From: Cupriavidus pauculus
GTDB taxonomy: Bacteria; Pseudomonadota; Gammaproteobacteria; Burkholderiales; Burkholderiaceae
Assembly (NCBI RefSeq): GCF_008693385.1
Contig: NZ_CP044067.1
Coordinates: forward strand, 2,585,501 to 2,649,500
Reading direction: 5' to 3'
Length of the DNA stretch: 64,000 nt
The notes below the pieces were generated by a model. That model had not been told where the DNA came from, ran no database searches, and was given only the letters and a program-made list of their open reading frames with translations. Positions 1-64,000 of this stretch are shown here, in pieces (the stretch's first letter is position 1; every line of letters starts with the position of its first letter). A program made the position numbers and the translations under genes.

Positions 1-268
1 CCGGAAACAGCTTGCGTCCCTCTGGGCAATGCACGAGGCCCGCCTGCACGATCCGCGAGGGCTTCATGCCGGACAGCTCGCGGCCGTCGAAGCGCATGCT
101 GCCGCCGCTGGGGCGGTGAATGCCGCTCATCGCGAGGAAGATGGAGCTCTTGCCCGCGCCGTTGGCACCGAGCAGCACCACGAGTTCGCCCGCGCCCGCG
201 TGGAGCGAGACGTCCTCCAGCGCGCGGAAGCTGCCGTAAGACAGCGATACGCGTTCAAGCTGCAGCAT
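1..268 (-). CDS. livF: Branched-chain amino acid ABC transporter ATP-binding subunit LivF, partial
   Basis: This is the N-terminal part (about 89 residues) of an ABC ATPase; the rest lies beyond the left edge of the window. It would power uptake of branched-chain amino acids, amides or related compounds at the cytoplasmic face of the LivHM permease. The Walker A motif GANGAGKSS is visible at about residues 34-42. The ATG at 266-268 overlaps the 3' end of livG by 14 bases, the usual livG-livF coupling. LivF rather than a second LivG is inferred from gene order and the N-terminal sequence. The substrate cannot be read from this fragment. Confidence 0.9.
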   Translation of the reverse strand, partial: MLQLERVSLSYGSFRALEDVSLHAGAGELVVLLGANGAGKSSIFLAMSGIHRPSGGSMRFDGRELSGMKPSRIVQAGLVHCPEGRKLFP

Positions 269-1019
269 GGTCGGCTCCGAGGTAGGCTTCGATGACGACG
301 GGGTCGCGCTGGATCTGCGCGGGCGTGCCCTCGGCGATCTTCTGGCCGTAGTTGAGCACCATGATCTTGTCGGCAATGCGCATGATCATGTCCATCTTGT
401 GTTCGATCAGGCAGACCGTCTTGCCATGGCGCACCATCTTGCGGATAAGCTCGGACAGGCCGACCGTCTCCTCGGGGTTGACGCCGCCGGCCGGCTCGTC
501 GAGCAGCAGCAGTTCCGGATCGGTGGTCCACGCGAGCGCGAACGCCACGCGCTTGCGCGCTTCCTGCGTGATGTCGCCAGCCAGTTCGTGCGCGAGGTGC
601 GAGAGGCCGACGAAGTCGAGCGCGGCCTCGGCCTTGTCGCGGCAGCGCGCTTCCTCCTCGCGCCAGCGCCGCGTGTGCAGCAGCACATCGGCCAGTCCCG
701 ACTGCGTGCGCAGCCGGTGGCCGACGATCAGGTTGTCCAGCACGGTGGCGCGATCGAACAGCGCGGTGGCCTGAAACGTGCGCGCCAGGCCCAGGCGGGC
801 GATCCGGTCCGCGCGCTGCCCGGCGATGTCGGTGCCCTTGAACGCGATCTGGCCCGACGTCGGCGCATGCGTGCCCGCGATCAGGTTGAAGAACGTCGTC
901 TTGCCGGCGCCGTTCGGGCCGATGATCGCGTTGATCTGCCCGGCTTCGAACGTCACCGAGACATCGCTGACCGCGGTCAGCCCGCCGAACGTTTTCGTCA
1001 GGTTGCGGATTTCAAGCAT
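255..1019 (-). CDS. livG: Branched-chain amino acid ABC transporter ATP-binding subunit LivG
   Basis: A 254-residue ABC ATPase, the usual length for LivG. It pairs with LivF as the nucleotide-binding half of a HAAT-family importer. Walker A is GPNGAGKTT at residues 34-42, and Walker B is ELLLLDEPAGG in the second half. Where LivG proteins usually carry an LSYGQ-like signature, this one reads GDITQEARKR, a divergent C-loop seen directly in the sequence; whether activity changes is unknown. The start overlaps the livM stop by 8 bases and the end overlaps livF by 14, so the four liv genes are translationally coupled. Confidence 0.92.
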   Translation of the reverse strand: MLEIRNLTKTFGGLTAVSDVSVTFEAGQINAIIGPNGAGKTTFFNLIAGTHAPTSGQIAFKGTDIAGQRADRIARLGLARTFQATALFDRATVLDNLIVGHRLRTQSGLADVLLHTRRWREEEARCRDKAEAALDFVGLSHLAHELAGDITQEARKRVAFALAWTTDPELLLLDEPAGGVNPEETVGLSELIRKMVRHGKTVCLIEHKMDMIMRIADKIMVLNYGQKIAEGTPAQIQRDPVVIEAYLGADHAAA

Positions 1020-2058
1020 GGTCGGCTCCCGGGCGGGTCGTCATGGGGCGGCGCGCGGCGGCTGCGTGCCGGTCTCCCCCCTCGCGGGCGTCGCGTGCCG
1101 ATGCGCGCCGCAACGCGGCCGCGCGCCTGGCGCGGCGGGCCAGATACGCACCCACGATGCCTTCGGGGAAGAAGATGATCAGCAGCACCAGCACCGGCCC
1201 GAACACCAGCATGCGGTAGTCCTGCAGGAACTGCAGCGTCTGCGTGACCCACGGCACGAGCACGGAGCCGAGCAGCGGCCCGAGCAGCGTGCCGGTGCCG
1301 CCGACGAGCATCGCCATGACCATGTCGAACGTAAGGTCGGTGCGCGCGATATCGGGGCCGAGAAAACGCACCTGTCCCGCGTAGAGCGCGCCCGCGAATC
1401 CCGCGTAGCCCACCGACAGCACGAACGACAGCATCTTGGTGCGCATCAGGTCGATGCCCAGCGCTTCGGCAAGCACGTCGCTGTTGCGTACGGCCATCAG
1501 GCTGCGGCCGAGCAGCGACGTGACGATGCGATGCATGAGGAAGGTGCCCACGACGAGGAAGGCCAGCACGAGGTAGTACTGCGCGGTGACGCTGTCGAAA
1601 GCGACCGGTCCGATGGACGCGGGCACCGGAATGCCGATCAGGCCGACCGTGCCGTGCGTGAGCGACTCCCATTTCTCGATCAGCAGGTAGATGATGTAGC
1701 CGATGCACATCGTGAAGATCGCGAAGTAATGGCCCTTGAGCCGCAGCGATACCGCGCCGATCACGCATCCCGCCGCCATGCAGACGCAGCCCGAGAGCGC
1801 GAACGCGGCCCAGAACGGCACGCCGTGATCGACGGTGAGGATGCCGAGCGTGTACGCGCCGATGGCCATGAAGCCGCCGTGCGCGAGGTTGAGCTGGCCG
1901 GTATAGCCGGTCAGCAGGTTCAGGCCCAGCGTGGCGATGGCATAGATGAACGCGAGCGTCGTCACGGTGATGAAGTAGCTGTTGGGCACGCACAGCGGAA
2001 ACGCGATGGCGATGGCCAGCAGCAGGGCCCAGCCGGCCTTGCCTTGCAGTGATGTCAT
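1012..2058 (-). CDS. livM: Branched-chain amino acid ABC transporter permease LivM
   Basis: A 348-residue, strongly hydrophobic inner-membrane permease of the LivM family. With LivH it forms the translocation path of a branched-chain amino acid/amide importer. The family stretch LLTGYTGQLNLAHGGFMAIG lies in the N-terminal third, and the C-terminal loop FFPEGIVG precedes an Arg/Ala-rich tail. I chose the ATG at 2058 over an in-frame ATG 30 bases upstream because a GAGGAG ribosome site sits about 9 bases before it. It begins 10 bases after the livH stop. Confidence 0.92.
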   Translation of the reverse strand: MTSLQGKAGWALLLAIAIAFPLCVPNSYFITVTTLAFIYAIATLGLNLLTGYTGQLNLAHGGFMAIGAYTLGILTVDHGVPFWAAFALSGCVCMAAGCVIGAVSLRLKGHYFAIFTMCIGYIIYLLIEKWESLTHGTVGLIGIPVPASIGPVAFDSVTAQYYLVLAFLVVGTFLMHRIVTSLLGRSLMAVRNSDVLAEALGIDLMRTKMLSFVLSVGYAGFAGALYAGQVRFLGPDIARTDLTFDMVMAMLVGGTGTLLGPLLGSVLVPWVTQTLQFLQDYRMLVFGPVLVLLIIFFPEGIVGAYLARRARRAAALRRASARDAREGGDRHAAAARRPMTTRPGADHA

Positions 2059-2068
2059 GGAGGACTCC

Positions 2069-2932
2069 TCAGGCCATGCGGCCGGCAAACAATCCCTGCG
2101 GGCGTACCGAGAGAATCAGCACGAGCAGCAGGAAGGCGATGATGTCCTTGTAGTCGGTGGACACGTAGAAGCCACCGAAGCTTTCGGCCATGCCGATGAT
2201 CAGGCCGCCGACGATGGCGCCGGGAATGCTGCCCATGCCGCCGAGGATGATGATCACGAACGCCTTGGTGATCACTAGGTTGCCCATGCTCGGATAAACG
2301 AGGTTGATCGGCGCATAGAGCGTGGCGGCCACCGCGGCCAGCGCGCCCGAGATCGCGAACACCAGCAGCGTGACGCGCGTCGCGTCGATGCCGACCAGTG
2401 CGGCGCCTTCGCGGTTCTGCGCCATCGCCACGATGGTGGACCCGGTGACCGTGCGCGTCAGGAACAGATGCAGCAGCACCATGAGCCCGAACGCCGCGGC
2501 GATGATCAGCAGCCGCTGCATCGGCGCGGTCAAGCCGAATAGTTCCACCATTTGCCCGTAGGGCGTCGGCATGCGATGGAACTCCGCGCCCCATAGCGCC
2601 TGCGCGCCGGCTTCGAGAAAGAGCAGGATGCCGATGGCCGCGATCATGTCGTGCACTTCCGGCGCGTTGCGCAGCGGATGGAACACGAGCCGGTCCGCCA
2701 GCATCGAGAGGCATGCCACGGCGCCGGCTGCCGCGAGCATCGCCAGCCAGTAGTTGACGCCATACGACGTCATCAGGAAGTAGGACACATACGCGCCGGC
2801 CATGTAGAACGCACCATGCGCGAAGTTCGGCACGTGCAGGATGCCGTAGACCAGCGTGAGGCCCAGTGCCACCAGGCTATACACGCCGCCGAGTGTGAGC
2901 CCGTTGAGGAACTGCTGAAAGAACAAAGCCAC
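2069..2932 (-). CDS. livH: Branched-chain amino acid ABC transporter permease LivH
   Basis: A 287-residue inner-membrane permease with the LivH N-terminus (LNGLTLGGVYSLVALGLTL) followed by the conserved NFAHGAFYMAGAYVSY segment. It is the first gene of the leftward liv operon. The periplasmic binding protein LivK that normally completes such a system is not upstream, so it is either beyond the left edge or encoded elsewhere. The neighbouring Bug-type receptors belong to a different transporter class and are not expected to serve it. An IclR gene lies divergently across a 333-bp gap. Confidence 0.92.
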   Translation of the reverse strand: MALFFQQFLNGLTLGGVYSLVALGLTLVYGILHVPNFAHGAFYMAGAYVSYFLMTSYGVNYWLAMLAAAGAVACLSMLADRLVFHPLRNAPEVHDMIAAIGILLFLEAGAQALWGAEFHRMPTPYGQMVELFGLTAPMQRLLIIAAAFGLMVLLHLFLTRTVTGSTIVAMAQNREGAALVGIDATRVTLLVFAISGALAAVAATLYAPINLVYPSMGNLVITKAFVIIILGGMGSIPGAIVGGLIIGMAESFGGFYVSTDYKDIIAFLLLVLILSVRPQGLFAGRMA

Positions 2933-3265
2933 GGTCGTCTCCTTGGGTAGGTCCCCGTGCCGCCGTGTTGTGCACGGTCGTTCGTTTTTTGTTCAGCGGA
3001 CTTTTGCATGGCCGTTTGCCCACCGTCAAGCGATATGGCCGCGTATTCCGCAGATCGAAATAGCGGCCTGAATACGCGGACTTTTGTAGGAATTTTCCTC
3101 AGTGGAATCCCTGATTTGCGGCGCGGTCCGGGTGGCGGACAGTGCTTCGCGTGACGCCGTGCGCCCGATGTGCACGGGATATGTACGAGGTCAATATCGT
3201 CCATCGATGTGCCACATATCATCCGTGCGCATCTTCTGGTCCATCCTCCTCGACGCCAGCCTTGC
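2933..3265. promoter_or_regulatory. Divergent control region between livH and the IclR gene, with repeats
   Basis: A 333-bp gap with no credible gene. It contains a perfect 11-bp direct repeat GCGGACTTTTG at 2996-3006 and 3076-3086 (80 bp apart) and a perfect 10-bp inverted repeat, CCGCGTATTC at 3039-3048 against GAATACGCGG at 3070-3079. The right repeat overlaps the right arm of the inverted repeat. Such spacing in a divergent region beside an IclR gene suggests operator DNA, but no binding site is proven and I cannot place -35/-10 boxes confidently. Confidence 0.4.
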
Positions 3266-4111
3266 ATGAAGCGATCCACTTCGATTCCGCAGCCTGTAGA
3301 CGCGGCCCTCGTGTCCGGCGAGACCGTATGTCCCATCGACGATGGCGACCGCAATTTCGTCGGCGCGCTCGCGCGCGGGCTCGAACTGCTGCGCGCCTTC
3401 GGGCCCGGCGACGACTACCTCGGCAATGCCGAGCTGTCGCGCCGCACGGGCATTCCGCGGCCCACTGTCTCGCGCCTGACCTATACGCTCGCGAGCCTCG
3501 GCTACCTCGTCTACGTGGAGAGCCACGAGAAATACCGCGTGGGGCAGGGCGCGCTGCTGCCCGCGCATCGCTATCTGTCGGGCGCGGGCATTCGCGATGT
3601 CGCGCAGCCGCTGATGCAGTCGCTCGCATTCGCCACGGGATGCACGGTCGCGCTGGCCGCGCCCGACCGCCACGACATGCTCTACCTCGAGGCCTGCCAG
3701 CCGCGCGGCGGCCTCGTCATGCGACTCACGCCGGGCTCGCGGCTGCCGATGGCGAGCTCGGCCATCGGCCGCGCCTGGCTTGCCGGACTCGACCCCGCGC
3801 GGCGCGCGGCGGTACTCGCCGAACTGGAACGGTTCTACGGCGCGCGCTGGCCCGCGCTGCGTACGAAACTCGACCGCACGCTGCGCGAGTACGCGCGGCG
3901 CGGGTTCTGCGTGGCGCATGCGGAGTGGGACCGTTCGGTCAGCGGTGTGGCGGCGCCCGTGCGGCTGGAAGATGGCACCGAGGTGCTGTCCATCAATATC
4001 GGCGGCGCATCGACACGGCTATCGCCCGAGATTCTCGAGACCAATCTCGGCCCGCGCATCCGCGAGCTCGCACATACGCTGGAGCAACGGCTCTGGCACC
4101 ACGCGGCCTGA
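3266..4111 (+). CDS. IclR-family transcriptional regulator
   Basis: A 281-residue IclR-type protein: an N-terminal winged helix (GLELLRAF through TVSRLTYTLASLGYL, about residues 30-85), then an effector-binding domain ending around residue 275. IclR proteins repress or activate small catabolic operons in response to aromatic or organic acids. I chose the ATG at 3266, giving MKRSTS; an in-frame start 96 bases upstream would add an Arg-rich leader unlike the family. It lies 46 bases before an SDR gene and a Bug receptor on the same strand and divergent from livH. The target could be either side. Confidence 0.88.
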   Translation: MKRSTSIPQPVDAALVSGETVCPIDDGDRNFVGALARGLELLRAFGPGDDYLGNAELSRRTGIPRPTVSRLTYTLASLGYLVYVESHEKYRVGQGALLPAHRYLSGAGIRDVAQPLMQSLAFATGCTVALAAPDRHDMLYLEACQPRGGLVMRLTPGSRLPMASSAIGRAWLAGLDPARRAAVLAELERFYGARWPALRTKLDRTLREYARRGFCVAHAEWDRSVSGVAAPVRLEDGTEVLSINIGGASTRLSPEILETNLGPRIRELAHTLEQRLWHHAA

Positions 4112-4157
4112 CGGCCGCGCCTGCAAACATTCGTTCAACTCGACAGGGGGCAGTTCC

Positions 4158-4967
4158 ATGGAGATTCGTCGCAAACGCGTGGTCGTGACCGGGGGTGGCT
4201 CCGGGATTGGCGAGGCGCTGGCCGCGCAGTTCGTGGCCAAGGGCGCGTGCGCCGTCGCGGTGGTCGATATCGACCTGTCCCGCGCGGCGGCGGTCGCCGG
4301 TGTCCTGAGGACCAAGTATCCGCATTGCGACGTGAGCGCCCATCGCGTCGACGTCGGCAGTCAGGAGGCCGTGCAGTCGATGGTCGATGCGGTGACGAAG
4401 CGCTTCGGCGGCATCGACATATTCTGCTCGAATGCCGGCGTCATGGTGCGAAAGGGGCTGGAAACCACCGACGTCGAGTGGCGGCAGACCTGGGGCGTCA
4501 ACGTGATGGGGCACGTGCATGCGGCGAATTCGGTCATGCCGCAGATGCTCGAGCGCGGCAGCGGTTATTTCGTCAACACGGTGTCGGCGGCGGGACTGCT
4601 GTCGCAGATCGGTTCCGCGTCGTACTCGATGACCAAGCATGCGGCGATCGGCTTTGCCGAGTGGCTGTCGATCGCATACCATGATCGCGGTATCCGCGTC
4701 AGCTGTCTTTGTCCGCAAGGCGTGCGCACGCCCATGCTGCTCGGCAAGGACGGCACGCGCAAGGGCTTCCTGCAGGCGGGCGCGCTCGATCCGGAGAGGG
4801 TGGCGGAGCTGACGATCGACGGCATTCGCGCCGAACGCTTTCTGATCCTGCCGCACGAGGAAGTCCTCGAATACTACCGCCGCAAGGGACAGGACTACGA
4901 TCGCTGGCTGAGCGGCATGCGCCGGCTGAAGGACAGGGTGGAAGAGGAGTTCGGCCACGGCATCTGA
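4158..4967 (+). CDS. Short-chain dehydrogenase/reductase (SDR)
   Basis: A 269-residue classical SDR. The nucleotide-binding motif TGGGSGIG is at residues 11-18, NAG at 92-94, the catalytic Ser at about 143, and the active-site pair Y156-x3-K160 is intact (YSMTK). It should oxidise a secondary alcohol or reduce a ketone with NAD(P). An acidic residue at the end of the second strand (VVDID) favours NAD(H), by inference. The start follows AGGGGGCAG. It sits between the IclR gene and a Bug receptor, so it probably acts on the imported compound or its product. The substrate is unknown. Confidence 0.9.
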   Translation: MEIRRKRVVVTGGGSGIGEALAAQFVAKGACAVAVVDIDLSRAAAVAGVLRTKYPHCDVSAHRVDVGSQEAVQSMVDAVTKRFGGIDIFCSNAGVMVRKGLETTDVEWRQTWGVNVMGHVHAANSVMPQMLERGSGYFVNTVSAAGLLSQIGSASYSMTKHAAIGFAEWLSIAYHDRGIRVSCLCPQGVRTPMLLGKDGTRKGFLQAGALDPERVAELTIDGIRAERFLILPHEEVLEYYRRKGQDYDRWLSGMRRLKDRVEEEFGHGI

Positions 4968-5044
4968 GGTTTCGTGTCACCGTATCGAGGCATCACCGCA
5001 GTACCGCATCAACGATATCCATAACAAGATTGGAGACAGCCCCC

Positions 5045-6052
5045 ATGCGTATTGGTATTGCATCGCTCCCCGCCCGGCGCGCGTTCGCGCTCGCCGTGCT
5101 CGCGGGTGTCACCGCCGTTGCCACCCTGGGCACGCCCGCCGCGCGCGCCCAGGCCTATCCCAGCAAGCCGATCCGCGTGGTCGTCGGGTTCCCCAGTGGC
5201 GGCGCGCCCGATATCCTCGCGCGCACGTTCTCGGAGAAGATCTCGCCGTCGTGGGGCCAGTCGGTCGTGGTGGACAACAAGCCCGGCGCGGGCGGCAATA
5301 TCGGCGCGGAGGCCGTCGCGCACGCGCCCCCCGACGGCTATACGCTCGCGCTCGGCACGGTTGGCACGCACTCGATCAACGGCGCGCTGTACACGAAGAT
5401 GCCGTACGACATGGTCAAGGACTTCGTGCCGGTGATCCTGCTCGCCTCCACGCCGAACGTGCTCGTCGTGCATCCGTCCGTGCCGGCGAAGAATGTGCAG
5501 GAACTCATCGCGCTGGCCAAGAGCAAGCCGGGGCAGCTGACCTTCGGCACGCCGGGCGTCGGCACGTCGCTGCATGTTTCGGGCGAGCTGTTCAATACGA
5601 TGGCCGGAACCCGGATCACGCACGTGCCTTACAAGGGCCGCGCGATGGCGATTCCCGATCTGCTCGGCGGCCATATCACGATGATGTTCGACAACCTGCC
5701 GTCGGCGCTGCCGGTGGTCAAGGAGGGCAAGCTGCGCGCACTGGGCGTGACGAGCGCGAAGCGTTCGCCTTCGGCGCCGGATATTCCGACCATCGCGGAG
5801 CAGGGACTGCCAGGGTATGAAGCGGAATCGTGGTTCGCGGTGTTCGCGCCGGCGGGCACGCCGAAGGAGATCGTCGACAAGCTCAACGCGGAATTGAACC
5901 GCATCTTCGAATTGCCGGACGTCAAGCAGAAGCTGGCGACGCTGGGACTCGATCCGGTCCTCGGCACGCCGGACAAGCTTGCCGCCTATCAGAAGAGCGA
6001 GATTGCCAAGTGGGCAAAGGTGGTGAAGGAATCCGGCGCGAAGGCGGAGTAA
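5045..6052 (+). CDS. Bug-family (TctC-type) extracytoplasmic solute receptor 1
   Basis: A 335-residue periplasmic binding protein. The signal peptide spans about residues 1-35 (cleavage near ARA/QA). It is followed by family hallmarks: YPSKPIRVVVGF, GGAPDILART, VDNKPGAGGNIG, FGTPGVGTSLHVSGELF and HVPYKG. Bug proteins bind small carboxylates or amides and hand them to TctAB-type membrane proteins, none of which is encoded here. GGAGAC precedes the ATG. It is third in the IclR-SDR-Bug series, 77 bases after the SDR. Ligand unknown. Confidence 0.92.
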   Translation: MRIGIASLPARRAFALAVLAGVTAVATLGTPAARAQAYPSKPIRVVVGFPSGGAPDILARTFSEKISPSWGQSVVVDNKPGAGGNIGAEAVAHAPPDGYTLALGTVGTHSINGALYTKMPYDMVKDFVPVILLASTPNVLVVHPSVPAKNVQELIALAKSKPGQLTFGTPGVGTSLHVSGELFNTMAGTRITHVPYKGRAMAIPDLLGGHITMMFDNLPSALPVVKEGKLRALGVTSAKRSPSAPDIPTIAEQGLPGYEAESWFAVFAPAGTPKEIVDKLNAELNRIFELPDVKQKLATLGLDPVLGTPDKLAAYQKSEIAKWAKVVKESGAKAE

Positions 6053-6109
6053 TCATCGACGCGTACCTTCGAGGACTTCTCGATGGTCGGGCACCGGGGT
6101 GCGGCCGCT

Positions 6110-6967
6110 TCAGCCCACTGACGCCAGAAAGGCTTCCGCAATCGCGGCGTGCGGTCCTTTCGGCGACCATAGCAATCCGATGCGGCGCACGGGCGCGGGC
6201 TTCGGCAGCGCGATGCGCGCCACGTCGAGCCCCTCGGGCCACGGCCGTGCCCAGTCCGGGACCAGCGACACGCCGAGCCCCGCGTCCACCATCGACGCGA
6301 TGGCATTAAGCGCATCGATCTCGAGCCGTTCGTGCGGGGCGATATTGTGCGACTGCAGGTACCGGTCCGCGACCATGCCGCCCCACATCGCGCGGTCGTA
6401 GCGGATAAACGGCTCGCTGCGCAGCAGGTCGTGCGGCTCGCGATGCGCGAGTGCGCCGGGCGCGAGCACGATGAACGGCTCCTCCACGAGCACCTTCCAC
6501 GCGAAGGCCTTGGGCATCGCGAACTGCGGCATCACGATGAGGCCGGCGTCGAGGTCGCCCGAGACCACCGAGCGATACAGGTGCGACGACGTGCCGGGCT
6601 CGACGAAGATCTTCAGCCGCGGATGCCGCGCGTAGAGGCGCTTGAGAATGCGGGGCAACAGTCCCGTGAGCGCCGAGCTGGAGACGCCCAGCCGCAGCTC
6701 GCCGCCCATGGAATCGTCATGGGCCATCGCGCCGAGGTCGCGCACGTCGCGTACCACCGCGCGGGACCTCGCCAGAATGCGCAACCCGCCCTGCGTCGGC
6801 ATGACGGTGCGGCCCGCGCGCTGCACGAGCGGAATGTCGAGCGCGTCCTCGAGCGCCTTGACGCGCGCGGCAATCGCGTTGGGCGTCAGCCCCAGCCGCC
6901 GCGCGGCCTCGGCAAACGATCCGTACTCGACGACGGCGACGAAGCTCTGCAGAAAACGGATATCCAT
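6110..6967 (-). CDS. LysR-family transcriptional regulator
   Basis: A 285-residue LysR protein: helix-turn-helix near residues 1-60 (FAEAARRLGLTPNAIAARVKALE), then a substrate-binding domain. I chose the ATG at 6967, which has AAGGA 11 bases upstream; an in-frame TTG nine bases earlier sits only 2 bases from it. The gene is divergent from a Bug receptor and a UxaA/GarD-type dehydratase, its likely targets. The 143-bp gap contains an imperfect dyad around CAACACTGTTTTG but no perfect one. It shares strong sequence similarity with the LysR at 34886 (for example VPEWIRPWPEGL against VPDWARPWPEGL), so the two are probably paralogues. Confidence 0.9.
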   Translation of the reverse strand: MDIRFLQSFVAVVEYGSFAEAARRLGLTPNAIAARVKALEDALDIPLVQRAGRTVMPTQGGLRILARSRAVVRDVRDLGAMAHDDSMGGELRLGVSSSALTGLLPRILKRLYARHPRLKIFVEPGTSSHLYRSVVSGDLDAGLIVMPQFAMPKAFAWKVLVEEPFIVLAPGALAHREPHDLLRSEPFIRYDRAMWGGMVADRYLQSHNIAPHERLEIDALNAIASMVDAGLGVSLVPDWARPWPEGLDVARIALPKPAPVRRIGLLWSPKGPHAAIAEAFLASVG

Positions 6968-7110
6968 AAAACGCAAAATCCTTGCGGTTTGAATGCGTCA
7001 GACAACACTGTTTTGAGATTCTGCCTTCTTCTACCATCCGGCTCAAGACAGCGGGCCTCGATGTCGCGAGACACCGCTGCGGGACATTCGATCACCACAG
7101 GAGACGGAAC

Positions 7111-8100
7111 ATGGATCATCCAATCTCGCGATGCCTGCATCGCGCGCTGACGGGCATGGCGCTGGCGGCGGGCATCCTCGCCGTGCCGGCCTACGCCTCG
7201 GACGCTTATCCCAGCAAGCCCATCCGCATCGTGGTCGGCTTCGCGCCCGGCGGCGGCGCCGATATCGTCGCGCGCCAGATCGGCACGCAGCTGTCGAAGC
7301 AGATGGGCCAGTCGGTGGTGGTCGAGAACCGGCCAGGCGCCACGGGCACGCTGGCGGCGACCAATGTCGCGCAGGCCGCGGGCGACGGCTATTCGATGAT
7401 GCTGGCGTCGCAATCGACGATGGTCATCGCGCCGAGCATGTACGGCAAGCTGCAATACGACCCGATCCGCGACTTCCTCCCCGTGACGCAGCTGGTCTCG
7501 ATGCCGCTCGTGATGGTGGTCACGCCATCGGTTCCGGCCACCACGCTCAGGGAAGTGATGGACCTCGCGCGCGCGGGCAAGCTCGCCAACTTCGCGTCGT
7601 CGGGCGCGGGCGGGCCCCAGCATATCGCGGGCGAGCTGTTCAACAAGATGGCCGGCATCAGGCTCACGCACGTGCCCTACAAGGGCGAGTCCGCCGCGCT
7701 GACCGACGTCATGGCCGGCAACGTGCAGGTCGCGTTCGCCAACGTGCCCGTGGCCGCGCCGTTCATCAGGTCCGGCAAGCTGCGCGCGATCGCGGTATCG
7801 AGCCTGGCGCGCGCGCAGACGCTGCCGCAGGTGCCGACGGTATCGGAATCCGGACTCAGGGACTTCGAGGTGCTCACGTGGTACGGCCTGTTCCTGCCCG
7901 CCAGCGCGCCGAAGCCGATCGCGCGCCGGATCAGCGACGAAGTGAGCGCCGCGCTCAACACGCCCGACGTGCGCGGCAAGTTCCAGGAGCAGGGGCTCAC
8001 GATCGTCGGCACCAATCCCGATCAGTTCGGCCAGTTCATGACCGCGGAGGTGCCCAGGTGGGCCGCGATCGTGAAGTCGGCCAATATTCAGCCGGAGTAA
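7111..8100 (+). CDS. Bug-family (TctC-type) extracytoplasmic solute receptor 2
   Basis: A 329-residue periplasmic receptor. The signal peptide ends near residue 29 (AYA/SD). Conserved blocks are YPSKPIRIVVGFAPGGG, VENRPGATG, FASSGAGGPQHIAGELF and HVPYKGE. AGGAGA lies 7 bases before the ATG. The stop is only 8 bases from the start of the dehydratase gene, so the two are cotranscribed and the receptor probably binds the sugar acid, or a precursor, that the dehydratase consumes. That ligand assignment is inference from context. Confidence 0.92.
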   Translation: MDHPISRCLHRALTGMALAAGILAVPAYASDAYPSKPIRIVVGFAPGGGADIVARQIGTQLSKQMGQSVVVENRPGATGTLAATNVAQAAGDGYSMMLASQSTMVIAPSMYGKLQYDPIRDFLPVTQLVSMPLVMVVTPSVPATTLREVMDLARAGKLANFASSGAGGPQHIAGELFNKMAGIRLTHVPYKGESAALTDVMAGNVQVAFANVPVAAPFIRSGKLRAIAVSSLARAQTLPQVPTVSESGLRDFEVLTWYGLFLPASAPKPIARRISDEVSAALNTPDVRGKFQEQGLTIVGTNPDQFGQFMTAEVPRWAAIVKSANIQPE

Positions 8101-8108
8101 GGACGCGT

Positions 8109-9674
8109 ATGGAAAGCATCGCAGAGATTGGCCATATCGGCAGCAAGGTGGTGGCGGGCCCGTGCATCCGCCTGCATCCCTCGGACAACGTCTATGTGGC
8201 GCGCATCAACGTCGCCATCGGCGACACCGTGCCGGGCGAGGACTGGAGCATTCGCGGGCAGGTGCCGGCCGGGCACAAGATTGCCGCGCGCGCGATACGC
8301 GCGGGCGAGCCGATCGTGAAGTACAACACGTGCATCGGCTTTGCCGCGACCGATATCGCGCCGGGCAGCTACGTGCATTCGCACAACATCAGCTTTCAGG
8401 AGTACGAGCGCGACTATGCGCATGCGCGCGACTACGTGCCCGTGGTGTCGGTGCCGCAGGCGCAGCAGGCCACGTTCGAAGGCATCGTCCGGGCCGACGG
8501 CCGCGTGGGCACGCGCAACTATCTGGCGATCCTCTCCACGGTCAACTGCTCGGCCACGGTGGTGAAAAAGATCGCCGAGTGGTTCACGCCCGAGCGGCTT
8601 GCGGACTATCCGAACGTCGACGGTGTGGTGGCGTTCAGCCATTCGCTGGGCTGCGGCATGGAGATGACCGGCGAGCCGATGGACCTGCTGCGCCGGACCA
8701 TGGCCGGCTACGCGCGGCATGCCAATGTCGGTGGCGCGCTCGTCGTGGGCCTGGGCTGCGAGCGCAACCAGCTGAAAGGGCTGCTCGATACGCAGTCGCT
8801 CGCGGCGGGACCGCTGCTGCGCGCGTTCGTGATGCAGGAAACCGGCGGCACGCGTCAGACCATTGAGGCGGGCATCGCCGCCGTGCGCGAGATGCTGCCC
8901 GAGGTCAACCGCGTCTCGCGCACCACGGTGCCGGCGAGCCATCTGACGGTGGGCCTGCAATGCGGCGGCTCGGACGGCTTCTCGTCGATCACGGCCAATC
9001 CGGCGCTCGGCGCGGCCGTCGATCTGCTGGCGCGCCACGGCGGTACGGCGATCCTGTCCGAGACGCCCGAGATCTACGGCGTCGAGCATACGCTGACGCG
9101 CCGCGCACGCAGCCGCGCGGTGGGCGAGAAGCTGATCGAACGCGTGCGCTGGTGGAAGGACGAGTACTCGGTGGGGCGCGACGTGCAGATCAATGGTGCG
9201 GTCAGCCCCGGCAATCAGATGGGCGGGCTCGCGAACATCTTCGAGAAGTCGCTGGGGTCGTCGATGAAGGGTGGCACGGGCCCGCTGATGGCCGTCTACC
9301 GTTACGCGGAGCCGGTAACCGAACACGGGCTGGTGTTTATGGACACGCCCGGGTACGATCCGGTCTCCGCGACGGGGCAGATCGCCGGCGGCGCGAATCT
9401 CATCGCGTTCACCACGGGCCGCGGCTCGATGTTCGGCGCCAAGCCCGTGCCCAGCGTGAAGCTCGCGACCAACTCGCCGATGTACCGGCGCCTCGAAGAG
9501 GACATGGACATCAATTGCGGCACGATCCTCGACGGCGAGAAGACCATCGAGCAGGTGGGCGAGGAGATTTTCCGGCTGATGCTGCGGACCGCTTCGGGCG
9601 CGCCGAGCAAGAGCGAGCTGCTCGGGCTCGGCGACCATGAGTTCGTGCCCTGGCATATCGGGATCATGAGCTAG
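8109..9674 (+). CDS. UxaA/GarD-family sugar-acid dehydratase
   Basis: A 521-residue protein of the altronate/galactarate dehydratase family. The N-terminal SAF-type domain (about residues 15-95) is followed by the long catalytic domain with FEGIVRADGRVGTRNYLAI, HSLGCGMEM, GLGCERNQ and CGGSDGFSSITANPALG. These enzymes use iron to remove water from aldonic or aldaric acids. The length fits both UxaA (about 495) and GarD (about 523), and I cannot decide between them. The start at 8109 follows the receptor stop by 8 bases with GGA just upstream. A divergent LysR gene probably controls the pair. Confidence 0.88.
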   Translation: MESIAEIGHIGSKVVAGPCIRLHPSDNVYVARINVAIGDTVPGEDWSIRGQVPAGHKIAARAIRAGEPIVKYNTCIGFAATDIAPGSYVHSHNISFQEYERDYAHARDYVPVVSVPQAQQATFEGIVRADGRVGTRNYLAILSTVNCSATVVKKIAEWFTPERLADYPNVDGVVAFSHSLGCGMEMTGEPMDLLRRTMAGYARHANVGGALVVGLGCERNQLKGLLDTQSLAAGPLLRAFVMQETGGTRQTIEAGIAAVREMLPEVNRVSRTTVPASHLTVGLQCGGSDGFSSITANPALGAAVDLLARHGGTAILSETPEIYGVEHTLTRRARSRAVGEKLIERVRWWKDEYSVGRDVQINGAVSPGNQMGGLANIFEKSLGSSMKGGTGPLMAVYRYAEPVTEHGLVFMDTPGYDPVSATGQIAGGANLIAFTTGRGSMFGAKPVPSVKLATNSPMYRRLEEDMDINCGTILDGEKTIEQVGEEIFRLMLRTASGAPSKSELLGLGDHEFVPWHIGIMS

Positions 9675-9838
9675 GCCTGGCACCCGTGCGGGAACCGGTT
9701 GGCAAAAGTGTTTTTTGTGTTGCAATGTGGTATTTCCCGATGTTTTGGGCGTTCCCATTGCGACACGCGGTTACCCGTGTCGCGCGGCCGCAACGGCATG
9801 CGGGCCGTATGTCTTTCTTTCACGGCAGCACAAAATCC

Positions 9839-9857
9839 GATAACGATTATCATTTAC
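9839..9857 (+). promoter_or_regulatory. Predicted Fur box upstream of the TonB-dependent receptor
   Basis: The 19-mer GATAACGATTATCATTTAC matches the classic Fur consensus GATAATGATAATCATTATC at 15 of 19 positions by direct comparison. It lies about 50 bases upstream of the receptor start, so iron-loaded Fur would be expected to block transcription. The surrounding DNA is noticeably AT-rich compared with the genes. Confidence 0.75.
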
Positions 9858-9905
9858 AATCGCCGGAATTTTGTGATCTTAATAAACACGCTGGAGAAGA
9901 AAGAG

Positions 9906-12026
9906 ATGGTTTCGAGCCGTCGCGGCCTGCCTGCCGCTCCCCTTGCCGGTCAACGCCTGGCGCTTTGCGCGACAGCCGGTGCCGTCATGCTGCTGTGTTC
10001 GATGTCCGGTCCCGCCGCAGCCCAGCAGGCACCCGCCGATGCACAGAAAGAAGTCACGCTGGACACGATTCAGGTGACCGGCAACTGGCTCGGCTCGGGC
10101 CTGCAGAACAGCGTCAAGGGTTTCGCGGGCGCGCGCACGGTCGTCAACCAGACCCAGATCGACCAGAGCGGCGCGTCCAATATCGGCGACGTGCTGCGCC
10201 GCGTGCCTGGCGTGCAGTCGAGCGACAACTCCGGTACGGCGGGCAGCGCCATTTCGCTCAACGTCGGGGTGCGCGGCCTGACCGGCCGCTATACGCCGCG
10301 TTCCACGGTGCTGCTGGACGGCATCCCGCTCGCGGTGGCGCCTTACGGTCAGCCGCAGCTGTCGTTCGCGCCGGTGAGCCTCGGCAATATCGATTCGATC
10401 GACGTCGTGCGCAGCGGCGGTTCGGTGCGCTACGGCCCGCAGAACGTCGGCGGCATCATCAACTTCACGACCAAGCCGATTCCGGCGGGCCCCGGCATTA
10501 CGGGCGACGCCGCGATTCGCGAGAACATCTTCACCACGGGTGGCTCCAACACGCAGTACAACGCGTTCGTCGGCACCACGCTCGACAGCGGCCTCGGCCT
10601 TGCGTTCCTGTATTCGGGCCAGACGGGCCGCGAATGGCGCAAGGGCAGCGACGACGACGTGAACGACATGGCCGTCAAGTTTTCGTACGACCTGACGCCC
10701 TCGCAGCAGTTCTACGGCAAGGTTTCGTACTACGACGTGAAGTCGCGCACGCCCGGTGGCCTCACGGTGGCGCAATTCAATGCCGACCCGTTCCAGAACA
10801 CGCGTCCAAACGACTACTGGAGCGGCAATCGCTACGGCTTCGATCTCGGCTACGTGAACGCGATCTCCGACAACCAGGAGTTCGAGATCCGCACGTTCTA
10901 TAACGACAGCTACCGCCAGAGCACGCTGACCAGCGGCGCGAACCTCGTGCACCAGCCGCGCAACTACTCGACGTTCGGCATCGAGCCGCGCTACACGCAT
11001 CGCCTGGCGCTCGGGCCCACCCTGCATGACATTACCGTGGGCTATCGCTACGTGCGAGAGCGTGGCGACGACAATTCGTACAACGTCAACGCCACGACCG
11101 GCGTCACGGGGCCGACCACCACGTTCGACAATGCGACCGACGCGCATGCGGTCTATATCGACGACCGGATCGCGATCGGCAACTGGCGTGTGACGCCGGG
11201 CCTGCGCTTCGAGCATATCGACACGAGCCGCCAGCAGCGCGGCACGGCCTCGCAATTCGAGAGCGTGAACAACAAGCCGCTGCCGGCGATCAATGTCTCG
11301 TATCTGGTCAACAATGCATGGACCGTGTTCGCGGACTACAGCACGTCGTTCGGCCCGGTGCAGAACATCCAGCTGAACTCGCAGACGCCGAACAACCCGC
11401 TGTCGCCTGAAGTGGCGCGCACGTTCGAAGTGGGGACGCGCTGGACGGACAACCAGATCAAGGCCGAGCTGAGCGCGTTCAAGATCAAGTTCGACAACCA
11501 GATTCTTCAGGTACCGGGGCTGGTGCCGGCCACGTTCCAGAACATCGGCGCGACGGACCACGACGGCGTGGAAGCGGCCATCGACTACTCGTTCGACCAG
11601 AAGAGCCTGCTGGCGGGCCTGAACGTGTATGCCAACTACACGTACACGCGCGCGATCCAGAAGTCCGGCACGACGGCGGGCCTCGACGTGCCGTTCTATT
11701 CGCGGAACACGGACACGGTGGGCGCGCGCTACAACTGGCGCGAGTGGACGTTCAATATCGCGACCACGCACCAGAGTTCGCAGTTCTCGGATCTCGCGAA
11801 TACGGTGCAGGAGTCGGCGGACGGCAGCAACGGCAAGATCCCGGGTTACCGTGTCTGGAACATCCAGGGCATGTTCAAGGTGCCGCGGATGAAGCGTACG
11901 GATATCGCGATCGGTATCAACAACCTGTTCGACAAGCGCTACTACACGCGTACCGCCGACGGCAACGCCGGCCGCCTCGTCGGTGCGCCGCGGACGGTGT
12001 ACGTGCAGGCACGTATCGGGTTCTGA
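9906..12026 (+). CDS. TonB-dependent outer-membrane receptor, FecA-like iron-chelate uptake
   Basis: A 706-residue outer-membrane receptor. A signal peptide (about residues 1-40, ending AAAQQ) is followed by a TonB-box-like stretch LDTIQVTG, a plug domain (about 55-165, with IGDVLRRVPGVQ and GGSVRYGPQNVGGIINFTTK) and a beta-barrel ending in the expected terminal Phe (VQARIGF). It would import a ferric siderophore or ferric citrate using TonB energy. There is no N-terminal signalling (STN) domain and no FecI/FecR pair, so control is probably simple Fur repression through the box at 9839. GGAGAAG precedes the ATG. The exact ligand is unknown. Confidence 0.9.
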   Translation: MVSSRRGLPAAPLAGQRLALCATAGAVMLLCSMSGPAAAQQAPADAQKEVTLDTIQVTGNWLGSGLQNSVKGFAGARTVVNQTQIDQSGASNIGDVLRRVPGVQSSDNSGTAGSAISLNVGVRGLTGRYTPRSTVLLDGIPLAVAPYGQPQLSFAPVSLGNIDSIDVVRSGGSVRYGPQNVGGIINFTTKPIPAGPGITGDAAIRENIFTTGGSNTQYNAFVGTTLDSGLGLAFLYSGQTGREWRKGSDDDVNDMAVKFSYDLTPSQQFYGKVSYYDVKSRTPGGLTVAQFNADPFQNTRPNDYWSGNRYGFDLGYVNAISDNQEFEIRTFYNDSYRQSTLTSGANLVHQPRNYSTFGIEPRYTHRLALGPTLHDITVGYRYVRERGDDNSYNVNATTGVTGPTTTFDNATDAHAVYIDDRIAIGNWRVTPGLRFEHIDTSRQQRGTASQFESVNNKPLPAINVSYLVNNAWTVFADYSTSFGPVQNIQLNSQTPNNPLSPEVARTFEVGTRWTDNQIKAELSAFKIKFDNQILQVPGLVPATFQNIGATDHDGVEAAIDYSFDQKSLLAGLNVYANYTYTRAIQKSGTTAGLDVPFYSRNTDTVGARYNWREWTFNIATTHQSSQFSDLANTVQESADGSNGKIPGYRVWNIQGMFKVPRMKRTDIAIGINNLFDKRYYTRTADGNAGRLVGAPRTVYVQARIGF

Positions 12027-12029
12027 GGG

Positions 12030-12929
12030 TTATCGCGCGGGATAATCCCGCGCAATGATCTCCTGCAGGTAGCCACACACCGCCTTCACCCGGGGCGTAT
12101 GCTGCAACTCCTTGTGCACGGCAAGGTACAGCATGCGCTCCACCTCCACCCGCCGACCCAGCACCCGCACGAGCCCGAATCGCTCGGCCCGGGCAAACGT
12201 CGGCAGCATCACGATTCCGCCCCCGCCCGCCGCGGAGAACATCTGCGCGAGCATGCTCGACGAGTGGAAGACCACGCGCGGATTCGGTACGCCTTCGCGT
12301 AGCCATCGCACCGTATCGAGCTGAATCAGATCGTCGACATAGGACACGAAGTCGTGACCGGCGAGGTCATCGACCGATCGCGGCGTGCCCGCGCGTTCGA
12401 GGTATTCCGGCGCGGCGTAGAGATGGAGCTGAAACGCCCCGATCGCCGATACCGCGAGCCCGCGCCCCGCCGACGGAAAGAAGCTGATAAAGATATCGGC
12501 CTCGCGACGGTTCACCTGCACCTGGTTGGACGAGGTCACGAGCTCGACCTCGAGCAACGGAAACCGTTCGCGTAGCGCCACGAACTCCGCGGCAAGGTAG
12601 AGCGAGGCAATTCCCTCCATCGTCGCCACCCGCACGTGCCCGCACGGCGTCCGGTCGCTGGCGATCGCTGGCTCGGTAATGGCCAGCGCCCCGCGCTCCA
12701 TGTCCTGCACGCAGGTCAGCAGCTCCAGGCCCCGCGGCGTGGGATGCAGCCCCGCACTGTCCCGAATGAAAAGCGTCTCGTTGAGCGACGCCTCGAGCGC
12801 CGCAATCCGGCGGCTGACGGTGGAGTCGTCGATGCGAAGCTGCCGCGCCGCGGCAGTCAGGGTCTTGCTGCGATTGACCTCGAGGAAAATGCGAAGGTCA
12901 TCCCAGTTGAGTCGGGTCGGTAATGGCAT
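12030..12929 (-). CDS. LysR-family transcriptional regulator
   Basis: A 299-residue LysR protein, with an HTH at about residues 5-65 (LNWDDLRIFLEVNRSKTLTA then STVSRRIAALE) and a substrate-binding domain to the end. The ATG at 12929 is chosen; an in-frame GTG four codons upstream is possible, and neither has a clear ribosome site. It converges on the TonB receptor with 3 bases between stops, and lies upstream of the nitrilase end in the same orientation, so its target is not obvious. A 9-bp palindrome, GCGCGGGAT-A-ATCCCGCGC at 12035-12053, falls in its last codons and could help end transcription. Confidence 0.88.
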   Translation of the reverse strand: MPLPTRLNWDDLRIFLEVNRSKTLTAAARQLRIDDSTVSRRIAALEASLNETLFIRDSAGLHPTPRGLELLTCVQDMERGALAITEPAIASDRTPCGHVRVATMEGIASLYLAAEFVALRERFPLLEVELVTSSNQVQVNRREADIFISFFPSAGRGLAVSAIGAFQLHLYAAPEYLERAGTPRSVDDLAGHDFVSYVDDLIQLDTVRWLREGVPNPRVVFHSSSMLAQMFSAAGGGGIVMLPTFARAERFGLVRVLGRRVEVERMLYLAVHKELQHTPRVKAVCGYLQEIIARDYPAR

Positions 12930-12995
12930 GGCGGCGGGCACGGGCAGGGCGGGGCGTTGCAGCGATTATGCCGGTGCTTGGCCCCGTCCCGCCAT

Positions 12996-13019
12996 GGGAC
13001 CAAGGGACCAAGGGACCAA
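12996..13019. repeat. Three tandem copies of an 8-bp unit GGGACCAA
   Basis: Three perfect copies (12996-13003, 13004-13011, 13012-13019) lie between the start of the LysR gene and the stop of the nitrilase gene. A fourth degenerate unit begins GGGCC. The array is intergenic, so length change would not alter a protein. Confidence 0.85.
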
Positions 13020-13037
13020 GGGCCATATGGCGGTGCG

Positions 13038-14105
13038 TCAGCGCACCGCATCCTCGAACGCGAAGGCCCCCTCGCTGGCCACCGTTCCGGCGCCCTCGCG
13101 CGCGGCGGGCCGCGTGGCCCCGACGTTGTCGGACGTGAACGTGGCGGGCGTCAGTCGCCGCCGGTCGATCCGCACATCGAACACGTCGAAGCGGTTGTAG
13201 TACCCCACGATATCGTGGAACTGCTTCGGCTCGATGCAGGCATCGAGGTCGAACGTCGCATAGGCCAGGCCCTCGTCGTGCTGGAGCGTATCGCCGATCA
13301 CGGCCCCGGTGGGGTCGAGGAACTGCGTCGCGGCCCGCGGCGTGCGCTCGATGACCTCGCGCGCCTGCGCGTCGCCACTTTCGCACAAGGCCTCGATCAT
13401 CGCGTTGTCCATGAAGCCCGCATTGAGAATGCCGAATGCCTTGGCTTCGAACGAATGTCCGCCCGCGCGGATGCGATTGGCCGCGAGGTTGTCGAAGTTC
13501 TGGCCGGAGCCCGGCAGGCGCGTCGGCCAGATCGCGGGCCATGCCGAGATATGGATCTGCTCGCCCTGCGCGGCCAGCGCATAGCGCGCGAGCGGGTTGG
13601 TGTTCTCGCCGCAGATCAGCGCGCCGATCTTGCCGATGCGGGTGTCGCTCACGCGCAGGCCGTGGCCATCGCCGGGCGCCCACACCATCTTCTCGTAGAA
13701 CGTCGGCACGAGCTTGCGATGGTGGTTCAGCAAAGCGCCATCGTCGCCGATCATCGCGTTGGAGTTCCAGATGCAGCCGACGCTGACCTCGCTGCTCTCG
13801 CTGAAGCCGATCGACACGAACACGCCGTTGCGGCGGGCCGCGGCGCGGATTTGCGCCATCTCGGGCCCGTCGATGCGGATGCTGTTGTTCACCATGCGGT
13901 GGAACCATTCGTGGTTGTAGATCGGCGCCCACAGCGCGGCCCAGACCGGAAAGCCCGGGATGAACGATTCGGGAAACACCACGAGCTCGGCGCCATGGCG
14001 CGCGGCTTCATCGATCAGCGAGACAGCCTTGGCGGCGGTGGCCGCCGCATTCATGTACACCGGCGCGGCATGCGCGGCGGCGACCTTGACGATAGGAAGA
14101 GTCAT
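13038..14105 (-). CDS. Nitrilase-family carbon-nitrogen hydrolase
   Basis: A 355-residue nitrilase. The catalytic triad is complete: Glu46 in VVFPESF, Lys131 in HHRKLVPTF and Cys165 in LICGENTNPLARYA. Length and the PESFIPGFPVW and CGENTNPLAR motifs fit true nitrilases that turn R-CN into the carboxylic acid and ammonia; a cyanide-hydrolysing member is less likely but not excluded. I used the ATG at 14105; an in-frame TTG 18 bases upstream exists and neither has a good ribosome site. It is 27 bases behind an ActP-like symporter, suggesting one operon that handles a nitrile-derived short acid. Confidence 0.9.
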   Translation of the reverse strand: MTLPIVKVAAAHAAPVYMNAAATAAKAVSLIDEAARHGAELVVFPESFIPGFPVWAALWAPIYNHEWFHRMVNNSIRIDGPEMAQIRAAARRNGVFVSIGFSESSEVSVGCIWNSNAMIGDDGALLNHHRKLVPTFYEKMVWAPGDGHGLRVSDTRIGKIGALICGENTNPLARYALAAQGEQIHISAWPAIWPTRLPGSGQNFDNLAANRIRAGGHSFEAKAFGILNAGFMDNAMIEALCESGDAQAREVIERTPRAATQFLDPTGAVIGDTLQHDEGLAYATFDLDACIEPKQFHDIVGYYNRFDVFDVRIDRRRLTPATFTSDNVGATRPAAREGAGTVASEGAFAFEDAVR

Positions 14106-14132
14106 ATCAGTGTGTGCGGACAAAACAATGAA

Positions 14133-15863
14133 TCAATGCGAAACCGCGTCGGCGATGCCCATGCCGGTCTCGCGGCGGACGGCCATTTCGGGCCAGCGAG
14201 ACTCGGACAGGCGGCTGCGCGTCAGCAGCGAGAACACGATCACGAGCAGAAAGCCGATGGGAATCGAGACAATGCCGGGATTGCGCAGCGAGATCAGCGG
14301 ATGATCGAGCCCGATGATGCTCGGATAGGTCATGTTGGGCGACACCAGTACCATGCCGATGGACACCAGCGTGCCGCCGACGACGCCGGCCACCACCCCC
14401 GCCGTATTGCAGCGGCGCCAGTAGAGCGTGCAGACGAGCGCGGGCAGGTTGGCCGAGGCCGCCACGGCGTAGCCGAGCCCCACCAGATGCGCGACGTTCT
14501 GGCCCTTGGCCGCGATACCCGCGGCCACGCAGACCACGGCGGTCAGCAACGTGGCGATGCGCGCGGCCACCACCTGTTCGCGGTCCGTCGCATGGCCGTT
14601 GCGGATCGCGCCGACATAGACGTCGTGGGCGAGCGACGAGGCCGCGGCCAGCGTCAGGCCGGCGACCACCGCGACGATCGTCGCGAAGGCCACCGCGGCC
14701 ACCACCGCGAGCATGAAGTTGCCCAGCAGGCTGTCGGGCCCGCCGCCGAGGAACTGCGCGAGCATCGGCGCGGCCAGGTTGCCGCCCTTGTCGAGCGCAA
14801 GGATGGCCTTCGGGCCGACGTTCAGCGCCGCCGAGAAGCCGATGACGACGATCAGCAGATGGCACAGGCCGATCGCGAACATCGCATACAGCGCCGACGT
14901 GCGGGCGTCCTTCGCGCTCTTGACGGTGAAGAAGCGCATGAGGATGTGCGGCATCGCGGCGGTCCCGAGCACGAGCGCCATGCCCAGCGAGATCTGCTCG
15001 ACGGGGCTCTTCAGATACAGCGCGGGTTCGAGGAAGCGGCGGCCGGCCTCTTCCACCGAGAGCGTCGATTGCCCCTTCAGCAGCGTGTCCAGCACATGGC
15101 GCTGGATGGCATCGTTGTGGATGACGCTGCGGAAAAACGCTTCGATGTCGAAGCCGTACGGAATCCACGACAGCACGACGAGCACGATGCAGAACGAGAT
15201 CAGCAGGAACGCCTTCAGCACCTGCACCGACGTGGTGGCGCGCATGCCGCCGAACAGCACGTAGGTCAGCATCAGCGCACCCACCGCGCAGACGGAGATC
15301 TCGTATGGGATACCGATCAGCGCGCGCACGATCACGGCGCCGCCGACGATCTGCGGGACCATGTAGAACAGCGCGACCAGCACGCTGGATACCGCGACCA
15401 CGAGCTTGGTCGCGCGGAAGCTGTTGCGATACGCGAGCACATCGCCCAGCGTGTAGCGGCCCAGGTTGCGGCAGGGCTCGGCAATCAGCAGCAGCACCGG
15501 CACGAACGAGATAAAGAAACCGGCGACGTAGCTGATGCCGTCGAGGCCGTACAGCGCGATCAGTCCCGACACGCCGAGGAAGGCCGCGGCCGACAGGTAG
15601 TCGCCGGCAATCGCCATGCCGTTCATGCGCGCGCTGATGCCGCCGCCGGCCGTGTAGAAGTCGCTCGCGGTGGCATTGCGGCGCGCCGCGAACCACGTGA
15701 TGGCCAGCGTCAGCGAGAACAGCACCGCGAACACGATGACGGTCATCGCGCGATTGCCCTCGGTGACGAGCGTGGCTTCCGCGGCGTGGGCGGTGCCGAG
15801 CGTCAGCGGCGATGCGGCAATGGCGGCGATGGCGGCAAGAAGGTGGGGAATACGCGCTTTCAT
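14133..15863 (-). CDS. ActP-like sodium:solute symporter
   Basis: A 576-residue member of the sodium:solute symporter family, closest in layout to acetate permease ActP. An N-terminal signal-like segment (to about residue 28, AHA) precedes about 13 hydrophobic helices; motifs include FYTAGGGISARMNGMAIAGD and the C-terminal MTYPSIIG loop. It would bring a short monocarboxylate into the cell with sodium. The ATG at 15863 follows a GAGGAG site that overlaps the stop of the upstream DUF485 gene, as in yjcH-actP pairs. No acetyl-CoA synthetase is nearby; the next gene is a nitrilase. Confidence 0.9.
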   Translation of the reverse strand: MKARIPHLLAAIAAIAASPLTLGTAHAAEATLVTEGNRAMTVIVFAVLFSLTLAITWFAARRNATASDFYTAGGGISARMNGMAIAGDYLSAAAFLGVSGLIALYGLDGISYVAGFFISFVPVLLLIAEPCRNLGRYTLGDVLAYRNSFRATKLVVAVSSVLVALFYMVPQIVGGAVIVRALIGIPYEISVCAVGALMLTYVLFGGMRATTSVQVLKAFLLISFCIVLVVLSWIPYGFDIEAFFRSVIHNDAIQRHVLDTLLKGQSTLSVEEAGRRFLEPALYLKSPVEQISLGMALVLGTAAMPHILMRFFTVKSAKDARTSALYAMFAIGLCHLLIVVIGFSAALNVGPKAILALDKGGNLAAPMLAQFLGGGPDSLLGNFMLAVVAAVAFATIVAVVAGLTLAAASSLAHDVYVGAIRNGHATDREQVVAARIATLLTAVVCVAAGIAAKGQNVAHLVGLGYAVAASANLPALVCTLYWRRCNTAGVVAGVVGGTLVSIGMVLVSPNMTYPSIIGLDHPLISLRNPGIVSIPIGFLLVIVFSLLTRSRLSESRWPEMAVRRETGMGIADAVSH

Positions 15864-15874
15864 GGCCGGGCTCC

Positions 15875-16219
15875 TCACGCTGCCACCGCGTGGGCGGCCT
15901 CAGGCTCCGGGGACGGGGCCTGCGAGATCAGTGCATCGGCCATCGCATCGAGCCGGCGCAGCTTTGCCGCATAGGCCCAGGCGATGACGCCGCCGACGAA
16001 ATACTGGCCGCACAGGTACCAGAGCCCGAAGTTGGTCGAGGCCGTGACTCGAATCTCGAACAGGCTGGAACCGATGCCGGCGAGCACGGGCACGGCGAAG
16101 AACATCGTCATGCTGATCGCGAACAGGGTCAGCACGACGCGCCTGCGGGTGCGCACCAGCCGCTGGAATTCTGGGTTCTGGTACAGCGCCTCGTAGGCGC
16201 GTGGTGATGGTTTGATCAT
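15875..16219 (-). CDS. DUF485 membrane protein (YjcH-like)
   Basis: A 114-residue protein with two hydrophobic segments (about residues 27-50 and 62-85) and the DUF485 pattern: an N-terminal NPEFQRLVRTRRR stretch and a central WYLCGQYFVGGVIAWAYA helix. Such proteins are almost always encoded just before ActP-type symporters, as here, and may assist the transporter; the molecular role is unknown. It is the first gene of the leftward DUF485-symporter-nitrilase operon. Confidence 0.88.
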   Translation of the reverse strand: MIKPSPRAYEALYQNPEFQRLVRTRRRVVLTLFAISMTMFFAVPVLAGIGSSLFEIRVTASTNFGLWYLCGQYFVGGVIAWAYAAKLRRLDAMADALISQAPSPEPEAAHAVAA

Positions 16220-16302
16220 GCTGCTCTCTCCCGATGACGATCAATCTGGCTGCATTCTTGTTCGATTCGTGCAACGGCGAAAAGGAGAGAGTTCGCAGAT
16301 GC

Positions 16303-16353
16303 CTCTGCAAAAATGCAGAGTGGCGCGCAATGGTGCATGGCTTTTTTGCAGAG
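16303..16353. promoter_or_regulatory. Inverted repeat in the divergent DUF485/MOSC promoter region
   Basis: CTCTGCAAAAA at 16303-16313 is matched by TTTTTGCAGAG at 16343-16353, a perfect 11-bp inverted repeat. A third half-site TGCAGAG at 16314-16320 forms a tighter 7-bp dyad (4-bp spacer) with the left arm. The group lies about 84-134 bases upstream of the DUF485-symporter-nitrilase operon and looks like a multi-half-site operator; the regulator is unknown. Confidence 0.5.
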
Positions 16354-16471
16354 CACCAATTCGGGTGGGTGTGCACCGTTTTCGCGCCGGGATTCGTGTG
16401 GCAAAAGCACTTGGCGAACGGTTTGTGGCGCGGCAACATAGGGACCTCGCTTACGCCATCTGCCTACCGCC

Positions 16472-17245
16472 ATGAACATCCAGTCGCTATACCGCTATCC
16501 GGTCAAGGGCCTGTCGCCCGAAACGCTCGCCAGCGTGGACCTGCATGCCGCGCAGGGGTTTCCGCTCGACCGCGCCTACGCGGTCACGGACGGTTCGCTC
16601 GATTTCGACCCGGCGCACCCAGTGCCCGCGCCGAAGACGCAGTTCCTGATGCTGGCCAAGTACGAAAAGCTTGCGCGCCTGAAGACGCGCTTCGTCGAGT
16701 CATCGGCGCAACTGGAACTGGCCGAGGACGGCAGGGTGTCGCGGTTCGATCTTGCCGACGACGCGGACCGCAAGGGGCTCGCGGATTATCTGCAGCGGTA
16801 TCTCGACGTGCCGCTGCCGGGCACGCCGCGCGTGGTCAACGCGCCGAATTTCCAGTTCACGGATGTGAGCGTGCGGTCGGAAGCGCTGATGCGCAGCATC
16901 TCGCTGATCAACCTCGATACGGTGGCCGACTTCGCGCGCCATCTGGACCACCCGCTGGATCCGCTGCGTTTTCGCGCAAACCTGTATTTCTCGGGACAGC
17001 CCGCGTGGACGGAAATGGAATGGGTCGATCGCGAACTGACGATCGGCGACGTGGTACTGAAGGTCGTGCGGCGCACGAAACGCTGCGCGGCCACGAGCGT
17101 GGATCCGCAGACGGGTATCCGCGACCTCAATATTCCGGTGTCGCTGCTGCAGTACGTGAAGCACGGGGACCTCGGCATCTATGCCGAGGTGGTGCGGGGC
17201 GGGACGATCCGCCCGGGAGACGAGCTGGTGCTGCGGGACGCGTGA
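16472..17245 (+). CDS. MOSC domain-containing protein
   Basis: A 257-residue protein with an N-terminal MOSC beta-barrel region (IQSLYRYPVKGLSPE, about residues 1-120) and a C-terminal MOSC domain containing the conserved cysteine C205 in RRTKRCAATSVDPQTG. Relatives (YcbX, YiiM, mARC types) use the molybdenum cofactor to reduce N-hydroxylated compounds. No ferredoxin domain is fused, unlike YcbX, so an external electron donor would be needed. It stands alone: divergent from the DUF485 operon and convergent with a Bug receptor 19 bases away. Confidence 0.88.
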   Translation: MNIQSLYRYPVKGLSPETLASVDLHAAQGFPLDRAYAVTDGSLDFDPAHPVPAPKTQFLMLAKYEKLARLKTRFVESSAQLELAEDGRVSRFDLADDADRKGLADYLQRYLDVPLPGTPRVVNAPNFQFTDVSVRSEALMRSISLINLDTVADFARHLDHPLDPLRFRANLYFSGQPAWTEMEWVDRELTIGDVVLKVVRRTKRCAATSVDPQTGIRDLNIPVSLLQYVKHGDLGIYAEVVRGGTIRPGDELVLRDA

Positions 17246-17264
17246 AGGTTCGATCGACCCCGGG

Positions 17265-18317
17265 TCAATCCACCTTCGCGCCGGACTGCTCGACGATGGG
17301 CTTCCACTTCCGATAGTCCGAATCCACGAGCTCGGCGAACGCCTTCGGCGTCATGAGCTTCGCCTCGGCGCCCTGTTCGTGGATCGCATGAATGACGTCG
17401 GGGTTGGCCAGCACCTTGTTGATCTCGGTGGCCAGGCGGTCCACGACGCTGGCCGGCGTTTTCGCGGGCGCGAAGATGCCGTACCAGGTGCTGACATCCA
17501 CGTCCTTGTAGCCGCTTTCGGCGACGGTCGGCACGTTCGGCAGCGACGTGCTGCGGGTGGCCGACGTCACGGCCAGTACGCGCAGCTTGCCGGCCTTGAC
17601 CTGTGCCAGCGCCGAGGGCACCGAGGCGACCATCAGGTCGACGTTGCCGGCCATCGCGTCCATCATCGCGGCATTCGAGCCCTTGTACGGCACGTGCAGC
17701 AGCTTGATGCCGGCCGCGTGGCTGAAGATCTCCGCCGCGAGGTGAATCGTCGTGCCATTGCCGGGCGAGCCATAGCGGACCGACTCCGGATGCGCCTTCG
17801 CGGCCGCGACCACATCGGCCAGCGTCTTGAAGCGCGAGTTCGCCGACGTGACGATGCAGATCGGCGTGTAGGCAACGTGGCTGATGGCGATGAGGTCGCG
17901 CGCCGGCACATACGACACCGACTTGTAGAGCCATGGCGCCACCACGAGATTGTCCTTCTGGCCCATGACCAGTTCGTAGCCGGTGGGCGCCGCGCGCACG
18001 ATCTCGGCAATGCCGAGCGTGCCGCCCGCGCCGGGCTTGTTGTCGGGCACGAACGTCCATTTGGTGCTCTGCGCGACCTGGTTGGCCACGAGGCGCGCGA
18101 GGATATCGGTGCCGCCGCCCGGCGGGAACGGAATGACGAGCCGGATCGGCTTGGCAGGCCAGTTGTCCTGCGCCAGCGCGGGAAAGCCGCTCGCCATCGC
18201 GGCCGAGGCCAGCGCGCCTTTCAGCAGGGCGCGCCTGGAGGTATTGACGTCGGGGGACGCGGGCAGGGCGGTCTCGCTGTGCAGCGAGCCGGAACGATGG
18301 GCGGGAATTCGGGGCAT
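17265..18317 (-). CDS. Bug-family (TctC-type) receptor 3, predicted Tat export signal
   Basis: A 350-residue receptor with the family blocks WPAKPIRLVIPFPPGGGTDILAR, DNKPGAGGTLG, YGSPGNGTTIHLAAEIF and HVPYKGSNA. Unlike the other Bug proteins here, its leader has a long polar N-region (about 25 residues) and the twin-arginine sequence TSRRALLKGALASAAM, ending at ALAQ near residue 50. This predicts export as a folded protein by Tat rather than Sec. No enzyme gene is attached; it lies between a MOSC gene and an IclR gene. Ligand unknown. Confidence 0.88.
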   Translation of the reverse strand: MPRIPAHRSGSLHSETALPASPDVNTSRRALLKGALASAAMASGFPALAQDNWPAKPIRLVIPFPPGGGTDILARLVANQVAQSTKWTFVPDNKPGAGGTLGIAEIVRAAPTGYELVMGQKDNLVVAPWLYKSVSYVPARDLIAISHVAYTPICIVTSANSRFKTLADVVAAAKAHPESVRYGSPGNGTTIHLAAEIFSHAAGIKLLHVPYKGSNAAMMDAMAGNVDLMVASVPSALAQVKAGKLRVLAVTSATRSTSLPNVPTVAESGYKDVDVSTWYGIFAPAKTPASVVDRLATEINKVLANPDVIHAIHEQGAEAKLMTPKAFAELVDSDYRKWKPIVEQSGAKVD

Positions 18318-18414
18318 GGAGGGTTCGGACGGCGGGAAAGCAACCCGCGATTATACCGCCGCCGCTCCGCCGCCCACTCTACACGCCCCGCGCCGCCGAA
18401 GTCCGCCGCTCGCG

Positions 18415-19224
18415 CTAGCCGCCCTGCATCGCGCGCACGTCGGCCTCGATCCGCTGGACCGTCTCCAGCAGCAGCTTCGCCAGGCTTTCGATCCGCGCGT
18501 TCTGCATCCGCGACGCCACAGCGGAGATGCTGATGGCCGCCGCGGCCGACTGCTCGTACGGCGCGTGCACGGGCACCGCGACGGTCCGTACCGTCGGCAC
18601 TTCCAGCACGCGATTGACGAGGTACCCGCGCGTGCGCACCTGCTTCACCTTGTCCCACATCACACGTTCCGAGTAGTTCGGATATCCCTCGCTCACCTTT
18701 GTCTCGTTCGACAGGCAGATGCGCAGGATCTCGTCGTCGGGCAGCGTGCTGAGAATGGCCACGTTGCCGCCGCCGATATTAAGCGGACGCGGCCGGCCCA
18801 CCTCGAGCACGAACGCGCGGATCGGGAACGACCCTTCCTCGCGATCCACGCACACGCCGTTGAACCCCGACCTGACCGTCAGAAAGACGGTGTCTCCCGA
18901 CGCCTCCGCCAGCGCCTTGATATGCGGGTGGCACACGTCCCGCAGCTGAAAGCGCGGCGCCGCCGCGAGACCCATCTCGTAGAGGCTGCTGCCGAGGTAA
19001 TAGCGCTTGGACGCCGGATGCTGCGTCACCAGTTGTTCCGCCACCAGTCCCTGCAGGATCCGATGCGCGGTCGATCGCTCGAGCCCCGCTGCGCGATAGA
19101 TGTCGGCGAGCCGCATGCCCGTGCGGTTGTGCGCCGCAATCAGGCGAAGGATGAACGCGGCGCGCTGGATCGTCTGCGTGCCGCTGACGGCGACGCTGCC
19201 GTCCGCGAAGTCTTCTCTTTTCAT
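18415..19224 (-). CDS. IclR-family regulator, predicted controller of the CoA-transferase operon
   Basis: A 269-residue IclR protein. The winged helix (TQTIQRAAFILRLIAAH through STAHRILQGLVAEQLV) covers about residues 15-75 and an effector domain follows. The start is the ATG at 19222-19224 (MKREDF), which removes an unlikely 30-residue upstream extension. It is divergent from a catabolic operon beginning at 19361. A perfect 17-bp repeat flanks the divergent promoter: one copy just upstream of this start, the other over the CoA-transferase start. That arrangement fits autoregulation plus operon control. Confidence 0.9.
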   Translation of the reverse strand: MKREDFADGSVAVSGTQTIQRAAFILRLIAAHNRTGMRLADIYRAAGLERSTAHRILQGLVAEQLVTQHPASKRYYLGSSLYEMGLAAAPRFQLRDVCHPHIKALAEASGDTVFLTVRSGFNGVCVDREEGSFPIRAFVLEVGRPRPLNIGGGNVAILSTLPDDEILRICLSNETKVSEGYPNYSERVMWDKVKQVRTRGYLVNRVLEVPTVRTVAVPVHAPYEQSAAAAISISAVASRMQNARIESLAKLLLETVQRIEADVRAMQGG

Positions 19225-19225
19225 G

Positions 19226-19242
19226 ATCCCAATATATGGAAC
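19226..19242 (+). promoter_or_regulatory. Candidate IclR operator, copy 1
   Basis: The 17-mer ATCCCAATATATGGAAC occurs here and again, identical, at 19351-19367. It contains an imperfect dyad TCCCA-ATATA-TGGAA, close to the TTCCA/TGGAA-type half-sites described for IclR family sites. This copy is immediately upstream of the IclR start codon, where binding would block its own expression. Confidence 0.65.
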
Positions 19243-19350
19243 AACCGTCGTTGACGCTGGCGACCGGGGATTCGTAACATTCTTAGCCATCGAAACCGTG
19301 ATTATCCACCGCAAACACGATGTGGCGATGAAATCGGATCGGCAAGGAAA

Positions 19351-19367
19351 ATCCCAATATATGGAAC
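19351..19367 (+). promoter_or_regulatory. Candidate IclR operator, copy 2
   Basis: This is the second identical copy of ATCCCAATATATGGAAC, 125 bases from the first. Its ATG at 19361-19363 is the likely start codon of the first CoA transferase, so bound protein would cover the translation start region of the operon mRNA's template. Confidence 0.65.
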
Positions 19368-20620
19368 TACATTACAAATCGGGCGCGGCGCTGGCGGGCA
19401 TCAGGGTGCTCGACATGGGCGCGGCGCTCGGCAACTACTGCGCGAAGCTCTTCGCCGACCTGGGTGCCGACGTCGTGCTGGTCGAGCCGGCCGGCGGCAC
19501 GCGCACCCGCGCCATGGCACCGTTTCTCGAAGGCCGGACCGATGCCGAGGCGAGTCTCTACTTCCAGTACAACAACACGAACAAGCGCAGCATCGGCCTC
19601 GACCTCGATACGGCGCAAGGCAAGGCGCTGTTCCGCCAGCTGGTCGCCGATACCGATCTGCTGATCGAATGCGCGGTGCCCGGCGAGATGGATGCGCTCG
19701 GGCTGGGATACGCGACGCTGCGCGCTTGGAATCCGCGCCTGGTGATGACGAGCATCACGCCGTTCGGCCAGACTGGACCCTATGCCGGGTGGAAGGGCGA
19801 GGACCTGGTGGCGATGGCGATGGGCGGGATGATGTCGCTGGGCGGCTACGTCGATAGCCCGCCCATGGTGCCGTTCGGCTACCAGGGCATCGCGGCCGCC
19901 AATCTTTTCGCCGCCGTGGCATCGCTCGCGGCGCTCCATGAGGCCGAGGCGAGCGGCGCGGGCCAGTATATCGATGTCTCGATGCAGGAGTGCATCGTCA
20001 TGGGGATGGAGAACGCGGTGCAGTTCTTCGACCTCGAAGGCACGATCCGGGGCCGGACCGCGGGCCGGCAGCGCGAGGCGGGCAGCGGCGTCTTCCGTTG
20101 CAAGGATGGCTATATCTATCTGATGGCCGCCGGCGTGGGCGCCAATCGGTTCTGGGGCAACACGGTCGAATGGCTCGCGGAGGAGGGCATCGAAGGCGTC
20201 GAGGCCCTGCGCGACGAACGGTGGTCGAACCGCGACTACCTGAGCACGAAGGAGGCCAAGGAGACGTTCGCGCGCGTCTTCAACGGTTTCGCGCTCCGAT
20301 ACACGAAGGCCGAGCTCTATCAGCGCGGTCAGGCGCGCCGCATTCCCATCGCCCCCGTCAGCACGCCCGCGGACGTGCTCGACAGCGAGCAGCTCGCGGC
20401 GCGCGGCTTCTTCCTCGATGTCGGCCCCGAAGCGTTCGGCGAGGGCGCGTTCACGACCGCGGGCAAATTCCCCGGCGCACCTTACCGGTTCGGCGCGACC
20501 CCCTGGCGGCTGGAGCGCCTGGCGCCGCGGCTGGGTCAGCATACGGCGGAGATCCTGTCGGGGCTCGGCATTTCCGGACCCGCGCAGGCGGCGCTGTTCG
20601 ATGCGGGAGTCGTGCAATGA
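19361..20620 (+). CDS. CaiB/BaiF family III CoA transferase, subunit or paralogue 1
   Basis: A 419-residue family III CoA transferase (LAGIRVLDMGAALGNYCAKLFADLGADVV at the N-terminus). The Asp of GQYIDVSMQE, D205, is at the position of the catalytic carboxylate that becomes an acyl anhydride and CoA thioester in this family. It moves CoA from a donor acyl-CoA to a carboxylic acid. The ATG at 19361 has AAGGA about 10 bases upstream; an in-frame ATG at 19328 would add 11 residues. Its TGA overlaps the next transferase's ATG, so the two may form a heteromer, as BbsE/BbsF do. Confidence 0.9.
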   Translation: MELHYKSGAALAGIRVLDMGAALGNYCAKLFADLGADVVLVEPAGGTRTRAMAPFLEGRTDAEASLYFQYNNTNKRSIGLDLDTAQGKALFRQLVADTDLLIECAVPGEMDALGLGYATLRAWNPRLVMTSITPFGQTGPYAGWKGEDLVAMAMGGMMSLGGYVDSPPMVPFGYQGIAAANLFAAVASLAALHEAEASGAGQYIDVSMQECIVMGMENAVQFFDLEGTIRGRTAGRQREAGSGVFRCKDGYIYLMAAGVGANRFWGNTVEWLAEEGIEGVEALRDERWSNRDYLSTKEAKETFARVFNGFALRYTKAELYQRGQARRIPIAPVSTPADVLDSEQLAARGFFLDVGPEAFGEGAFTTAGKFPGAPYRFGATPWRLERLAPRLGQHTAEILSGLGISGPAQAALFDAGVVQ

Positions 20621-21825
20621 AGAGATTGCTCCAAGGCATTCGCGTCATCGACTTCACGTGGATCGGGGCCGGGTCCTTCACGACGAAGCTGCTCGCCGAC
20701 CTCGGCGCCGACGTCATCAAGATCGAGACCTGCACGCGGCTGGACTCGCTGCGCATCGCGCGTCCCTTCAAGGATGGCGTATCGGGCGTGAACCGCAGCG
20801 GCTACTTCGCGGACCGCAACTCGAGCAAGCGCAGCATCACGGTCAACGCGAAGCATCCCGATGGATTGCAGCTGATCCGGCAACTGATTGCCGATGCCGA
20901 TATCGTGGCCAACAACTTCACGCCCGGCGTCATGGAGAAGATCGGGCTCGGTTATGACGCCGTGCGCGAGATTCGTCCGCGGGTCGTGTACGCGTCGATG
21001 TCCATGCAGGGGACCACTGGCCCCGAGAAGGACTACCTCGGCTACGGCCTGATCATCGGCGCGCTGACCGGCCTGCAGCATCTGACGGGCCTGCCGGACC
21101 GCGAGCCGGCGGGGACCGGGACCAACTATCCCGACCATATTCCCAACCCCACGCACGCGGCGTTCGCGATCCTGGCCGCGCTGCGCCACGCGCGCCGGAC
21201 CGGCGAGGGACAGTTCATCGATATCGCGCAGACCGAGCCGACGCTGGCGCTGATGGGGCCGTGGATCCTGAACAGCGCCTTCAACGGACGTGTCGATGAC
21301 CGTCGCGGCAACACGCATCCCGACATGGCGCCGCACGGGGTCTATCCGTGCGATGGCGAGGACCGCTGGATCGCCATCGCGGTGGCCGACGATGCGCAAT
21401 GGCTGTCGCTCCGCGCCGCGCTGGACCTGCCGGAACCCGCGCGGTGGGCGTCCGTCGCGGGACGCCTCGCGGACCGCGAAGCGATCGATGCCGAGATCGC
21501 CGCGAGATCGCGCAAATGGGATGGACCCGCACTCATGCATGCGTTGCAGGCAGCGGGCATCTCGGCCGGCATCGTCAACAACGCCGCGGACGTACTGACC
21601 ACCGACCCGCAACTGCAGGCGCGCGGGCACTGGGTGACGCTCGACCATCCGGAGATGGGCCCGAGCATCTACAACGCGCCGCCGTTCCGTTTCTCGGATG
21701 CCCACTCGAATCCATCGACGCCCGCGCCGCTGCTGGGGCAGCACACGCGGGAGATCTGCCGCGATCTGCTGGGATTGAGCGATGCCGACGTGGCGCGCCT
21801 GATCGACAGCGGCGCACTCGCATAA
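20617..21825 (+). CDS. CaiB/BaiF family III CoA transferase, subunit or paralogue 2
   Basis: A 402-residue family III CoA transferase. The N-terminus LLQGIRVIDFTWIGAGSFTTKLLADLGADVIKIE and the active-site region GEGQFIDIAQTEP (D202) are intact. It is only distantly similar to its neighbour, and the two are joined by an ATGA overlap, which favours a two-subunit enzyme over a recent duplication. The likely role is activation of the imported acid, with succinyl-CoA or a product CoA ester as donor; this is inference from the operon. Confidence 0.9.
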   Translation: MKRLLQGIRVIDFTWIGAGSFTTKLLADLGADVIKIETCTRLDSLRIARPFKDGVSGVNRSGYFADRNSSKRSITVNAKHPDGLQLIRQLIADADIVANNFTPGVMEKIGLGYDAVREIRPRVVYASMSMQGTTGPEKDYLGYGLIIGALTGLQHLTGLPDREPAGTGTNYPDHIPNPTHAAFAILAALRHARRTGEGQFIDIAQTEPTLALMGPWILNSAFNGRVDDRRGNTHPDMAPHGVYPCDGEDRWIAIAVADDAQWLSLRAALDLPEPARWASVAGRLADREAIDAEIAARSRKWDGPALMHALQAAGISAGIVNNAADVLTTDPQLQARGHWVTLDHPEMGPSIYNAPPFRFSDAHSNPSTPAPLLGQHTREICRDLLGLSDADVARLIDSGALA

Positions 21826-21845
21826 GCACAAGACAGGGAGACACC

Positions 21846-22622
21846 ATGAGCGTCCTGATCGACGTTGCCGACAACGTGGCGACGATCACACTGAACCGGC
21901 CGGAAGCGATGAACGCGATCGATCCGGACATGCGCGCGGAACTCGACGAGACCTGGCGGCGCATCCATGCGGACGATTCGATTCGCGTGGCCGTGCTGAC
22001 GGGCGCCGGCGAGAAGGCGTTCTGCACGGGCTCGGACCTGAAGAAGACGATGCCGCCGAAAGACAGCTTTGCCTCGACGACGTTCGGGCGCGCGAAGTCG
22101 GACCACCTGCTGGCGGGCCTGACCACGGACAAGCCGCTGATCTGCGCGATCAACGGCTTTGCGATGGGCGGCGGACTCGAACTGGCGCTCGCCTGCGACA
22201 TCCGCATCGCCTCCGACAACGCGCAGTTCGCGCTGTCGGAAGTGCGCATCGGCAGCATTCCGGGCGCGGGCGGCACGCAGCGCCTGCCGCGCGCCGTCGG
22301 CGCGTCCAACGCGATGCTGATGCTGCTGACGGGCGACCGTGTCGATGCGGCCGAGGCACTGCGCATCGGCCTGGTCAGCAAGGTCGTGCCGCAGGCGGAA
22401 CTGCTTGCCACCGCCACGTCGATTGCCCAACGGATTGCACAGAACGCGCCCCTCGCCGTGCGCGCGGTCAAGCGGCTCGTGCAGCAGGGCATGGACATGC
22501 CGCTGCCGGTTGCGATCGACACCGAACGCTATGTCTTCGGGCTCATGCGCGATACCGAGGACCGGATAGAAGGGCGGCGCGCTTTCCAGGAAAAGCGTCC
22601 GCCGCAGTACCACGGAAAATAA
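21846..22622 (+). CDS. Enoyl-CoA hydratase (crotonase family)
   Basis: A 258-residue crotonase. Both catalytic glutamates of true hydratases are present: E112 in MGGGLELALACD and E132 in ALSEVRIGSIPGAGGTQRL, 20 residues apart as in rat mitochondrial hydratase (E144/E164). It should add water across the 2,3 double bond made by the acyl-CoA dehydrogenase of the same operon, giving a 3-hydroxyacyl-CoA. It starts 20 bases after the second CoA transferase behind an AGGGAG site. Confidence 0.92.
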   Translation: MSVLIDVADNVATITLNRPEAMNAIDPDMRAELDETWRRIHADDSIRVAVLTGAGEKAFCTGSDLKKTMPPKDSFASTTFGRAKSDHLLAGLTTDKPLICAINGFAMGGGLELALACDIRIASDNAQFALSEVRIGSIPGAGGTQRLPRAVGASNAMLMLLTGDRVDAAEALRIGLVSKVVPQAELLATATSIAQRIAQNAPLAVRAVKRLVQQGMDMPLPVAIDTERYVFGLMRDTEDRIEGRRAFQEKRPPQYHGK

Positions 22623-22635
22623 GGAGGAGGGTGCA

Positions 22636-23778
22636 ATGAGTTTGTCACGAAAGATCGCCATCGCCGGGGTCGGTGCTTCCGCGCAGGGACGGCTGCCCGG
22701 ATCGACGCCGATCACGCTCGCCACGGACGCGTTCAAGCGCGCGCTCGACGACGCGGGTTTGAAGAAGTCCGATATCGATGGCCTGCTGACGATGCCGGGC
22801 ACGACGTCGCCGGAGGCCTCGCTCAACTACCTGCGCCTCGGCGAGACGCTGGGGATCGACCCCCAGTACACGGGCAGCATGACGCTGGGCGGCGGCACGG
22901 CCGGCGCGCTGGTGCAGATGGCCGCCGCGGCCATTCATGCAGGCCTTGCCACGACGGTCGCGTGCGTGTTCGGCGATACCGCCAAGACGGGCGGCTCGAA
23001 GTTCAGCCGCGCCTCCGGCTGGGGCGATTCGTGGGGCATCTGGGGCATGTTCGCGGCGGCCGCCAACAGCGCCATCGCCGCCAGTCGGCATATGGCGCTG
23101 TATGGCACGACGAGCCGTCACCTTGGCGAGGTGGCGGTTGCATGCCGGCGCCATGCCTCGATGAATCCCAACGCCGTCATGCGCGAGCCGATCACGATCG
23201 AGGATCACCAGAATTCGCGGTTCGTGGTCGAGCCGTTCCACCTGCTCGACTGCTGCCTGATCAGCGATGGCGGCGTCTGCATCATCGTCACGTCGGCGGA
23301 GCGGGCCAGGCATCTGAAGCAGCCGCCGGTGGTGATTGCCGGCATGGGGCAGGCCTACACCACGCAGAACATGGAGCGCGAGGACTGGTGGTACGTGCCG
23401 CATCAGAAGGATGCGCTCAAGCGGGCTTATGCGATGGCCGGCGTCGGTCCGAAGGACATCGACGTCGCGCAGCTTTACGACAACTTCACGATGAGCGTGC
23501 TGCTGTGGCTCGAACACGCGGGCTTCTGCGGCGTGGGCGAGGCCGGTCCGTTCGTGGAGGGCGGGCGCATCCAGCTGGGTGGCGAACTGCCGGTGAACAC
23601 GGCGGGCGGCAATCTTTCCGAGTCGTATATGGAGGGGTGGCTGCATATCGTCGAAGGGGTGCGGCAGATTCGCGGCGAATGCGGCGAGCGCCAGGTGGCG
23701 GGCGCGGAGACGTGCCTGGTGACGGGCCGCGGCATGACGCTGAACTGCTCGAACGCAATGATCCTGCAGCAGGGCTGA
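22636..23778 (+). CDS. Thiolase-superfamily protein lacking thiolase cysteines; candidate retro-aldolase
   Basis: A 380-residue thiolase-fold protein of the SCP-x/Ltp2 type. Where thiolases have the nucleophilic Cys, the sequence reads SMTLGGGTAGALV (about residues 81-93), and the C-terminal CxG cysteine and GHP histidine are also absent. In the latter region it has NTAGGNLSESYMEGW (Y331), and LYDNF (Y281) precedes it. Ltp2, the steroid side-chain aldolase, likewise lost the Cys, uses tyrosines and works with a DUF35 protein. A DUF35 gene follows here after 11 bases. Retro-aldol cleavage of a 3-hydroxyacyl-CoA is therefore likely; this is inference. Confidence 0.82.
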   Translation: MSLSRKIAIAGVGASAQGRLPGSTPITLATDAFKRALDDAGLKKSDIDGLLTMPGTTSPEASLNYLRLGETLGIDPQYTGSMTLGGGTAGALVQMAAAAIHAGLATTVACVFGDTAKTGGSKFSRASGWGDSWGIWGMFAAAANSAIAASRHMALYGTTSRHLGEVAVACRRHASMNPNAVMREPITIEDHQNSRFVVEPFHLLDCCLISDGGVCIIVTSAERARHLKQPPVVIAGMGQAYTTQNMEREDWWYVPHQKDALKRAYAMAGVGPKDIDVAQLYDNFTMSVLLWLEHAGFCGVGEAGPFVEGGRIQLGGELPVNTAGGNLSESYMEGWLHIVEGVRQIRGECGERQVAGAETCLVTGRGMTLNCSNAMILQQG

Positions 23779-23789
23779 GACGGAGAACG

Positions 23790-24215
23790 ATGATCATGAC
23801 CGATTACAACAAGCCCCTGCCCGTGCTGGGCGACGACAACCGCCCGTTCTGGGAAGCCGCGCGCCGCGAAGAGCTGCGCATGCAGCAGTGCCTGGACTGC
23901 GGGCATATCCGCTATCCGATCAATCACGTCTGTCCGCAGTGCCTGTCCGAACGCGCCGACTGGCGGCGCCTGTCGGGCCGCGGCACCGTGTTCTCCTACA
24001 TCGTCTTCCACCAGGTCTATCACGCGGGCTTTGCGCAGGACGTGCCTTACAACGTCGCGATGATCCAGCTCGAAGAGGGCCCGCGCATGATCAGCAACGT
24101 GGTCGGCGTGCCCAACGACGCCGTCAAGGTCGGCGATGCGGTGACCGTCACGTTCGACAAGGTCACGGAAGAGATCACGATCCCGCGCTTCACGCCCGCC
24201 GGCAAGCCGGCATAA
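23790..24215 (+). CDS. DUF35 zinc-ribbon/OB-fold protein, partner of the thiolase-like protein
   Basis: A 141-residue protein with a rubredoxin-like zinc ribbon (C34-x2-C37 and C48-x2-C51, in QQCLDCGH and HVCPQCLS) followed by an OB-fold (GRGTVFSYIVFHQVYHAGF onward). Such small proteins bind thiolase-fold enzymes and complete their acyl-CoA site, as BbsA does for BbsB and ChsH2-DUF35 for Ltp2. GGAG lies 5 bases before the ATG at 23790; a second ATG two codons later is an alternative. Its position directly after the thiolase-like gene supports a complex. Confidence 0.9.
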   Translation: MIMTDYNKPLPVLGDDNRPFWEAARREELRMQQCLDCGHIRYPINHVCPQCLSERADWRRLSGRGTVFSYIVFHQVYHAGFAQDVPYNVAMIQLEEGPRMISNVVGVPNDAVKVGDAVTVTFDKVTEEITIPRFTPAGKPA

Positions 24216-24237
24216 CAGACACTGGGAACACGGCAAC

Positions 24238-25425
24238 ATGGATTTCGAATTACCAGAAGACACGCGCATGGTGCGGGACACCGTTTCCCGCTTCGTACGC
24301 AACGAACTGATCCCGCATGAAGCGCTGATCATCCGCCGCGAGGCGGAGCGCGGCTTCACCGACACGCCGCTGATTCCGCCGGAACTCGATGCGAAGCTGC
24401 AGCACACGGCGCGCGAGATCGGCCTGTGGGGCATCGACGTGCCGGAGGAATACGGCGGGCAGGAGTTCGGCATGCTGGCCAAGTGCGTCGTCATCGAGGA
24501 GCTCAAGCACAGCATCGTGCCGTTCGTGCTGCCACCGGAGAGCCCGAATCTCTATCTGCTCAGGGAGCTCTGCGTCGGCTCGCAGATCGATCGGTACCTG
24601 CTGCCGTACGCAAGGGGCGAGAAGAAGAGCTGCATCGCGCTGACGGAGCCGGGCGCCGGTTCCGATGCGGGCGCCATCAAGACGCGCGCCGAACGACGGA
24701 ACGGCAAATGGGTGATCAACGGCACGAAGATCTTTATCAGCAACGCCCGCCGTGCCGACTTCATGATCGTGCTCGCGGTGACCGATCCGTCCAGGGGTGC
24801 CCATGGCGGCATGTCCGCGTTCCTCGTGGACAAGGGCACGCCGGGCCTGACGGTGCCGACGGGCTATCCGATGATCGGTGAGTACCATCCGTACGAGGTC
24901 GTGTTCGACAACGTCGAGGTCGGCGACGAGCAGGTGCTGGGCGAGATCGGCACGGCGTTCAAGCCGCTGCAGAAGCGGCTCGGGGTGCGGCGCCTCGACA
25001 TTGCATCACGGTGTCTGGGGCTGGCGAGCCGGTGCATCGAGATGATGATCGAGCAAGCCAATACGCGCACGACGTTCGGCGCGCCGCTGGCCGATCGGCA
25101 GACCATCCAGAACTGGATCGCGGACAGCTTCCAGGAGATGGAGATGGTGCGCTGGCTCGTCTACCGGCTGGCATGGCGCATCGATCGCGGCGACACCGAC
25201 TTCCGGCGCGATGGCGCGATTGTCAAGATCCAGTCCACGGAGATGATCGGGCGCGTCGCGGATCGCGCGATCCAGCTGTTCGGCGGCATGGGCGTGTCCA
25301 AGGAACTGCCGCTGGAGTACATCGCCCGGATGGCGCGCGTGCTGCGCATCGTCGAGGGGCCGAGCGAGGTGCACCGCTGGGTCGTCGCGCGCGATCTGCT
25401 CAAGAGCGGGCTGCCGTCCAGCTGA
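24238..25425 (+). CDS. Acyl-CoA dehydrogenase
   Basis: A 395-residue flavin-dependent acyl-CoA dehydrogenase with the usual domain order: N-terminal helices (1-130), beta domain with CIALTEPGAGSDAGAIKTRA, and C-terminal helices with TRTTFGAPLADRQ and LFGGMGVSKELP. The catalytic Glu is in VEGPSEVHR at about residue 373. It would introduce a 2,3 double bond into the acyl-CoA made by the CoA transferases, passing electrons to ETF. It starts 22 bases after DUF35 and ends 9 bases before the alcohol-dehydrogenase relative. Confidence 0.92.
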   Translation: MDFELPEDTRMVRDTVSRFVRNELIPHEALIIRREAERGFTDTPLIPPELDAKLQHTAREIGLWGIDVPEEYGGQEFGMLAKCVVIEELKHSIVPFVLPPESPNLYLLRELCVGSQIDRYLLPYARGEKKSCIALTEPGAGSDAGAIKTRAERRNGKWVINGTKIFISNARRADFMIVLAVTDPSRGAHGGMSAFLVDKGTPGLTVPTGYPMIGEYHPYEVVFDNVEVGDEQVLGEIGTAFKPLQKRLGVRRLDIASRCLGLASRCIEMMIEQANTRTTFGAPLADRQTIQNWIADSFQEMEMVRWLVYRLAWRIDRGDTDFRRDGAIVKIQSTEMIGRVADRAIQLFGGMGVSKELPLEYIARMARVLRIVEGPSEVHRWVVARDLLKSGLPSS

Positions 25426-25434
25426 GGAGGCGCC

Positions 25435-26631
25435 ATGTACGAGTTCGACGCCGTGCAGCGGCCCGTGCGCATCCGGTCCGGCCTCGATGCGCTGGATGCA
25501 CTGCCGCGCGAGCTGGACCGGCTCGGTGCCTCGCGCGCGCTCGTGGTGTGCGGCCGCAGCGTCGCGGAGCGGTCGGGCCTGATCGAACGCCTCCGCGCGC
25601 TGCTCGGCGACAGCCTTGCCGGCGTCTACGGGGGCCTCCGCAAGGACGCCCCCGTGAGCGATATCGAGGCCGCGGCGGCGATGGCGTCGGAGCGGCGCGC
25701 CGACGTCATTCTCGCGATCGGCGCTGGCAGCGTGATCAAGGCCACGCGCGTCATCGCGATGTGTCTCGGCGAGCGCGCGCCGCTGCGGACGCTCTGCACG
25801 CAGTATGGCGAAGGCGCGCCGCCCGTCAGTCCGAAGCTGCTGGCGCCGAAGCTGCCCATCGTCAATATCCTGACGGCGGCCACGTCCGCGCAGAACCGGG
25901 GCGGCAGCGCGCTGAAGGATGACGCCACCGGGGAGCGGCTCGAGTTCTTCGATCCGAAGACGCGCCCCGCCGTCATCTTCTGGGATGCGGCGGCACTGAT
26001 GACGGCACCGCCCCACCTCGTGCGTTCGACGGGTTTCTCGGTGTACTGGCGGGCGCTGATGAACCTCGGCACGATGGAGCGCGCCAATCCGCTCGTCGAG
26101 GGCGATCGCAGGCAGGCCTACGAACTGGCCCGCCGCGCGCTGCGCCGCGCGGTGGAGACCGAAGACTACGGTCCACGCATCGACCTGTGCGCGGCGGCAT
26201 TGCTGCAGAACCGCGACGAGGACGATGGCGGGCGGCCGTTCGACGCGCATCGGATTGCGCGCGTCGTGTATGCGCTGGCGGCACCGATCTTTCACCGGTT
26301 CGAGGCCATCGATCAGGCCAGCACGCATGCGGCGCTCACGCCCGCGGCCATCCGCGTGCACGGTCACCTCTGCCCGGACGTGATCCATGTGATTGGGCAA
26401 ACCACAGGTTGCGGGGATGACGGGGACGTGGAGGCGGTCGCGCAAGCCGTGTCAGACCATTTTGCATCGCTCGGCATGCCCACGCGGCTGCGCGATCTGG
26501 GGTTGCCGCGGGCCGAGCTGCCGCATCTGCTCGCGCACGCGGGGCGCAATTTCAATGCGGACCGCGCGCGCGAGTTCATCGACGCGCGGGAACGAACAAG
26601 ACTGGCGAATACGCTGGACATGGCGTGGTAG
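25435..26631 (+). CDS. Iron-alcohol-dehydrogenase / maleylacetate-reductase relative with lost metal ligands
   Basis: A 398-residue protein whose N-terminal half has the dehydroquinate-synthase-like fold of the iron-alcohol dehydrogenase family (YEFDAVQRPVRIRSGLDAL and SRALVVCGRS). Key positions have diverged: the nucleotide loop GGGSxxD reads GAGSVIK, and the metal site, usually G-x-D-A-x-x-H, reads STGFSVYWRAL, so the Asp and first His are gone. A C-terminal THAALTPAAIRVHGHLC stretch keeps several histidines. It may use no metal or be a different enzyme. It is cotranscribed with the acyl-CoA pathway; its role is unknown. Confidence 0.75.
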   Translation: MYEFDAVQRPVRIRSGLDALDALPRELDRLGASRALVVCGRSVAERSGLIERLRALLGDSLAGVYGGLRKDAPVSDIEAAAAMASERRADVILAIGAGSVIKATRVIAMCLGERAPLRTLCTQYGEGAPPVSPKLLAPKLPIVNILTAATSAQNRGGSALKDDATGERLEFFDPKTRPAVIFWDAAALMTAPPHLVRSTGFSVYWRALMNLGTMERANPLVEGDRRQAYELARRALRRAVETEDYGPRIDLCAAALLQNRDEDDGGRPFDAHRIARVVYALAAPIFHRFEAIDQASTHAALTPAAIRVHGHLCPDVIHVIGQTTGCGDDGDVEAVAQAVSDHFASLGMPTRLRDLGLPRAELPHLLAHAGRNFNADRAREFIDARERTRLANTLDMAW

Positions 26632-26668
26632 CCGGCAGTCAGACACCAATAACGAGGAGATGGAGACG

Positions 26669-27664
26669 ATGAGACATACCCCAACCCACGGCTTCCGCCG
26701 CCTGGCATCGATCGCGATGCTGGTCGCGCTCGAAAGCCTGCCGGCCACGGCCAGCGCGCAGGGCGACAGCTTCCCCAGCAAGCCCATTCGCGTGGTGGTG
26801 CCTTACCCCGCCGGCGCCAGCACCGACCTGCTCGCCCGTGTAGTCGGCCAGTCGATGTCGAAGACGCTGGGCCAGCCTGTGATCGTCGAGAACCGGCCCG
26901 GCGCGGGCGGCATCATTGCCGCGGAGTTCACGGCGCGCTCGGCGCCGGACGGCTACACGATCATGATGACCTCCGCCGGGATCCTCACGAACAATCCCAG
27001 CATGTACAAGAAGCTGCCGTACGACGCGGCGAAGGATTTCGCGCCGATCACCATCGCGGCCGAATTGCCGCTGGTGGTCGTGGTCAACAAGTCGTTTGCG
27101 GCGAACAACTTTCAGGAGTTGCTGGCGATGACGAGGAAGGAGCCCGGCAAGGTGACCTACGGGTCGGCAGGCACCGGCACCTCGCAGCATCTGGCGGGTG
27201 AACTGCTCAAGTCGATGGCGAAGATCGACATGCTGCACGTGCCGTACAAGGGCGGCAGTCCCGCCATGGCGGATCTGCTGGCGGGACAGATTCCGGTCAT
27301 GTTCGTGCAGACGGCGTCCGCATTGCCGCAGATGCGCAATGGCAAGGTACGCGCGCTCGCCGTCGGCAGTCCCCAGCGCAATCCGCTGATGCCGGATGTG
27401 CCGACGATCGCGGAGTCCGGCGTGCCGGGGTACGACTCGGACACGTGGTACGGCTATATCGCGCCTGCGGGCGTGCCGCAGCCCATTCTTGCCAGGCTGC
27501 ATAGCGCGATCGTCGCCGGCCTGAAGGAGAACAAGGACAAGCTGACCAACGACGGCTATGTGGTCGATGGCGGCACGCCGCAGGCGATGGCGGCCGCGAT
27601 CAAGGCGGACACGGCCAAGTGGGGCGGCATCATCCGCGCCGCGGGTATCACGGCGGATCAGTAA
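26669..27664 (+). CDS. Bug-family (TctC-type) extracytoplasmic solute receptor 4
   Basis: A 331-residue receptor with a Sec signal peptide ending near ASA/QG (residue 30) and the blocks FPSKPIRVVVPYPAGASTD, VENRPGAGGII, YGSAGTGTSQHLAGELL and HVPYKGGS. I chose the ATG at 26669, nine bases after GAGGAG; an in-frame ATG three codons upstream would overlap that site. As last gene of the CoA-transferase operon it probably delivers that pathway's substrate. Its 3' end overlaps the convergent prpF-like gene by 17 bases. Confidence 0.9.
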   Translation: MRHTPTHGFRRLASIAMLVALESLPATASAQGDSFPSKPIRVVVPYPAGASTDLLARVVGQSMSKTLGQPVIVENRPGAGGIIAAEFTARSAPDGYTIMMTSAGILTNNPSMYKKLPYDAAKDFAPITIAAELPLVVVVNKSFAANNFQELLAMTRKEPGKVTYGSAGTGTSQHLAGELLKSMAKIDMLHVPYKGGSPAMADLLAGQIPVMFVQTASALPQMRNGKVRALAVGSPQRNPLMPDVPTIAESGVPGYDSDTWYGYIAPAGVPQPILARLHSAIVAGLKENKDKLTNDGYVVDGGTPQAMAAAIKADTAKWGGIIRAAGITADQ

Positions 27665-28829
27665 CGGCCGTGGGCATGTCGATGCCTTGCCTGAGGTAGG
27701 CGACGCCATCGGCTAGCCGGCGGGCGGTGCGCTGCACGACCATGCGGTCGACGGACACGCCCTCGCGCGTCGCATCGACCGCCGCCTCCACGAATGCGAT
27801 GCCCGAGGGGTGGCCAAAGCCAAGGCGGCGTGTCGATCGCCGTGCATCCTCCCCCAGTAACCGGTAAGGAATCGTGCCCGGCACGCGGCACGCCACACCG
27901 GTCGTCGCCGTGAGCGTGCCAGCAAGCGTCTTGCTCGCGGACCCCGACGCATACTGCCGCACGACGAGGTCGAACGTATGCGCGGGCACGCGCTCTCCCT
28001 GCGTGCAGGTCAGATAATCGGTCGCGCCGCGCAGCACGATCAGCATCGGCGTGGACGGTGCCTTGCGCGCATTCCAGTAGTCCTGCAGGCCGCATCGATA
28101 TGCGACCACCTTGCGGACCGCGTCCATGCGGCGCTTGAGCGCGGCATCCGCATCGATCTCGTCCGGACTTTCCAGTCCCGTCATATCGAGCGCCGCGTGA
28201 TCGATATAGACCGCGAGGTTCGCCCCATCGACGATCGACACCTCGACCTGCCCGACCTCTGGTACGTCGAGCCAGTCGCTGACGTTGCCCGTCGGGAACA
28301 GCGTGCCCGTGATGGCGCCCGTTGCCGCCGAGAAGTCCAGGTCGATGGGCGCGCCGGTCCCCGGTACGCCGCCGATGGCGAAATCGCCTTCCCAGACGGG
28401 CTCGCCATCGCGCACGGGCACTACGACGCGGATCACGCGGTCCGTGTTGACGTTGTGCACGCGCACTTCGGTCAGACCTTCCACGGGCGCGACGAAACCC
28501 TCCTCGATCGCATACACGCCGACCGCGGCGGTCAGGTTGCCGCAATTGAGGTTGTAATCGACCTCCGCCTGGACCGTGCCCACCTGACCGAACAGATACG
28601 TCACGTCCGTGTCGGGCCGCACGGGCGGACCGATGATCGCCGCCTTGCTCGTCAGCTTGTCGGCACCGCCGAGTCCGTCGATCTGCCTGCGATCGGGACT
28701 GCCGAACAGGTCGAGCAGCAACGCCGTCAGCCGTTCGCGGTCGGCGGGAACGTGATCGGCGTGCAGGAAGACGCCCTTGCTGGTACCGCCGCGCATCAGC
28801 GCGAATGGCAGCTTGTGTCGCATGGTCAT
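27648..28829 (-). CDS. PrpF-family isomerase
   Basis: A 393-residue PrpF-type protein (diaminopimelate-epimerase-like fold). The expected catalytic pair appears intact: Lys62 in TSKAAII and Cys96 in YNLNCGNLT, with the 34-residue spacing of characterised PrpF (K73/C107). Relatives isomerise 2-methylaconitate or tautomerise 4-oxalomesaconate by proton shift. The ATG at 28829 is used; an ATG two codons later is also possible, and a GTG overlapping the receptor stop (28841) is less likely. It is last in a six-gene leftward operon with MmgE/PrpD, suggesting a di- or tricarboxylate pathway. Confidence 0.85.
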   Translation of the reverse strand: MTMRHKLPFALMRGGTSKGVFLHADHVPADRERLTALLLDLFGSPDRRQIDGLGGADKLTSKAAIIGPPVRPDTDVTYLFGQVGTVQAEVDYNLNCGNLTAAVGVYAIEEGFVAPVEGLTEVRVHNVNTDRVIRVVVPVRDGEPVWEGDFAIGGVPGTGAPIDLDFSAATGAITGTLFPTGNVSDWLDVPEVGQVEVSIVDGANLAVYIDHAALDMTGLESPDEIDADAALKRRMDAVRKVVAYRCGLQDYWNARKAPSTPMLIVLRGATDYLTCTQGERVPAHTFDLVVRQYASGSASKTLAGTLTATTGVACRVPGTIPYRLLGEDARRSTRRLGFGHPSGIAFVEAAVDATREGVSVDRMVVQRTARRLADGVAYLRQGIDMPTAVTDPP

Positions 28830-28837
28830 GGCCCCGG

Positions 28838-29827
28838 TCACTGGTCGAGAGAAATATTCTTCTGCCGGATCAGGTCCGTCCAGACGCGCCTGTCGCTGTC
28901 GATCAGCGACTGATAGGCCGCGGGATCGGACGATGCCGGCGGCACGAACCCCTGCGCGATAAAGGTGCCGCGGAACTCCGGATCGGCCAGCGCCTTGTTG
29001 GCGGCTGCGGCAAGCTGCTCGACGATGGGGCGCGGCACCGCCTTCGGCACCGACAGGCCATAGCGCACCTGCACGACAAAGTCCTTGTAGCCGGACTCCG
29101 CGAACGTGGGCACGTCGGGCAGCGTGGGCATGCGTTCCCGCGCGGCGAGCGCGATGGGCCGCAGCTTGCCCGCGCGGATCTGCGACAGGTTGGAACCGAC
29201 GACGCCGAACAGCGCCTGGATCTCGTTGCCGACCATGGCCGCGACGGCGGGCGCGCCACCCTTGTACGGCACGTGCGTCATCCTGATGCCCGCCTGCTGG
29301 CTGAAGAGCTCGCCGGCCAGGTGGAACGTGCCGCCATTGCCCGTGGAACCGTAATTGATCTCGCCCGGATGCGCCTTGGCGTAGGCGACGAATTCCTTCA
29401 GGTCGCGCACGGGCAGGCTGCTGTTCACCACGAGCACCAGCGGCAGGTCGCTGAGCAGCGCGACGGGCGCGAGGTCCTTGTCGGGGTTGTAGCTGAGGTT
29501 GGTATAGAGCAGCGGATTCAGCACGCTGCTGGAGTCCGTCGACAGCAGCATGGTGTAGCCGTTCGGCGCGGCCCGCGCCACGGTGGTGGCGCCGATGACG
29601 CCATTCGCGCCCGGCTTGTTCTCGATGACGATCGTCGTGCCGAGCGCCTTGCCCATCAGCGCGCCGACGCGCCGCGCGATGGTATCGGTGGTAGCGCCCG
29701 GGGCGTAGGGCACCACGAGCGTGATCGGCTTATCCGGAAAGCCGGCGCCATGGGCCAGCCCCTGCATGCCGGGCAGGATCGATAGCGCGGCCAGAAGCCC
29801 GCGCATGCGGCGCGACGAGTGGTGCAT
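28838..29827 (-). CDS. Bug-family (TctC-type) extracytoplasmic solute receptor 5
   Basis: A 329-residue receptor: signal peptide ending near AHG/AG (about residue 27), then FPDKPITLVVPYAPGATTD, IENKPGANGVIG, YGSTGNGGTFHLAGELF and HVPYKGGAPA. GGAGAC lies 6 bases before the ATG. It sits between the MmgE/PrpD gene (43 bases upstream) and the PrpF gene (8 bases downstream), so it is an internal gene of the operon and the second receptor in it. Why one operon carries two receptors is unclear; they may bind different ligands. Confidence 0.9.
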   Translation of the reverse strand: MHHSSRRMRGLLAALSILPGMQGLAHGAGFPDKPITLVVPYAPGATTDTIARRVGALMGKALGTTIVIENKPGANGVIGATTVARAAPNGYTMLLSTDSSSVLNPLLYTNLSYNPDKDLAPVALLSDLPLVLVVNSSLPVRDLKEFVAYAKAHPGEINYGSTGNGGTFHLAGELFSQQAGIRMTHVPYKGGAPAVAAMVGNEIQALFGVVGSNLSQIRAGKLRPIALAARERMPTLPDVPTFAESGYKDFVVQVRYGLSVPKAVPRPIVEQLAAAANKALADPEFRGTFIAQGFVPPASSDPAAYQSLIDSDRRVWTDLIRQKNISLDQ

Positions 29828-29870
29828 CGTTTGTCTCCATGTTGTGTTCTTTTTGATGCGCGGCGACGGA

Positions 29871-31271
29871 TCAGTCGCCGGTCAGCAGATCCCGCACCGC
29901 GTAGCGGTCCAGCGCCATGGCGCGCGCGAAGGTGTTGCCCGCAGTGCTTCCCGCGTCGGCTTTGGCACCGCCCCATGCGAGGCAGTCGTCGAACTTGCTC
30001 TTGAGTTCGGCCGCGGAAAGCGGCAGCGCCGCGGACCCCCGCAGGCTATCGACCCGGCGCGAGAGCCGGCGTCCGTTGCGAAGCGTGAGGTCGATATGTG
30101 TCCAGCGCGGAAACACCTGCCCATCGGCGGACGACTGTCCGGTGACGCGCGATAGCGCGGCCTGGGCGGCCGGGCGTTGCACTGCGTCATCGGTGAAGCT
30201 CGCCAGCGTGACATGGCCGTCGAGCAGTGCCGCGACCATTGCGTATTCGAGGCTGAACTTCGCCTCGAGCCCCGTTTGGGGCCGATGATGGATGAGTGGG
30301 GTCAGCGCGCCGGCGCTGGTGAAGATGGCGACGGTCTCGATATCGCCGAGCGTGAGGGCGTGTTCGGCGCGGAGGTCGAGCATGCCGTCGATCGCGCGAT
30401 GCGTGGCATAGCAGAGGGGATACTTCTTGACCTCGATGCCGCTGCGCAGCAATTCGAGCGTGCCATGCCCAAGCGTTGCCAGCTCGTCGTCGAGGCTGGC
30501 CTCGTCGGCGTAGAGCGCGGTATAGCCGAACTGGCCGTCGAGCGCGCCGGGCGCGGCGTCGAAGCCTTCCTTCGCCAGCAGGGCCGCGCGGAGGGCCGCG
30601 GCATTGCATTGCCCGGCCTGGAACGACTTTGCATCGGTGCCGAAGTTGGCGCGCGTCCCCGCCGTCTGCGCCACGGCCAGGCCGATGGCATGGACGATGC
30701 CCGGGACATCGAGCTTCAGCAGATGCGCGCAGGCCACGGCGGCGGCAATCGTGCCGATGCTGGACGTGGAATGCCAGCCTTTTGCGTAGTGATGCACCGC
30801 GTAGGCGCGCGAGAGCTTGCAGATGACTTCGAAGCCCACGACGTAGGCCGCCGCGAGGGCCGCGCCGTCCGCATCGAGGGACTCGCCCAACGCCACGAGT
30901 GCAGGCAGCAGCGCGACACTCGGATGGCCGCGCATCGGCGACGTCACGTCGTCGTAGTCGAGCACGTGCGCGGCGACGCCATTGACGAGCGCGGCGAGCT
31001 CCACGGGCAGCCGCTCGCCGTCTCCCCAGCAACGCGCCGAGTTCGCGAGAGACGCGTGCCATGCATCGCCGCCGGCCGCCACGCGCGCATATCGCCGCGC
31101 CTTGACCGCGGGCGGTTCGTTCCGCCCGGCGAGCCCTACGCCATAGGTGTCGATAAACGCCCGGCCGACCGCTTCCAGCAGGCCGGGGTCGAGGTCATGG
31201 GCGCCGAAGCCGCTCGCAAACTCGGCAATGCGCCTCGCCGCCCCGCCAGATACGCGCTCGATAGCGTCCAT
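29871..31271 (-). CDS. MmgE/PrpD-family dehydratase-like protein
   Basis: A 466-residue MmgE/PrpD-family protein; the N-terminal helical domain contains HVLDYDDVTSPMRGHPSVALLPAL and the remainder includes GWHSTSSIGTIAAAVACAHLL. Characterised relatives dehydrate 2-methylcitrate or decarboxylate cis-aconitate, but the family is broad. No Shine-Dalgarno sequence is visible before the ATG; instead a 7-bp inverted repeat, TTGTGAA/TTCACAA (31273-31301), abuts it. It follows the TauD-like gene after 111 bases. With PrpF and a CoA transferase it suggests breakdown of a hydroxylated polycarboxylic acid. Confidence 0.88.
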   Translation of the reverse strand: MDAIERVSGGAARRIAEFASGFGAHDLDPGLLEAVGRAFIDTYGVGLAGRNEPPAVKARRYARVAAGGDAWHASLANSARCWGDGERLPVELAALVNGVAAHVLDYDDVTSPMRGHPSVALLPALVALGESLDADGAALAAAYVVGFEVICKLSRAYAVHHYAKGWHSTSSIGTIAAAVACAHLLKLDVPGIVHAIGLAVAQTAGTRANFGTDAKSFQAGQCNAAALRAALLAKEGFDAAPGALDGQFGYTALYADEASLDDELATLGHGTLELLRSGIEVKKYPLCYATHRAIDGMLDLRAEHALTLGDIETVAIFTSAGALTPLIHHRPQTGLEAKFSLEYAMVAALLDGHVTLASFTDDAVQRPAAQAALSRVTGQSSADGQVFPRWTHIDLTLRNGRRLSRRVDSLRGSAALPLSAAELKSKFDDCLAWGGAKADAGSTAGNTFARAMALDRYAVRDLLTGD

Positions 31272-31382
31272 ATTGTGAAAGCCAGTGGATTGGGTTCACA
31301 AGATGGTAGGGCGATTGTGGGGCGTGGAGGGTCCACATATTGAGATTGCCCCCTCGGGATGTTGCCCTCGGGGGGACGGCCG

Positions 31383-32468
31383 TTACTCCACCATCGCGCC
31401 CGCGACGCCTTCGAGCAGGTCGCGGTCGTGGTTGGACGGCAGCTCCATGAACGGCCTGCGCGTGACGCTCCACAGGCGCATGTCCTCATCGGTATGGAAC
31501 ACCTGCTTCTTCGGCATGGCCGGCCACGACTCCACGCGCAGCCACATGCGCAGCAGATGGCGGCGCTTCGACAGTTCCTGATGATCTTCGTAGTCGGTGC
31601 GGCCATGCACCATCATGCGGTTGTTCAGGAACTGGATATCGCCCTCGCGGAAGCCCATATCGAGGTAGTGCTCGGGCATCGCCGCGGCCTTGCGCGCGTG
31701 GTAGAGCGCGTCCGACTCCTCCTGCGAGAACGGACGCTGTCCGCTTTTCTCGGCGAGACGCGCATAGCCGGTGGGCAGGTAGCAGGTGACTTCGCCCTGG
31801 CCATCGTCGGCAAAGAACGGCACGCGGTCTTCGCTGAACGTGCGTGTGGCGCGGCGGCCGTCCTCGTCGGTACGCTTCAGGAACAGGCCGCGGCTCAGGA
31901 TGTCGAGCGACTTCGGGTGATGTTCGAGCAGATAGTTGTGCACGGTCAGCGCGCTCGTGATGCGGCTCTCGCCACCCGAGATGGCCGTGCGCAGGCACAT
32001 CAATCCGATGATGTCGCACGAGTCGGTATGCATGAGCTGCCCGCCTCCCTTGCGATAGCCGCGAGACTTCGGCTCGTAGTCGCTCACGTTGACGACGTGT
32101 CCCAGGCGGTCGCCGAGGTACGACTGCGTCATGGTCTTGCCGATGTACGCGCCGAGCCCGAAATAGATGCGGGCCATATCGTCGTCGCTGTAACGGTCGC
32201 GCGGCAGTCCGCGCAGCATCAGGAAGCCCGCGCCCTCGCGCAGCCGCTTTGGCAGCGACGCCATGAGCGTGCCCACGGTGTCGAGCGGGAACGTCTCGCG
32301 CGTGATATCGGGAAAGTCCACGTCGCCCAGCGACTTCAGATGCTGGAGCGCGCGATCGATCTCGGCCAGTTCTTCCGCGCCGAGGACGTGGAGCCCTTCC
32401 TTCGTCCAGTCGATGTCGGGACCTTTCCAGGCGCCGGGACCCGTGATCGGATGACCAACTCGGTTCAT
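31383..32468 (-). CDS. TauD/TfdA-family 2-oxoglutarate-dependent dioxygenase
   Basis: A 361-residue Fe(II)/2-oxoglutarate oxygenase. The iron ligands are H147 and D149 (GGQLMHTDSCD) and the distal H288 (MMVHGRTDY); the 2-oxoglutarate arginine is in HLLRMWLR (about 307-311). It is longer than TauD (about 283) because of an extended N-terminus. It should hydroxylate a carboxylate-type substrate using oxygen, so this pathway is aerobic. GGAGAAG precedes the ATG at 32468. It lies 34 bases behind a CoA transferase gene in the same operon. Substrate unknown. Confidence 0.9.
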   Translation of the reverse strand: MNRVGHPITGPGAWKGPDIDWTKEGLHVLGAEELAEIDRALQHLKSLGDVDFPDITRETFPLDTVGTLMASLPKRLREGAGFLMLRGLPRDRYSDDDMARIYFGLGAYIGKTMTQSYLGDRLGHVVNVSDYEPKSRGYRKGGGQLMHTDSCDIIGLMCLRTAISGGESRITSALTVHNYLLEHHPKSLDILSRGLFLKRTDEDGRRATRTFSEDRVPFFADDGQGEVTCYLPTGYARLAEKSGQRPFSQEESDALYHARKAAAMPEHYLDMGFREGDIQFLNNRMMVHGRTDYEDHQELSKRRHLLRMWLRVESWPAMPKKQVFHTDEDMRLWSVTRRPFMELPSNHDRDLLEGVAGAMVE

Positions 32469-32502
32469 TGTCTTCTCCTTGTGTGATGGCAGTGCAGCGT
32501 TG

Positions 32503-33750
32503 TCAGGCCGCAGAGGAAAGCGGGGCGGGCGCGTGCGCGCCGCCGACCAGCGCGCCGCTCGCGCGCAATCGGGCGAGGCCTGCCTCGCCGAGCGCCTCGC
32601 GGACGATCTCGTCGTTGTGCTGCCCGAGGTCCGGTGCCGGGCAGCGGAAGTCCCCGGGGGTATCGCTCCAGCGGGGCACGATGTTGTGCATCGGCAGTGC
32701 GCCCAGTTCCGCGTCCGGCAGCTCGACGAGGCTTTCGCGCTGGGCCACATACGCGTCGTCGAGCACCTGCTTCGCGTCATGGACAGGGCCGATCGTGACG
32801 CCCGCCGCCTCGAAGACCGCCATGTTCTCGTCGAGGCTGCGCGCGCGGATAAAGTCGCCCACCACGCGATCGACCTCTTCGATATGCGCGAGGCGCGCGC
32901 TGTTGGTGGCATAGCGCGGATCGTCGAGCATGTCGCCGCGCCCGATGGTCTCCATGAGCCGGCGCGCCACGCTGTTGGACGCCGTCGAGAGCGCGAGCCA
33001 TTTGTCGTCCCGCGTGCGATACACGTTGCGCGGCGCGGTCGTGCTCGACCGGCTGCCCGTGCGGCGCTTGAGCTTGCCCGTGAACTTGTAATTGGCCGCC
33101 TGCGGTCCCATGATCGACAGCATCGGCTCGAACAGCGACAGGTCGATGACCTGGCCGCGCCCGCCATGCGCCTGGATATGCCAGAGCGCCATCATCGTGG
33201 CGCTCGCGCCATAGAGGCCCGTCGTCATGTCGCCGAGGAACATCGGCGGCAGCACCGGTTCGCGATCCTCGAAGCCGTTGATCGCCGCAAAGCCGCTATA
33301 GCCTTCGACGAGCGTGCCGAATCCGGGCTTGTGGCGATAGGGTCCGGTCTGGCCCCAGCCCGAGATGCGGGTGATGACGAGATTCGGATTGATCGCATGC
33401 AGCACGTCGGGGCCCAGTCCCATCGCTTCCAGCGTGCCGGGCCGGAAGCTTTCGATCAGCGCGTCGGCGGTCTCGGCAAGCGTCTTGAGCAACGCGATGC
33501 TTTCGGGGTTGCGCAGATTCAGCCCGAGGCTGCGCTTGTTGCGCGCGTAGGTCTTCCACCAGATATCGAGCCCATCGGTCTTGAAGTTGCGCAGCGAGTC
33601 GCCGTCGGGCGGCTCGATCTTGATCACGTCCGCGCCGAAATCGGCCAGTTGCAGCGTCAGCATGTTGCCGGCGACCAGCCGGCTCATGTCGATGATCCGC
33701 AGGCCATGCAGCGGGCCGCGCGCTTTCGGGTTGAATACCTTGCTTTGCAT
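32503..33750 (-). CDS. CaiB/BaiF family III CoA transferase
   Basis: A 415-residue family III CoA transferase, with N-terminus LHGLRIIDMSRLVAGNMLTLQLADFGADVIKIE and active-site Asp D203 in RGQVIDLSLFEP. It is a different subgroup from the pair at 19361-21825. It probably activates the acid imported by the receptor encoded 8 bases upstream, or its dioxygenase product. The start is the ATG at 33748-33750; reading further upstream in this frame only runs through the receptor gene out of frame. Confidence 0.9.
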   Translation of the reverse strand: MQSKVFNPKARGPLHGLRIIDMSRLVAGNMLTLQLADFGADVIKIEPPDGDSLRNFKTDGLDIWWKTYARNKRSLGLNLRNPESIALLKTLAETADALIESFRPGTLEAMGLGPDVLHAINPNLVITRISGWGQTGPYRHKPGFGTLVEGYSGFAAINGFEDREPVLPPMFLGDMTTGLYGASATMMALWHIQAHGGRGQVIDLSLFEPMLSIMGPQAANYKFTGKLKRRTGSRSSTTAPRNVYRTRDDKWLALSTASNSVARRLMETIGRGDMLDDPRYATNSARLAHIEEVDRVVGDFIRARSLDENMAVFEAAGVTIGPVHDAKQVLDDAYVAQRESLVELPDAELGALPMHNIVPRWSDTPGDFRCPAPDLGQHNDEIVREALGEAGLARLRASGALVGGAHAPAPLSSAA

Positions 33751-33758
33751 CGCGTGGC

Positions 33759-34751
33759 TCAGTTGGTGGCGACGGCCACATGTCGGGTCGAGACGAGCGT
33801 GCGCCACTTGCCGACCTCGGACTGCACATAGCTCGCGAACTGCGGCGCGGTCATGTTGCTCGGCTCCGTCGACTCGCGCGAGAAGAGTTCCTTCATCGCC
33901 GGCGTCTCGGCCACCGCGCGAATCTCCTGATTGAGGCGATCGACGATGGGCTGCGGTGTCTTCGCGGGCGCGAACACGCCCCACCATGCTTCCACGACGA
34001 AGCCGGGCAGCGTCTCGGCGACGGTCGGCAGGCCGGGCGCAAAGCGCGAACGCTCCGCCGAGGTCACCGCGAGCGCGCGGACCTGACCGCTTTTCAGCGG
34101 ACCGGCCACCGATGCCGCGGTCGTGATCATGACCTGCACGTTGCCGCCCACCATATCGACGACCGCATTGGAGACGCCCTTGTACGGCACGTGTACCGCG
34201 CGGCCCTGGCCCAGCGCGTTGAGCAGTTCGCCGCCGAGATGGCCGCTCGAACCGGGACCGGCCGAGCCGAAGTTGATGCTCTTGTCCTTGTCGCCGCCCT
34301 TGCCCTGGAACGCCTCGACGACGTCCTTCACGCTCTTGTAGGGCGTATTGGCCGCGGTCACGAGCAGCATGGGTCCGCGGTTCAGCATCGCCACGGGCTC
34401 GAACGACTTGATCGGGTCGTAGGGCAGCTTCGGCTGGATCGCCGCGTTGGTGCTGAAGCTCAGCGAGTTGAGCAGCAGCGTCGAGCCGTCCGGATCGCCG
34501 GTGGCCACGGCCTGCGCGCCGATGGCACCACCGGCGCCGGGCCGGTTCTCCACGACGACGGAGGAACCGGTCCGGCCGGCCAGGCCCTGCGCCAGCGCGC
34601 GGGCGAACAGATCGTTGCTGCCGCCGGGGGAGAAGGGCACGACGATACGAATCGTTTTCGGCAGGACGGGCTCCTGGGCCATCGCGGCGCTGGCCGTGGC
34701 GAGCAGGCCTGTGCATAGCACGGCCAGAATGGATGCATAGGGGCGTTGCAT
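33759..34751 (-). CDS. Bug-family (TctC-type) extracytoplasmic solute receptor 6
   Basis: A 330-residue receptor: signal peptide ending near AMA/QE (residue 25), then LPKTIRIVVPFSPGGSND, VENRPGAGGAIG, FGSAGPGSSGHLGGELL and HVPYKGVS. GGAGACAGC precedes the ATG. It is the first gene of the six-gene leftward operon and divergent from a LysR gene, with an operator-like dyad between them. It probably binds the operon's substrate; the ligand is unknown. Confidence 0.9.
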   Translation of the reverse strand: MQRPYASILAVLCTGLLATASAAMAQEPVLPKTIRIVVPFSPGGSNDLFARALAQGLAGRTGSSVVVENRPGAGGAIGAQAVATGDPDGSTLLLNSLSFSTNAAIQPKLPYDPIKSFEPVAMLNRGPMLLVTAANTPYKSVKDVVEAFQGKGGDKDKSINFGSAGPGSSGHLGGELLNALGQGRAVHVPYKGVSNAVVDMVGGNVQVMITTAASVAGPLKSGQVRALAVTSAERSRFAPGLPTVAETLPGFVVEAWWGVFAPAKTPQPIVDRLNQEIRAVAETPAMKELFSRESTEPSNMTAPQFASYVQSEVGKWRTLVSTRHVAVATN

Positions 34752-34837
34752 GCTGTCTCCTGATTGTTGTCTTGTAGGTATGAGGACCAGTATGCGAAGC
34801 CGGTCGATAAAGAAAAAGGCCTATCGTCTTTCTTCAA

Positions 34838-34856
34838 AAGATAGATAAACTATCTT
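34838..34856. promoter_or_regulatory. Candidate LysR operator between receptor 6 and the LysR gene
   Basis: AAGATAG-ATAAA-CTATCTT is a perfect 7-bp dyad with a 5-bp spacer. A further CTATC at 34821-34825 adds a third half-site, giving overlapping paired sites as is common for LysR promoters. It lies 30 bases before the LysR start, in a short AT-rich island. Confidence 0.6.
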
Positions 34857-34885
34857 CATGCCGTCCCGTATCGGGTATCGACCTC

Positions 34886-35770
34886 ATGAACACCCTCTTC
34901 CTGCAGAATTTCCTTTCCGTGCTCGAGCATGGGTCCATCGCGGAGGCCGCACGGCGGCTCAGCCTGACGCCCGCCGCCGTCGCGCAGCAGATTCGGGCGC
35001 TCGAACGCGAGATGGGGGTGTCGCTCGTGATCCGGTCGGGCCGGCATGTCATTGCCACGGAAAGCGGTGAACGCGTCGCCGCGAGAGCGCGCGACGTGCT
35101 CGCGCATGTGAGCGGCATGTTCGCGGCGGCGCTCGATGAAGAAAAACTGGCGGGGGAGTTGCGGCTCGGTGCCGGACCGACCGCACTGACGGGCATGGTG
35201 CCCGATCTGCTGAGCGCGCTGATCAAGCGCTATCCGGGCATCAGCGTGTACGTGCAGCCCGGCTATTCGGTCGATATGCACCCGGCCGTGCTGAACGGGA
35301 CGCTCGATGCCGCCATCGTGCTGGCCTCACCTTCGCCGCTGCCGAAGCTGCTTCGCTGGCAATTGTTGCGGGAAGAGCCGCTGGGCTTGCTGGTGCCCGC
35401 GCAGCTTGCGGGGTCGGATCCCCACGAGCTGCTGCGCGTGGCGCCGTTCATCCGCTACGACCGCCACGAATGGGGCGGCCAGCTCGCCGACCGCTACCTG
35501 CGCGACAACGGCATCGCGCCCAACGAACGCTTCGAGCTCAATTCGCTGTCGGCGATTGCCGTGATGGTGGACCGGGGCCTCGGCGTATCGCTCGTCCCCG
35601 AGTGGATCCGCCCATGGCCCGAGGGGCTGCGGCTCGTGCATCTGCCGCTGCCCATGCACAGCGAACCGCGGCGCATGGGCCTGATCTGGTCCCGCACGAC
35701 GTCGCGCACACGGCTCGTGGAGGCGCTGCGGGACGAAGCGGTCAGGCAGTTCCGGGGGACCGCTTCGTGA
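34886..35770 (+). CDS. LysR-family regulator, predicted controller of the CaiB-TauD-PrpD-PrpF operon
   Basis: A 294-residue LysR protein, with an HTH at residues 1-60 (FLSVLEHGSIAEAARRLSLTPAAVAQQIRALE) and a substrate-binding domain to about 290. It is divergent from a six-gene operon across a 134-bp gap that holds a perfect dyad, the classic LysR layout. It closely resembles the LysR at 6110-6967, including the shared ending LIWSRTTSRT/LLWSPKGPHA region, so the two probably arose by duplication and serve separate receptor operons. Confidence 0.9.
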   Translation: MNTLFLQNFLSVLEHGSIAEAARRLSLTPAAVAQQIRALEREMGVSLVIRSGRHVIATESGERVAARARDVLAHVSGMFAAALDEEKLAGELRLGAGPTALTGMVPDLLSALIKRYPGISVYVQPGYSVDMHPAVLNGTLDAAIVLASPSPLPKLLRWQLLREEPLGLLVPAQLAGSDPHELLRVAPFIRYDRHEWGGQLADRYLRDNGIAPNERFELNSLSAIAVMVDRGLGVSLVPEWIRPWPEGLRLVHLPLPMHSEPRRMGLIWSRTTSRTRLVEALRDEAVRQFRGTAS

Positions 35771-35813
35771 CTGCGGAGAACACCGCATTGGCGCGCGACG
35801 CCATGTTGCCGCA

Positions 35814-36365
35814 CTAGGCAAACACCTCCGCATCCTCGAGGGTGCGGCCCGCCGCGTCCTTCGCGGCAAGGATCGGCGTGCCGGCGATCGGCCATTCGAT
35901 CCTGAGGTGGCCGTCGTTCCAGAGCAGCGATCGCTCGTGCTCGGGGTACCAGCGGTCGGTGGTCTTGTACAGGAACTCGGCGTAGTCGGACAGCACCACG
36001 AAGCCGTGGGCAAAGCCTTCCGGGATCCACAGCTGCCGCTTGTTCTCGGCGGAGAGCGTCACGCCCACCCACTTGCCGAACGTCGGCGAGCTTCTGCGCA
36101 GGTCCACGGCCACGTCGTACACCTCGCCGGTGACCACGCGCACGAGCTTGCCCTGCGGATGCCTGACCTGATAGTGGAGCCCACGCAGGACATTGCGCGC
36201 CGAGCGCGAATGGTTGTCCTGCACGAAGTGGCGCTTCAAGCCGGTGGCCGCCTCGAACTCGAGTCCGTTGAAGCTTTCGTAGAAGAAACCACGATCGTCG
36301 CCGAACACCTTGGGATCGACGATCAGCACATCCGGAATCTCGGTGCGGGTCACGTTCATGGTCAT
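35814..36365 (-). CDS. rfbC: dTDP-4-dehydrorhamnose 3,5-epimerase
   Basis: A 183-residue RmlC/RfbC, the normal length. The catalytic His64 lies in RNVLRGLHYQ; LWIPEGFAHGFVVLSD and the C-terminal LLWNDGHLRIEWP are family motifs. It epimerises dTDP-4-keto-6-deoxyglucose at C3 and C5, the third step to dTDP-L-rhamnose. AGGAG lies 7 bases before the ATG. It follows rfbD by 3 bases and ends the leftward arm of the exopolysaccharide locus. Confidence 0.95.
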   Translation of the reverse strand: MTMNVTRTEIPDVLIVDPKVFGDDRGFFYESFNGLEFEAATGLKRHFVQDNHSRSARNVLRGLHYQVRHPQGKLVRVVTGEVYDVAVDLRRSSPTFGKWVGVTLSAENKRQLWIPEGFAHGFVVLSDYAEFLYKTTDRWYPEHERSLLWNDGHLRIEWPIAGTPILAAKDAAGRTLEDAEVFA

Positions 36366-36368
36366 GGT

Positions 36369-37307
36369 TCAACTCCTGGGCAATTGCGAAACCAGTTCCG
36401 GCATCACCGCATGCAGGCCGTCCTGCCAGTCGGGGAGATGGATGCCGAAGACCTGGCACAGCCTGGCGGTGGCCAGCCGCGAGTTCGCGGGCCGGCGCGC
36501 GGGCAGGGGATAGTCGTCCGTGCCGATGGGCTCGACGCGCGCGGGATCGACCTTGAGCGCGACGCCGAGCGCGGCGGCAATCCGCAGCACTTCCAGTGCG
36601 TAGGCATGCCACGTCGTCGCGCCCGATGCGGTCAGGTGGTAGAGGCCGCGCGGGAATGCGGTGGGACTGCCGAAGATCCAGTGCCGCGCCACGATCTGCG
36701 CCGTCACGTCGGCCACGAGCGCGGCCGGCGTGGGCGCGCCGGACTGGTCCGCCACCACGCGCAGCCGGTCGCGATCGCAGCCGAGCTTGAGCATCGTCCG
36801 CGCAAAATTGTTGCCGTGGCTGCCGAAGACCCAGCTCGTGCGCAGCACCAGGGCGCTGGCCTCGCTGTTCAGGACCGCGGTCTCGCCCGCCAGCTTGCTT
36901 TCGCCGTAAGCCGATACCGGATGGGGCGTGTCGGCCTCGGTATAGGGGTCGTCCTTTGTGCCGTCGAACACGTAATCCGTGGAATAGTGGACGAGCAAGG
37001 CACCCAGCGCGCTGGCCTCTTCGGCCAGCACACCGGGTGCGGTGCCATTGATCGCGAAGGCCTGGGCGGCGTCGCTCTCGGCCTTGTCCACGGCCGTGTA
37101 GGCGGCGGCATTGACGATGATGTCGGGCGCGAAGTGCCGCACCACGCCGCGCAACTGGCCGATATCGGCAAGGTTGCAGCCACCGCGGTCGAGCGCGATG
37201 ACGCGGCCGAGCGGCGCGAGGCTGCGCGTCAGTTCGAAGCCGATCTGACCGTTGCCGCCCGTGACGAGTAACGTGGGCGGCGCGCCGCGCGGGCGTTCAC
37301 GCGGCAT
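36369..37307 (-). CDS. rfbD: dTDP-4-dehydrorhamnose reductase
   Basis: A 312-residue RmlD/RfbD. The NADPH-binding motif [12 protein letters not shown] is near residues 15-26, followed by [22 protein letters not shown] and the YxxxK catalytic pair in [11 protein letters not shown]. It makes dTDP-L-rhamnose in the last step of the pathway. I chose the ATG at 37305-37307, which overlaps the rfbB stop by 11 bases; a longer in-frame reading would add an Arg-rich tail that is rfbB read in another frame. Confidence 0.94.
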
Positions 37308-38421
37308 ATTGCATCCCCATCCAGTGGCGATACGCGCCCGACATGACGTCGCGTACCCAGAGCGGATTGTCGAGATACCACGCGACGGTCTTGCGCAGGC
37401 CTGTCTCGAAGGTTTCCGCCGGGCGCCATCCGAGTTCGCGCTCGATCTTGCGCGCGTCGATCGCATAGCGGCGGTCATGCCCGGGACGGTCCTTCACAAA
37501 CCGGATCTGCTCGCGATACGAGCCCGCGTGACGGGGCCGCAGTGCGTCGAGGCTGTCGCACAGTGCATGCACGACATCGATGTTCGTCTTCTCGTTCCAG
37601 CCGCCCACGTTGTAGGTCTCGCCGACGCGCCCGTTCGCCAGTACCGCGCGGATGGCCGCGCAATGGTCGCCGACGTAGAGCCAGTCCCGAATGTTCTGCC
37701 CATCGCCGTACACCGGCAGGGTCTCGCCCGCCAGCGCGCGGGCGATCATCAGCGGAATCAGCTTTTCCGGGAACTGATACGGCCCATAGTTGTTGGAGCA
37801 GTTCGTCGTCAGCACGGGCAGGCCGTACGTGTGGTGCCATGCGCGCACCAGATGATCCGAGGCCGCCTTCGATGCCGAGTACGGACTGTTCGGCGCATAG
37901 GCCGTGGTTTCGGAGAACGGCGCGTCGGCGGGCCCCAGCGAACCGAATACCTCGTCGGTCGAGACATGGAGGAAGCGAAAGGCCGCGCGGTCGTCGTCGG
38001 GCAGCGCCTGCCAGTACGTGCGCGCGGCTTCCAGCAGCGAGAACGTGCCCGCGATATTGGTATCGATAAAGGCGGCGGGACCGTGGATGGACCGATCGAC
38101 ATGGCTTTCCGCGGCAAGGTGGACGATCGCGCGCGGATGGTAGCGAACGAGCAGTTCGTCCATCTTCGCGCGATCGCAGATGTCCGCGTGGACGAGCCGG
38201 TGGCGCGGATCCCCGTCGATGAGGTCGAGGCTGTGGCGGTTGCCCGCGTAGGTCAGCTTGTCGACGTTGACCACGGCGTCGGTCTGGGGGGCGGTCTGGG
38301 GGACGGTCTGGGGGACGGTCTGGGGGGCGGTCTGTGTGCCGTCCTCCGGCCGGGCCAGCCAGTCGATCACGAAATTGGCGCCGATAAAACCCGCGCCGCC
38401 GGTAACGAGAATGCAGGACAT
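37297..38421 (-). CDS. rfbB: dTDP-glucose 4,6-dehydratase with a tandem-repeat insertion
   Basis: A 374-residue RmlB/RfbB, about 20 residues longer than usual. The NAD motif TGGAGFIG is at residues 7-14; HVSTDEVFG and the YSASK catalytic region are intact. The extra length is a loop at about residues 29-48 made of repeated PQT-A/V units, encoded by a 12-bp tandem array at 38281-38340. It falls between the first helix and second strand of the nucleotide-binding fold. The enzyme starts rhamnose synthesis from dTDP-glucose. It is 29 bases behind the 2-oxoglutarate oxygenase gene. Confidence 0.94.
38281..38340. repeat. 12-bp tandem repeat inside rfbB
   Basis: Four near-identical 12-bp units (GGTCTGGGGGGC, GGTCTGGGGGAC twice, then GGTCTGGGGGGC) at 38281-38328 are followed by a degenerate fifth, GGTCTGTGTGCC. 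Each unit is four codons (PQT plus Ala/Val on the coding strand), so gain or loss of units changes loop length without a frameshift. Confidence 0.92.
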
Positions 38422-38450
38422 CGCTGGACTCCTGTCCGATAGATCAGGGC

Positions 38451-39254
38451 TCAGCGGCCCACGAGCCGCCGTGCCAGTGCCTTGGCGTACGGCGGCGTGA
38501 TGCCGTGCAGGAAGTCGCGCGTCGTCAATGGAAATCGCTCGCCCGGGGCCGCCTGAAATCGTGTGGTGTGGACCTCCGCCTCCTCATCCTTGGGCCGGCC
38601 GTTCGAGTAGTAGTAGAGCGCGATTGAGCGGCGCGACATGCCCGCCGGACAGGCGAGCGGCACGGGATGCCCGTGCCAGGAGCATTCGTTGGTGCTGAAC
38701 ACGACGAGCCGGTTGCCGATCGGCGCGATCTTCTGCACGCAGTGCTGCACGCCTTCGTCCCAGAGCTGGAGGTGCCCGGCCCAGTTGTCCTCCCAGGTGT
38801 CGTTGAAGTACAGCAGCACGTTTACGCGGCGGTCCAGCTTCCACTCGGGATGGTAGTTGTAGTCGATATGCAGCCCGAGGTGCCCGCCCGGCAGCGTCTG
38901 ATGCAGCCCACCGCCATGCAGATGCGGGTCGGGCACCAGTCCGGTGATGCCGGTCAGCGTTTCGAGAAAGCGCACGAACCCCGGGCTGTTCATCTCGAGG
39001 ATGAGCCCCCGCAGCGCGGGCGGAATCGAGTAGAAGTCCTGGATCTGCAGCTTGAGGTTCTCCGCGGCCGACTGGAACTTGAACCAACCGCTTTCCTTCT
39101 TGCCCGGGAAGGCGTCACTGGTTTCGCGATATACGTCTCCGTCGAGAAAGTCGTCCACGCAGATATGCGGGAAGGGGGGATTCGTCCGGTAGGGCTCCGC
39201 AAGTTCGCGTGCCATCCAGTCCAGCTTGGCCAGGTCAAGCATTTCCTTGTACAT
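38451..39254 (-). CDS. 2-oxoglutarate-Fe(II) oxygenase of the polysaccharide locus
   Basis: A 267-residue oxygenase of the prolyl-hydroxylase-like 2OG-Fe(II) superfamily. The iron ligands are H129 and D131 in [11 protein letters not shown] and H194 in CSWHGHPVP; Arg208/209 in [11 protein letters not shown] is suited to 2-oxoglutarate. The start at 39252-39254 has GGAGGAG 8 bases upstream, overlapping the end of the regulator gene. Genes of this type occur in polysaccharide clusters, but their substrate is usually unknown; it could hydroxylate a sugar or acyl decoration or a protein. It is placed between regulator and rhamnose genes. Confidence 0.87.
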
Positions 39255-39256
39255 GC

Positions 39257-40324
39257 TCAGCGCTCCTCCAGAAGTGGCGATATCGATCCGCCTGTGTTGT
39301 GATGCTGGTTCCTGTATTCGGTGGGGGAGAGCGCGAAGCGCTTGCGGAAGATCTTGCAGAGGCGGTCGCCGTTGCCCATGCCGCAGCGCCGGGCGACCTT
39401 GTCGACGGGCAATGTGGTCCTGGTCAGCAGCTTGCAGCTCATGTCGAGCCGCGCGCGCAGCAGATACTCGGAAGGCGTGACGCCGATCGTGCATTTGAAT
39501 CGGCGCAGATAGTTGCGCTCGCTCATCGCGGCAAAGCGCGCGGCATCGGCGACGGAGATGGACTCCATGTAATGCTCGGTGATCCAGCGCGCGGAGGCGT
39601 GGATCTTGTTGGCCGTTGCGGCCGACATGTCCGGCAGGTCGTCGTCGCGTTCTTCCTTGTCGTCGCGACTCGCATCGTCGGACGTATCGTTCGCGGCCTC
39701 GCGGCGTGGCGCGAGCAGGTTGCCCACTTCCTCCGCCATGGCCGTGCCGAGGTCGCTCTCGATCTGTGCGAGCGCGAGATCCATCGCCGAGGGCATCACT
39801 TCCGGCGTATGGCCCGTGCCGCCGCGGCACCAGAAGACGGTGGCGGGGGCGATATTGATGCCTGGGTCGCCGGAAATGGCGGCCGTCGCGCGCGACACAC
39901 GCGGCGTGATCATTTCACGTCCGCTATCGCGCCATTCCAGTGCGGCCGCGCTGATCTCCAGCGTGGTACTCATGACGCGCGCGGCACGTTCGCCCGCCGG
40001 TTCGCGCTCGCTGCACGCGATGAAGATGGCGCCGAAACCGCGCTGGCCAGCGGCTTCGAGACCCTGCGTCCAGATCCTGACCGACGAGGAGCACGCGATG
40101 TTGCCGCCATGGTGCGAGAGCAGCGAGAGTTGATAGAAGGGACGCCTGTGTTTCTGGATCTCGAGTTCGTTGGCAATGCGAAACGCCTCGGCGACGATGC
40201 CGGCAGCGAGCAGCGAGCAACCATCGAACAGCAGCAGGCCGATACGCTGGACCGCCTGTTGCCCCGCCACCGGCAGAGGACCCAGTTGCCGCACGGGCGG
40301 AGGTGTGTCGACTAGGTTCTCCAT
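39257..40324 (-). CDS. GlxA/AraC-type transcriptional regulator
   Basis: A 355-residue regulator with an N-terminal DJ-1/PfpI-like domain (about residues 25-200, starting RIGLLLFDGCSLLAAGIVAEAF) and a C-terminal AraC double HTH (about 250-345, with ISVADAARFAAMSERNYLRRF and GVTPSEYLLRARL). A low-complexity acidic linker (NDTSDDASRDDKEERDDD) joins them. The N-domain lacks the obvious nucleophile of an active amidotransferase. It heads the leftward rhamnose arm and faces manC across 534 bp, so control of exopolysaccharide production is likely. Confidence 0.88.
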   Translation of the reverse strand: MENLVDTPPPVRQLGPLPVAGQQAVQRIGLLLFDGCSLLAAGIVAEAFRIANELEIQKHRRPFYQLSLLSHHGGNIACSSSVRIWTQGLEAAGQRGFGAIFIACSEREPAGERAARVMSTTLEISAAALEWRDSGREMITPRVSRATAAISGDPGINIAPATVFWCRGGTGHTPEVMPSAMDLALAQIESDLGTAMAEEVGNLLAPRREAANDTSDDASRDDKEERDDDLPDMSAATANKIHASARWITEHYMESISVADAARFAAMSERNYLRRFKCTIGVTPSEYLLRARLDMSCKLLTRTTLPVDKVARRCGMGNGDRLCKIFRKRFALSPTEYRNQHHNTGGSISPLLEER

Positions 40325-40858
40325 GACGCATTTCCCCTCGCGAAAGAACTTCGGATTCGAAACTGGTTTATCTGCATCATATTCAATTTGCCGCGCCGCA
40401 CAACGTCGAATGTCCGATATTCACGTAACGTTGTCGGAGGGATACGGTTGCCGGAGAAAAGTCGCTCTGAAAATGCGGGATACGCCGCAATATGTCGTCG
40501 AGTGATTATCAAAAGTGAATCAAATTTGATAATTGTTACCTACCGTACATACAGCCGCTGTCCGATAAGAAAGCTAAAAAGTCATATAGAACAACGACTT
40601 CACCGCATTTGTGCAACGCACGCGAAATCTGGTGCGGTGAAACACGCTCCCGCCCCAGAGATAGGCGGTTACATGACTAATTTGGTGCAGGATAATGTGC
40701 CATTATCAAGATAAATACGTTTTTCTGACATTTCGCGGCGGCATCGGTCAAATCTTCTCCGTTTTCGGACATGGTTATACCGGCGCATTTCCGCGCATCT
40801 ATGCTTCAGTGCAGCAAAGTCTTGCCATACCGGTCGGATTGCCTCTCAGGAGCTCAGG
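40325..40858. promoter_or_regulatory. AT-rich divergent promoter region of the exopolysaccharide locus
   Basis: A 534-bp region with no credible gene and much lower GC than its flanks, especially 40480-40740. It must hold the promoters of the regulator-rhamnose arm and the manC arm. A long dyad lies at 40505-40533. I see no JUMPstart/ops element and could not fix -35/-10 boxes. The low GC suggests a target for an H-NS/MvaT-like silencer, which is inference. Confidence 0.6.
40505..40533. promoter_or_regulatory. 9-bp inverted repeat in the exopolysaccharide promoter region
   Basis: ATTATCAAA at 40505-40513 and TTTGATAAT at 40525-40533 form a perfect inverted repeat with an 11-bp centre. The arm spacing (about 20 bp centre to centre) places both arms on one face of the helix, which fits a dimeric regulator such as the adjacent GlxA/AraC-type protein. 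The binding partner is inference. Confidence 0.5.
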
Positions 40859-42373
40859 ATGCCCATCACCGTTCCCGGCGAAGCCCTCACCGAAGCCCCC
40901 CACCTTGCAGACGCGCGCCTGCATGCCACCGCACTGAAGTTCTGCCCCGTCGTGCTGGCCGGTGGATCGGGCACACGGCTCTGGCCACTATCCCGCAAGC
41001 ACTATCCCAAGCAACTGATCGACGTCATCGGCCGCGACTCGCTGCTGCAGGCCACCGTTCGCCGCACGGAGGCGTTGCGCGGCATGGGCCGCGCGGAGAC
41101 GGCCGCGATCATCGTGTGCGGCGAGCCGCATCGCTTCATGACGGCGCAGCAACTGGAGGCCGCCGGCGTCGATGCGCGCATCGTGGTCGAGCCGACGGGC
41201 CGCAACACCGCGCCGGCACTGACGCTCGCGGCGCTGCTGGCCACGGCCCAGGGCGACGACAGCATCATGGTGGTCATGCCCGCCGACCATGTCATTGCCG
41301 ATACGGAGGCCTTCGGCCATGCCGTCACGCGCGCCGCGCAGTTCGCGGAGCAGGGCGCCATCGTGACGCTCGGCGTGCCGCCGACGCGGGCAGACACGGG
41401 CTACGGGTATATCCGCATCGGCTCGCCGCTCGATGGCGTGGCGCACGCGATCGACAGCTTCGTCGAGAAGCCCGCGGCCGAGATCGCACAGGCATACGCG
41501 GCTTCCGGCGACTACTGGTGGAACAGTGGCATCTTCGTCGTGCGCGCGAGCACATGGCTGGCGACGCTGCAACGCTTGCAGGCCGACATGCATGCAGCGT
41601 GCTGCGATGCCTTCGCGAAGGGCCATGAACACGGCACCTTCTATCACCCCGACACCGAGGCGTTCGCGGCCGTGCCGTCGGACTCCATCGACTATGCGGT
41701 CATGGAGCACCTGGCGCGCGCGGGCGATGTGCAGGGCGTGGTGGTGCCGATGTCCGCGGGCTGGTCCGACCTCGGATCGTGGGACGCCGTGTGGGACGCC
41801 ATCGACAAGGATGCGGAGGGTAACGCCGCGCGTGGCCGTGCGATGTACGAAGGCGCGACGTCCTGCTACGTCCATGCCGACAGCCGCCTCGTGGCTTGCG
41901 TGGGCACGACGAACCTGATCGTGGTGGAGACGCCCGATGCCGTGCTCGTGGTCGATCGCTCGCATGTGCAGGGCGTAAAGGGGCTGGTCGAGCGGATCGC
42001 GCGCGAGCGGGGCAGCGAGGCGGAGAACCATCGCAAGGTGCAGCGCCCCTGGGGCTGCTACGACTCGATCGACCAGGGCGAGCGTTTCCAGGTCAAGCGC
42101 ATCGTCGTGAATCCGGGCGCATCGCTGTCCCTCCAGCTGCACCATCATCGCGCCGAACACTGGACCGTGGTGCGCGGCACCGCCCAGGTGACGCGCGGCG
42201 ACGAACGCTTCCTGCTCAGCGAGAACGAGTCCACCTATATCCCGATCGGCGTGATGCACCGGCTGGAAAACCCCGGCAAGCTGCCGCTCGAACTCATCGA
42301 AGTGCAATCGGGTGCCTATCTTGGCGAGGACGACATCGTCCGCATAGCGGATACGTACGGCCGCTGCGCCTGA
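40859..42373 (+). CDS. manC: Mannose-1-phosphate guanylyltransferase / mannose-6-phosphate isomerase
   Basis: A 504-residue bifunctional type II enzyme. The guanylyltransferase domain (about residues 28-310) begins with [22 protein letters not shown]; the C-terminal cupin isomerase domain (about 370-500) has RPWGCYDSID and LQLHHHRAEHW. It makes GDP-mannose, so mannose or a sugar derived from GDP-mannose (fucose, rhamnose, mannuronate) is expected in the polymer. The N-terminus has about 25 residues before the catalytic fold. It heads the rightward operon, as bceA does in cepacian loci. Confidence 0.94.
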   Translation: MPITVPGEALTEAPHLADARLHATALKFCPVVLAGGSGTRLWPLSRKHYPKQLIDVIGRDSLLQATVRRTEALRGMGRAETAAIIVCGEPHRFMTAQQLEAAGVDARIVVEPTGRNTAPALTLAALLATAQGDDSIMVVMPADHVIADTEAFGHAVTRAAQFAEQGAIVTLGVPPTRADTGYGYIRIGSPLDGVAHAIDSFVEKPAAEIAQAYAASGDYWWNSGIFVVRASTWLATLQRLQADMHAACCDAFAKGHEHGTFYHPDTEAFAAVPSDSIDYAVMEHLARAGDVQGVVVPMSAGWSDLGSWDAVWDAIDKDAEGNAARGRAMYEGATSCYVHADSRLVACVGTTNLIVVETPDAVLVVDRSHVQGVKGLVERIARERGSEAENHRKVQRPWGCYDSIDQGERFQVKRIVVNPGASLSLQLHHHRAEHWTVVRGTAQVTRGDERFLLSENESTYIPIGVMHRLENPGKLPLELIEVQSGAYLGEDDIVRIADTYGRCA

Positions 42374-42460
42374 GCTCGACCTGAACCTGCCCCCGGGACG
42401 GCGCACCGCCAGCGTGCCGCGCCGTCTGTCGTCCACCCATCGGTCCAGGGAGATACCAGC

Positions 42461-43219
42461 ATGCGCCTGCGCTTCCTCAAGTCGTTGCTGTCCAGAGCCG
42501 GCATCCTGCCTTCTCATCTGACGGCCAACATCTCCGCGAGCCTGTCCCCAGATCTGGCCGAGGCGCGCGAAGGTACGAAACCGCGCGTCGAACCGCGTTA
42601 TGCGGGGGCGCTCGGCCATGCCACCAAGCGCGCGTTCGATGTCAGCGCGGCCCTGACCCTGCTGATTCTCCTGTCGCCGCTGATGCTGACCGTGGCCCTG
42701 CTCGTCATGCGCGATGGGGGCGCCTGCGTCTATGGCCACACCCGCGTCGGCATGGACGGCCGCAAGTTCCGATGCCTCAAGTTCCGCTCGATGGTGCGCA
42801 ATGCCGACGCCGTGCTGCAGGCGCTGCTGGCGAACGATCCCGCCGCGCGCGCGGAATGGGAGAAAGACTTCAAGCTTCGCAACGATGTGCGCGTGACGCG
42901 CCTGGGCCGCTTTATCCGCAAGACGAGCATCGACGAACTGCCGCAGCTCTGGAACGTGGTGCGCGGCGACATGAGCCTGGTCGGTCCGCGCCCGGTGGTC
43001 GAGAAAGAGCTCGAACGCTATGGCGATTCGGTGTCGTACTACCTGCGCGTGCTGCCGGGCATCACCGGACTCTGGCAGGTCAGCGGCCGCAACGATGCCG
43101 ACTACGACAAGCGCGTGATGCTCGACGTGGCCTACGTCCGCAACTGGACGTTCGCCGGCGACATCGTGATCCTGTTCAAGACAATCGGAGTGGTGATCTA
43201 TGGTCGCGGCGCATACTGA
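42461..43219 (+). CDS. Undecaprenyl-phosphate sugar-1-phosphate transferase (WcaJ/BceB-like)
   Basis: A 252-residue polyprenyl-phosphate hexose-1-phosphate transferase. One membrane segment (about residues 60-82, VSAALTLLILLSPLMLTVALLV) is followed by the catalytic domain with KFRCLKFRSMV, SIDELPQLWNVVRGDMSLVGPRP and PGITGLWQVSGR. It starts repeat-unit assembly on the lipid carrier, probably with glucose or galactose. It has only the C-terminal catalytic half of WcaJ-type proteins (about 460 residues), with a short N-terminal tail and no CoA-binding-like domain. It overlaps wza by 20 bases. Confidence 0.92.
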   Translation: MRLRFLKSLLSRAGILPSHLTANISASLSPDLAEAREGTKPRVEPRYAGALGHATKRAFDVSAALTLLILLSPLMLTVALLVMRDGGACVYGHTRVGMDGRKFRCLKFRSMVRNADAVLQALLANDPAARAEWEKDFKLRNDVRVTRLGRFIRKTSIDELPQLWNVVRGDMSLVGPRPVVEKELERYGDSVSYYLRVLPGITGLWQVSGRNDADYDKRVMLDVAYVRNWTFAGDIVILFKTIGVVIYGRGAY

Positions 43220-44411
43220 CCTGCCCTGGAGCAGGCGGCTCTCCGGCTGGTTCTCGGCCCTCGTGGTGTATGTGGTGAGCGGCTGCGCGATGGCGCCGGG
43301 CATGACGTACAAGACCACGACGACCACGTCCACAAGCACGCAGCAGGCGTCGGCCGCGGGGCCGGTCCAGCCCGCGCCGGCCGTGGGCAGCCTGCCATCG
43401 GTGCAGGGCGTGCAGTCCGTCTCGCAGGAGAACCTGATCGAGATCGATCATGGGCTGCTGGCCTCGCAGCGCGCGGCGCAACCCAACGGCATTTCGCCCG
43501 AAGTGCGCGCGCTGTTCGACAAGCCCCGCCCCTACGTGCTGGGGCCCGGCGACGTGCTCAGCATCGTCGTGTGGGGACATCCCGAACTGAACCTGCCCTC
43601 GCTGCAGGTGACCAGCGGCGTGGATACGTCCGGTTCCAACTCCGTCGTCACGGGCTATACCGTCGATGCGCGCGGCAATGTGCAGTACGCGTTCGTGGGC
43701 ATGGTGCAGGTGGCGGGCCTGACGGAGGCCGAGGCGCGCGAGTTGCTCACGCGGCGGCTCGCCGAATACGTGCGCAATCCGCAGGTGACGCTGCGCATCC
43801 AGGCCTACCGGAGCAAGCGCGTCTATCTGGACGGCGCCGTGCAGCAGTCCGGCGTGCAGATCATCAACGACGTACCGATGACCTTGCCCGAAGCGATCAA
43901 TCGCGCGGGCGGCTTCAGCGCCGCGGCCGACCGGTCGTGGGTCGCGGTAACGCGTGGCGAGCGCACGGCCCGCGTGAGCTTTCCGGACCTGATTGCCAAG
44001 GGCACGAACCCGTCGGACATCCTGCTCCGCGATGGCGATCTCGTGCGCGTCTACGCGGGCACCGACAGCAAGGTCTACGTCATCGGCGAGGTCGCGCGCA
44101 ACGCGGCGCTCACGCTGAACAACGGCAAGCTCAGCCTCAATCAGGCGCTCGGCGACGCCGGCGGCATCAGCCAGTACTCGGGCGATGCGCAGCAGGTCTA
44201 TGTCGTGCGCGGCAATGGCGGGCACGAGCCGCAGGTGTTCCATCTGGACGCCAGCCGGCCGTCCGCGATGGCGCTCGCCGATGGATTTGCACTCCAGGCC
44301 AACGACGTGGTGTTCGTGGACACCTCGTCGCTGGTGCGCTGGAGCCGCGTGGTCAACCTGCTCCTGCCCACCGCACAGACCGCCACCGCCAGTCGCGCGA
44401 TAGCGCCATGA
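43200..44411 (+). CDS. wza: Outer-membrane polysaccharide export lipoprotein, Wza family
   Basis: A 403-residue export lipoprotein. The signal peptide ends in the lipobox VVSGC, with Cys29 as the lipidation site. The polysaccharide-export domain begins at PYVLGPGDVLSIVVWGHPEL (about residues 105-125), followed by SLBB-like repeats (RVYLDGAVQQSGV and KVYVIGEVARNAAL). It forms the outer-membrane channel for the polymer. A Thr/Ser-rich stretch (KTTTTTSTSTQQ) follows the lipidated Cys. It is linked to the tyrosine kinase gene by an ATGA overlap. Confidence 0.93.
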   Translation: MVAAHTDLPWSRRLSGWFSALVVYVVSGCAMAPGMTYKTTTTTSTSTQQASAAGPVQPAPAVGSLPSVQGVQSVSQENLIEIDHGLLASQRAAQPNGISPEVRALFDKPRPYVLGPGDVLSIVVWGHPELNLPSLQVTSGVDTSGSNSVVTGYTVDARGNVQYAFVGMVQVAGLTEAEARELLTRRLAEYVRNPQVTLRIQAYRSKRVYLDGAVQQSGVQIINDVPMTLPEAINRAGGFSAAADRSWVAVTRGERTARVSFPDLIAKGTNPSDILLRDGDLVRVYAGTDSKVYVIGEVARNAALTLNNGKLSLNQALGDAGGISQYSGDAQQVYVVRGNGGHEPQVFHLDASRPSAMALADGFALQANDVVFVDTSSLVRWSRVVNLLLPTAQTATASRAIAP

Positions 44412-46654
44412 GTCAAGCGAACCCCGGGAGGGCAATGGCAATGCAAACCACAGATCTCGCACATCCGGTGCCGTACTACGGGCCGATGGCCCGTCCGACG
44501 GCACGCGCGATGAACCCGCTGACCACGCTGGTGGCCAGCCGCTGGCTGATCGCCGGCATCACGCTCGCCTGCGTGCTCGCGGGCGTCGCCTATGCGGTGT
44601 TCACGCGCCCGGTCTATCGCTCCGACATGCTGATCCAGGTGGAACCGAGCTCGATCGAGAACCGGTCGGCCTCGGGCGATCCCCGGCTGACGCCCGAGAT
44701 CAAGCCCGACACCACGTCTGAGATCCAGGTGTTGAGCTCGCGCATGGTGGTATCGCGCGCCGTGGACACGCTCAAGCTCTATATCGATGCCGCGCCGCGT
44801 TATGTGCCCGTCATCGGCTGGTGGCTCGCGGAACGCGCGGACGGCTATTCGCGGCCGCTCGGCGGCCATGTCTACGGCAAGGAACGCATCGCGGTGACGA
44901 CGTTCGACGTGCCGCCCGCGCTGCAGGGCAAGCCATTCACGCTGACGCTGGGGGAGCATGGCGACTTCACGCTGACGCAGCCCACCGCGTTTGGCGCGCC
45001 CGACATCTCGCTGTCCGGCCGCGTCGGCATCCTGATGCGCGCGGAGACCGCGCGCGGGCCGCTGACGCTGCTGGTTCGCACCGCCACGGGCCAGCCCGGC
45101 GCAAGCTTCACGCTCAAGCGCTATTCGGAGACCGCCACCACGGAATGGCTGCAGCGCACGCTGGCCATCGGCGAGCGCGGCAAGCAGTCGAGCATCATCG
45201 GCGTGTCGCTGGACAGCGTCGATCCGGTGGAGTCCACGCGCATCCTCAACGAGATCGGCAAGGAGTACGTGGACCAGAACGTGCGCCGGCGTTCCGAGGA
45301 AGCCGACAAGTCGATCCGCTTCCTCGACGAACAGCTGCCGCAACTCAAGAAGCAGCTCGAGGAGTCGGAAAGCCGCTACAACGCGTTCCGCGCGCAGCAG
45401 GGCACCGTCGATACGAGCCAGGAAGCGCGCGCGCTGCTGCAACAGAGCGTCGAGGCCGAGACGCGGCTGGTGGACCTGCGCCAGAAGCGGCAGGAACTGA
45501 TGACGCAGTACACCGAGAAGCATCCGGCGCTGCTGGCCATCGACGGACAGATCCGCGAAGCGCAGGCGGCATGGTCCGTGGTGCAGGGCCGTACGAAGCA
45601 GCTGCCGCTGATCGAGCAGAAGGTGCTCCAGCTGCAGCGCAATCTGCATGTTGACACCGAGCTCTATACGAACCGCCTCAATGCGCGCCAGCAACTGACG
45701 CTGGTCCGCGCCGGCAAGGTGGCGAACGTGCGGCTGATCGATCCGGCCACGCCGCCGGAGACGCCGATCTCGCCGCGGCGCGGCGTGGCCATCGGCGGTT
45801 CGCTGCTGGCCGGCCTCATGGCGGGCATCGTGCTCGCGATGGCGCGCCGCCGTATCGCGGGTACGGTGCAGGATCGCGAGGAGATCGAGATCGCCACGGG
45901 CATTCCCGTCTACGCCACGGTGCCGCGCAGCCGCCTGACGGGACCGTTGCGTGCGTCGTGGCGGAGCCGCTCCGGCGAGGGCCCGATGCTGCCGGATGCG
46001 GCGATCGAAAGTCTGCGCGCTGTCCGTACCACGCTCCATTTCGCGCTGCACGACGCGCCGAACCGCGTGGTGCTCATCACCGGTCCCACCGCGGGGGTCG
46101 GCAAATCGTTCGTCGCCGCCAACCTCGCCACGCTGGCCGGCGCGTCCAAGCAGCGCGTGCTGCTGATCGACGCCGACCTGCGCAATGGCCGTCTGCACAA
46201 GCGCTTTCATCTGGACCGCGGGCCCGGACTTGCCGAGGTGCTGGCGGGCACATGCAAGCCCGAGGACGCGATCCGCCGCAATGTGTCCTACGGCCTCGAT
46301 TTCCTTTCCACGGGCGCCTGTTCCGCGGGCCCGAGCGAACTCCTGCTGCAACCCGAGCTTCGCGTGCTGATCCAGCAGGTGGCCGCGCACTACGACATGG
46401 TGGTGCTCGACGGCCCGCCGCTGTTGCCCGTGGCCGACGCGCTCGTGCTCGGCCGCATGGCGGGCACGGTCTTCATGGTCGCGCGCCACCGCGTGACCAC
46501 GGTCGAGCAGATCGACGAAAGCACGCGCCGGCTCGCGCAGGCCAACGTCGCCGTGCGCGGCGTGATCTTCAACGACTTCACCGGCACGATGCATCGGTAC
46601 AGCTACGCCTATGGCTCGACGGCCGAGACGCAGACCGTCACGGCCGGGGTTTGA
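44408..46654 (+). CDS. wzc: Wzc-type polysaccharide co-polymerase / BY-kinase
   Basis: A 748-residue inner-membrane protein: first membrane helix about residues 45-65, a long periplasmic region with coiled coil (LKKQLEESESRYNAFRAQQG), a second helix near 460, and a cytoplasmic tyrosine-kinase domain. Walker A is GPTAGVGKSF at 559-568, Walker A' is VLLIDADLRNGR, and Walker B is MVVLDGPPLL. The C-terminal tyrosine cluster is small, RYSYAYGS, with three tyrosines. It controls chain length and export together with Wza. No low-molecular-weight tyrosine phosphatase gene, its normal partner, is in the locus. Confidence 0.93.
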   Translation: MSQANPGRAMAMQTTDLAHPVPYYGPMARPTARAMNPLTTLVASRWLIAGITLACVLAGVAYAVFTRPVYRSDMLIQVEPSSIENRSASGDPRLTPEIKPDTTSEIQVLSSRMVVSRAVDTLKLYIDAAPRYVPVIGWWLAERADGYSRPLGGHVYGKERIAVTTFDVPPALQGKPFTLTLGEHGDFTLTQPTAFGAPDISLSGRVGILMRAETARGPLTLLVRTATGQPGASFTLKRYSETATTEWLQRTLAIGERGKQSSIIGVSLDSVDPVESTRILNEIGKEYVDQNVRRRSEEADKSIRFLDEQLPQLKKQLEESESRYNAFRAQQGTVDTSQEARALLQQSVEAETRLVDLRQKRQELMTQYTEKHPALLAIDGQIREAQAAWSVVQGRTKQLPLIEQKVLQLQRNLHVDTELYTNRLNARQQLTLVRAGKVANVRLIDPATPPETPISPRRGVAIGGSLLAGLMAGIVLAMARRRIAGTVQDREEIEIATGIPVYATVPRSRLTGPLRASWRSRSGEGPMLPDAAIESLRAVRTTLHFALHDAPNRVVLITGPTAGVGKSFVAANLATLAGASKQRVLLIDADLRNGRLHKRFHLDRGPGLAEVLAGTCKPEDAIRRNVSYGLDFLSTGACSAGPSELLLQPELRVLIQQVAAHYDMVVLDGPPLLPVADALVLGRMAGTVFMVARHRVTTVEQIDESTRRLAQANVAVRGVIFNDFTGTMHRYSYAYGSTAETQTVTAGV

Positions 46655-46688
46655 GTACCTATCACGACTGGCCTTGGGGAGAGCCGCC

Positions 46689-47702
46689 ATGCCGCACCTG
46701 CACCACAAGCGCATCACGCTGGTCACGGTCACCTATGGCGACCGCCTCCATTACTGCGCGGAACTGCTGCGGCGCAGCTTCGAGAGCGAAGGCGTCATGC
46801 ACGCGATCGTGGTCAGCAACAACTCGAGCTCCGATCTCTCGCTGCTCGAGACCACATGGGGCAAGCGCGCCACGATCATCCGGCTGCCCAGCAACTCGGG
46901 CTCGGCCAATGGCTACGCGATCGGCATTGCCGCGGCGCTCGAGCGCAGCACCACGGACTTCATCTGGCTGATGGACGACGACAACGCGCCGCGCGAAGGC
47001 GCGCTCGACGTGCTGGCCCACCAGCTCGACGTGCTCGCACGCCAGCGCGGACGTCAGCTCGCCGCGGTGCTGGGTTTCCGGCCCGACCATCAGGGCGATA
47101 TCGCGGCCGGCGTGCCGGTCAGGCTCGCCATGCCCCCGCGCTCGAGCTACTTCGGCTTTCACGTGGCGCGCATCCCCTACAAGATCTGGCGCCGCACCCC
47201 GTGGGGACGTCCGCGCCCCGACGCGCTCCCGGCCGTGGTGCCGCTGCCGTTCGCGCCCTACGGCGGGCTGCTGGGCCACCGCGACATGTACACGGACCTC
47301 GGCCTGCCCGATACCAACCTCGTGCTCTATGCGGACGACACCGAATACACCTACCGCCTGACCGCGCGCGGCGGCTGCATCGCGCTGGTCACCGGCGCGG
47401 AGCTGGAGGATCTGGAAGGGTCGTGGAACGTCAAGCGCAACTGGAAGAACCATTTCGAATGCATGCTGCTCAGCGGTTCGGATTTCCGCGCGTACTACAG
47501 CAGCCGCAACCAGGCATGGTTCGACCGCAACTACTGGTCCCAGTCGGGAATGATGTATCGCCTGAACCGGTACGTATTCCTGCGGCTGCTGCGGCTTTAT
47601 GGCAAGCGGCGCAATGCCGAGGCGCGCCTGCGCCTGCTGGAGGCCGCCATCGCCGATGGCGAGGCAAGCCGGCTCGGCTTCCACGCCGACTATTCGCTAT
47701 AG
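46689..47702 (+). CDS. Family 2-type glycosyltransferase
   Basis: A 337-residue GT-A glycosyltransferase: the N-terminus ITLVTVTYGDRLHYCAELL binds the nucleotide sugar and the metal motif is IWLMDDDNAPRE at about residue 95. A later YADDTEYTYRL stretch is a candidate acceptor or base region. The C-terminal 100 residues are rich in aromatic and basic residues and may lie on the membrane. It should add one sugar to the lipid-linked repeat unit. The donor sugar cannot be read from the sequence. It starts 34 bases after wzc. Confidence 0.88.
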   Translation: MPHLHHKRITLVTVTYGDRLHYCAELLRRSFESEGVMHAIVVSNNSSSDLSLLETTWGKRATIIRLPSNSGSANGYAIGIAAALERSTTDFIWLMDDDNAPREGALDVLAHQLDVLARQRGRQLAAVLGFRPDHQGDIAAGVPVRLAMPPRSSYFGFHVARIPYKIWRRTPWGRPRPDALPAVVPLPFAPYGGLLGHRDMYTDLGLPDTNLVLYADDTEYTYRLTARGGCIALVTGAELEDLEGSWNVKRNWKNHFECMLLSGSDFRAYYSSRNQAWFDRNYWSQSGMMYRLNRYVFLRLLRLYGKRRNAEARLRLLEAAIADGEASRLGFHADYSL

Positions 47703-47720
47703 CCACGACAGGAGACATCC

Positions 47721-48758
47721 ATGCCCGACCGGACCGCATCGCCCGCGCTGACCATCGTCATCTGCAACTACAACTATGCGCAGTACCTGGCGGCCGCCAT
47801 CGATTCGGCGCTCGCCCAGTCCACGCCGGACGTGCGGGTGATGGTCATCGACGATGGGTCCACCGACGATTCGCGCGCGATCATCGAAGGGTACGGTACA
47901 CGCGTCGAGGCCGTCTTCCAGCCCAACGGCGGACAGGTGGCCGCCTACAACCACGCGCTGGAACGCGTCGTCACGCCGTACGTCTTGTTTCTCGATGCCG
48001 ACGACATGCTGCATCCCGCCGCGGCCGCTACCGTCATCGCCGCGTTCTCGGGCTCGGGCGACTGGGTCAAGGTGCAGTACCGCCTGGACGTCATGACGAG
48101 CGACGGCCTGCCTACCGGCGTGCAGGTGCCGCAGTCGATCCGGGCCGACGGCTGTGGGCGCATGCTGCGCGACGGCTGGCTGTATCCGTCGCCGCCGGGG
48201 TCGGGCAATGCCTATCGCGTGGAGGCGCTGCGCCGCATCTTCCCCGTACCGGTTGGCGCCGACAATATCCATGGTGCCGACTTCTATGCCATCTACGGCG
48301 TGGCACTGCTAGGCAAGGTCTGCGCGATCGAGCAGGCGCTCGGTTGCTATCGCGTGCATCGCGCCGCCGCGGCGAAGGCGCCGGGCGAGGACCTGTCGCT
48401 CTCCAACGCCGAAGACTCGCTGGCCGTGGCCCGGCAGTCGGCGCGCCGCTGGTCGGTCCTGCGCGAGATCGCGCAGGACCGGCTGGGCATCGAACTGCCG
48501 CCGGCTCCGCTCGATTTCTCGGCGGAGAAGGCGCGCTTCGCGCAGCAGGTCTACGGCGCGTCCTTCGCGCAGCGCTGGCACTGGTTCCAGTACGACTCGG
48601 GCCGCTACTTCCATACGATCGTCGCCAATCCGTTCTGGACGCTGCGCAAGAAGATCGCGGTCTGGGGCCTCACCGTGCTGTGCCTGCTGCCGGCTGCGTC
48701 GTTCAGCGACCGCGTGGTGCGGTACATCGCCAATCCGCTTGCGCGGGCCGGTCACTAG
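47721..48758 (+). CDS. Family 2 glycosyltransferase
   Basis: A 345-residue GT2: LTIVICNYNYAQYLAAAID at the N-terminus, VIDDGSTDDS (about residues 41-50) and the DxD-type motif LFLDADDML (about 88-96). A hydrophobic stretch near residues 308-325 (WGLTVLCLLPAASF) may anchor it to the membrane. It is expected to transfer a sugar to the growing repeat unit. The donor is unknown. It sits 18 bases after the preceding glycosyltransferase and 9 before the next. Confidence 0.9.
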   Translation: MPDRTASPALTIVICNYNYAQYLAAAIDSALAQSTPDVRVMVIDDGSTDDSRAIIEGYGTRVEAVFQPNGGQVAAYNHALERVVTPYVLFLDADDMLHPAAAATVIAAFSGSGDWVKVQYRLDVMTSDGLPTGVQVPQSIRADGCGRMLRDGWLYPSPPGSGNAYRVEALRRIFPVPVGADNIHGADFYAIYGVALLGKVCAIEQALGCYRVHRAAAAKAPGEDLSLSNAEDSLAVARQSARRWSVLREIAQDRLGIELPPAPLDFSAEKARFAQQVYGASFAQRWHWFQYDSGRYFHTIVANPFWTLRKKIAVWGLTVLCLLPAASFSDRVVRYIANPLARAGH

Positions 48759-48767
48759 GAGCATGCG

Positions 48768-49886
48768 ATGCCCACGACCGTCGCGATCAATGGCCGCTTC
48801 CTGGGGCGCCAAGCCACCGGCGTCGACCGCTTCGCACATGAGGTGGTCCGTTGCATCGACCAGCTGGTGGCCGAGCAGGATCCCGCCACGGCGGGCCTGT
48901 CGTTCGAACTGCTGGTGCCCCCCGACGTCGCCGTCGATGCGCAGCAGTTCCCGAACCTGCATATACGTCATGTGGGCCACCATCTGGGGCGGGGCGGCGG
49001 GCAGTTATGGGAGCAGGTCAGCCTGCCGGTGGCGGCCGGAGGCGCGCTGCTGCTCAACCTGTGCAATGCGGCACCGCTGCTCTATCCGAACCAGGTGACG
49101 GTGATGCACGACGCCGCCCCGGTGCGCGTGCCGCAGGCGTACTCGCGGGCGTTCCGCTCCTGGTACGGCGTCATGGCGCCATGGGTCGGGCGCGTGGCCC
49201 GGCGCGTGCTGACCGTGTCCGAATTCTCGCGCCGCGAGATCGCGTCCGCTTATCGCATTCCCGGCCGGAAGATCGGCGTGCTGCCCCTGAGCGGCGACCA
49301 TATGCTGCGGCTGCCGGAATCGGAGGACGTGCGGCTCAAGTACGGTCTGTTCGATCGTCCGTATGTGCTCGCCGTCAGCAGCGCGAGCTATCACAAGAAC
49401 TTCAGGCTGGTGGCGGAGGCAGTCGGCATGCTGGGCACGGTGGACTACGACGTGGTCATCGTGGGCGGCGGCGGGCACGTGTTCCAGTCCGTGCGCGACG
49501 ACCGGTCGGCCCAGATGAGTTCGGTCAAGCGGCTCGGCTATGTCGAGGACGCCGACCTCAAGGCGCTGTTCCGGGGCGCGGGCTGCTTCGTGTTTCCGTC
49601 GCTCTACGAGGGCTACGGACTGCCGCCCGTGGAGGCGATGACGCTGGGGTGTCCCGTGCTGGCGTCGAACCTGCCCTCCGTGCGAGAGGCCTGCGGTCCG
49701 GCCGTGCTGTATTTCACGCCGACCAGCCCGCGCGAGTTCGGCGCGCTGCTGACCCGCGTCATGCAAGACAGTGCCCTGCGCGAGAAGCTGCGCGAGAAGG
49801 GCCTGGCGCGCGTGCGGCGCTATTCCTGGCGCGACACGGCCGCGCGGTTACTTGGCGAGATCTCACCATGGCTTCCACAACGATGA
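48768..49886 (+). CDS. Family 4 (GT-B) glycosyltransferase
   Basis: A 372-residue GT-B enzyme resembling mannosyltransferases of the WbdA/MtfA kind. The N-domain contains GRFLGRQATGVDRFAHEVV; the C-domain has the EX7E motif in FPSLYEGYGLPPVEAMTLGCPVLAS near residue 275. Retaining transfer from a GDP- or UDP-sugar is expected; since manC is in the operon, GDP-mannose is a reasonable but unproven donor. Its 3' end overlaps the next gene by 19 bases. Confidence 0.9.
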   Translation: MPTTVAINGRFLGRQATGVDRFAHEVVRCIDQLVAEQDPATAGLSFELLVPPDVAVDAQQFPNLHIRHVGHHLGRGGGQLWEQVSLPVAAGGALLLNLCNAAPLLYPNQVTVMHDAAPVRVPQAYSRAFRSWYGVMAPWVGRVARRVLTVSEFSRREIASAYRIPGRKIGVLPLSGDHMLRLPESEDVRLKYGLFDRPYVLAVSSASYHKNFRLVAEAVGMLGTVDYDVVIVGGGGHVFQSVRDDRSAQMSSVKRLGYVEDADLKALFRGAGCFVFPSLYEGYGLPPVEAMTLGCPVLASNLPSVREACGPAVLYFTPTSPREFGALLTRVMQDSALREKLREKGLARVRRYSWRDTAARLLGEISPWLPQR

Positions 49887-51091
49887 ATCCTCCTGTCAGC
49901 GAATTCGGCCGGGTCGCCGTCGTACACGAATGGCTGTCCACGTACGCCGGGTCCGAGCGCGTGCTCGAGCAGATCCTCAAGATCTGGCCGGAGGCCGACC
50001 TGTTCAGCGTGGTCGATTTCTTTCCCGACGCGCAGCGCGCCGCGCTGCAGGGCAAGCACGCGACCACGACGTTTATCCAGCGCCTGCCGCGCGCGCGCAA
50101 ATCGTTCCGCGCCTACCTGCCGCTGATGCCGCTGGCCGTGGAACAGCTCGATCTCTCTGCCTACGATCTGGTCATCTCTTCGAGCCATGCCGTGGCCAAG
50201 GGCGTCATCACGGGCCCCGGCCAGGTACACGTCAGCTATGTGCATTCGCCGATGCGATACGCGTGGGACCTGCAGCACCAGTACCTCACGGAGTCGCGGC
50301 TGACGCGCGGTCCCAAGAGCTGGCTGGCCCGCGCGATCCTGCACTACATGCGGCTATGGGACCAGCGCACCGCGCATGGCGTGGATCTGTTCGTGGCCAA
50401 TTCCGCGTATGTGGCCCGGCGCATCCACAAGGTCTACGGGCGCGATGCCGTCGTGGTCTATCCGCCCGTCGATGTCGAGAAATTCAGCCTGAACGAACAG
50501 CGCGAGGACTTCTACCTCACCGCGTCGCGCCTCGTGCCCTACAAGAAGGTCAGCCTGATCGTCGAGGCCTTTGCCTCCATGCGGGACAAGCAGCTGGTCG
50601 TCATCGGCGATGGTCCCGATTTCGAGCGCATCCGCGACATGGCCACGCCGAATGTCCGCGTGCTCGGCTACCAGTCGGCGGAGGTGCTGGTCTCGCATAT
50701 GCAGCGCGCAAAGGCCTTCGTGTTCGCCGCCGAGGAGGACTTCGGTATCGTCGCCGTGGAGGCGCAGGCGTGCGGCACGCCGGTCATCGCGCTGGGGCAG
50801 GGCGGCGCGCGCGAAACCGTGATCGACAGCCGCGACCGGGACCTGCGCACGGGGGTGTTCTTTCCGCGCCAGACCGTCGAGGACATCGTGCGCGCGGTAT
50901 GCCGCTTCGAGGGCAGCGGGCCCGTGCTGCCCGCCGCGTGCCGGCGCAATGCGCTGCAGTTTTCGCCGGAGCGGTTCCGCGCGGAGTTCCTCGCGATGGT
51001 GCGCGGCGCGATGGCGCAGACGCCCGCGGTAGCGCCGAGCATCCCGCGCGGCATGGCCGTCGCGGATCCGCTCGCCGTGGCGCCCGAGTGA
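49868..51091 (+). CDS. Family 4 (GT-B) glycosyltransferase
   Basis: A 407-residue GT-B enzyme. The N-terminal acceptor domain has VAVVHEWLSTYAGSERVLEQI and VSYVHSPMRYAWDL; the C-domain has LTASRLVPYKKV and the EX7E motif in AAEEDFGIVAVEAQACGTPV. Similar proteins occur in many exopolysaccharide loci as mannosyl- or rhamnosyltransferases. The ATG at 49868 is chosen; it lies inside the last codons of the preceding gene, indicating translational coupling. Confidence 0.9.
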   Translation: MASTTMNPPVSEFGRVAVVHEWLSTYAGSERVLEQILKIWPEADLFSVVDFFPDAQRAALQGKHATTTFIQRLPRARKSFRAYLPLMPLAVEQLDLSAYDLVISSSHAVAKGVITGPGQVHVSYVHSPMRYAWDLQHQYLTESRLTRGPKSWLARAILHYMRLWDQRTAHGVDLFVANSAYVARRIHKVYGRDAVVVYPPVDVEKFSLNEQREDFYLTASRLVPYKKVSLIVEAFASMRDKQLVVIGDGPDFERIRDMATPNVRVLGYQSAEVLVSHMQRAKAFVFAAEEDFGIVAVEAQACGTPVIALGQGGARETVIDSRDRDLRTGVFFPRQTVEDIVRAVCRFEGSGPVLPAACRRNALQFSPERFRAEFLAMVRGAMAQTPAVAPSIPRGMAVADPLAVAPE

Positions 51092-51101
51092 AGGCCGCCC
51101 C

Positions 51102-52388
51102 ATGCGCGACGTCCGCCCCCTGAACGACGGCTACTGGTGGGAAGATCCGGCAAAGCTGCTGCTGTGGTTCATCATCCCGCTGTACGCACTGGTCTGCGTC
51201 GAACTGCTGGGCGACCAGAAGTCGATCGATCGCATCTACTTCAACAGCCACTACGCGATCGCCGGCGCGTTGTTCCTGTTCACGATGGCCGCGGCCGCCG
51301 CCGGCGAGCGCGTGCTGGCGCCGCGTCCGGCCGAGCGGCCCGTCGCGGTGTCGCCGCTCGTGCTGGACGCGTTGTTCTGGCTCGCCTGCCTGGGCTACCT
51401 CGTGATGATGGGTGGGGTCCTCGCCAAGCCGGCCGTGCTGATGTCGTATCTGAACGGTACCGCCAGTACCTACGACGTGCTCGAACTCAAGGGCCGCGTG
51501 GCGGGCATCAGCACGCTGACGCAGGCGTCCGTGGCCTACGTGCCGCTCTACTTCGCCGTCTTTCCGGTCGCCGTGCGTGGCATCACGCGCTACAAGGCCT
51601 ACCTTGGCGTGCTGTTCGTCCTCACGCTGCTGCGCAGCTTCATTTTCGCGGAGCGGCTGGCGCTGGTCGAAGTGGTGCTGCCGTGGGCGCTGATGTTTGC
51701 GCGGTTCCGGCTGTCCGGCAAGGGCGAAGGGCGCAGCCTGCTGATGTCGCTCGGGCCGTTCGCCGCCATTCCGCCGCTGATCGGCTTCTTTATCGCCAAC
51801 GAGTACAACCGCTCGTGGGAGACGTACTACGTCAACATCTACGACAACATCTTCGACTTCGCGCTGGAGCGTCTGGGCCTGTACTACTCGACGGCCATCA
51901 ACAACGGCGCGGGCCTGCTGACGATCATGGGCTGGGGGACCGGCTATCCCACGTTCACGTTCGACTGGCTGGTCAAGTTTCCGGTCATCGGCGAGAGCTT
52001 TCGCCCGTTCGTCGGACGTGGCGACGGCTACGGCACGTTCCTCAACACGTTCGGCGACCCGGAGTTCAACAATCCGTCCGGCCTCTACGTGCATTTCTAC
52101 GAATGGGGCTGGTTTGCGCTGCTGGAGGCGGCGCTGATGGGCTGGCTGCTGGGCCGCAGCTACGCGGGCTGGCGCACGGGCAATGGCTTCTGGTGCTGCG
52201 CGCATGCGGTGCTGCTGGTCTCGCTGATGGAAATCCTGCGCGTGCCGAACCTGTTCAGCGGCCGCAATTTCGTCCCGCTCGCCTTGCTCTGGCTGATCTT
52301 CCGCTTCCTCGGGCAGCCTGTCCGGCAGCGGGCCCCGGCCGCGGCGCAATCGCTCTATGGCCGGCCGAACTTCGGCCCACGCCGCTAA
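51102..52388 (+). CDS. Putative polysaccharide polymerase (Wzy-like)
   Basis: A 428-residue polytopic membrane protein with about ten hydrophobic segments and a larger extracytoplasmic loop around residues 240-345 (NEYNRSWETYYVNIYDN to FNNPSGLYVHFYEWGW). Wzy proteins share little sequence, so the call rests on topology, the loop and position between the glycosyltransferases and the flippase. Segments such as RSFIFAERLALVEVVLPW resemble O-antigen polymerase relatives. It would join lipid-linked repeat units in the periplasm. Confidence 0.75.
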   Translation: MRDVRPLNDGYWWEDPAKLLLWFIIPLYALVCVELLGDQKSIDRIYFNSHYAIAGALFLFTMAAAAAGERVLAPRPAERPVAVSPLVLDALFWLACLGYLVMMGGVLAKPAVLMSYLNGTASTYDVLELKGRVAGISTLTQASVAYVPLYFAVFPVAVRGITRYKAYLGVLFVLTLLRSFIFAERLALVEVVLPWALMFARFRLSGKGEGRSLLMSLGPFAAIPPLIGFFIANEYNRSWETYYVNIYDNIFDFALERLGLYYSTAINNGAGLLTIMGWGTGYPTFTFDWLVKFPVIGESFRPFVGRGDGYGTFLNTFGDPEFNNPSGLYVHFYEWGWFALLEAALMGWLLGRSYAGWRTGNGFWCCAHAVLLVSLMEILRVPNLFSGRNFVPLALLWLIFRFLGQPVRQRAPAAAQSLYGRPNFGPRR

Positions 52389-52403
52389 GCGAAGGCCGTG
52401 CCC

Positions 52404-53690
52404 ATGCCGCCATCCATACGTTCGACCGCGTCGTACCTGTTGTTGATCCAGGGCAGCAACTACCTGTTTCCGCTCGTCCTGCTGCCGTTTCTGGGCCACA
52501 AGCTGGGCGTGCGCGAGTTCGGCGTGCTGGCCTACTGCCAGGCGCTGGCGCAATACCTGATTCTTCTGACCGACTACGGCCACAACCTCTCCGCGACGCG
52601 CGTGGTGTCGCTCAGGCGCGACGACCCGGCGGCCGTCGCCGAAGTGTTCTCCGCGACGATGCTGGCCAAGCTGCTGCTGTTGCTCGGCGCGGCAGTGCTG
52701 ATGGGCGGCGCACTGCTCGGCCTGCCCGATCTCCGCGAGCACTGGACCATTCTCGCCGCGGCATTCGTCGGCGTCGTCGCCAATGCGGTCACGCCTATCT
52801 GGCTCTATCAGGGGCTGGAGAGGATGAAGACGCTGGTATTGCCCAACTTCGTCTCCAAGGCAGCAAGCCTCGGCTGCGTGATGTTGTGGGTCAAGTCGCC
52901 CGGCGACGCGGCGCTGGCCGCGCTCGGTATCAGCGTGGGCACCGCGATGCTTGCCGCCGCGGCGCTGTGGGGCGTCGTGCGCGGGCGGATGGCGTCGCTG
53001 GTCAGGGTCCCGTGGACGGCGGTCACGGCATCGTTGCGTGACGGCTTTCCGATGTTCCTGTCGCTGGTGCTCGTCAGCTTCTACGTGAACTTCAACGCGA
53101 TCCTGCTCAACCACTTTCACGGACCGGTCGCGGTGGGCCAGTTCTCGATGGCGGACAAGATCCGCATCGCGGGCCAGACCATTTTCACGGTGCTGGGCAC
53201 CGCGTTCTATCCGCGCATCAGCCAGTACAACGTGACCAACCCCGCGGCCGCGCGCGCGCTGATGCGCCGTGCGATGGTGGTGGTCTTCGCATGCTCCTGC
53301 TCGATGTTCGTGTTCGTGGAGGTGTTCGCGGGCATGGGCATTCGCATGTGGCTGGGCGAGCCGTTCCATGACGCAATTCTGCTGCTGCGGCTGGAGGCCG
53401 TGCTGCTGCCGCTGACGAGCGTGGCGTTCATCTACGGCAATCTGGGGCTGATGGCGCTGGGTCACCATCGCACGGTCCGGAACATCTATGCCGCGGTCAC
53501 GCTGCTGCATCTGATCTACGTGGTGCCCTTCGTACTGTACCTGGGGGCCGAGGGCACGGTGATCTCCGTGATCCTTACCGAACTGGCGGGCGCCATCGCG
53601 TTCTGCCTCTGCTACCGGCGCGCGACGAACGGCGGCGCGCCCGCACCACGCACGCATGAATCCCCAACTGTGAAGGAGATGCAGGTATGA
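52404..53690 (+). CDS. wzx: Polysaccharide flippase (Wzx/RfbX family)
   Basis: A 428-residue protein with about 12 membrane helices and the flippase N-terminus [39 protein letters not shown]. It turns lipid-linked repeat units across the inner membrane. I chose the ATG at 52404, with GAAGG eight bases upstream, over an in-frame GTG two codons earlier. The last codons overlap rfbA by four bases (ATGA). Confidence 0.9.
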
Positions 53691-54574
53691 CACGCAAGGG
53701 CATCATTCTCGCCGGCGGTTCCGGCACGCGGCTGTACCCGGTCACGCAATGCATCTCCAAACAGCTGCTGCCCGTGTACGACAAGCCGATGATCTACTAC
53801 CCGCTCACCACGCTGATGGTGGCCGGCATTCGCGACGTGCTGATCATCTCCACGCCGCAGGACACGCCGCGCTTTGCCTCGCTGCTTGGCGACGGGAGGC
53901 AGTGGGGCATGAACCTCCACTACGCGGAGCAGCCTTCGCCGGACGGCCTCGCGCAGGCATTCATCATCGGCCGCGACTTCGTCGGCCGCGACCCGTCGGC
54001 GCTGATCCTCGGCGACAACATCTACTACGGCCACGATCTCGCCCGCATGCTGACCCGTTCCGGCCGGCGCGAGGAGGGTGCCACCGTGTTCGCGTATCAC
54101 GTACACGATCCCGAACGCTACGGCGTGGTGGAGTTTGACGAGGACTTTCGCGCGTTGTCCATCGAGGAGAAGCCCGCCACGCCGCGGTCCAGCTACGCGG
54201 TGACGGGGCTCTACTTCTATGACAACGCGGTGTGCGACATCGCCGCGGACATTCGCCCCTCGGCGCGCGGGGAGCTCGAGATCACCGAGGTGAACTCGCG
54301 CTACCTTGCGGCGGGCAAGCTGAACGTCGACATCATGGGCCGTGGCTACGCGTGGTTCGATACGGGCACGCACGACTCGCTGATCGATGCCGCGCAGATG
54401 GTCGCCACGTTGCAGAAGCGCCAGGGCCTGATGGTCGCGTGTCCCGAGGAGATTGCATTCCGGCGGCGCTGGATCGACGACGAACAGGTCGAGCGCCTTG
54501 CCACGCCGCTCGGCAAGAGCCACTACGGCAAGTACCTGCGGCAGCTGGTCGCGGAAACGCCGCGCGTCAGATAA
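53687..54574 (+). CDS. rfbA: Glucose-1-phosphate thymidylyltransferase
   Basis: A 295-residue RmlA/RfbA, normal length. The motifs [16 protein letters not shown] (residues 5-20), [16 protein letters not shown] and [15 protein letters not shown] are all present. It makes dTDP-glucose from glucose-1-phosphate, the first step to dTDP-rhamnose. Its three partner genes rfbB, rfbD and rfbC are about 16 kb away in the opposite arm of the locus, so the pathway brackets the exopolysaccharide genes. It is the last gene of the rightward operon. Confidence 0.95.
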
Positions 54575-54576
54575 GG

Positions 54577-54625
54577 CGGCGTTATTGGGGGGGGCGGCGC
54601 TATTGGGGGAACGGCGCTATTGGGG
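54577..54625. repeat. Three imperfect tandem copies of a 17-18-bp unit at convergent gene ends
   Basis: Units with the core CGGCG-C/T-TATTGGGG begin at 54577, 54595 and 54612. The first starts 3 bases after the rfbA stop; the third contains the stop codon of the convergent beta-helix gene. G-runs of 4-8 follow each core. Confidence 0.8.
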
Positions 54626-55870
54626 ACGTCGATAGGAAGACCGCACCTGGGGTAACCGGCTCGCGTCGGCCCCGGCAACCTGAACCGATCCCCCGCCGGA
54701 ACACCCTGACGGCCCGGACATACCCGCGCCATCGAGCGTATTCCCGCCGCAGTTGAATTGCTCGGCCGTACAGTTGCGGTAGAGCAGCGCGATCGGCGTC
54801 CCGCCGATGGCGCCGAAACGGTTGCCGGTAATGCCGACCCCGCAGATATTGCCCTGTACCCGAAAGCCGTCGAACCGCGTGCGGATGATCTGGTTGCCCA
54901 TGATCTGCAGCCGCGACACGCTGCCGCTGTCCGTATTGATGTCGATGGCTGCGTGCCCGGTCGCCATGCGGTTGTTCCCGGGTTGCGTCGCGTTCTGGTC
55001 GTCGGCAATCGAGTTGCTGGCAATCAGCACGTTGGAGGCATCCATCGTCCGATAGCCATCCTCCTGCGCCACCATGATGGCCGCGGCCTTCTGCACGCCC
55101 TCCACCCAGTTGCCGACGACGGTCACGTCCGCGCTGCCGACCACCGCGACGCCGCGTCCCCACGCGTTGCCGGCCAGATAGTTGCCGGTCACGTAGATGT
55201 TCCGCGTCTGCTCGCCATCGCGCTGATAGCTGACGATCCCCACCATGTCGTCGCCGGTGGCCGTCACGGAGGAGTCCTGCACGAGCACGTCCTGCGACCC
55301 GCCCGTGATGTGAATGCCGTCGGCCAGCGTCCCGCTGACCTTGTCCCCGATCAGCGCGATGCTTCGGCCCCGCGACACGAAGATGCCGGCGCTGGCGCCA
55401 CCCTGGATCGTGACGTCGAGCACCTGAATGCCTTCGCCGTCGACGACCACTTTCGCCGATGTCGCCGACTCCAGCCGCTGCGTGCCGACGCCGCGCAGCG
55501 TCAGCCCCACGAGCGTCGAGTTTCGTCCGTTCATGACAATGGCCTGCTGATCCGGATTGGTCGCGACGAAGGTCGCCCCGTAGCCGGACACGACGACCTG
55601 CTCCCGGCTCACGGTCAGCACGCGGCTGACCGTATAGGTGCCCGGCGCGAGCACCAGCCGCTGGCCCGACTGCAGGGTATCGAGTGCCGATTGCAGTGCA
55701 TCGGTCTGATCCTGGCCGCTGGGGCCAAAGGAGACATCGGCAGGTGCCCCAACCGCCGAAGGGATCGGATCCGGCACATGCCACAGGTCCAACCGGGTCA
55801 CTGCACCGGCCCCTGCGAGCGCAACGAGCGCCAGACCGGTCCACAGGGTTCTACGCAAGACAAGTTTCAT
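54617..55870 (-). CDS. Right-handed parallel beta-helix protein, secreted or membrane-anchored
   Basis: A 417-residue protein. A hydrophobic N-terminus (LWTGLALVALAGAGAV, about residues 8-25) may be a signal peptide or anchor. The body has regular short-strand repeats (GNYLAGNAWGRGVAVVG, GNWVEGVQKAAAIMVAQ, GNQIIRTRFDGFRVQGN) typical of pectate-lyase-like beta-helices. Such folds act as polysaccharide lyases, hydrolases or epimerases; the catalytic residues cannot be assigned. Four cysteines cluster near the C-terminus. It converges on rfbA, so a role in polymer trimming or release is plausible. The ATG at 55870 was chosen over one four codons upstream. Confidence 0.75.
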   Translation of the reverse strand: MKLVLRRTLWTGLALVALAGAGAVTRLDLWHVPDPIPSAVGAPADVSFGPSGQDQTDALQSALDTLQSGQRLVLAPGTYTVSRVLTVSREQVVVSGYGATFVATNPDQQAIVMNGRNSTLVGLTLRGVGTQRLESATSAKVVVDGEGIQVLDVTIQGGASAGIFVSRGRSIALIGDKVSGTLADGIHITGGSQDVLVQDSSVTATGDDMVGIVSYQRDGEQTRNIYVTGNYLAGNAWGRGVAVVGSADVTVVGNWVEGVQKAAAIMVAQEDGYRTMDASNVLIASNSIADDQNATQPGNNRMATGHAAIDINTDSGSVSRLQIMGNQIIRTRFDGFRVQGNICGVGITGNRFGAIGGTPIALLYRNCTAEQFNCGGNTLDGAGMSGPSGCSGGGSVQVAGADASRLPQVRSSYRRPQ

Positions 55871-56197
55871 AGGTGCCAGCATACGTGCTGACGCGCCGGA
55901 CGGCGGCTGTCTTGAACCGGTTGTCCGGAATGGACGAGATGTTGTCGGAACCCGAATGGGGCAACCGCATGTCGATAGGCGTGTTGCGATGCAAGTCCAC
56001 ACCCGCGATGGTGCCTACGTGCGGTTCTGCGTACAAAATCGGCCAAAGTGGCGTCAAAAAGTCTCTCATCCGGCCCTTTTTGCGGCCGTTGTTGCTGCCA
56101 AGCACTACGTACTATTACCTAATGCTGCATTGCGCCAATCCTTTTGCTACAATTCGGGAAAACCCCATAAGGGTTATCCCTAGGAAGGAAGAACGCC
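55871..56197. other. Intergenic region with promoter of the 61-codon gene
   Basis: This 327-bp divergent gap separates the beta-helix gene from a small gene. Its last 60 bases carry an extended -10 element and a ribosome site for the small gene. I see no further gene or clear operator. The promoter of the beta-helix gene must also lie here but I could not assign it. Confidence 0.5.
56145..56153 (+). promoter_or_regulatory. Extended -10 promoter of the 61-codon gene
   Basis: TGCTACAAT matches the extended -10 form TGn-TATAAT with one mismatch (TACAAT). No good -35 lies 17 bases upstream, as is usual for extended -10 promoters. A 5' leader of about 38 bases would follow, containing a weak AACCC/GGGTT hairpin (56161-56175). 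Confidence 0.55.
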
Positions 56198-56383
56198 ATG
56201 AACACGAACTCCGATATCAAGATCACCGACCAACTCGAGCGCGAACTGATCGAGCGCGAACTGGGCTCGCAAAGCCTCGGCTTCGCCAACGACGTCAAGC
56301 GCGTCATCGCCGCTGTGCAGAACGTCTTCACCCGCCTGCAAGCCGAAGCCCGCAAGGCCAAGGTTGTCTACGCAAACGGCTGA
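56198..56383 (+). CDS. Small conserved-looking hypothetical protein, 61 residues
   Basis: I do not recognise this protein. It is 61 residues, highly charged and predicted helical: an acidic N-terminal half (DIKITDQLERELIERELG) and a basic C-terminal half (VFTRLQAEARKAKVVYANG). There is no membrane segment or cysteine. The strong ribosome site AGGAAGGAAG, 8 bases before the ATG, together with an extended -10 promoter and a terminator 80 bases after the stop, argues that it is a real monocistronic gene. It could be a small regulator or a protein-binding peptide. The 3' region is structured, so part of the transcript may also act as RNA. Confidence 0.7.
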   Translation: MNTNSDIKITDQLERELIERELGSQSLGFANDVKRVIAAVQNVFTRLQAEARKAKVVYANG

Positions 56384-56515
56384 TCGCAGCAAGCTAGTTG
56401 GATCGGGTCGCTGTCCAGCGACCAGGTAGTACGCGGCATCGCAAGGTGCCGCACCCCATTGAACCGGCCCGCCGCCACACCTCTCGTGTGAGCGGCGGGC
56501 CGGTTTTGCTTTTTG
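56384..56515 (+). ncRNA. Structured 3' region of the small gene; possible 3'-derived sRNA
   Basis: Three hairpins follow the 61-codon gene. Stem 1 is GGTCGCT/AGCGACC with loop GTCC (56406-56423), stem 2 is GCGGCA/TGCCGC with an 8-base loop (56433-56452), and stem 3 is the terminator. Three stems in 130 bases after such a short gene is more structure than termination needs, and the loops include C-rich CTCTC and GTCC. An sRNA released from the mRNA 3' end, or one read independently, is possible; no internal promoter is evident. Confidence 0.35.
56464..56515 (+). terminator. Rho-independent terminator
   Basis: CCGGCCCGCCGC (56464-56475) pairs perfectly with GCGGCGGGCCGG (56492-56503). An inner CACAC/GTGTG stem extends it to 17 pairs with one bulged A and a CTCTC loop. 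TTTTGCTTTTT follows directly. It ends transcription of the 61-codon gene. Confidence 0.93.
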
Positions 56516-56517
56516 CG

Positions 56518-56560
56518 GGTCACATTTCGACAATGTGACCTATATTCAATTATTTTGAAT
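56518..56560. promoter_or_regulatory. Two adjacent dyads upstream of the isochorismatase-family gene
   Basis: GGTCACATT-TCGAC-AATGTGACC (56518-56540) is a perfect 9-bp inverted repeat with a 5-bp spacer. It is followed after 3 bases by ATTCAA-TTATT-TTGAAT (56544-56560), a perfect 6-bp dyad, also with a 5-bp spacer. They lie about 165-207 bases before the hydrolase start. Neither is followed by a T-run, so operators are more likely than terminators. No regulator gene is adjacent. Confidence 0.55.
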
Positions 56561-56724
56561 AACTATGACAGCGATAGCCGACTTTCTCCGGGAAGGCGAC
56601 CGCTATAGTTCAACCCATGGACAGCGCGGCAACGCAGAGACGGCAAAGCAGCCGAGCAAAGCGAAGCCAGGGCCGCCCAACAACAACCTCAAACTTATTG
56701 AATTACCTTTTCCGGAGAGAAACC

Positions 56725-57423
56725 ATGTCGAACGCCAAGCTGCAAGTCCTGACCCCGCGCAACAGCCAGCTGATCTTCATCGACCATCAGCCCCAGATGG
56801 CCTTCGGCGTGCAGTCGATGGACCGCCAGACCATGAAGAACAATGTCGTGGGCCTGGCCAAGGCAGCAAAGATCTTCGACGTGCCGACCACCATCACCAC
56901 GGTCGAGTCCGATTCGTTCTCCGGCTACACCTACCCCGAACTGCTCGACGTGTTCCCCGGCAAGGAAACGCTGGAGCGCACCTCGATGAACTCGTGGGAC
57001 GACCAGAAGGTGCGTGACGCGCTGGCCGCCAACGGCCGCAGGAAGATCGTCGTGGCCGGTCTGTGGACCGAAGTCTGCAACACCACGTTCGCGCTGAGCG
57101 CGATGCTCGAAGGCGACTACGAGATCTACATGGTGGCCGACGCCTCGGGCGGCACGACCAAGGAAGCGCACGACTACGCGATGCAGCGCATGATCCAGGC
57201 CGGCGTGGTGCCCGTGACGTGGCAGCAGGTGCTGCTCGAGTGGCAGCGCGACTGGAAGAACAAGGAAACGTACGACGCCGTGACGGGCCTGGCCAAGGAA
57301 CACTCGGGCGCCTACGGCATGGGCATCGACTACGCCTACACGATGGTCCACAAGGCCGCCCAGCGCACGCAGACCCCGCACGCATCGATCGCACCGGTCC
57401 ACGCGCCGGTGACCGAATACTGA
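56725..57423 (+). CDS. Isochorismatase-family hydrolase (YcaC-like)
   Basis: A 232-residue cysteine hydrolase of the isochorismatase superfamily. Asp20 (LIFIDHQPQM) and the nucleophile Cys118 (GLWTEVCNTTFAL) are in place; the middle catalytic position is within LERTSMNSWDD. The sequence follows YcaC, whose substrate is unknown. GGAGAG lies 6 bases before the ATG; an upstream in-frame extension lacks a ribosome site and has an unlikely composition. It stands alone, preceded by two strong dyads that suggest dedicated regulation. An amidase-like reaction is possible but unproven. Confidence 0.9.
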   Translation: MSNAKLQVLTPRNSQLIFIDHQPQMAFGVQSMDRQTMKNNVVGLAKAAKIFDVPTTITTVESDSFSGYTYPELLDVFPGKETLERTSMNSWDDQKVRDALAANGRRKIVVAGLWTEVCNTTFALSAMLEGDYEIYMVADASGGTTKEAHDYAMQRMIQAGVVPVTWQQVLLEWQRDWKNKETYDAVTGLAKEHSGAYGMGIDYAYTMVHKAAQRTQTPHASIAPVHAPVTEY

Positions 57424-57478
57424 GAACCCCGCAGATATAAACCGGCAACGATCACGCAGGCGATTCGCGGACAAGACC

Positions 57479-57661
57479 ATGACACGCAACCACAACCTCG
57501 GCCGCAGACTGGAACTGGCCGCCATCGCCTTCGCGACCGGATTCACCACGCACGGCCACACCTCGTCGTCCCTCGGCGTCCTCGCCGGAACGTTCGCGGT
57601 ATGCGCGCTGGTCGCGCGCAGCACGCTCCGCAGGCGCGGGCCGGCGGCCGCGCTTGCGTGA
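57479..57661 (+). CDS. Doubtful 60-codon open frame, possible small membrane protein
   Basis: This frame encodes MTRNHNLGRR then a moderately hydrophobic middle (SLGVLAGTFAVCALVA, about residues 31-46) and a basic, Ala-rich tail. It could be a one-helix membrane peptide. There is no convincing ribosome site or promoter and GC-rich DNA produces such frames by chance, so it is listed only as a candidate. Confidence 0.2.
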   Translation: MTRNHNLGRRLELAAIAFATGFTTHGHTSSSLGVLAGTFAVCALVARSTLRRRGPAAALA

Positions 57662-57682
57662 AGGGGCGTCGGGCCCTCAGGG

Positions 57683-57738
57683 CCACAGGCCCACAGGCCC
57701 ACAGGCCCACAGGCCCACAGGCCCACAGTCCCACAGGC
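57683..57738. repeat. Seven tandem copies of an 8-bp unit CCACAGGC
   Basis: Seven head-to-tail octamers fill 57683-57738; all are CCACAGGC except the sixth, CCACAGTC. The array ends 8 bases before the stop codon of Bug receptor 7, outside any gene. An octamer does not keep a reading frame, consistent with its intergenic position. Confidence 0.92.
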
Positions 57739-57746
57739 CGCCCCCT

Positions 57747-58745
57747 TCAATCCATCTCGATCTGCGCCTCCTTGATGACCTTTGCCCACTTGACTGCCTC
57801 GCTGCGCATCTGGTTCTCCAGCACCGACGGCGGACCGCCTACGAGGTCGAAGCCCATATCGGTCAGGCGGGTGCGGACCTTCGGGTCTTCGAGCGCTTCA
57901 TTGAACGCCGTGTTCAGCTTCGCGACGATCGGGGCCGGTGTGCCGGCCGGGGCAACGAGGCCGTACCAGGCCACGAGCTCGTAGTTCGGCACGCCCGACT
58001 CGGCCACGGTCGGCAGATCGGGGAACTGCGCGAGGCGATTGCTCGTGGTCACGGCCAGCGCGCGCAGCTTGCCGTCCTTCACCATGGGCAAGGCCTCGGG
58101 CGCGATGGCGATCATCATCGTCGTCTGGTTGCCGAGCAGGTCGGCCAGCGCGGGGGCGCCGCCCTTGTAGGGCACGTGCACCAGCTTGGGCAGATTGGCC
58201 AGCTTCTTGAAGAGTTCGCCGCCCAGATGCGCGGGCGTGCCGTTGCCCGCGGACGCATAGGAGGCCTGCGCGCCCTGGCTCGAGAGATAGGGCGTCAGTT
58301 CCTTCATCGACTTCACCGGACTGCTCGAGTTGACGACCACGAGGCTCGGCAGGCGCGTGGCCAGCATCACCGGGCGAAAGTCCTTCAGCGGCGAATACGA
58401 CAGGTTCTTGTACAGGCTTACATTGACGGCCAGCGCGGCCGACGTGCCCAGCAGCAGGGTATAGCCGTCCGCCGGCGCCTTCGCCACGAACGCGGCGCCG
58501 ATATTGCTGCCCGCACCGGGCCGGCTTTCGACGACGACGGGCTGGCCGAACTTCGCGCCGACCCGCTCCCCGAGCGCCCGCGCGAGCAGATCGACGGAGC
58601 CGCCCGCCGGATACGGCACGACGATGCGGATCGGCCTGGACGGAAAGTCGGTGGCTTCGTCCGCGGCATGTGCCGGCGCGACGATGCCCGCTGCGAGCGT
58701 CACTGCGGTCGCGGCCAAGAGGCCCGGCAGGGAAATTCCATGCAT
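57747..58745 (-). CDS. Bug-family (TctC-type) extracytoplasmic solute receptor 7
   Basis: A 332-residue receptor: signal peptide ending near AHA/AD (residue 27), then FPSRPIRIVVPYPAGGSVD, VESRPGAGSNIG, YASAGNGTPAHLGGELF and HVPYKGGAPAL. The ATG at 58745 has GGAG 9 bases upstream; an in-frame ATG 18 codons earlier lacks a ribosome site. It follows an aminotransferase gene by 112 bases in the same direction, with a LysR gene divergent from that pair, so an amino acid or keto acid ligand is a reasonable guess. Confidence 0.9.
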   Translation of the reverse strand: MHGISLPGLLAATAVTLAAGIVAPAHAADEATDFPSRPIRIVVPYPAGGSVDLLARALGERVGAKFGQPVVVESRPGAGSNIGAAFVAKAPADGYTLLLGTSAALAVNVSLYKNLSYSPLKDFRPVMLATRLPSLVVVNSSSPVKSMKELTPYLSSQGAQASYASAGNGTPAHLGGELFKKLANLPKLVHVPYKGGAPALADLLGNQTTMMIAIAPEALPMVKDGKLRALAVTTSNRLAQFPDLPTVAESGVPNYELVAWYGLVAPAGTPAPIVAKLNTAFNEALEDPKVRTRLTDMGFDLVGGPPSVLENQMRSEAVKWAKVIKEAQIEMD

Positions 58746-58857
58746 TGCTTGCTCTCCATGGGAGGATGACCGTGGGCGGTCAAAGTGGGGGTTAAACACA
58801 GGAGCGTGCGCTGGAGCGAGCAGGCGGCCATCGAGGGCCGCTTCATATCGTATTGGT

Positions 58858-60060
58858 TCAGACGAGCATTTCGCATGCCCGTCTCAGGCGCTGGCAGCCT
58901 TCGTCGAGCACCTCGATCGAGGTCGCATACGAAATACGGAAAAACGGCGAGACGCCATAGGCGGCCCCATGCAGGACGGCAACGTTCACCGCGTCCAGCA
59001 GATACAGGATGAAATCCTCGTCGGTCTCGAGCACCTTGCCGTCGGGCGTCTTCTTGCCCAGCAGCGCGGCACACGACGGAAACGCATAGAACGCGCCTTC
59101 GGGCCGGTGGCAGCGGATGCCGGGGATGTCGTTGAGCCAGCCCACGACCTTGTCGCGCCGTTCCTGAAAGATCGCCCGGCGCGGCGCCATGAAGTCCTGC
59201 GGTCCGTTGAGCGCTTCCATGGCGGCCGCCTGGCTGATGGAGGACGGATTCGACGTGCTCTGCGACTGCAGCTTGACCATCGCCTTGACGAGACCGGCCG
59301 GCGCGCCGGCATACCCGATCCGCCAGCCCGTCATCGCGTACGCCTTCGACACGCCATTGAGCGTCAGCGTGCGGTTCTTCAGCGCGGGCTCGACCTGCGC
59401 GGGCGTGCAGAACTCGCGCCCATCGAAGATCAGGTGTTCGTAGATGTCGTCCGACAGTACCCACACATGCGGATGGCGCATCAGCACGTCGGCCAGTGCG
59501 CGCATTTCTTCACGCGTGTAGATCGCGCCGCTGGGATTGTTCGGCGCGTTCAGGATGACCCACTTCGTGCGCGGCGTTATCGCGCGGTCGAGGTCTTCGG
59601 GCTGCAGCTTGAATCCGCATCCTGCGGGGCAGGGCACGATGACCGGCGTACCGCCGGCCAGCAGCACGATGTCGGGATACGACACCCAGTAGGGCGACGG
59701 CACGATGACTTCGTCGCCGGCTTCCACTGTGCACATCAGCGCATTGAAGATGATCTGCTTGGCGCCCGTGCCCACGATCAGTTCGGACGGCTTGTAGTCG
59801 AGGCCGTTGTCGCGCAGGAACTTGTCGCGGATGGCGAGCTTGAGGTCCGGCGTGCCGCCGACGTCGGTGTACTTGGTCTTGGACGCGGCCATCGCGCGGA
59901 TGACCGCTTCGGTCACGTTGGCGGGCGTATCGAAGTCCGGCTCGCCGCTGGTCAGGCCGACGATGTCGCGGCCCGTCTCGCGCAGTTCGCGCGCGCGCTG
60001 GCCTGCCATGGAGCTCGGAGAGGGTTTGATGCGGCGGATTCGGGCAGCAAGGTTCGGCAT
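58858..60060 (-). CDS. Class I pyridoxal-phosphate aminotransferase (aspartate aminotransferase-like)
   Basis: A 400-residue fold-type I aminotransferase of the 1-beta aspartate/prephenate group. The PLP lysine is K239 in NGVSKAYAMTGWRIGY; N175 (NAPNNPSG), D204 and Y207 (SDDIYEH) are the usual cofactor contacts. It should exchange an amino group between an amino acid and 2-oxoglutarate or oxaloacetate. It lies upstream of Bug receptor 7 on the same strand and divergent from a LysR gene, which suggests a specialised catabolic rather than housekeeping role. Confidence 0.9.
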   Translation of the reverse strand: MPNLAARIRRIKPSPSSMAGQRARELRETGRDIVGLTSGEPDFDTPANVTEAVIRAMAASKTKYTDVGGTPDLKLAIRDKFLRDNGLDYKPSELIVGTGAKQIIFNALMCTVEAGDEVIVPSPYWVSYPDIVLLAGGTPVIVPCPAGCGFKLQPEDLDRAITPRTKWVILNAPNNPSGAIYTREEMRALADVLMRHPHVWVLSDDIYEHLIFDGREFCTPAQVEPALKNRTLTLNGVSKAYAMTGWRIGYAGAPAGLVKAMVKLQSQSTSNPSSISQAAAMEALNGPQDFMAPRRAIFQERRDKVVGWLNDIPGIRCHRPEGAFYAFPSCAALLGKKTPDGKVLETDEDFILYLLDAVNVAVLHGAAYGVSPFFRISYATSIEVLDEGCQRLRRACEMLV

Positions 60061-60148
60061 GGTGTGCGGGGTGGGCAGGTCGGAAAAAACAGGCCGGGTG
60101 CGAAAAGTTTATGTGGGCCGGCTATTCGGTACAAATTATTAGTTTTTG

Positions 60149-60177
60149 TTGACTATTCGTTTTTGCAGATATATTTT
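60149..60177 (+). promoter_or_regulatory. Promoter of the LysR gene, very close to its start codon
   Basis: TTGACT (60149-60154) and TATTTT (60172-60177) are 17 bases apart; a TATATT at 60170-60175 is an alternative -10. Transcription would begin about 60182-60185, at the ATG itself (60185). Two CTATTCG repeats, at 60122-60128 and 60153-60159, 31 bases apart, may be regulator half-sites. Confidence 0.5.
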
Positions 60178-60184
60178 TCGAGGC

Positions 60185-61129
60185 ATGAATCGCACCATTT
60201 CGCTTCGTCATCTGCGCTGCTTCGTCGAGGTCGCGGAGTCGGGTTCCTTCACGACGGCCGCGACCCGGCTGTTCGTGACCCAGTCCGCGCTCACCGCCAC
60301 CATCCAGCAGTTCGAGGAGGCCGTCGGCCTCAAGCTGTTCGACCGCAACACGCGCCGCGTGGCGATGACGCCCGAGGCGGTGCGGTTCAAGGCGGAAGCG
60401 GACAAGATCCTGCGAGAGTTCGACGCGGCGATCTCCGACCTCGAGGCCATCGCGCAGAGCCAGAAGGGCCATGTGCGCATCGCCGCCGCGGCATCGGCCA
60501 TCTATCAGTTCCTCGTGCAGTCGATCGTGGCGTTCCGCGAGGAGTACCCGGCCGTGTCGTTCACGCTCCGCGATGCGGGCGCGCAGCAGGTCGAGCAACT
60601 GGTGGTGGACGGCGAACTGGACTTCGCCATCGCCAGCCGCTACAAGGGCTTCGACGAACTCGACTACGTGCCGCTGCTGAGCGATACGTTCGGCATCGTC
60701 TGCCGCCCCGACAATCCGCTCGCGAAGGGCAAGGGCCCGCTCAAATGGACCGACCTCCCGAGCGAAGGCTTCGTGGCCTTCACGCAGGACACCGGCATCG
60801 GCACGATCCTCAGGACGCAGGGTCCGGCATGGCCAGGTTTCGACAACTGCCAGTTCGAGATCTCGAGTTCGACGTCCCTGCTGGCCGTGCTGACGGAAGG
60901 CGGCGGCTTCTCGATCGTGCCCGCGCTCGCAGGCAAGGTCGCGGGATTCGAGACGCTGGCCTTCCGCGAACTCGAATCGCCGGTGCTGAAGCGCGAGGTC
61001 TGCCTGATCACGCGCCGGCTGCGATCGCTGTCGCCGACCGCGCAGCGGCTGCTGCGCGTGCTGCTGCAGACGATCCACGGGCAGACGCTGCCCGAGGGCG
61101 TGGTAGCCGCCGCGATCGACCCTGTATAG
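60185..61129 (+). CDS. LysR-family transcriptional regulator
   Basis: A 314-residue LysR protein with an HTH at residues 5-65 (LRHLRCFVEVAESGSFTTAATRLFVTQSALTATIQQFE) and a substrate-binding domain. The ATG at 60185 has GAGG only one base upstream, too close to serve, and the predicted promoter would start the mRNA at about this ATG, so a leaderless message is possible. It is divergent from the aminotransferase-Bug pair and convergent with hyuB (18-bp gap), so the former is the likelier target. Confidence 0.9.
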   Translation: MNRTISLRHLRCFVEVAESGSFTTAATRLFVTQSALTATIQQFEEAVGLKLFDRNTRRVAMTPEAVRFKAEADKILREFDAAISDLEAIAQSQKGHVRIAAAASAIYQFLVQSIVAFREEYPAVSFTLRDAGAQQVEQLVVDGELDFAIASRYKGFDELDYVPLLSDTFGIVCRPDNPLAKGKGPLKWTDLPSEGFVAFTQDTGIGTILRTQGPAWPGFDNCQFEISSSTSLLAVLTEGGGFSIVPALAGKVAGFETLAFRELESPVLKREVCLITRRLRSLSPTAQRLLRVLLQTIHGQTLPEGVVAAAIDPV

Positions 61130-61147
61130 AGACGCCTCGCGCATGGC

Positions 61148-62773
61148 TCAGGCCACGTAGCCGTGCAGGCGGTCGCGCCGGCCGAGTTCCGGGTCCCGGG
61201 CCGAGGCGGGACCGAAACCGCCGCCGCCCGGCGTGCGCAGAATGACTTCGTCGCCGGGGTTCAGCGTATGCGGAATGCGCGCATTGATGGCCTCGCCGTT
61301 GATCAGCACCTCGCCACACGCGCCGGCCTCCGCGCCCCCGAGTCCCGGTGCGGGCACGTGCAGGCGTTCCGTGAGGAAGACGATGGAGAGCGGCGTCGGA
61401 TGTTCGCTGACGAAACAGATCTCTTCGCCAAGGCCGCCGCGATACTGCCCGGCACCGCCCGATCCTTCGCGCAGCCGCTTGTACCGGAAGTGCAGCGGCG
61501 CATCGCGCTCCGCGACCTCGATCGGCGTCGGCGAGATATTGCTCGGCCATGACATCACCGACGCGCCGTCCTTTTTCGCCGTGCCACCCAGGCCGCCGTT
61601 GTAGAACAGCACCGTGGCAAACGGCTTGCCTTCCGCCGTGGTGCCGCTGAGGTTGGCGATCCACAGCGGCGAACCGACGCCCGCCATCACTGCATCGGGC
61701 AGCACGCGATGCATGGCGCCGAAGATCGCCGTCGGCACATAGTGCCCCGTGCACGCGCGGCCGCCCACGGGAGCCGGCGAGCGCGGGTTCAGGATCGTGC
61801 CTTCCGGCGCGGTGACCTTGATCGGACGGAACAGCCCATCGTTGTTGGGCAGGTCGGGCAACAGCAGGCACTTGATCGCATACACGGACATCGCGTTCGT
61901 ATAGGACAGTACGCAGTTGATGCCGCGCGGCTGCTGCGGCGACGTTCCCGCGAAATCGCATTCGATCTCGCCGCCGCGCACGCGGACCGTGACCGCGAAG
62001 CGAAAGCGCTCGCCGAAGCCGTCCGTTTCCATGTCGTAGGCATAGCTGCCTTCGGGCAGCTTCGCGATGGCGCGGCGCATCGCGTCTTCGCTCCGCGTGA
62101 ACAACGCCTGGGCGAGGTCATCGATACCGGGCAGCGCGTACTCGCGCAGGATGGCGGTGAGCCGTGTGGCGATGAGTTCGACCGCGCCCACCTGTGCCCA
62201 GATATCGCCGACCGTCTGCTCGGGCGTCCGCACGTTGGTGCGGATCAGCGACAGCAGCGTTTCGTCCGCCCGATTCGCGCGCAGCAGCGGCATCAGCGGA
62301 ATATGGAAGCCTTCTTCGAACAGCTCGCGCGCATCGACCGATCGGATCTTGCCGCCGATATCGGGCACGTGGCCCGCCGTGGCCGCGAAGCCGATCAGCG
62401 ATCCGTCGTGGAACAGCGGCTTGACCAGGCAGACGTCGTTCAGGTGGCCGGTGCCGATCCACGGATTGTTGGTGATGTAGATATCGCCGGGCTGCATATT
62501 GGCCGCACCGATCCTGGCGAGGGCCGCCTGCACGGTGCGGGGCAGGGTGCCGATGAACGACGGAATGCTGCCGCTGTTCTCGGCCAGCGCGCGGCCGGCT
62601 GAATCCGTCACCACCACGGCGAAGTCGTTGGCTTCGGTGGACAGTGTGGAGAACGATGTGCGCACGATCAGCTTCGCGGCTTCGTTGACGACCGAGCGCA
62701 CGCGCGTCCAAAATACTTCGAGAAAGATCGGATCGACCGATGCCGCCGATGTCGCTGCATTTGCAATGGCCAT
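61148..62773 (-). CDS. hyuB: Hydantoinase B / oxoprolinase beta-type subunit
   Basis: A 541-residue HyuB-family protein, with the N-terminus DPIFLEVFWTRVRSVVNEAAKLIVRTSFS and a central TNNPWIGTGHLNDVCLVKPLF; the C-terminus has the Gly-rich RTPGGGGFGPASARDPE typical of the family. With HyuA it forms an ATP-dependent enzyme that opens cyclic amides (hydantoins, 5-oxoproline) or, in other members, carboxylates ketones. Lacking a third subunit gene here, hydantoinase/oxoprolinase activity is favoured over acetone carboxylase. It begins 3 bases after the hyuA stop. Confidence 0.9.
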   Translation of the reverse strand: MAIANAATSAASVDPIFLEVFWTRVRSVVNEAAKLIVRTSFSTLSTEANDFAVVVTDSAGRALAENSGSIPSFIGTLPRTVQAALARIGAANMQPGDIYITNNPWIGTGHLNDVCLVKPLFHDGSLIGFAATAGHVPDIGGKIRSVDARELFEEGFHIPLMPLLRANRADETLLSLIRTNVRTPEQTVGDIWAQVGAVELIATRLTAILREYALPGIDDLAQALFTRSEDAMRRAIAKLPEGSYAYDMETDGFGERFRFAVTVRVRGGEIECDFAGTSPQQPRGINCVLSYTNAMSVYAIKCLLLPDLPNNDGLFRPIKVTAPEGTILNPRSPAPVGGRACTGHYVPTAIFGAMHRVLPDAVMAGVGSPLWIANLSGTTAEGKPFATVLFYNGGLGGTAKKDGASVMSWPSNISPTPIEVAERDAPLHFRYKRLREGSGGAGQYRGGLGEEICFVSEHPTPLSIVFLTERLHVPAPGLGGAEAGACGEVLINGEAINARIPHTLNPGDEVILRTPGGGGFGPASARDPELGRRDRLHGYVA

Positions 62774-62776
62774 GGC

Positions 62777-64000
62777 TCACTGCTCCTTGATGGTGATGAC
62801 CAGGTTGCCGCTGGCAAGTTGTTCGACATGGCCCTTGGGGCCGACTACGAGCGTCGAGCCCGTGTCCTCGACGAGCAGAGGCCCCTGGGCGGAGAAGCCC
62901 ACACGCAGCGCCGAGCGATGGAACACGGGTGTGGACACGTAGCCATGCGCCTCGCGGAAATACACCTCGCGCTCGCCGGACGGCGTGGCACGATCGCCGG
63001 TGTCGAGCGGCTTCGGCGCGAACGCCATGCGCGGCGGCGCTTCGCCGGTGACGCGCAGGTTGACGAGTTCGATCGGGACATTGGGCGGTGTGCGGCCGAA
63101 TTTCTCGCGATAGGCGGACTCGAACGCGGCGGTGAGCGCCTCGCGCATCGCGCCTTCGCCGGCCGTGTCGGCAAGGTAGGGCCCTTCCGGCAGTTCGACG
63201 GACAGCGTGAAACCCTGCCCGACGAAGCGGCCATCGGCATGGCGCGACAGCCTGATGGGGCCGAACGTCGCATCGACGGAGGCCAGCGAATCGCGGACCT
63301 GCGCCTCGAGGTGGCGGAACGCGTCTTCCAGTTCGGCGAGTTGCCCCGTGGACGGACGGAACGTTGCCGTGCGCGAACGGTCGGCCCGCGCGGGCGCGAC
63401 CAGCAGGCCATACGCCGAGGCGACGCCGGCGGCCGGCGGGCAGATGATCGTGTTCACGCCGATCTTCTGCGCGACGTAGTACGCGTGGAGCGGCCCCCCG
63501 CCGCCCGTGCACAGCAGCACGAAGTCGCGCGGATCGCGACCGCGTTCCGCGGCGTGGACGCGCGCGGCGCCGGCCATGTTCTCGGCCACGATGTCGTGCA
63601 TGCCCCATGCGACGTCGAGCGCGCCGATTTGCGTCTGGCCGCCCATCTCGCTGGCGATGCGCGACAGTGCCCCGTGCGCCTTGTCGCGATCGACCTTCAT
63701 GGTGCCGCCCGCGAAGTAGTCGGGATTGAGGTAGCCGAGCACGAGGTTGGCATCGGTGACGGTCGGATCCTGTCCGCCCAGCCCATAGCATGCCGGTCCG
63801 GGTTCCGAACCCGCGCTATGCGGGCCCACCTTCATCAGGCCGAGTTCGTCGCAATGGGCGATGCTGCCGCCGCCCGCGCCGATCTCGATGAGGTCGATGG
63901 TGGTGATGCGAATCGGCAGGCCGCTACCTTCGGCGAAGCGCTTGCGGCGCGCCGCCTCGAAGCCGAACGCGATATAGGGCTTGCCGTGCTCGACGAGGCA
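62777..64000 (-). CDS. hyuA: Hydantoinase A / oxoprolinase alpha-type subunit, partial
   Basis: The last 407 codons of a HyuA-family protein; the frame runs open to the window end and the N-terminal ATP-binding part is missing. Visible family features are IGAGGGSIAHCDELGLMKVGPHSAGSEPGPACYG, DANLVLGYLNPDYFAGG and LLCTGGGGPLHA. It pairs with HyuB for ATP-driven ring opening. No start codon is in the window. The downstream start-like ATG near 63835 is internal, because conserved sequence continues in frame upstream of it. Confidence 0.9.
   Translation of the reverse strand, partial: CLVEHGKPYIAFGFEAARRKRFAEGSGLPIRITTIDLIEIGAGGGSIAHCDELGLMKVGPHSAGSEPGPACYGLGGQDPTVTDANLVLGYLNPDYFAGGTMKVDRDKAHGALSRIASEMGGQTQIGALDVAWGMHDIVAENMAGAARVHAAERGRDPRDFVLLCTGGGGPLHAYYVAQKIGVNTIICPPAAGVASAYGLLVAPARADRSRTATFRPSTGQLAELEDAFRHLEAQVRDSLASVDATFGPIRLSRHADGRFVGQGFTLSVELPEGPYLADTAGEGAMREALTAAFESAYREKFGRTPPNVPIELVNLRVTGEAPPRMAFAPKPLDTGDRATPSGEREVYFREAHGYVSTPVFHRSALRVGFSAQGPLLVEDTGSTLVVGPKGHVEQLASGNLVITIKEQ

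Follow-up and report, generated by a model that had tools for sequence, protein, structure and literature searches.

A bbs-like acyl-CoA operon with a probable retro-aldolase of thiolase fold in Cupriavidus pauculus

Gene layout of the locus

ORF calls and Pfam place a compact run of seven genes, all on the + strand, at 19361-26631 of the window (the whole stretch of 64,000 nucleotides from C. pauculus, a soil-type bacterium), and the Pfam family assignments match the gene identities throughout (Table 1). A sequence-only reading of this DNA had named two CaiB transferases, a hydratase, a thiolase-like protein, DUF35, and an acyl-CoA dehydrogenase as one operon. These six were recovered, but a seventh gene within the same run, encoding a homologue of iron-containing alcohol dehydrogenases (Fe-ADH), had gone unmentioned. 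The genes for CaiB1 (which might instead start at the in-frame ATG at 19328) and CaiB2 overlap by 4 bases (ATGA), and the intergenic gaps from CaiB2 to the TctC-type gene on the + strand are 9 to 37 bp. As that reading had also stated, an SDR gene (BbsCD-type) is absent from 19361-26631 as judged by Pfam.

Table 1. Features of the operon and its flanks (window positions).
Feature	Position	Strand	Evidence or remark
TctC-type solute-binding protein gene	17265..18317	-	PF03401 253.5 bits
IclR-family regulator gene, divergent from operon	18415..19224	-	PF01614 and PF09339 above cut-off; start codon picked by eye, open frame extends to 19314
17-bp repeat copy 1, candidate IclR operator	19226..19242	+	Repeat search
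17-bp repeat copy 2, overlaps CaiB1 start codon	19351..19367	+	Repeat search
CaiB1, BbsEF-type CoA-transferase subunit	19361..20620	+	9fn0_A 314 bits
CaiB2, BbsEF-type CoA-transferase subunit	20617..21825	+	9fn0_B 341 bits
Crotonase-family enoyl-CoA hydratase	21846..22622	+	PF00378 252 bits
Thiolase-fold retro-aldolase candidate (YDNF class)	22636..23778	+	Residues, model, tree
DUF35 (ChsH2-type) partner subunit, C4 zinc ribbon	23790..24215	+	PF01796, PF12172
Acyl-CoA dehydrogenase	24238..25425	+	PF00441 and others
Fe-ADH homologue without usual metal ligands	25435..26631	+	PF00465 98.6 bits; alignment with relatives
TctC-type solute-binding protein gene	26669..27664	+	PF03401 261 bits
PrpF-family isomerase gene	27648..28841	-	PF04303 344 bits
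TctC-type solute-binding protein gene	28838..29827	-	PF03401 235 bits
MmgE/PrpD-family gene	29871..31271	-	PF03972 183.5 bits, PF19305 100 bits; both domains above the cut-off of 32.1
17-bp repeat copy 3, degenerate, 3 mismatches	31330..31346	-	58 bp before MmgE start codon

The spacer between the IclR gene and CaiB1 holds two copies of a 17-bp repeat, and this exact pair is unique in the genome (search at up to 2 mismatches). By sequence alone, the degenerate copy 3, with its three mismatches, is a weak candidate for a further member of a shared operator. A match to CCAATATATGGAA with at most one mismatch was found in 5 of the 73 other loci compared, whereas the reversed control gave 0 in 1.18 Mb. 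Three of these matches (L009, L030, and L045) again sit in the IclR-CaiB1 spacer, that of L040 lies just beyond the opposite end of the IclR gene, and L017 has the match and no IclR hit. The MmgE gene of the window, located downstream on the opposite strand, belongs to a different transcript from the operon. The nearest solved structure to its product is that of iminodisuccinate epimerase (2hp0, 227 bits), and the MmgE/PrpD enzymes characterised so far have substituted 1,4-dicarboxylates as substrates. Tct proteins transport many types of acid. Because the divergent IclR gene and the MmgE/PrpD, PrpF, and Tct genes are either conserved with the operon or linked to it by the candidate operator, they belong to the functional unit as well, which thus exceeds 19361-26631.

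Catalytic residues and relatives of the encoded proteins

The resemblance to the bbs genes of anaerobic toluene degradation turned out to be closer than the sequence-only reading had claimed: sequence searches pair CaiB1 and CaiB2 one-to-one with the two subunits of benzylsuccinate CoA-transferase (BbsEF; Table 1), with the next different protein scoring 140 and 211 bits, respectively. The hydratase carries both catalytic glutamates as proposed, E112 and E132 (GGGLE ... LSE, spacing 20), which are Glu in 40/40 relatives and which we take to correspond to rat E144/E164. The zinc-ribbon residues C34, C37, C48, and C51 of the DUF35 protein are Cys in 37/37 relatives, and its structure matches are 9myr_B (90 bits) and 6ok1_B (88 bits). 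In the acyl-CoA dehydrogenase, E373, which lies at the catalytic-base motif, is Glu in 16/16 relatives (all three counts exclude the window's own copies).

The thiolase-like protein has SMTLGGGTAG at residues 81-90, in place of the Cys motif, and Gly85 aligns with the nucleophilic Cys of thiolase 7yvy. This position is Gly in 47/47 close relatives (identity at least 68%), so the thiolase Cys nucleophile is missing. Y281, D282, N283, F284, and Y331 are each invariant in the same 47; L052, left out of this set at 60% identity, likewise has YDNF and the Tyr. In an alignment with the PDB structure, Y281 and Y331 fall on the catalytic Y294 and Y344 of TcLtp2, as the comparison with Ltp2 had anticipated, whereas the invariant motif YDNF differs from the YDHF of Ltp2, which contains the oxyanion-hole His. 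The structural model is closest to 6ok1, 4u4e, and 9myr, which are tied, and BbsB and classical thiolases rank lower. In a tree of a sample of relatives, the window-type proteins form a separate clade (support 100/100) that groups with Ltp2, represented by a single row on a long branch, in a 22-row group supported at 97/98. Among the matches listed, 120 relatives are 78-93% identical to the window protein, and they carry only the names acetyl-CoA acetyltransferase or thiolase. Because sequence and fold are Ltp2-like, both Tyr are in place, the Cys nucleophile is missing, and a DUF35 partner is encoded alongside, the thiolase-fold protein very probably performs a retro-aldol step, which agrees with the function that had been suggested for it.

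Conservation of the gene set

Orthologous loci (48; L007-L054, 60-85% identity) were collected by exact peptide patterns, and 25 paralogue loci (L055-L079), which stem from other taxa, served as an imperfect control; gene calls at both were mechanical, and several of the orthologous loci end early at contig ends. All five core genes are present in 30/48 orthologous loci, compared with 0/25 paralogue loci. The operon is thus not rare. MmgE/PrpD genes were found at 39/48 and 1/25 loci, respectively, and at 28 of the 30 complete ones, and they occur in several phyla (the profiles for MmgE, PrpF, TctC, and SDR were built from the loci themselves). That MmgE is a chance neighbour is contradicted by the per-genome counts, with 16/17 genomes observed versus 0.61 expected, a chance figure that is a guide only, as 16 of the genomes were hand-picked among the 48 loci for taxonomic breadth. 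This control was made for MmgE/PrpD alone. Thirteen loci have a window-type MmgE (43-65% identical), mostly adjoining CaiB2; in a second subgroup, MmgE is just 34-40% like that of the window. At the thresholds used, no MmgE was detected at L030, and neither MmgE nor CaiB1 at L051. Four other MmgE genes occur in the C. pauculus genome, of which three were compared and one, in L094, was missed by the gene caller.

TctC-type hits occur in 33/48 orthologous loci, but 30/48 is the safer figure because those of L039, L042, and L049 depend on a protein group that Pfam did not recognise in the single member tested; IclR-type genes occur in 22/48, the acyl-CoA dehydrogenase in 15/48, SDR-type genes in 9/48, and the Fe-ADH homologue in 4/48.

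Known systems, proposed pathway, and alternatives

The steroid C3 side-chain aldolase Ltp2-ChsH2(DUF35) (6ok1) shares with the window protein the Gly in place of the thiolase Cys and the two catalytic Tyr, but is set in a steroid pathway rather than in a CaiB/MmgE context and falls outside the window-type clade. On another branch of the tree is the bile-acid aldolase Sal-Shy(DUF35) of Comamonas (9myr), in which the catalytic Cys lies in YDCY (YDNF in the window protein) and Gln takes the position of the second Tyr, Y331 (PMC12329534); the DUF35 part of Shy has a C3H1 zinc finger and is fused to a hydratase, whereas that of the window is of the C4 type. In the degradation of ibuprofen, the thiolase-annotated pair IpfD/IpfE is described as a retro-aldolase, a counterpart outside steroid metabolism; following the steps of a CoA ligase and a dioxygenase, it acts on a dioxygenated aryl-CoA and releases propionyl-CoA (PMC9195938).

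The bbs operon has in common with that of the window the transferase pair, acyl-CoA dehydrogenase, hydratase, and thiolase-fold protein with DUF35. It differs by possessing the dehydrogenase BbsCD and a true thiolase, BbsAB, where the window protein is aldolase-like, and it is not accompanied by MmgE/PrpD, PrpF, Tct, and IclR genes; judging from record titles, hosts of the window-type operon are mostly not known as anaerobic toluene degraders. The itaconate/methylsuccinate cluster combines an MmgE/PrpD isomerase, acyl-CoA dehydrogenase, and CaiB transferase for methylsuccinate (PMC12290011) and, like the route proposed here, proceeds via a hydratase to C-C cleavage of a hydroxyacyl-CoA. In the window, however, a crotonase stands for the itaconyl-CoA hydratase type, a two-subunit for the single-subunit transferase, and a thiolase-fold aldolase for citramalyl-CoA lyase; no gene for the lyase or for itaconyl-CoA hydratase was detected by Pfam among the ten operon-region proteins plus PrpF, TctC, and MmgE. 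The canonical version of this cluster was rejected as an identity for the locus: a group of MmgE, acyl-CoA dehydrogenase, and an FAS1-type dehydratase-domain gene sits elsewhere in the genome (L092). An operon identical to that of the window was not found in searches of open-licence papers, in line with the earlier statement that no described pathway with this set was known to that reader; what is new is the combination of known parts.

While the retro-aldol step and the Bbs likeness held, the sequence-only reading had drawn the unit too small and the substrate scope (branched, cyclic, or aryl acids) too generally. The association with IclR, MmgE/PrpD, PrpF, and Tct favours a 2-substituted succinate instead, and also renders succinyl-CoA a plausible product. 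The substrate class is probably a substituted succinate, and we lean towards a catabolic cluster for 2-substituted succinates that runs from activation via desaturation and hydration to a retro-aldol cut. Points that weigh against this reading are the low frequencies of the acyl-CoA dehydrogenase and Fe-ADH genes among the loci, the dissimilar MmgE of the second subgroup, the loci L030 and L051, the lack of a tested parallel for N283, the separate transcript of MmgE in the window, and the broad range of acids carried by Tct proteins. Tct-type binding proteins would aid uptake, and the free acid would be epimerised or isomerised by the MmgE/PrpD protein and, where present, PrpF may shift or flip a double bond, both roles being those of the families. 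CaiB1/CaiB2, as one BbsEF-like transferase, would transfer CoA from succinyl-CoA to the acid, the acyl-CoA dehydrogenase would form the enoyl-CoA, and the crotonase would add water to give the 3-hydroxyacyl-CoA, the C-C bond of which is predicted to be cleaved by the thiolase-fold protein with DUF35. By analogy with Ltp2, Y281 would accept the proton of the 3-hydroxyl, N283 would occupy the place of the oxyanion-hole His, and Y331 would give the proton back to the enolate, leaving a ketone or aldehyde and an acyl-CoA. With BbsEF-like regiochemistry, the latter would be succinyl-CoA, serving as the next CoA donor; we regard this identity of the acyl-CoA product as quite possible. More tentatively, the locus may represent a widespread, undescribed 2-substituted-succinate pathway in which one retro-aldol cut replaces Bbs-type oxidation and thiolysis and regenerates the CoA donor, and in which the YDNF aldolases form a third, non-steroid class beside Ltp2 and Sal. 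If true, steroid side-chain aldolase chemistry would also serve ordinary acid catabolism in several phyla, the operon's lack of need for an alcohol dehydrogenase would be explained, a conserved family named only acetyl-CoA acetyltransferase or thiolase would gain a function and MmgE/PrpD proteins another setting, and an enzyme for cutting, or in reverse forming, C-C bonds on dicarboxylates would become available.

Three other readings have to be weighed. It is unlikely, but the least so of these, that CoA is placed on the distal carboxyl, as happens in the itaconate/methylsuccinate cluster, and that the thiolase-fold enzyme replaces citramalyl-CoA lyase, yielding a 2-oxo acid and acetyl-CoA or a homologue. 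MmgE, acyl-CoA dehydrogenase, CaiB, and hydratase do make up the published methylsuccinate set (PMC12290011), D-2-hydroxyacid dehydrogenases in 12/48 and Ldh_2 in 7/48 loci (families confirmed on one member each) could use the 2-oxo acid, and the tertiary alcohol intermediate would be non-oxidisable, which would therefore explain the missing SDR. Against this stand the two-subunit, BbsEF-like nature of the CaiB pair, as opposed to the single-subunit transferase of the methylsuccinate cluster, and the separate group at L092 in the same genome. It is very unlikely that the thiolase-fold protein works as a thiolase, a Claisen-type or an acyl-transfer enzyme after all, using another Cys or none, given the invariant Gly85, the combination of YDNF and Y331 where BbsB has HDAF, and scores below the cut-offs of the NCBIfam models for BbsB (114 bits, cut-off 750) and BbsA (40 bits, cut-off 250). 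The window protein shares C298 with Ltp2, Sal, and 4u4e, and this Cys is therefore no nucleophile peculiar to the window-type family.

Rather improbable, too, is that the five core genes are a retro-aldol module for various acids, with MmgE, PrpF, and Tct accessory in some loci and a window substrate that may be no succinate derivative. The presence of MmgE/PrpD in nearly all complete loci, across several phyla, and the BbsEF identity of the transferase pair argue for a substituted succinate instead. Several MmgE types are nevertheless represented among the loci, branched-chain-type ABC transporters occur at some of them, and the neighbours at L035 and L044 are old-yellow-enzyme-type and fused CaiB genes.

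Gene content and transferase pair

The cluster lies in a genome of 7.06 Mb on three contigs (see the table). A transporter encoded nearby has its best named match in Cupriavidus (87% identity), so the host is probably Cupriavidus-like. Pfam bore out the families assigned by the sequence-only reading: two family III CoA-transferases (CaiB1 and CaiB2), crotonase (the hydratase), Thiolase_C_1, zf-ChsH2/OB_ChsH2_C (DUF35) and acyl-CoA dehydrogenase. It also assigned iron-dependent alcohol dehydrogenase (Fe-ADH). The analysis shows the gene content, residues, fold and conservation of the cluster.

Features of the cluster and its surroundings
Feature	Position in the window	Remarks
Seven closely packed genes and TctC gene	19361-27664	
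Fe-ADH homologue	25435-26631	
IclR gene		upstream of operon, divergent
PrpF, TctC, MmgE/PrpD genes		downstream of operon, opposite strand
17-bp repeat, copies 1 and 2	19226-19242, 19351-19367	exact pair, IclR-CaiB1 interval
17-bp repeat, third copy	31330-31346	3 mismatches, 58 bp ahead of the window's MmgE gene

The best match of CaiB1 was chain A of PDB structure 9fn0 (314 bits; next different protein, 140), that of CaiB2 its chain B (341 bits; next different protein, 211); the structure is named benzylsuccinate CoA-transferase. In the alignments, CaiB1, CaiB2 and both 9fn0 chains have a Glu where formyl-CoA-transferase relatives have an Asp, and this Glu is kept in 31 of 34 CaiB1 and 39 of 40 CaiB2 relatives.

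In the Fe-ADH homologue, the Asp and the His that bind the metal in this family are substituted. They are also missing from all six relatives at 45-49% identity; the typical GxDAxxH pattern is kept by more distant matches (25-26%) and by one paralogue from the same genome.

Four more paralogues of the thiolase-like protein in this genome (L002-L005) lack the thiolase Cys. Their motif is YDAF or YDSF and their residue 331 is His, a combination also seen in 4u4e-like proteins. A separate group (L092, G000 C3:2200500-2211500), in which MmgE/PrpD and acyl-CoA dehydrogenase are joined by a FAS1-type dehydratase-domain protein, resembles part of the published methylsuccinate cluster.

Conservation and neighbouring genes

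In a single scan of species genomes, 73 loci were detected. A relative at 60-85% identity is encoded in 48 of them (L007-L054), whose hosts are Proteobacteria, Actinomycetota, Chloroflexota and one Rokuibacteriota MAG. The five core genes (operon without acyl-CoA dehydrogenase and Fe-ADH), each counted at ≥40% identity and ≥80% coverage, were complete in 30 of these orthologous loci versus none of the 25 paralogue loci. Among 60 genomes of the genus, including its own, a match at E ≤ 1e-120 was confined to the window's genome, which suggests horizontal gain.

MmgE/PrpD proteins accompanied 39/48 orthologous loci versus 1/25 paralogue loci. They were observed in 16 of 17 loci (all except L030), when 0.61 were expected by chance from the MmgE counts per genome. 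Thirteen loci hold MmgE proteins at 43-65% identity to that of the window; three other copies from the window's own genome are at 24-33%. In L007, L009-L014 and L038 the MmgE gene separates CaiB2 from the hydratase gene; in L054 it follows CaiB2.

TctC-type genes occur in 33 of the 48 orthologous loci (30 without one doubtful group), PrpF-type genes in 13, and SDR-type genes in 9 (7/25 paralogue loci). A Pfam tally covering 103 of 112 neighbour proteins from 13 loci was headed by TctC (12), MmgE/PrpD (10), PrpF (5) and IclR (5); its families with at least two members included no SDR or citramalyl-CoA-lyase-type family.

In the alphaproteobacterial versions L035, L044 and L048, a fused double CaiB and an old-yellow-enzyme-type gene replace the Tct genes, and the substrate may perhaps differ. 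Several MmgE-type genes are present in the actinomycete versions L039, L042 and L049, together with a TctA gene and a citrate-synthase-type protein that begins with a helix-turn-helix domain (families checked by Pfam on L042).

A putative 2-substituted succinate pathway

As described in PMC12290011, the substrates of the characterised MmgE/PrpD enzymes have in common a 1,4-dicarboxylate backbone with substitution at C2/C3; the itaconate-cluster enzyme isomerises methylsuccinate, and its partners are an acyl-CoA dehydrogenase plus a CoA transferase. Benzylsuccinate is activated by BbsEF with succinyl-CoA, which Bbs cleavage gives back (PMC10818641). Together with the likeness of the window's MmgE, which among solved structures is closest to iminodisuccinate epimerase, this points to a 2-substituted succinate as the probable substrate. 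The acid would receive CoA and be desaturated, then hydrated and split by a retro-aldol cut, so that alcohol oxidation would not be needed; we infer each activity, the regiochemistry and the products.

Against this pathway count the variable gene set (acyl-CoA dehydrogenase in 15/48 and Fe-ADH in 4/48 orthologous loci) and one subgroup of loci in which MmgE is only 34-40% like that of the window and the neighbours differ. So do the lack of the usual metal ligands in the Fe-ADH homologue, and the putative nature of the chemistry of the YDNF Asn.

Searches of the open-licence PubMed Central literature, where absence is weak evidence, led to papers on steroid aldolases, bbs, ibuprofen and itaconate, and to none listed with the operon's gene set. 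In the ibuprofen system, as PMC9195938 words it, the ipfDE product is called a thiolase and its step a retro-aldolase.

A candidate operator

The 17-bp repeat is a candidate IclR operator; copy 2 overlaps the start codon of CaiB1. The rest of the genome holds no further copies at ≤2 mismatches. With 3 mismatches allowed, there were four additional sites, the MmgE-side copy among them, versus 6 for a reversed-pattern control, so the sequence of the MmgE-side copy is weak evidence, and this copy is favoured by its position. L009 likewise has a similar site across the start of its CaiB1.
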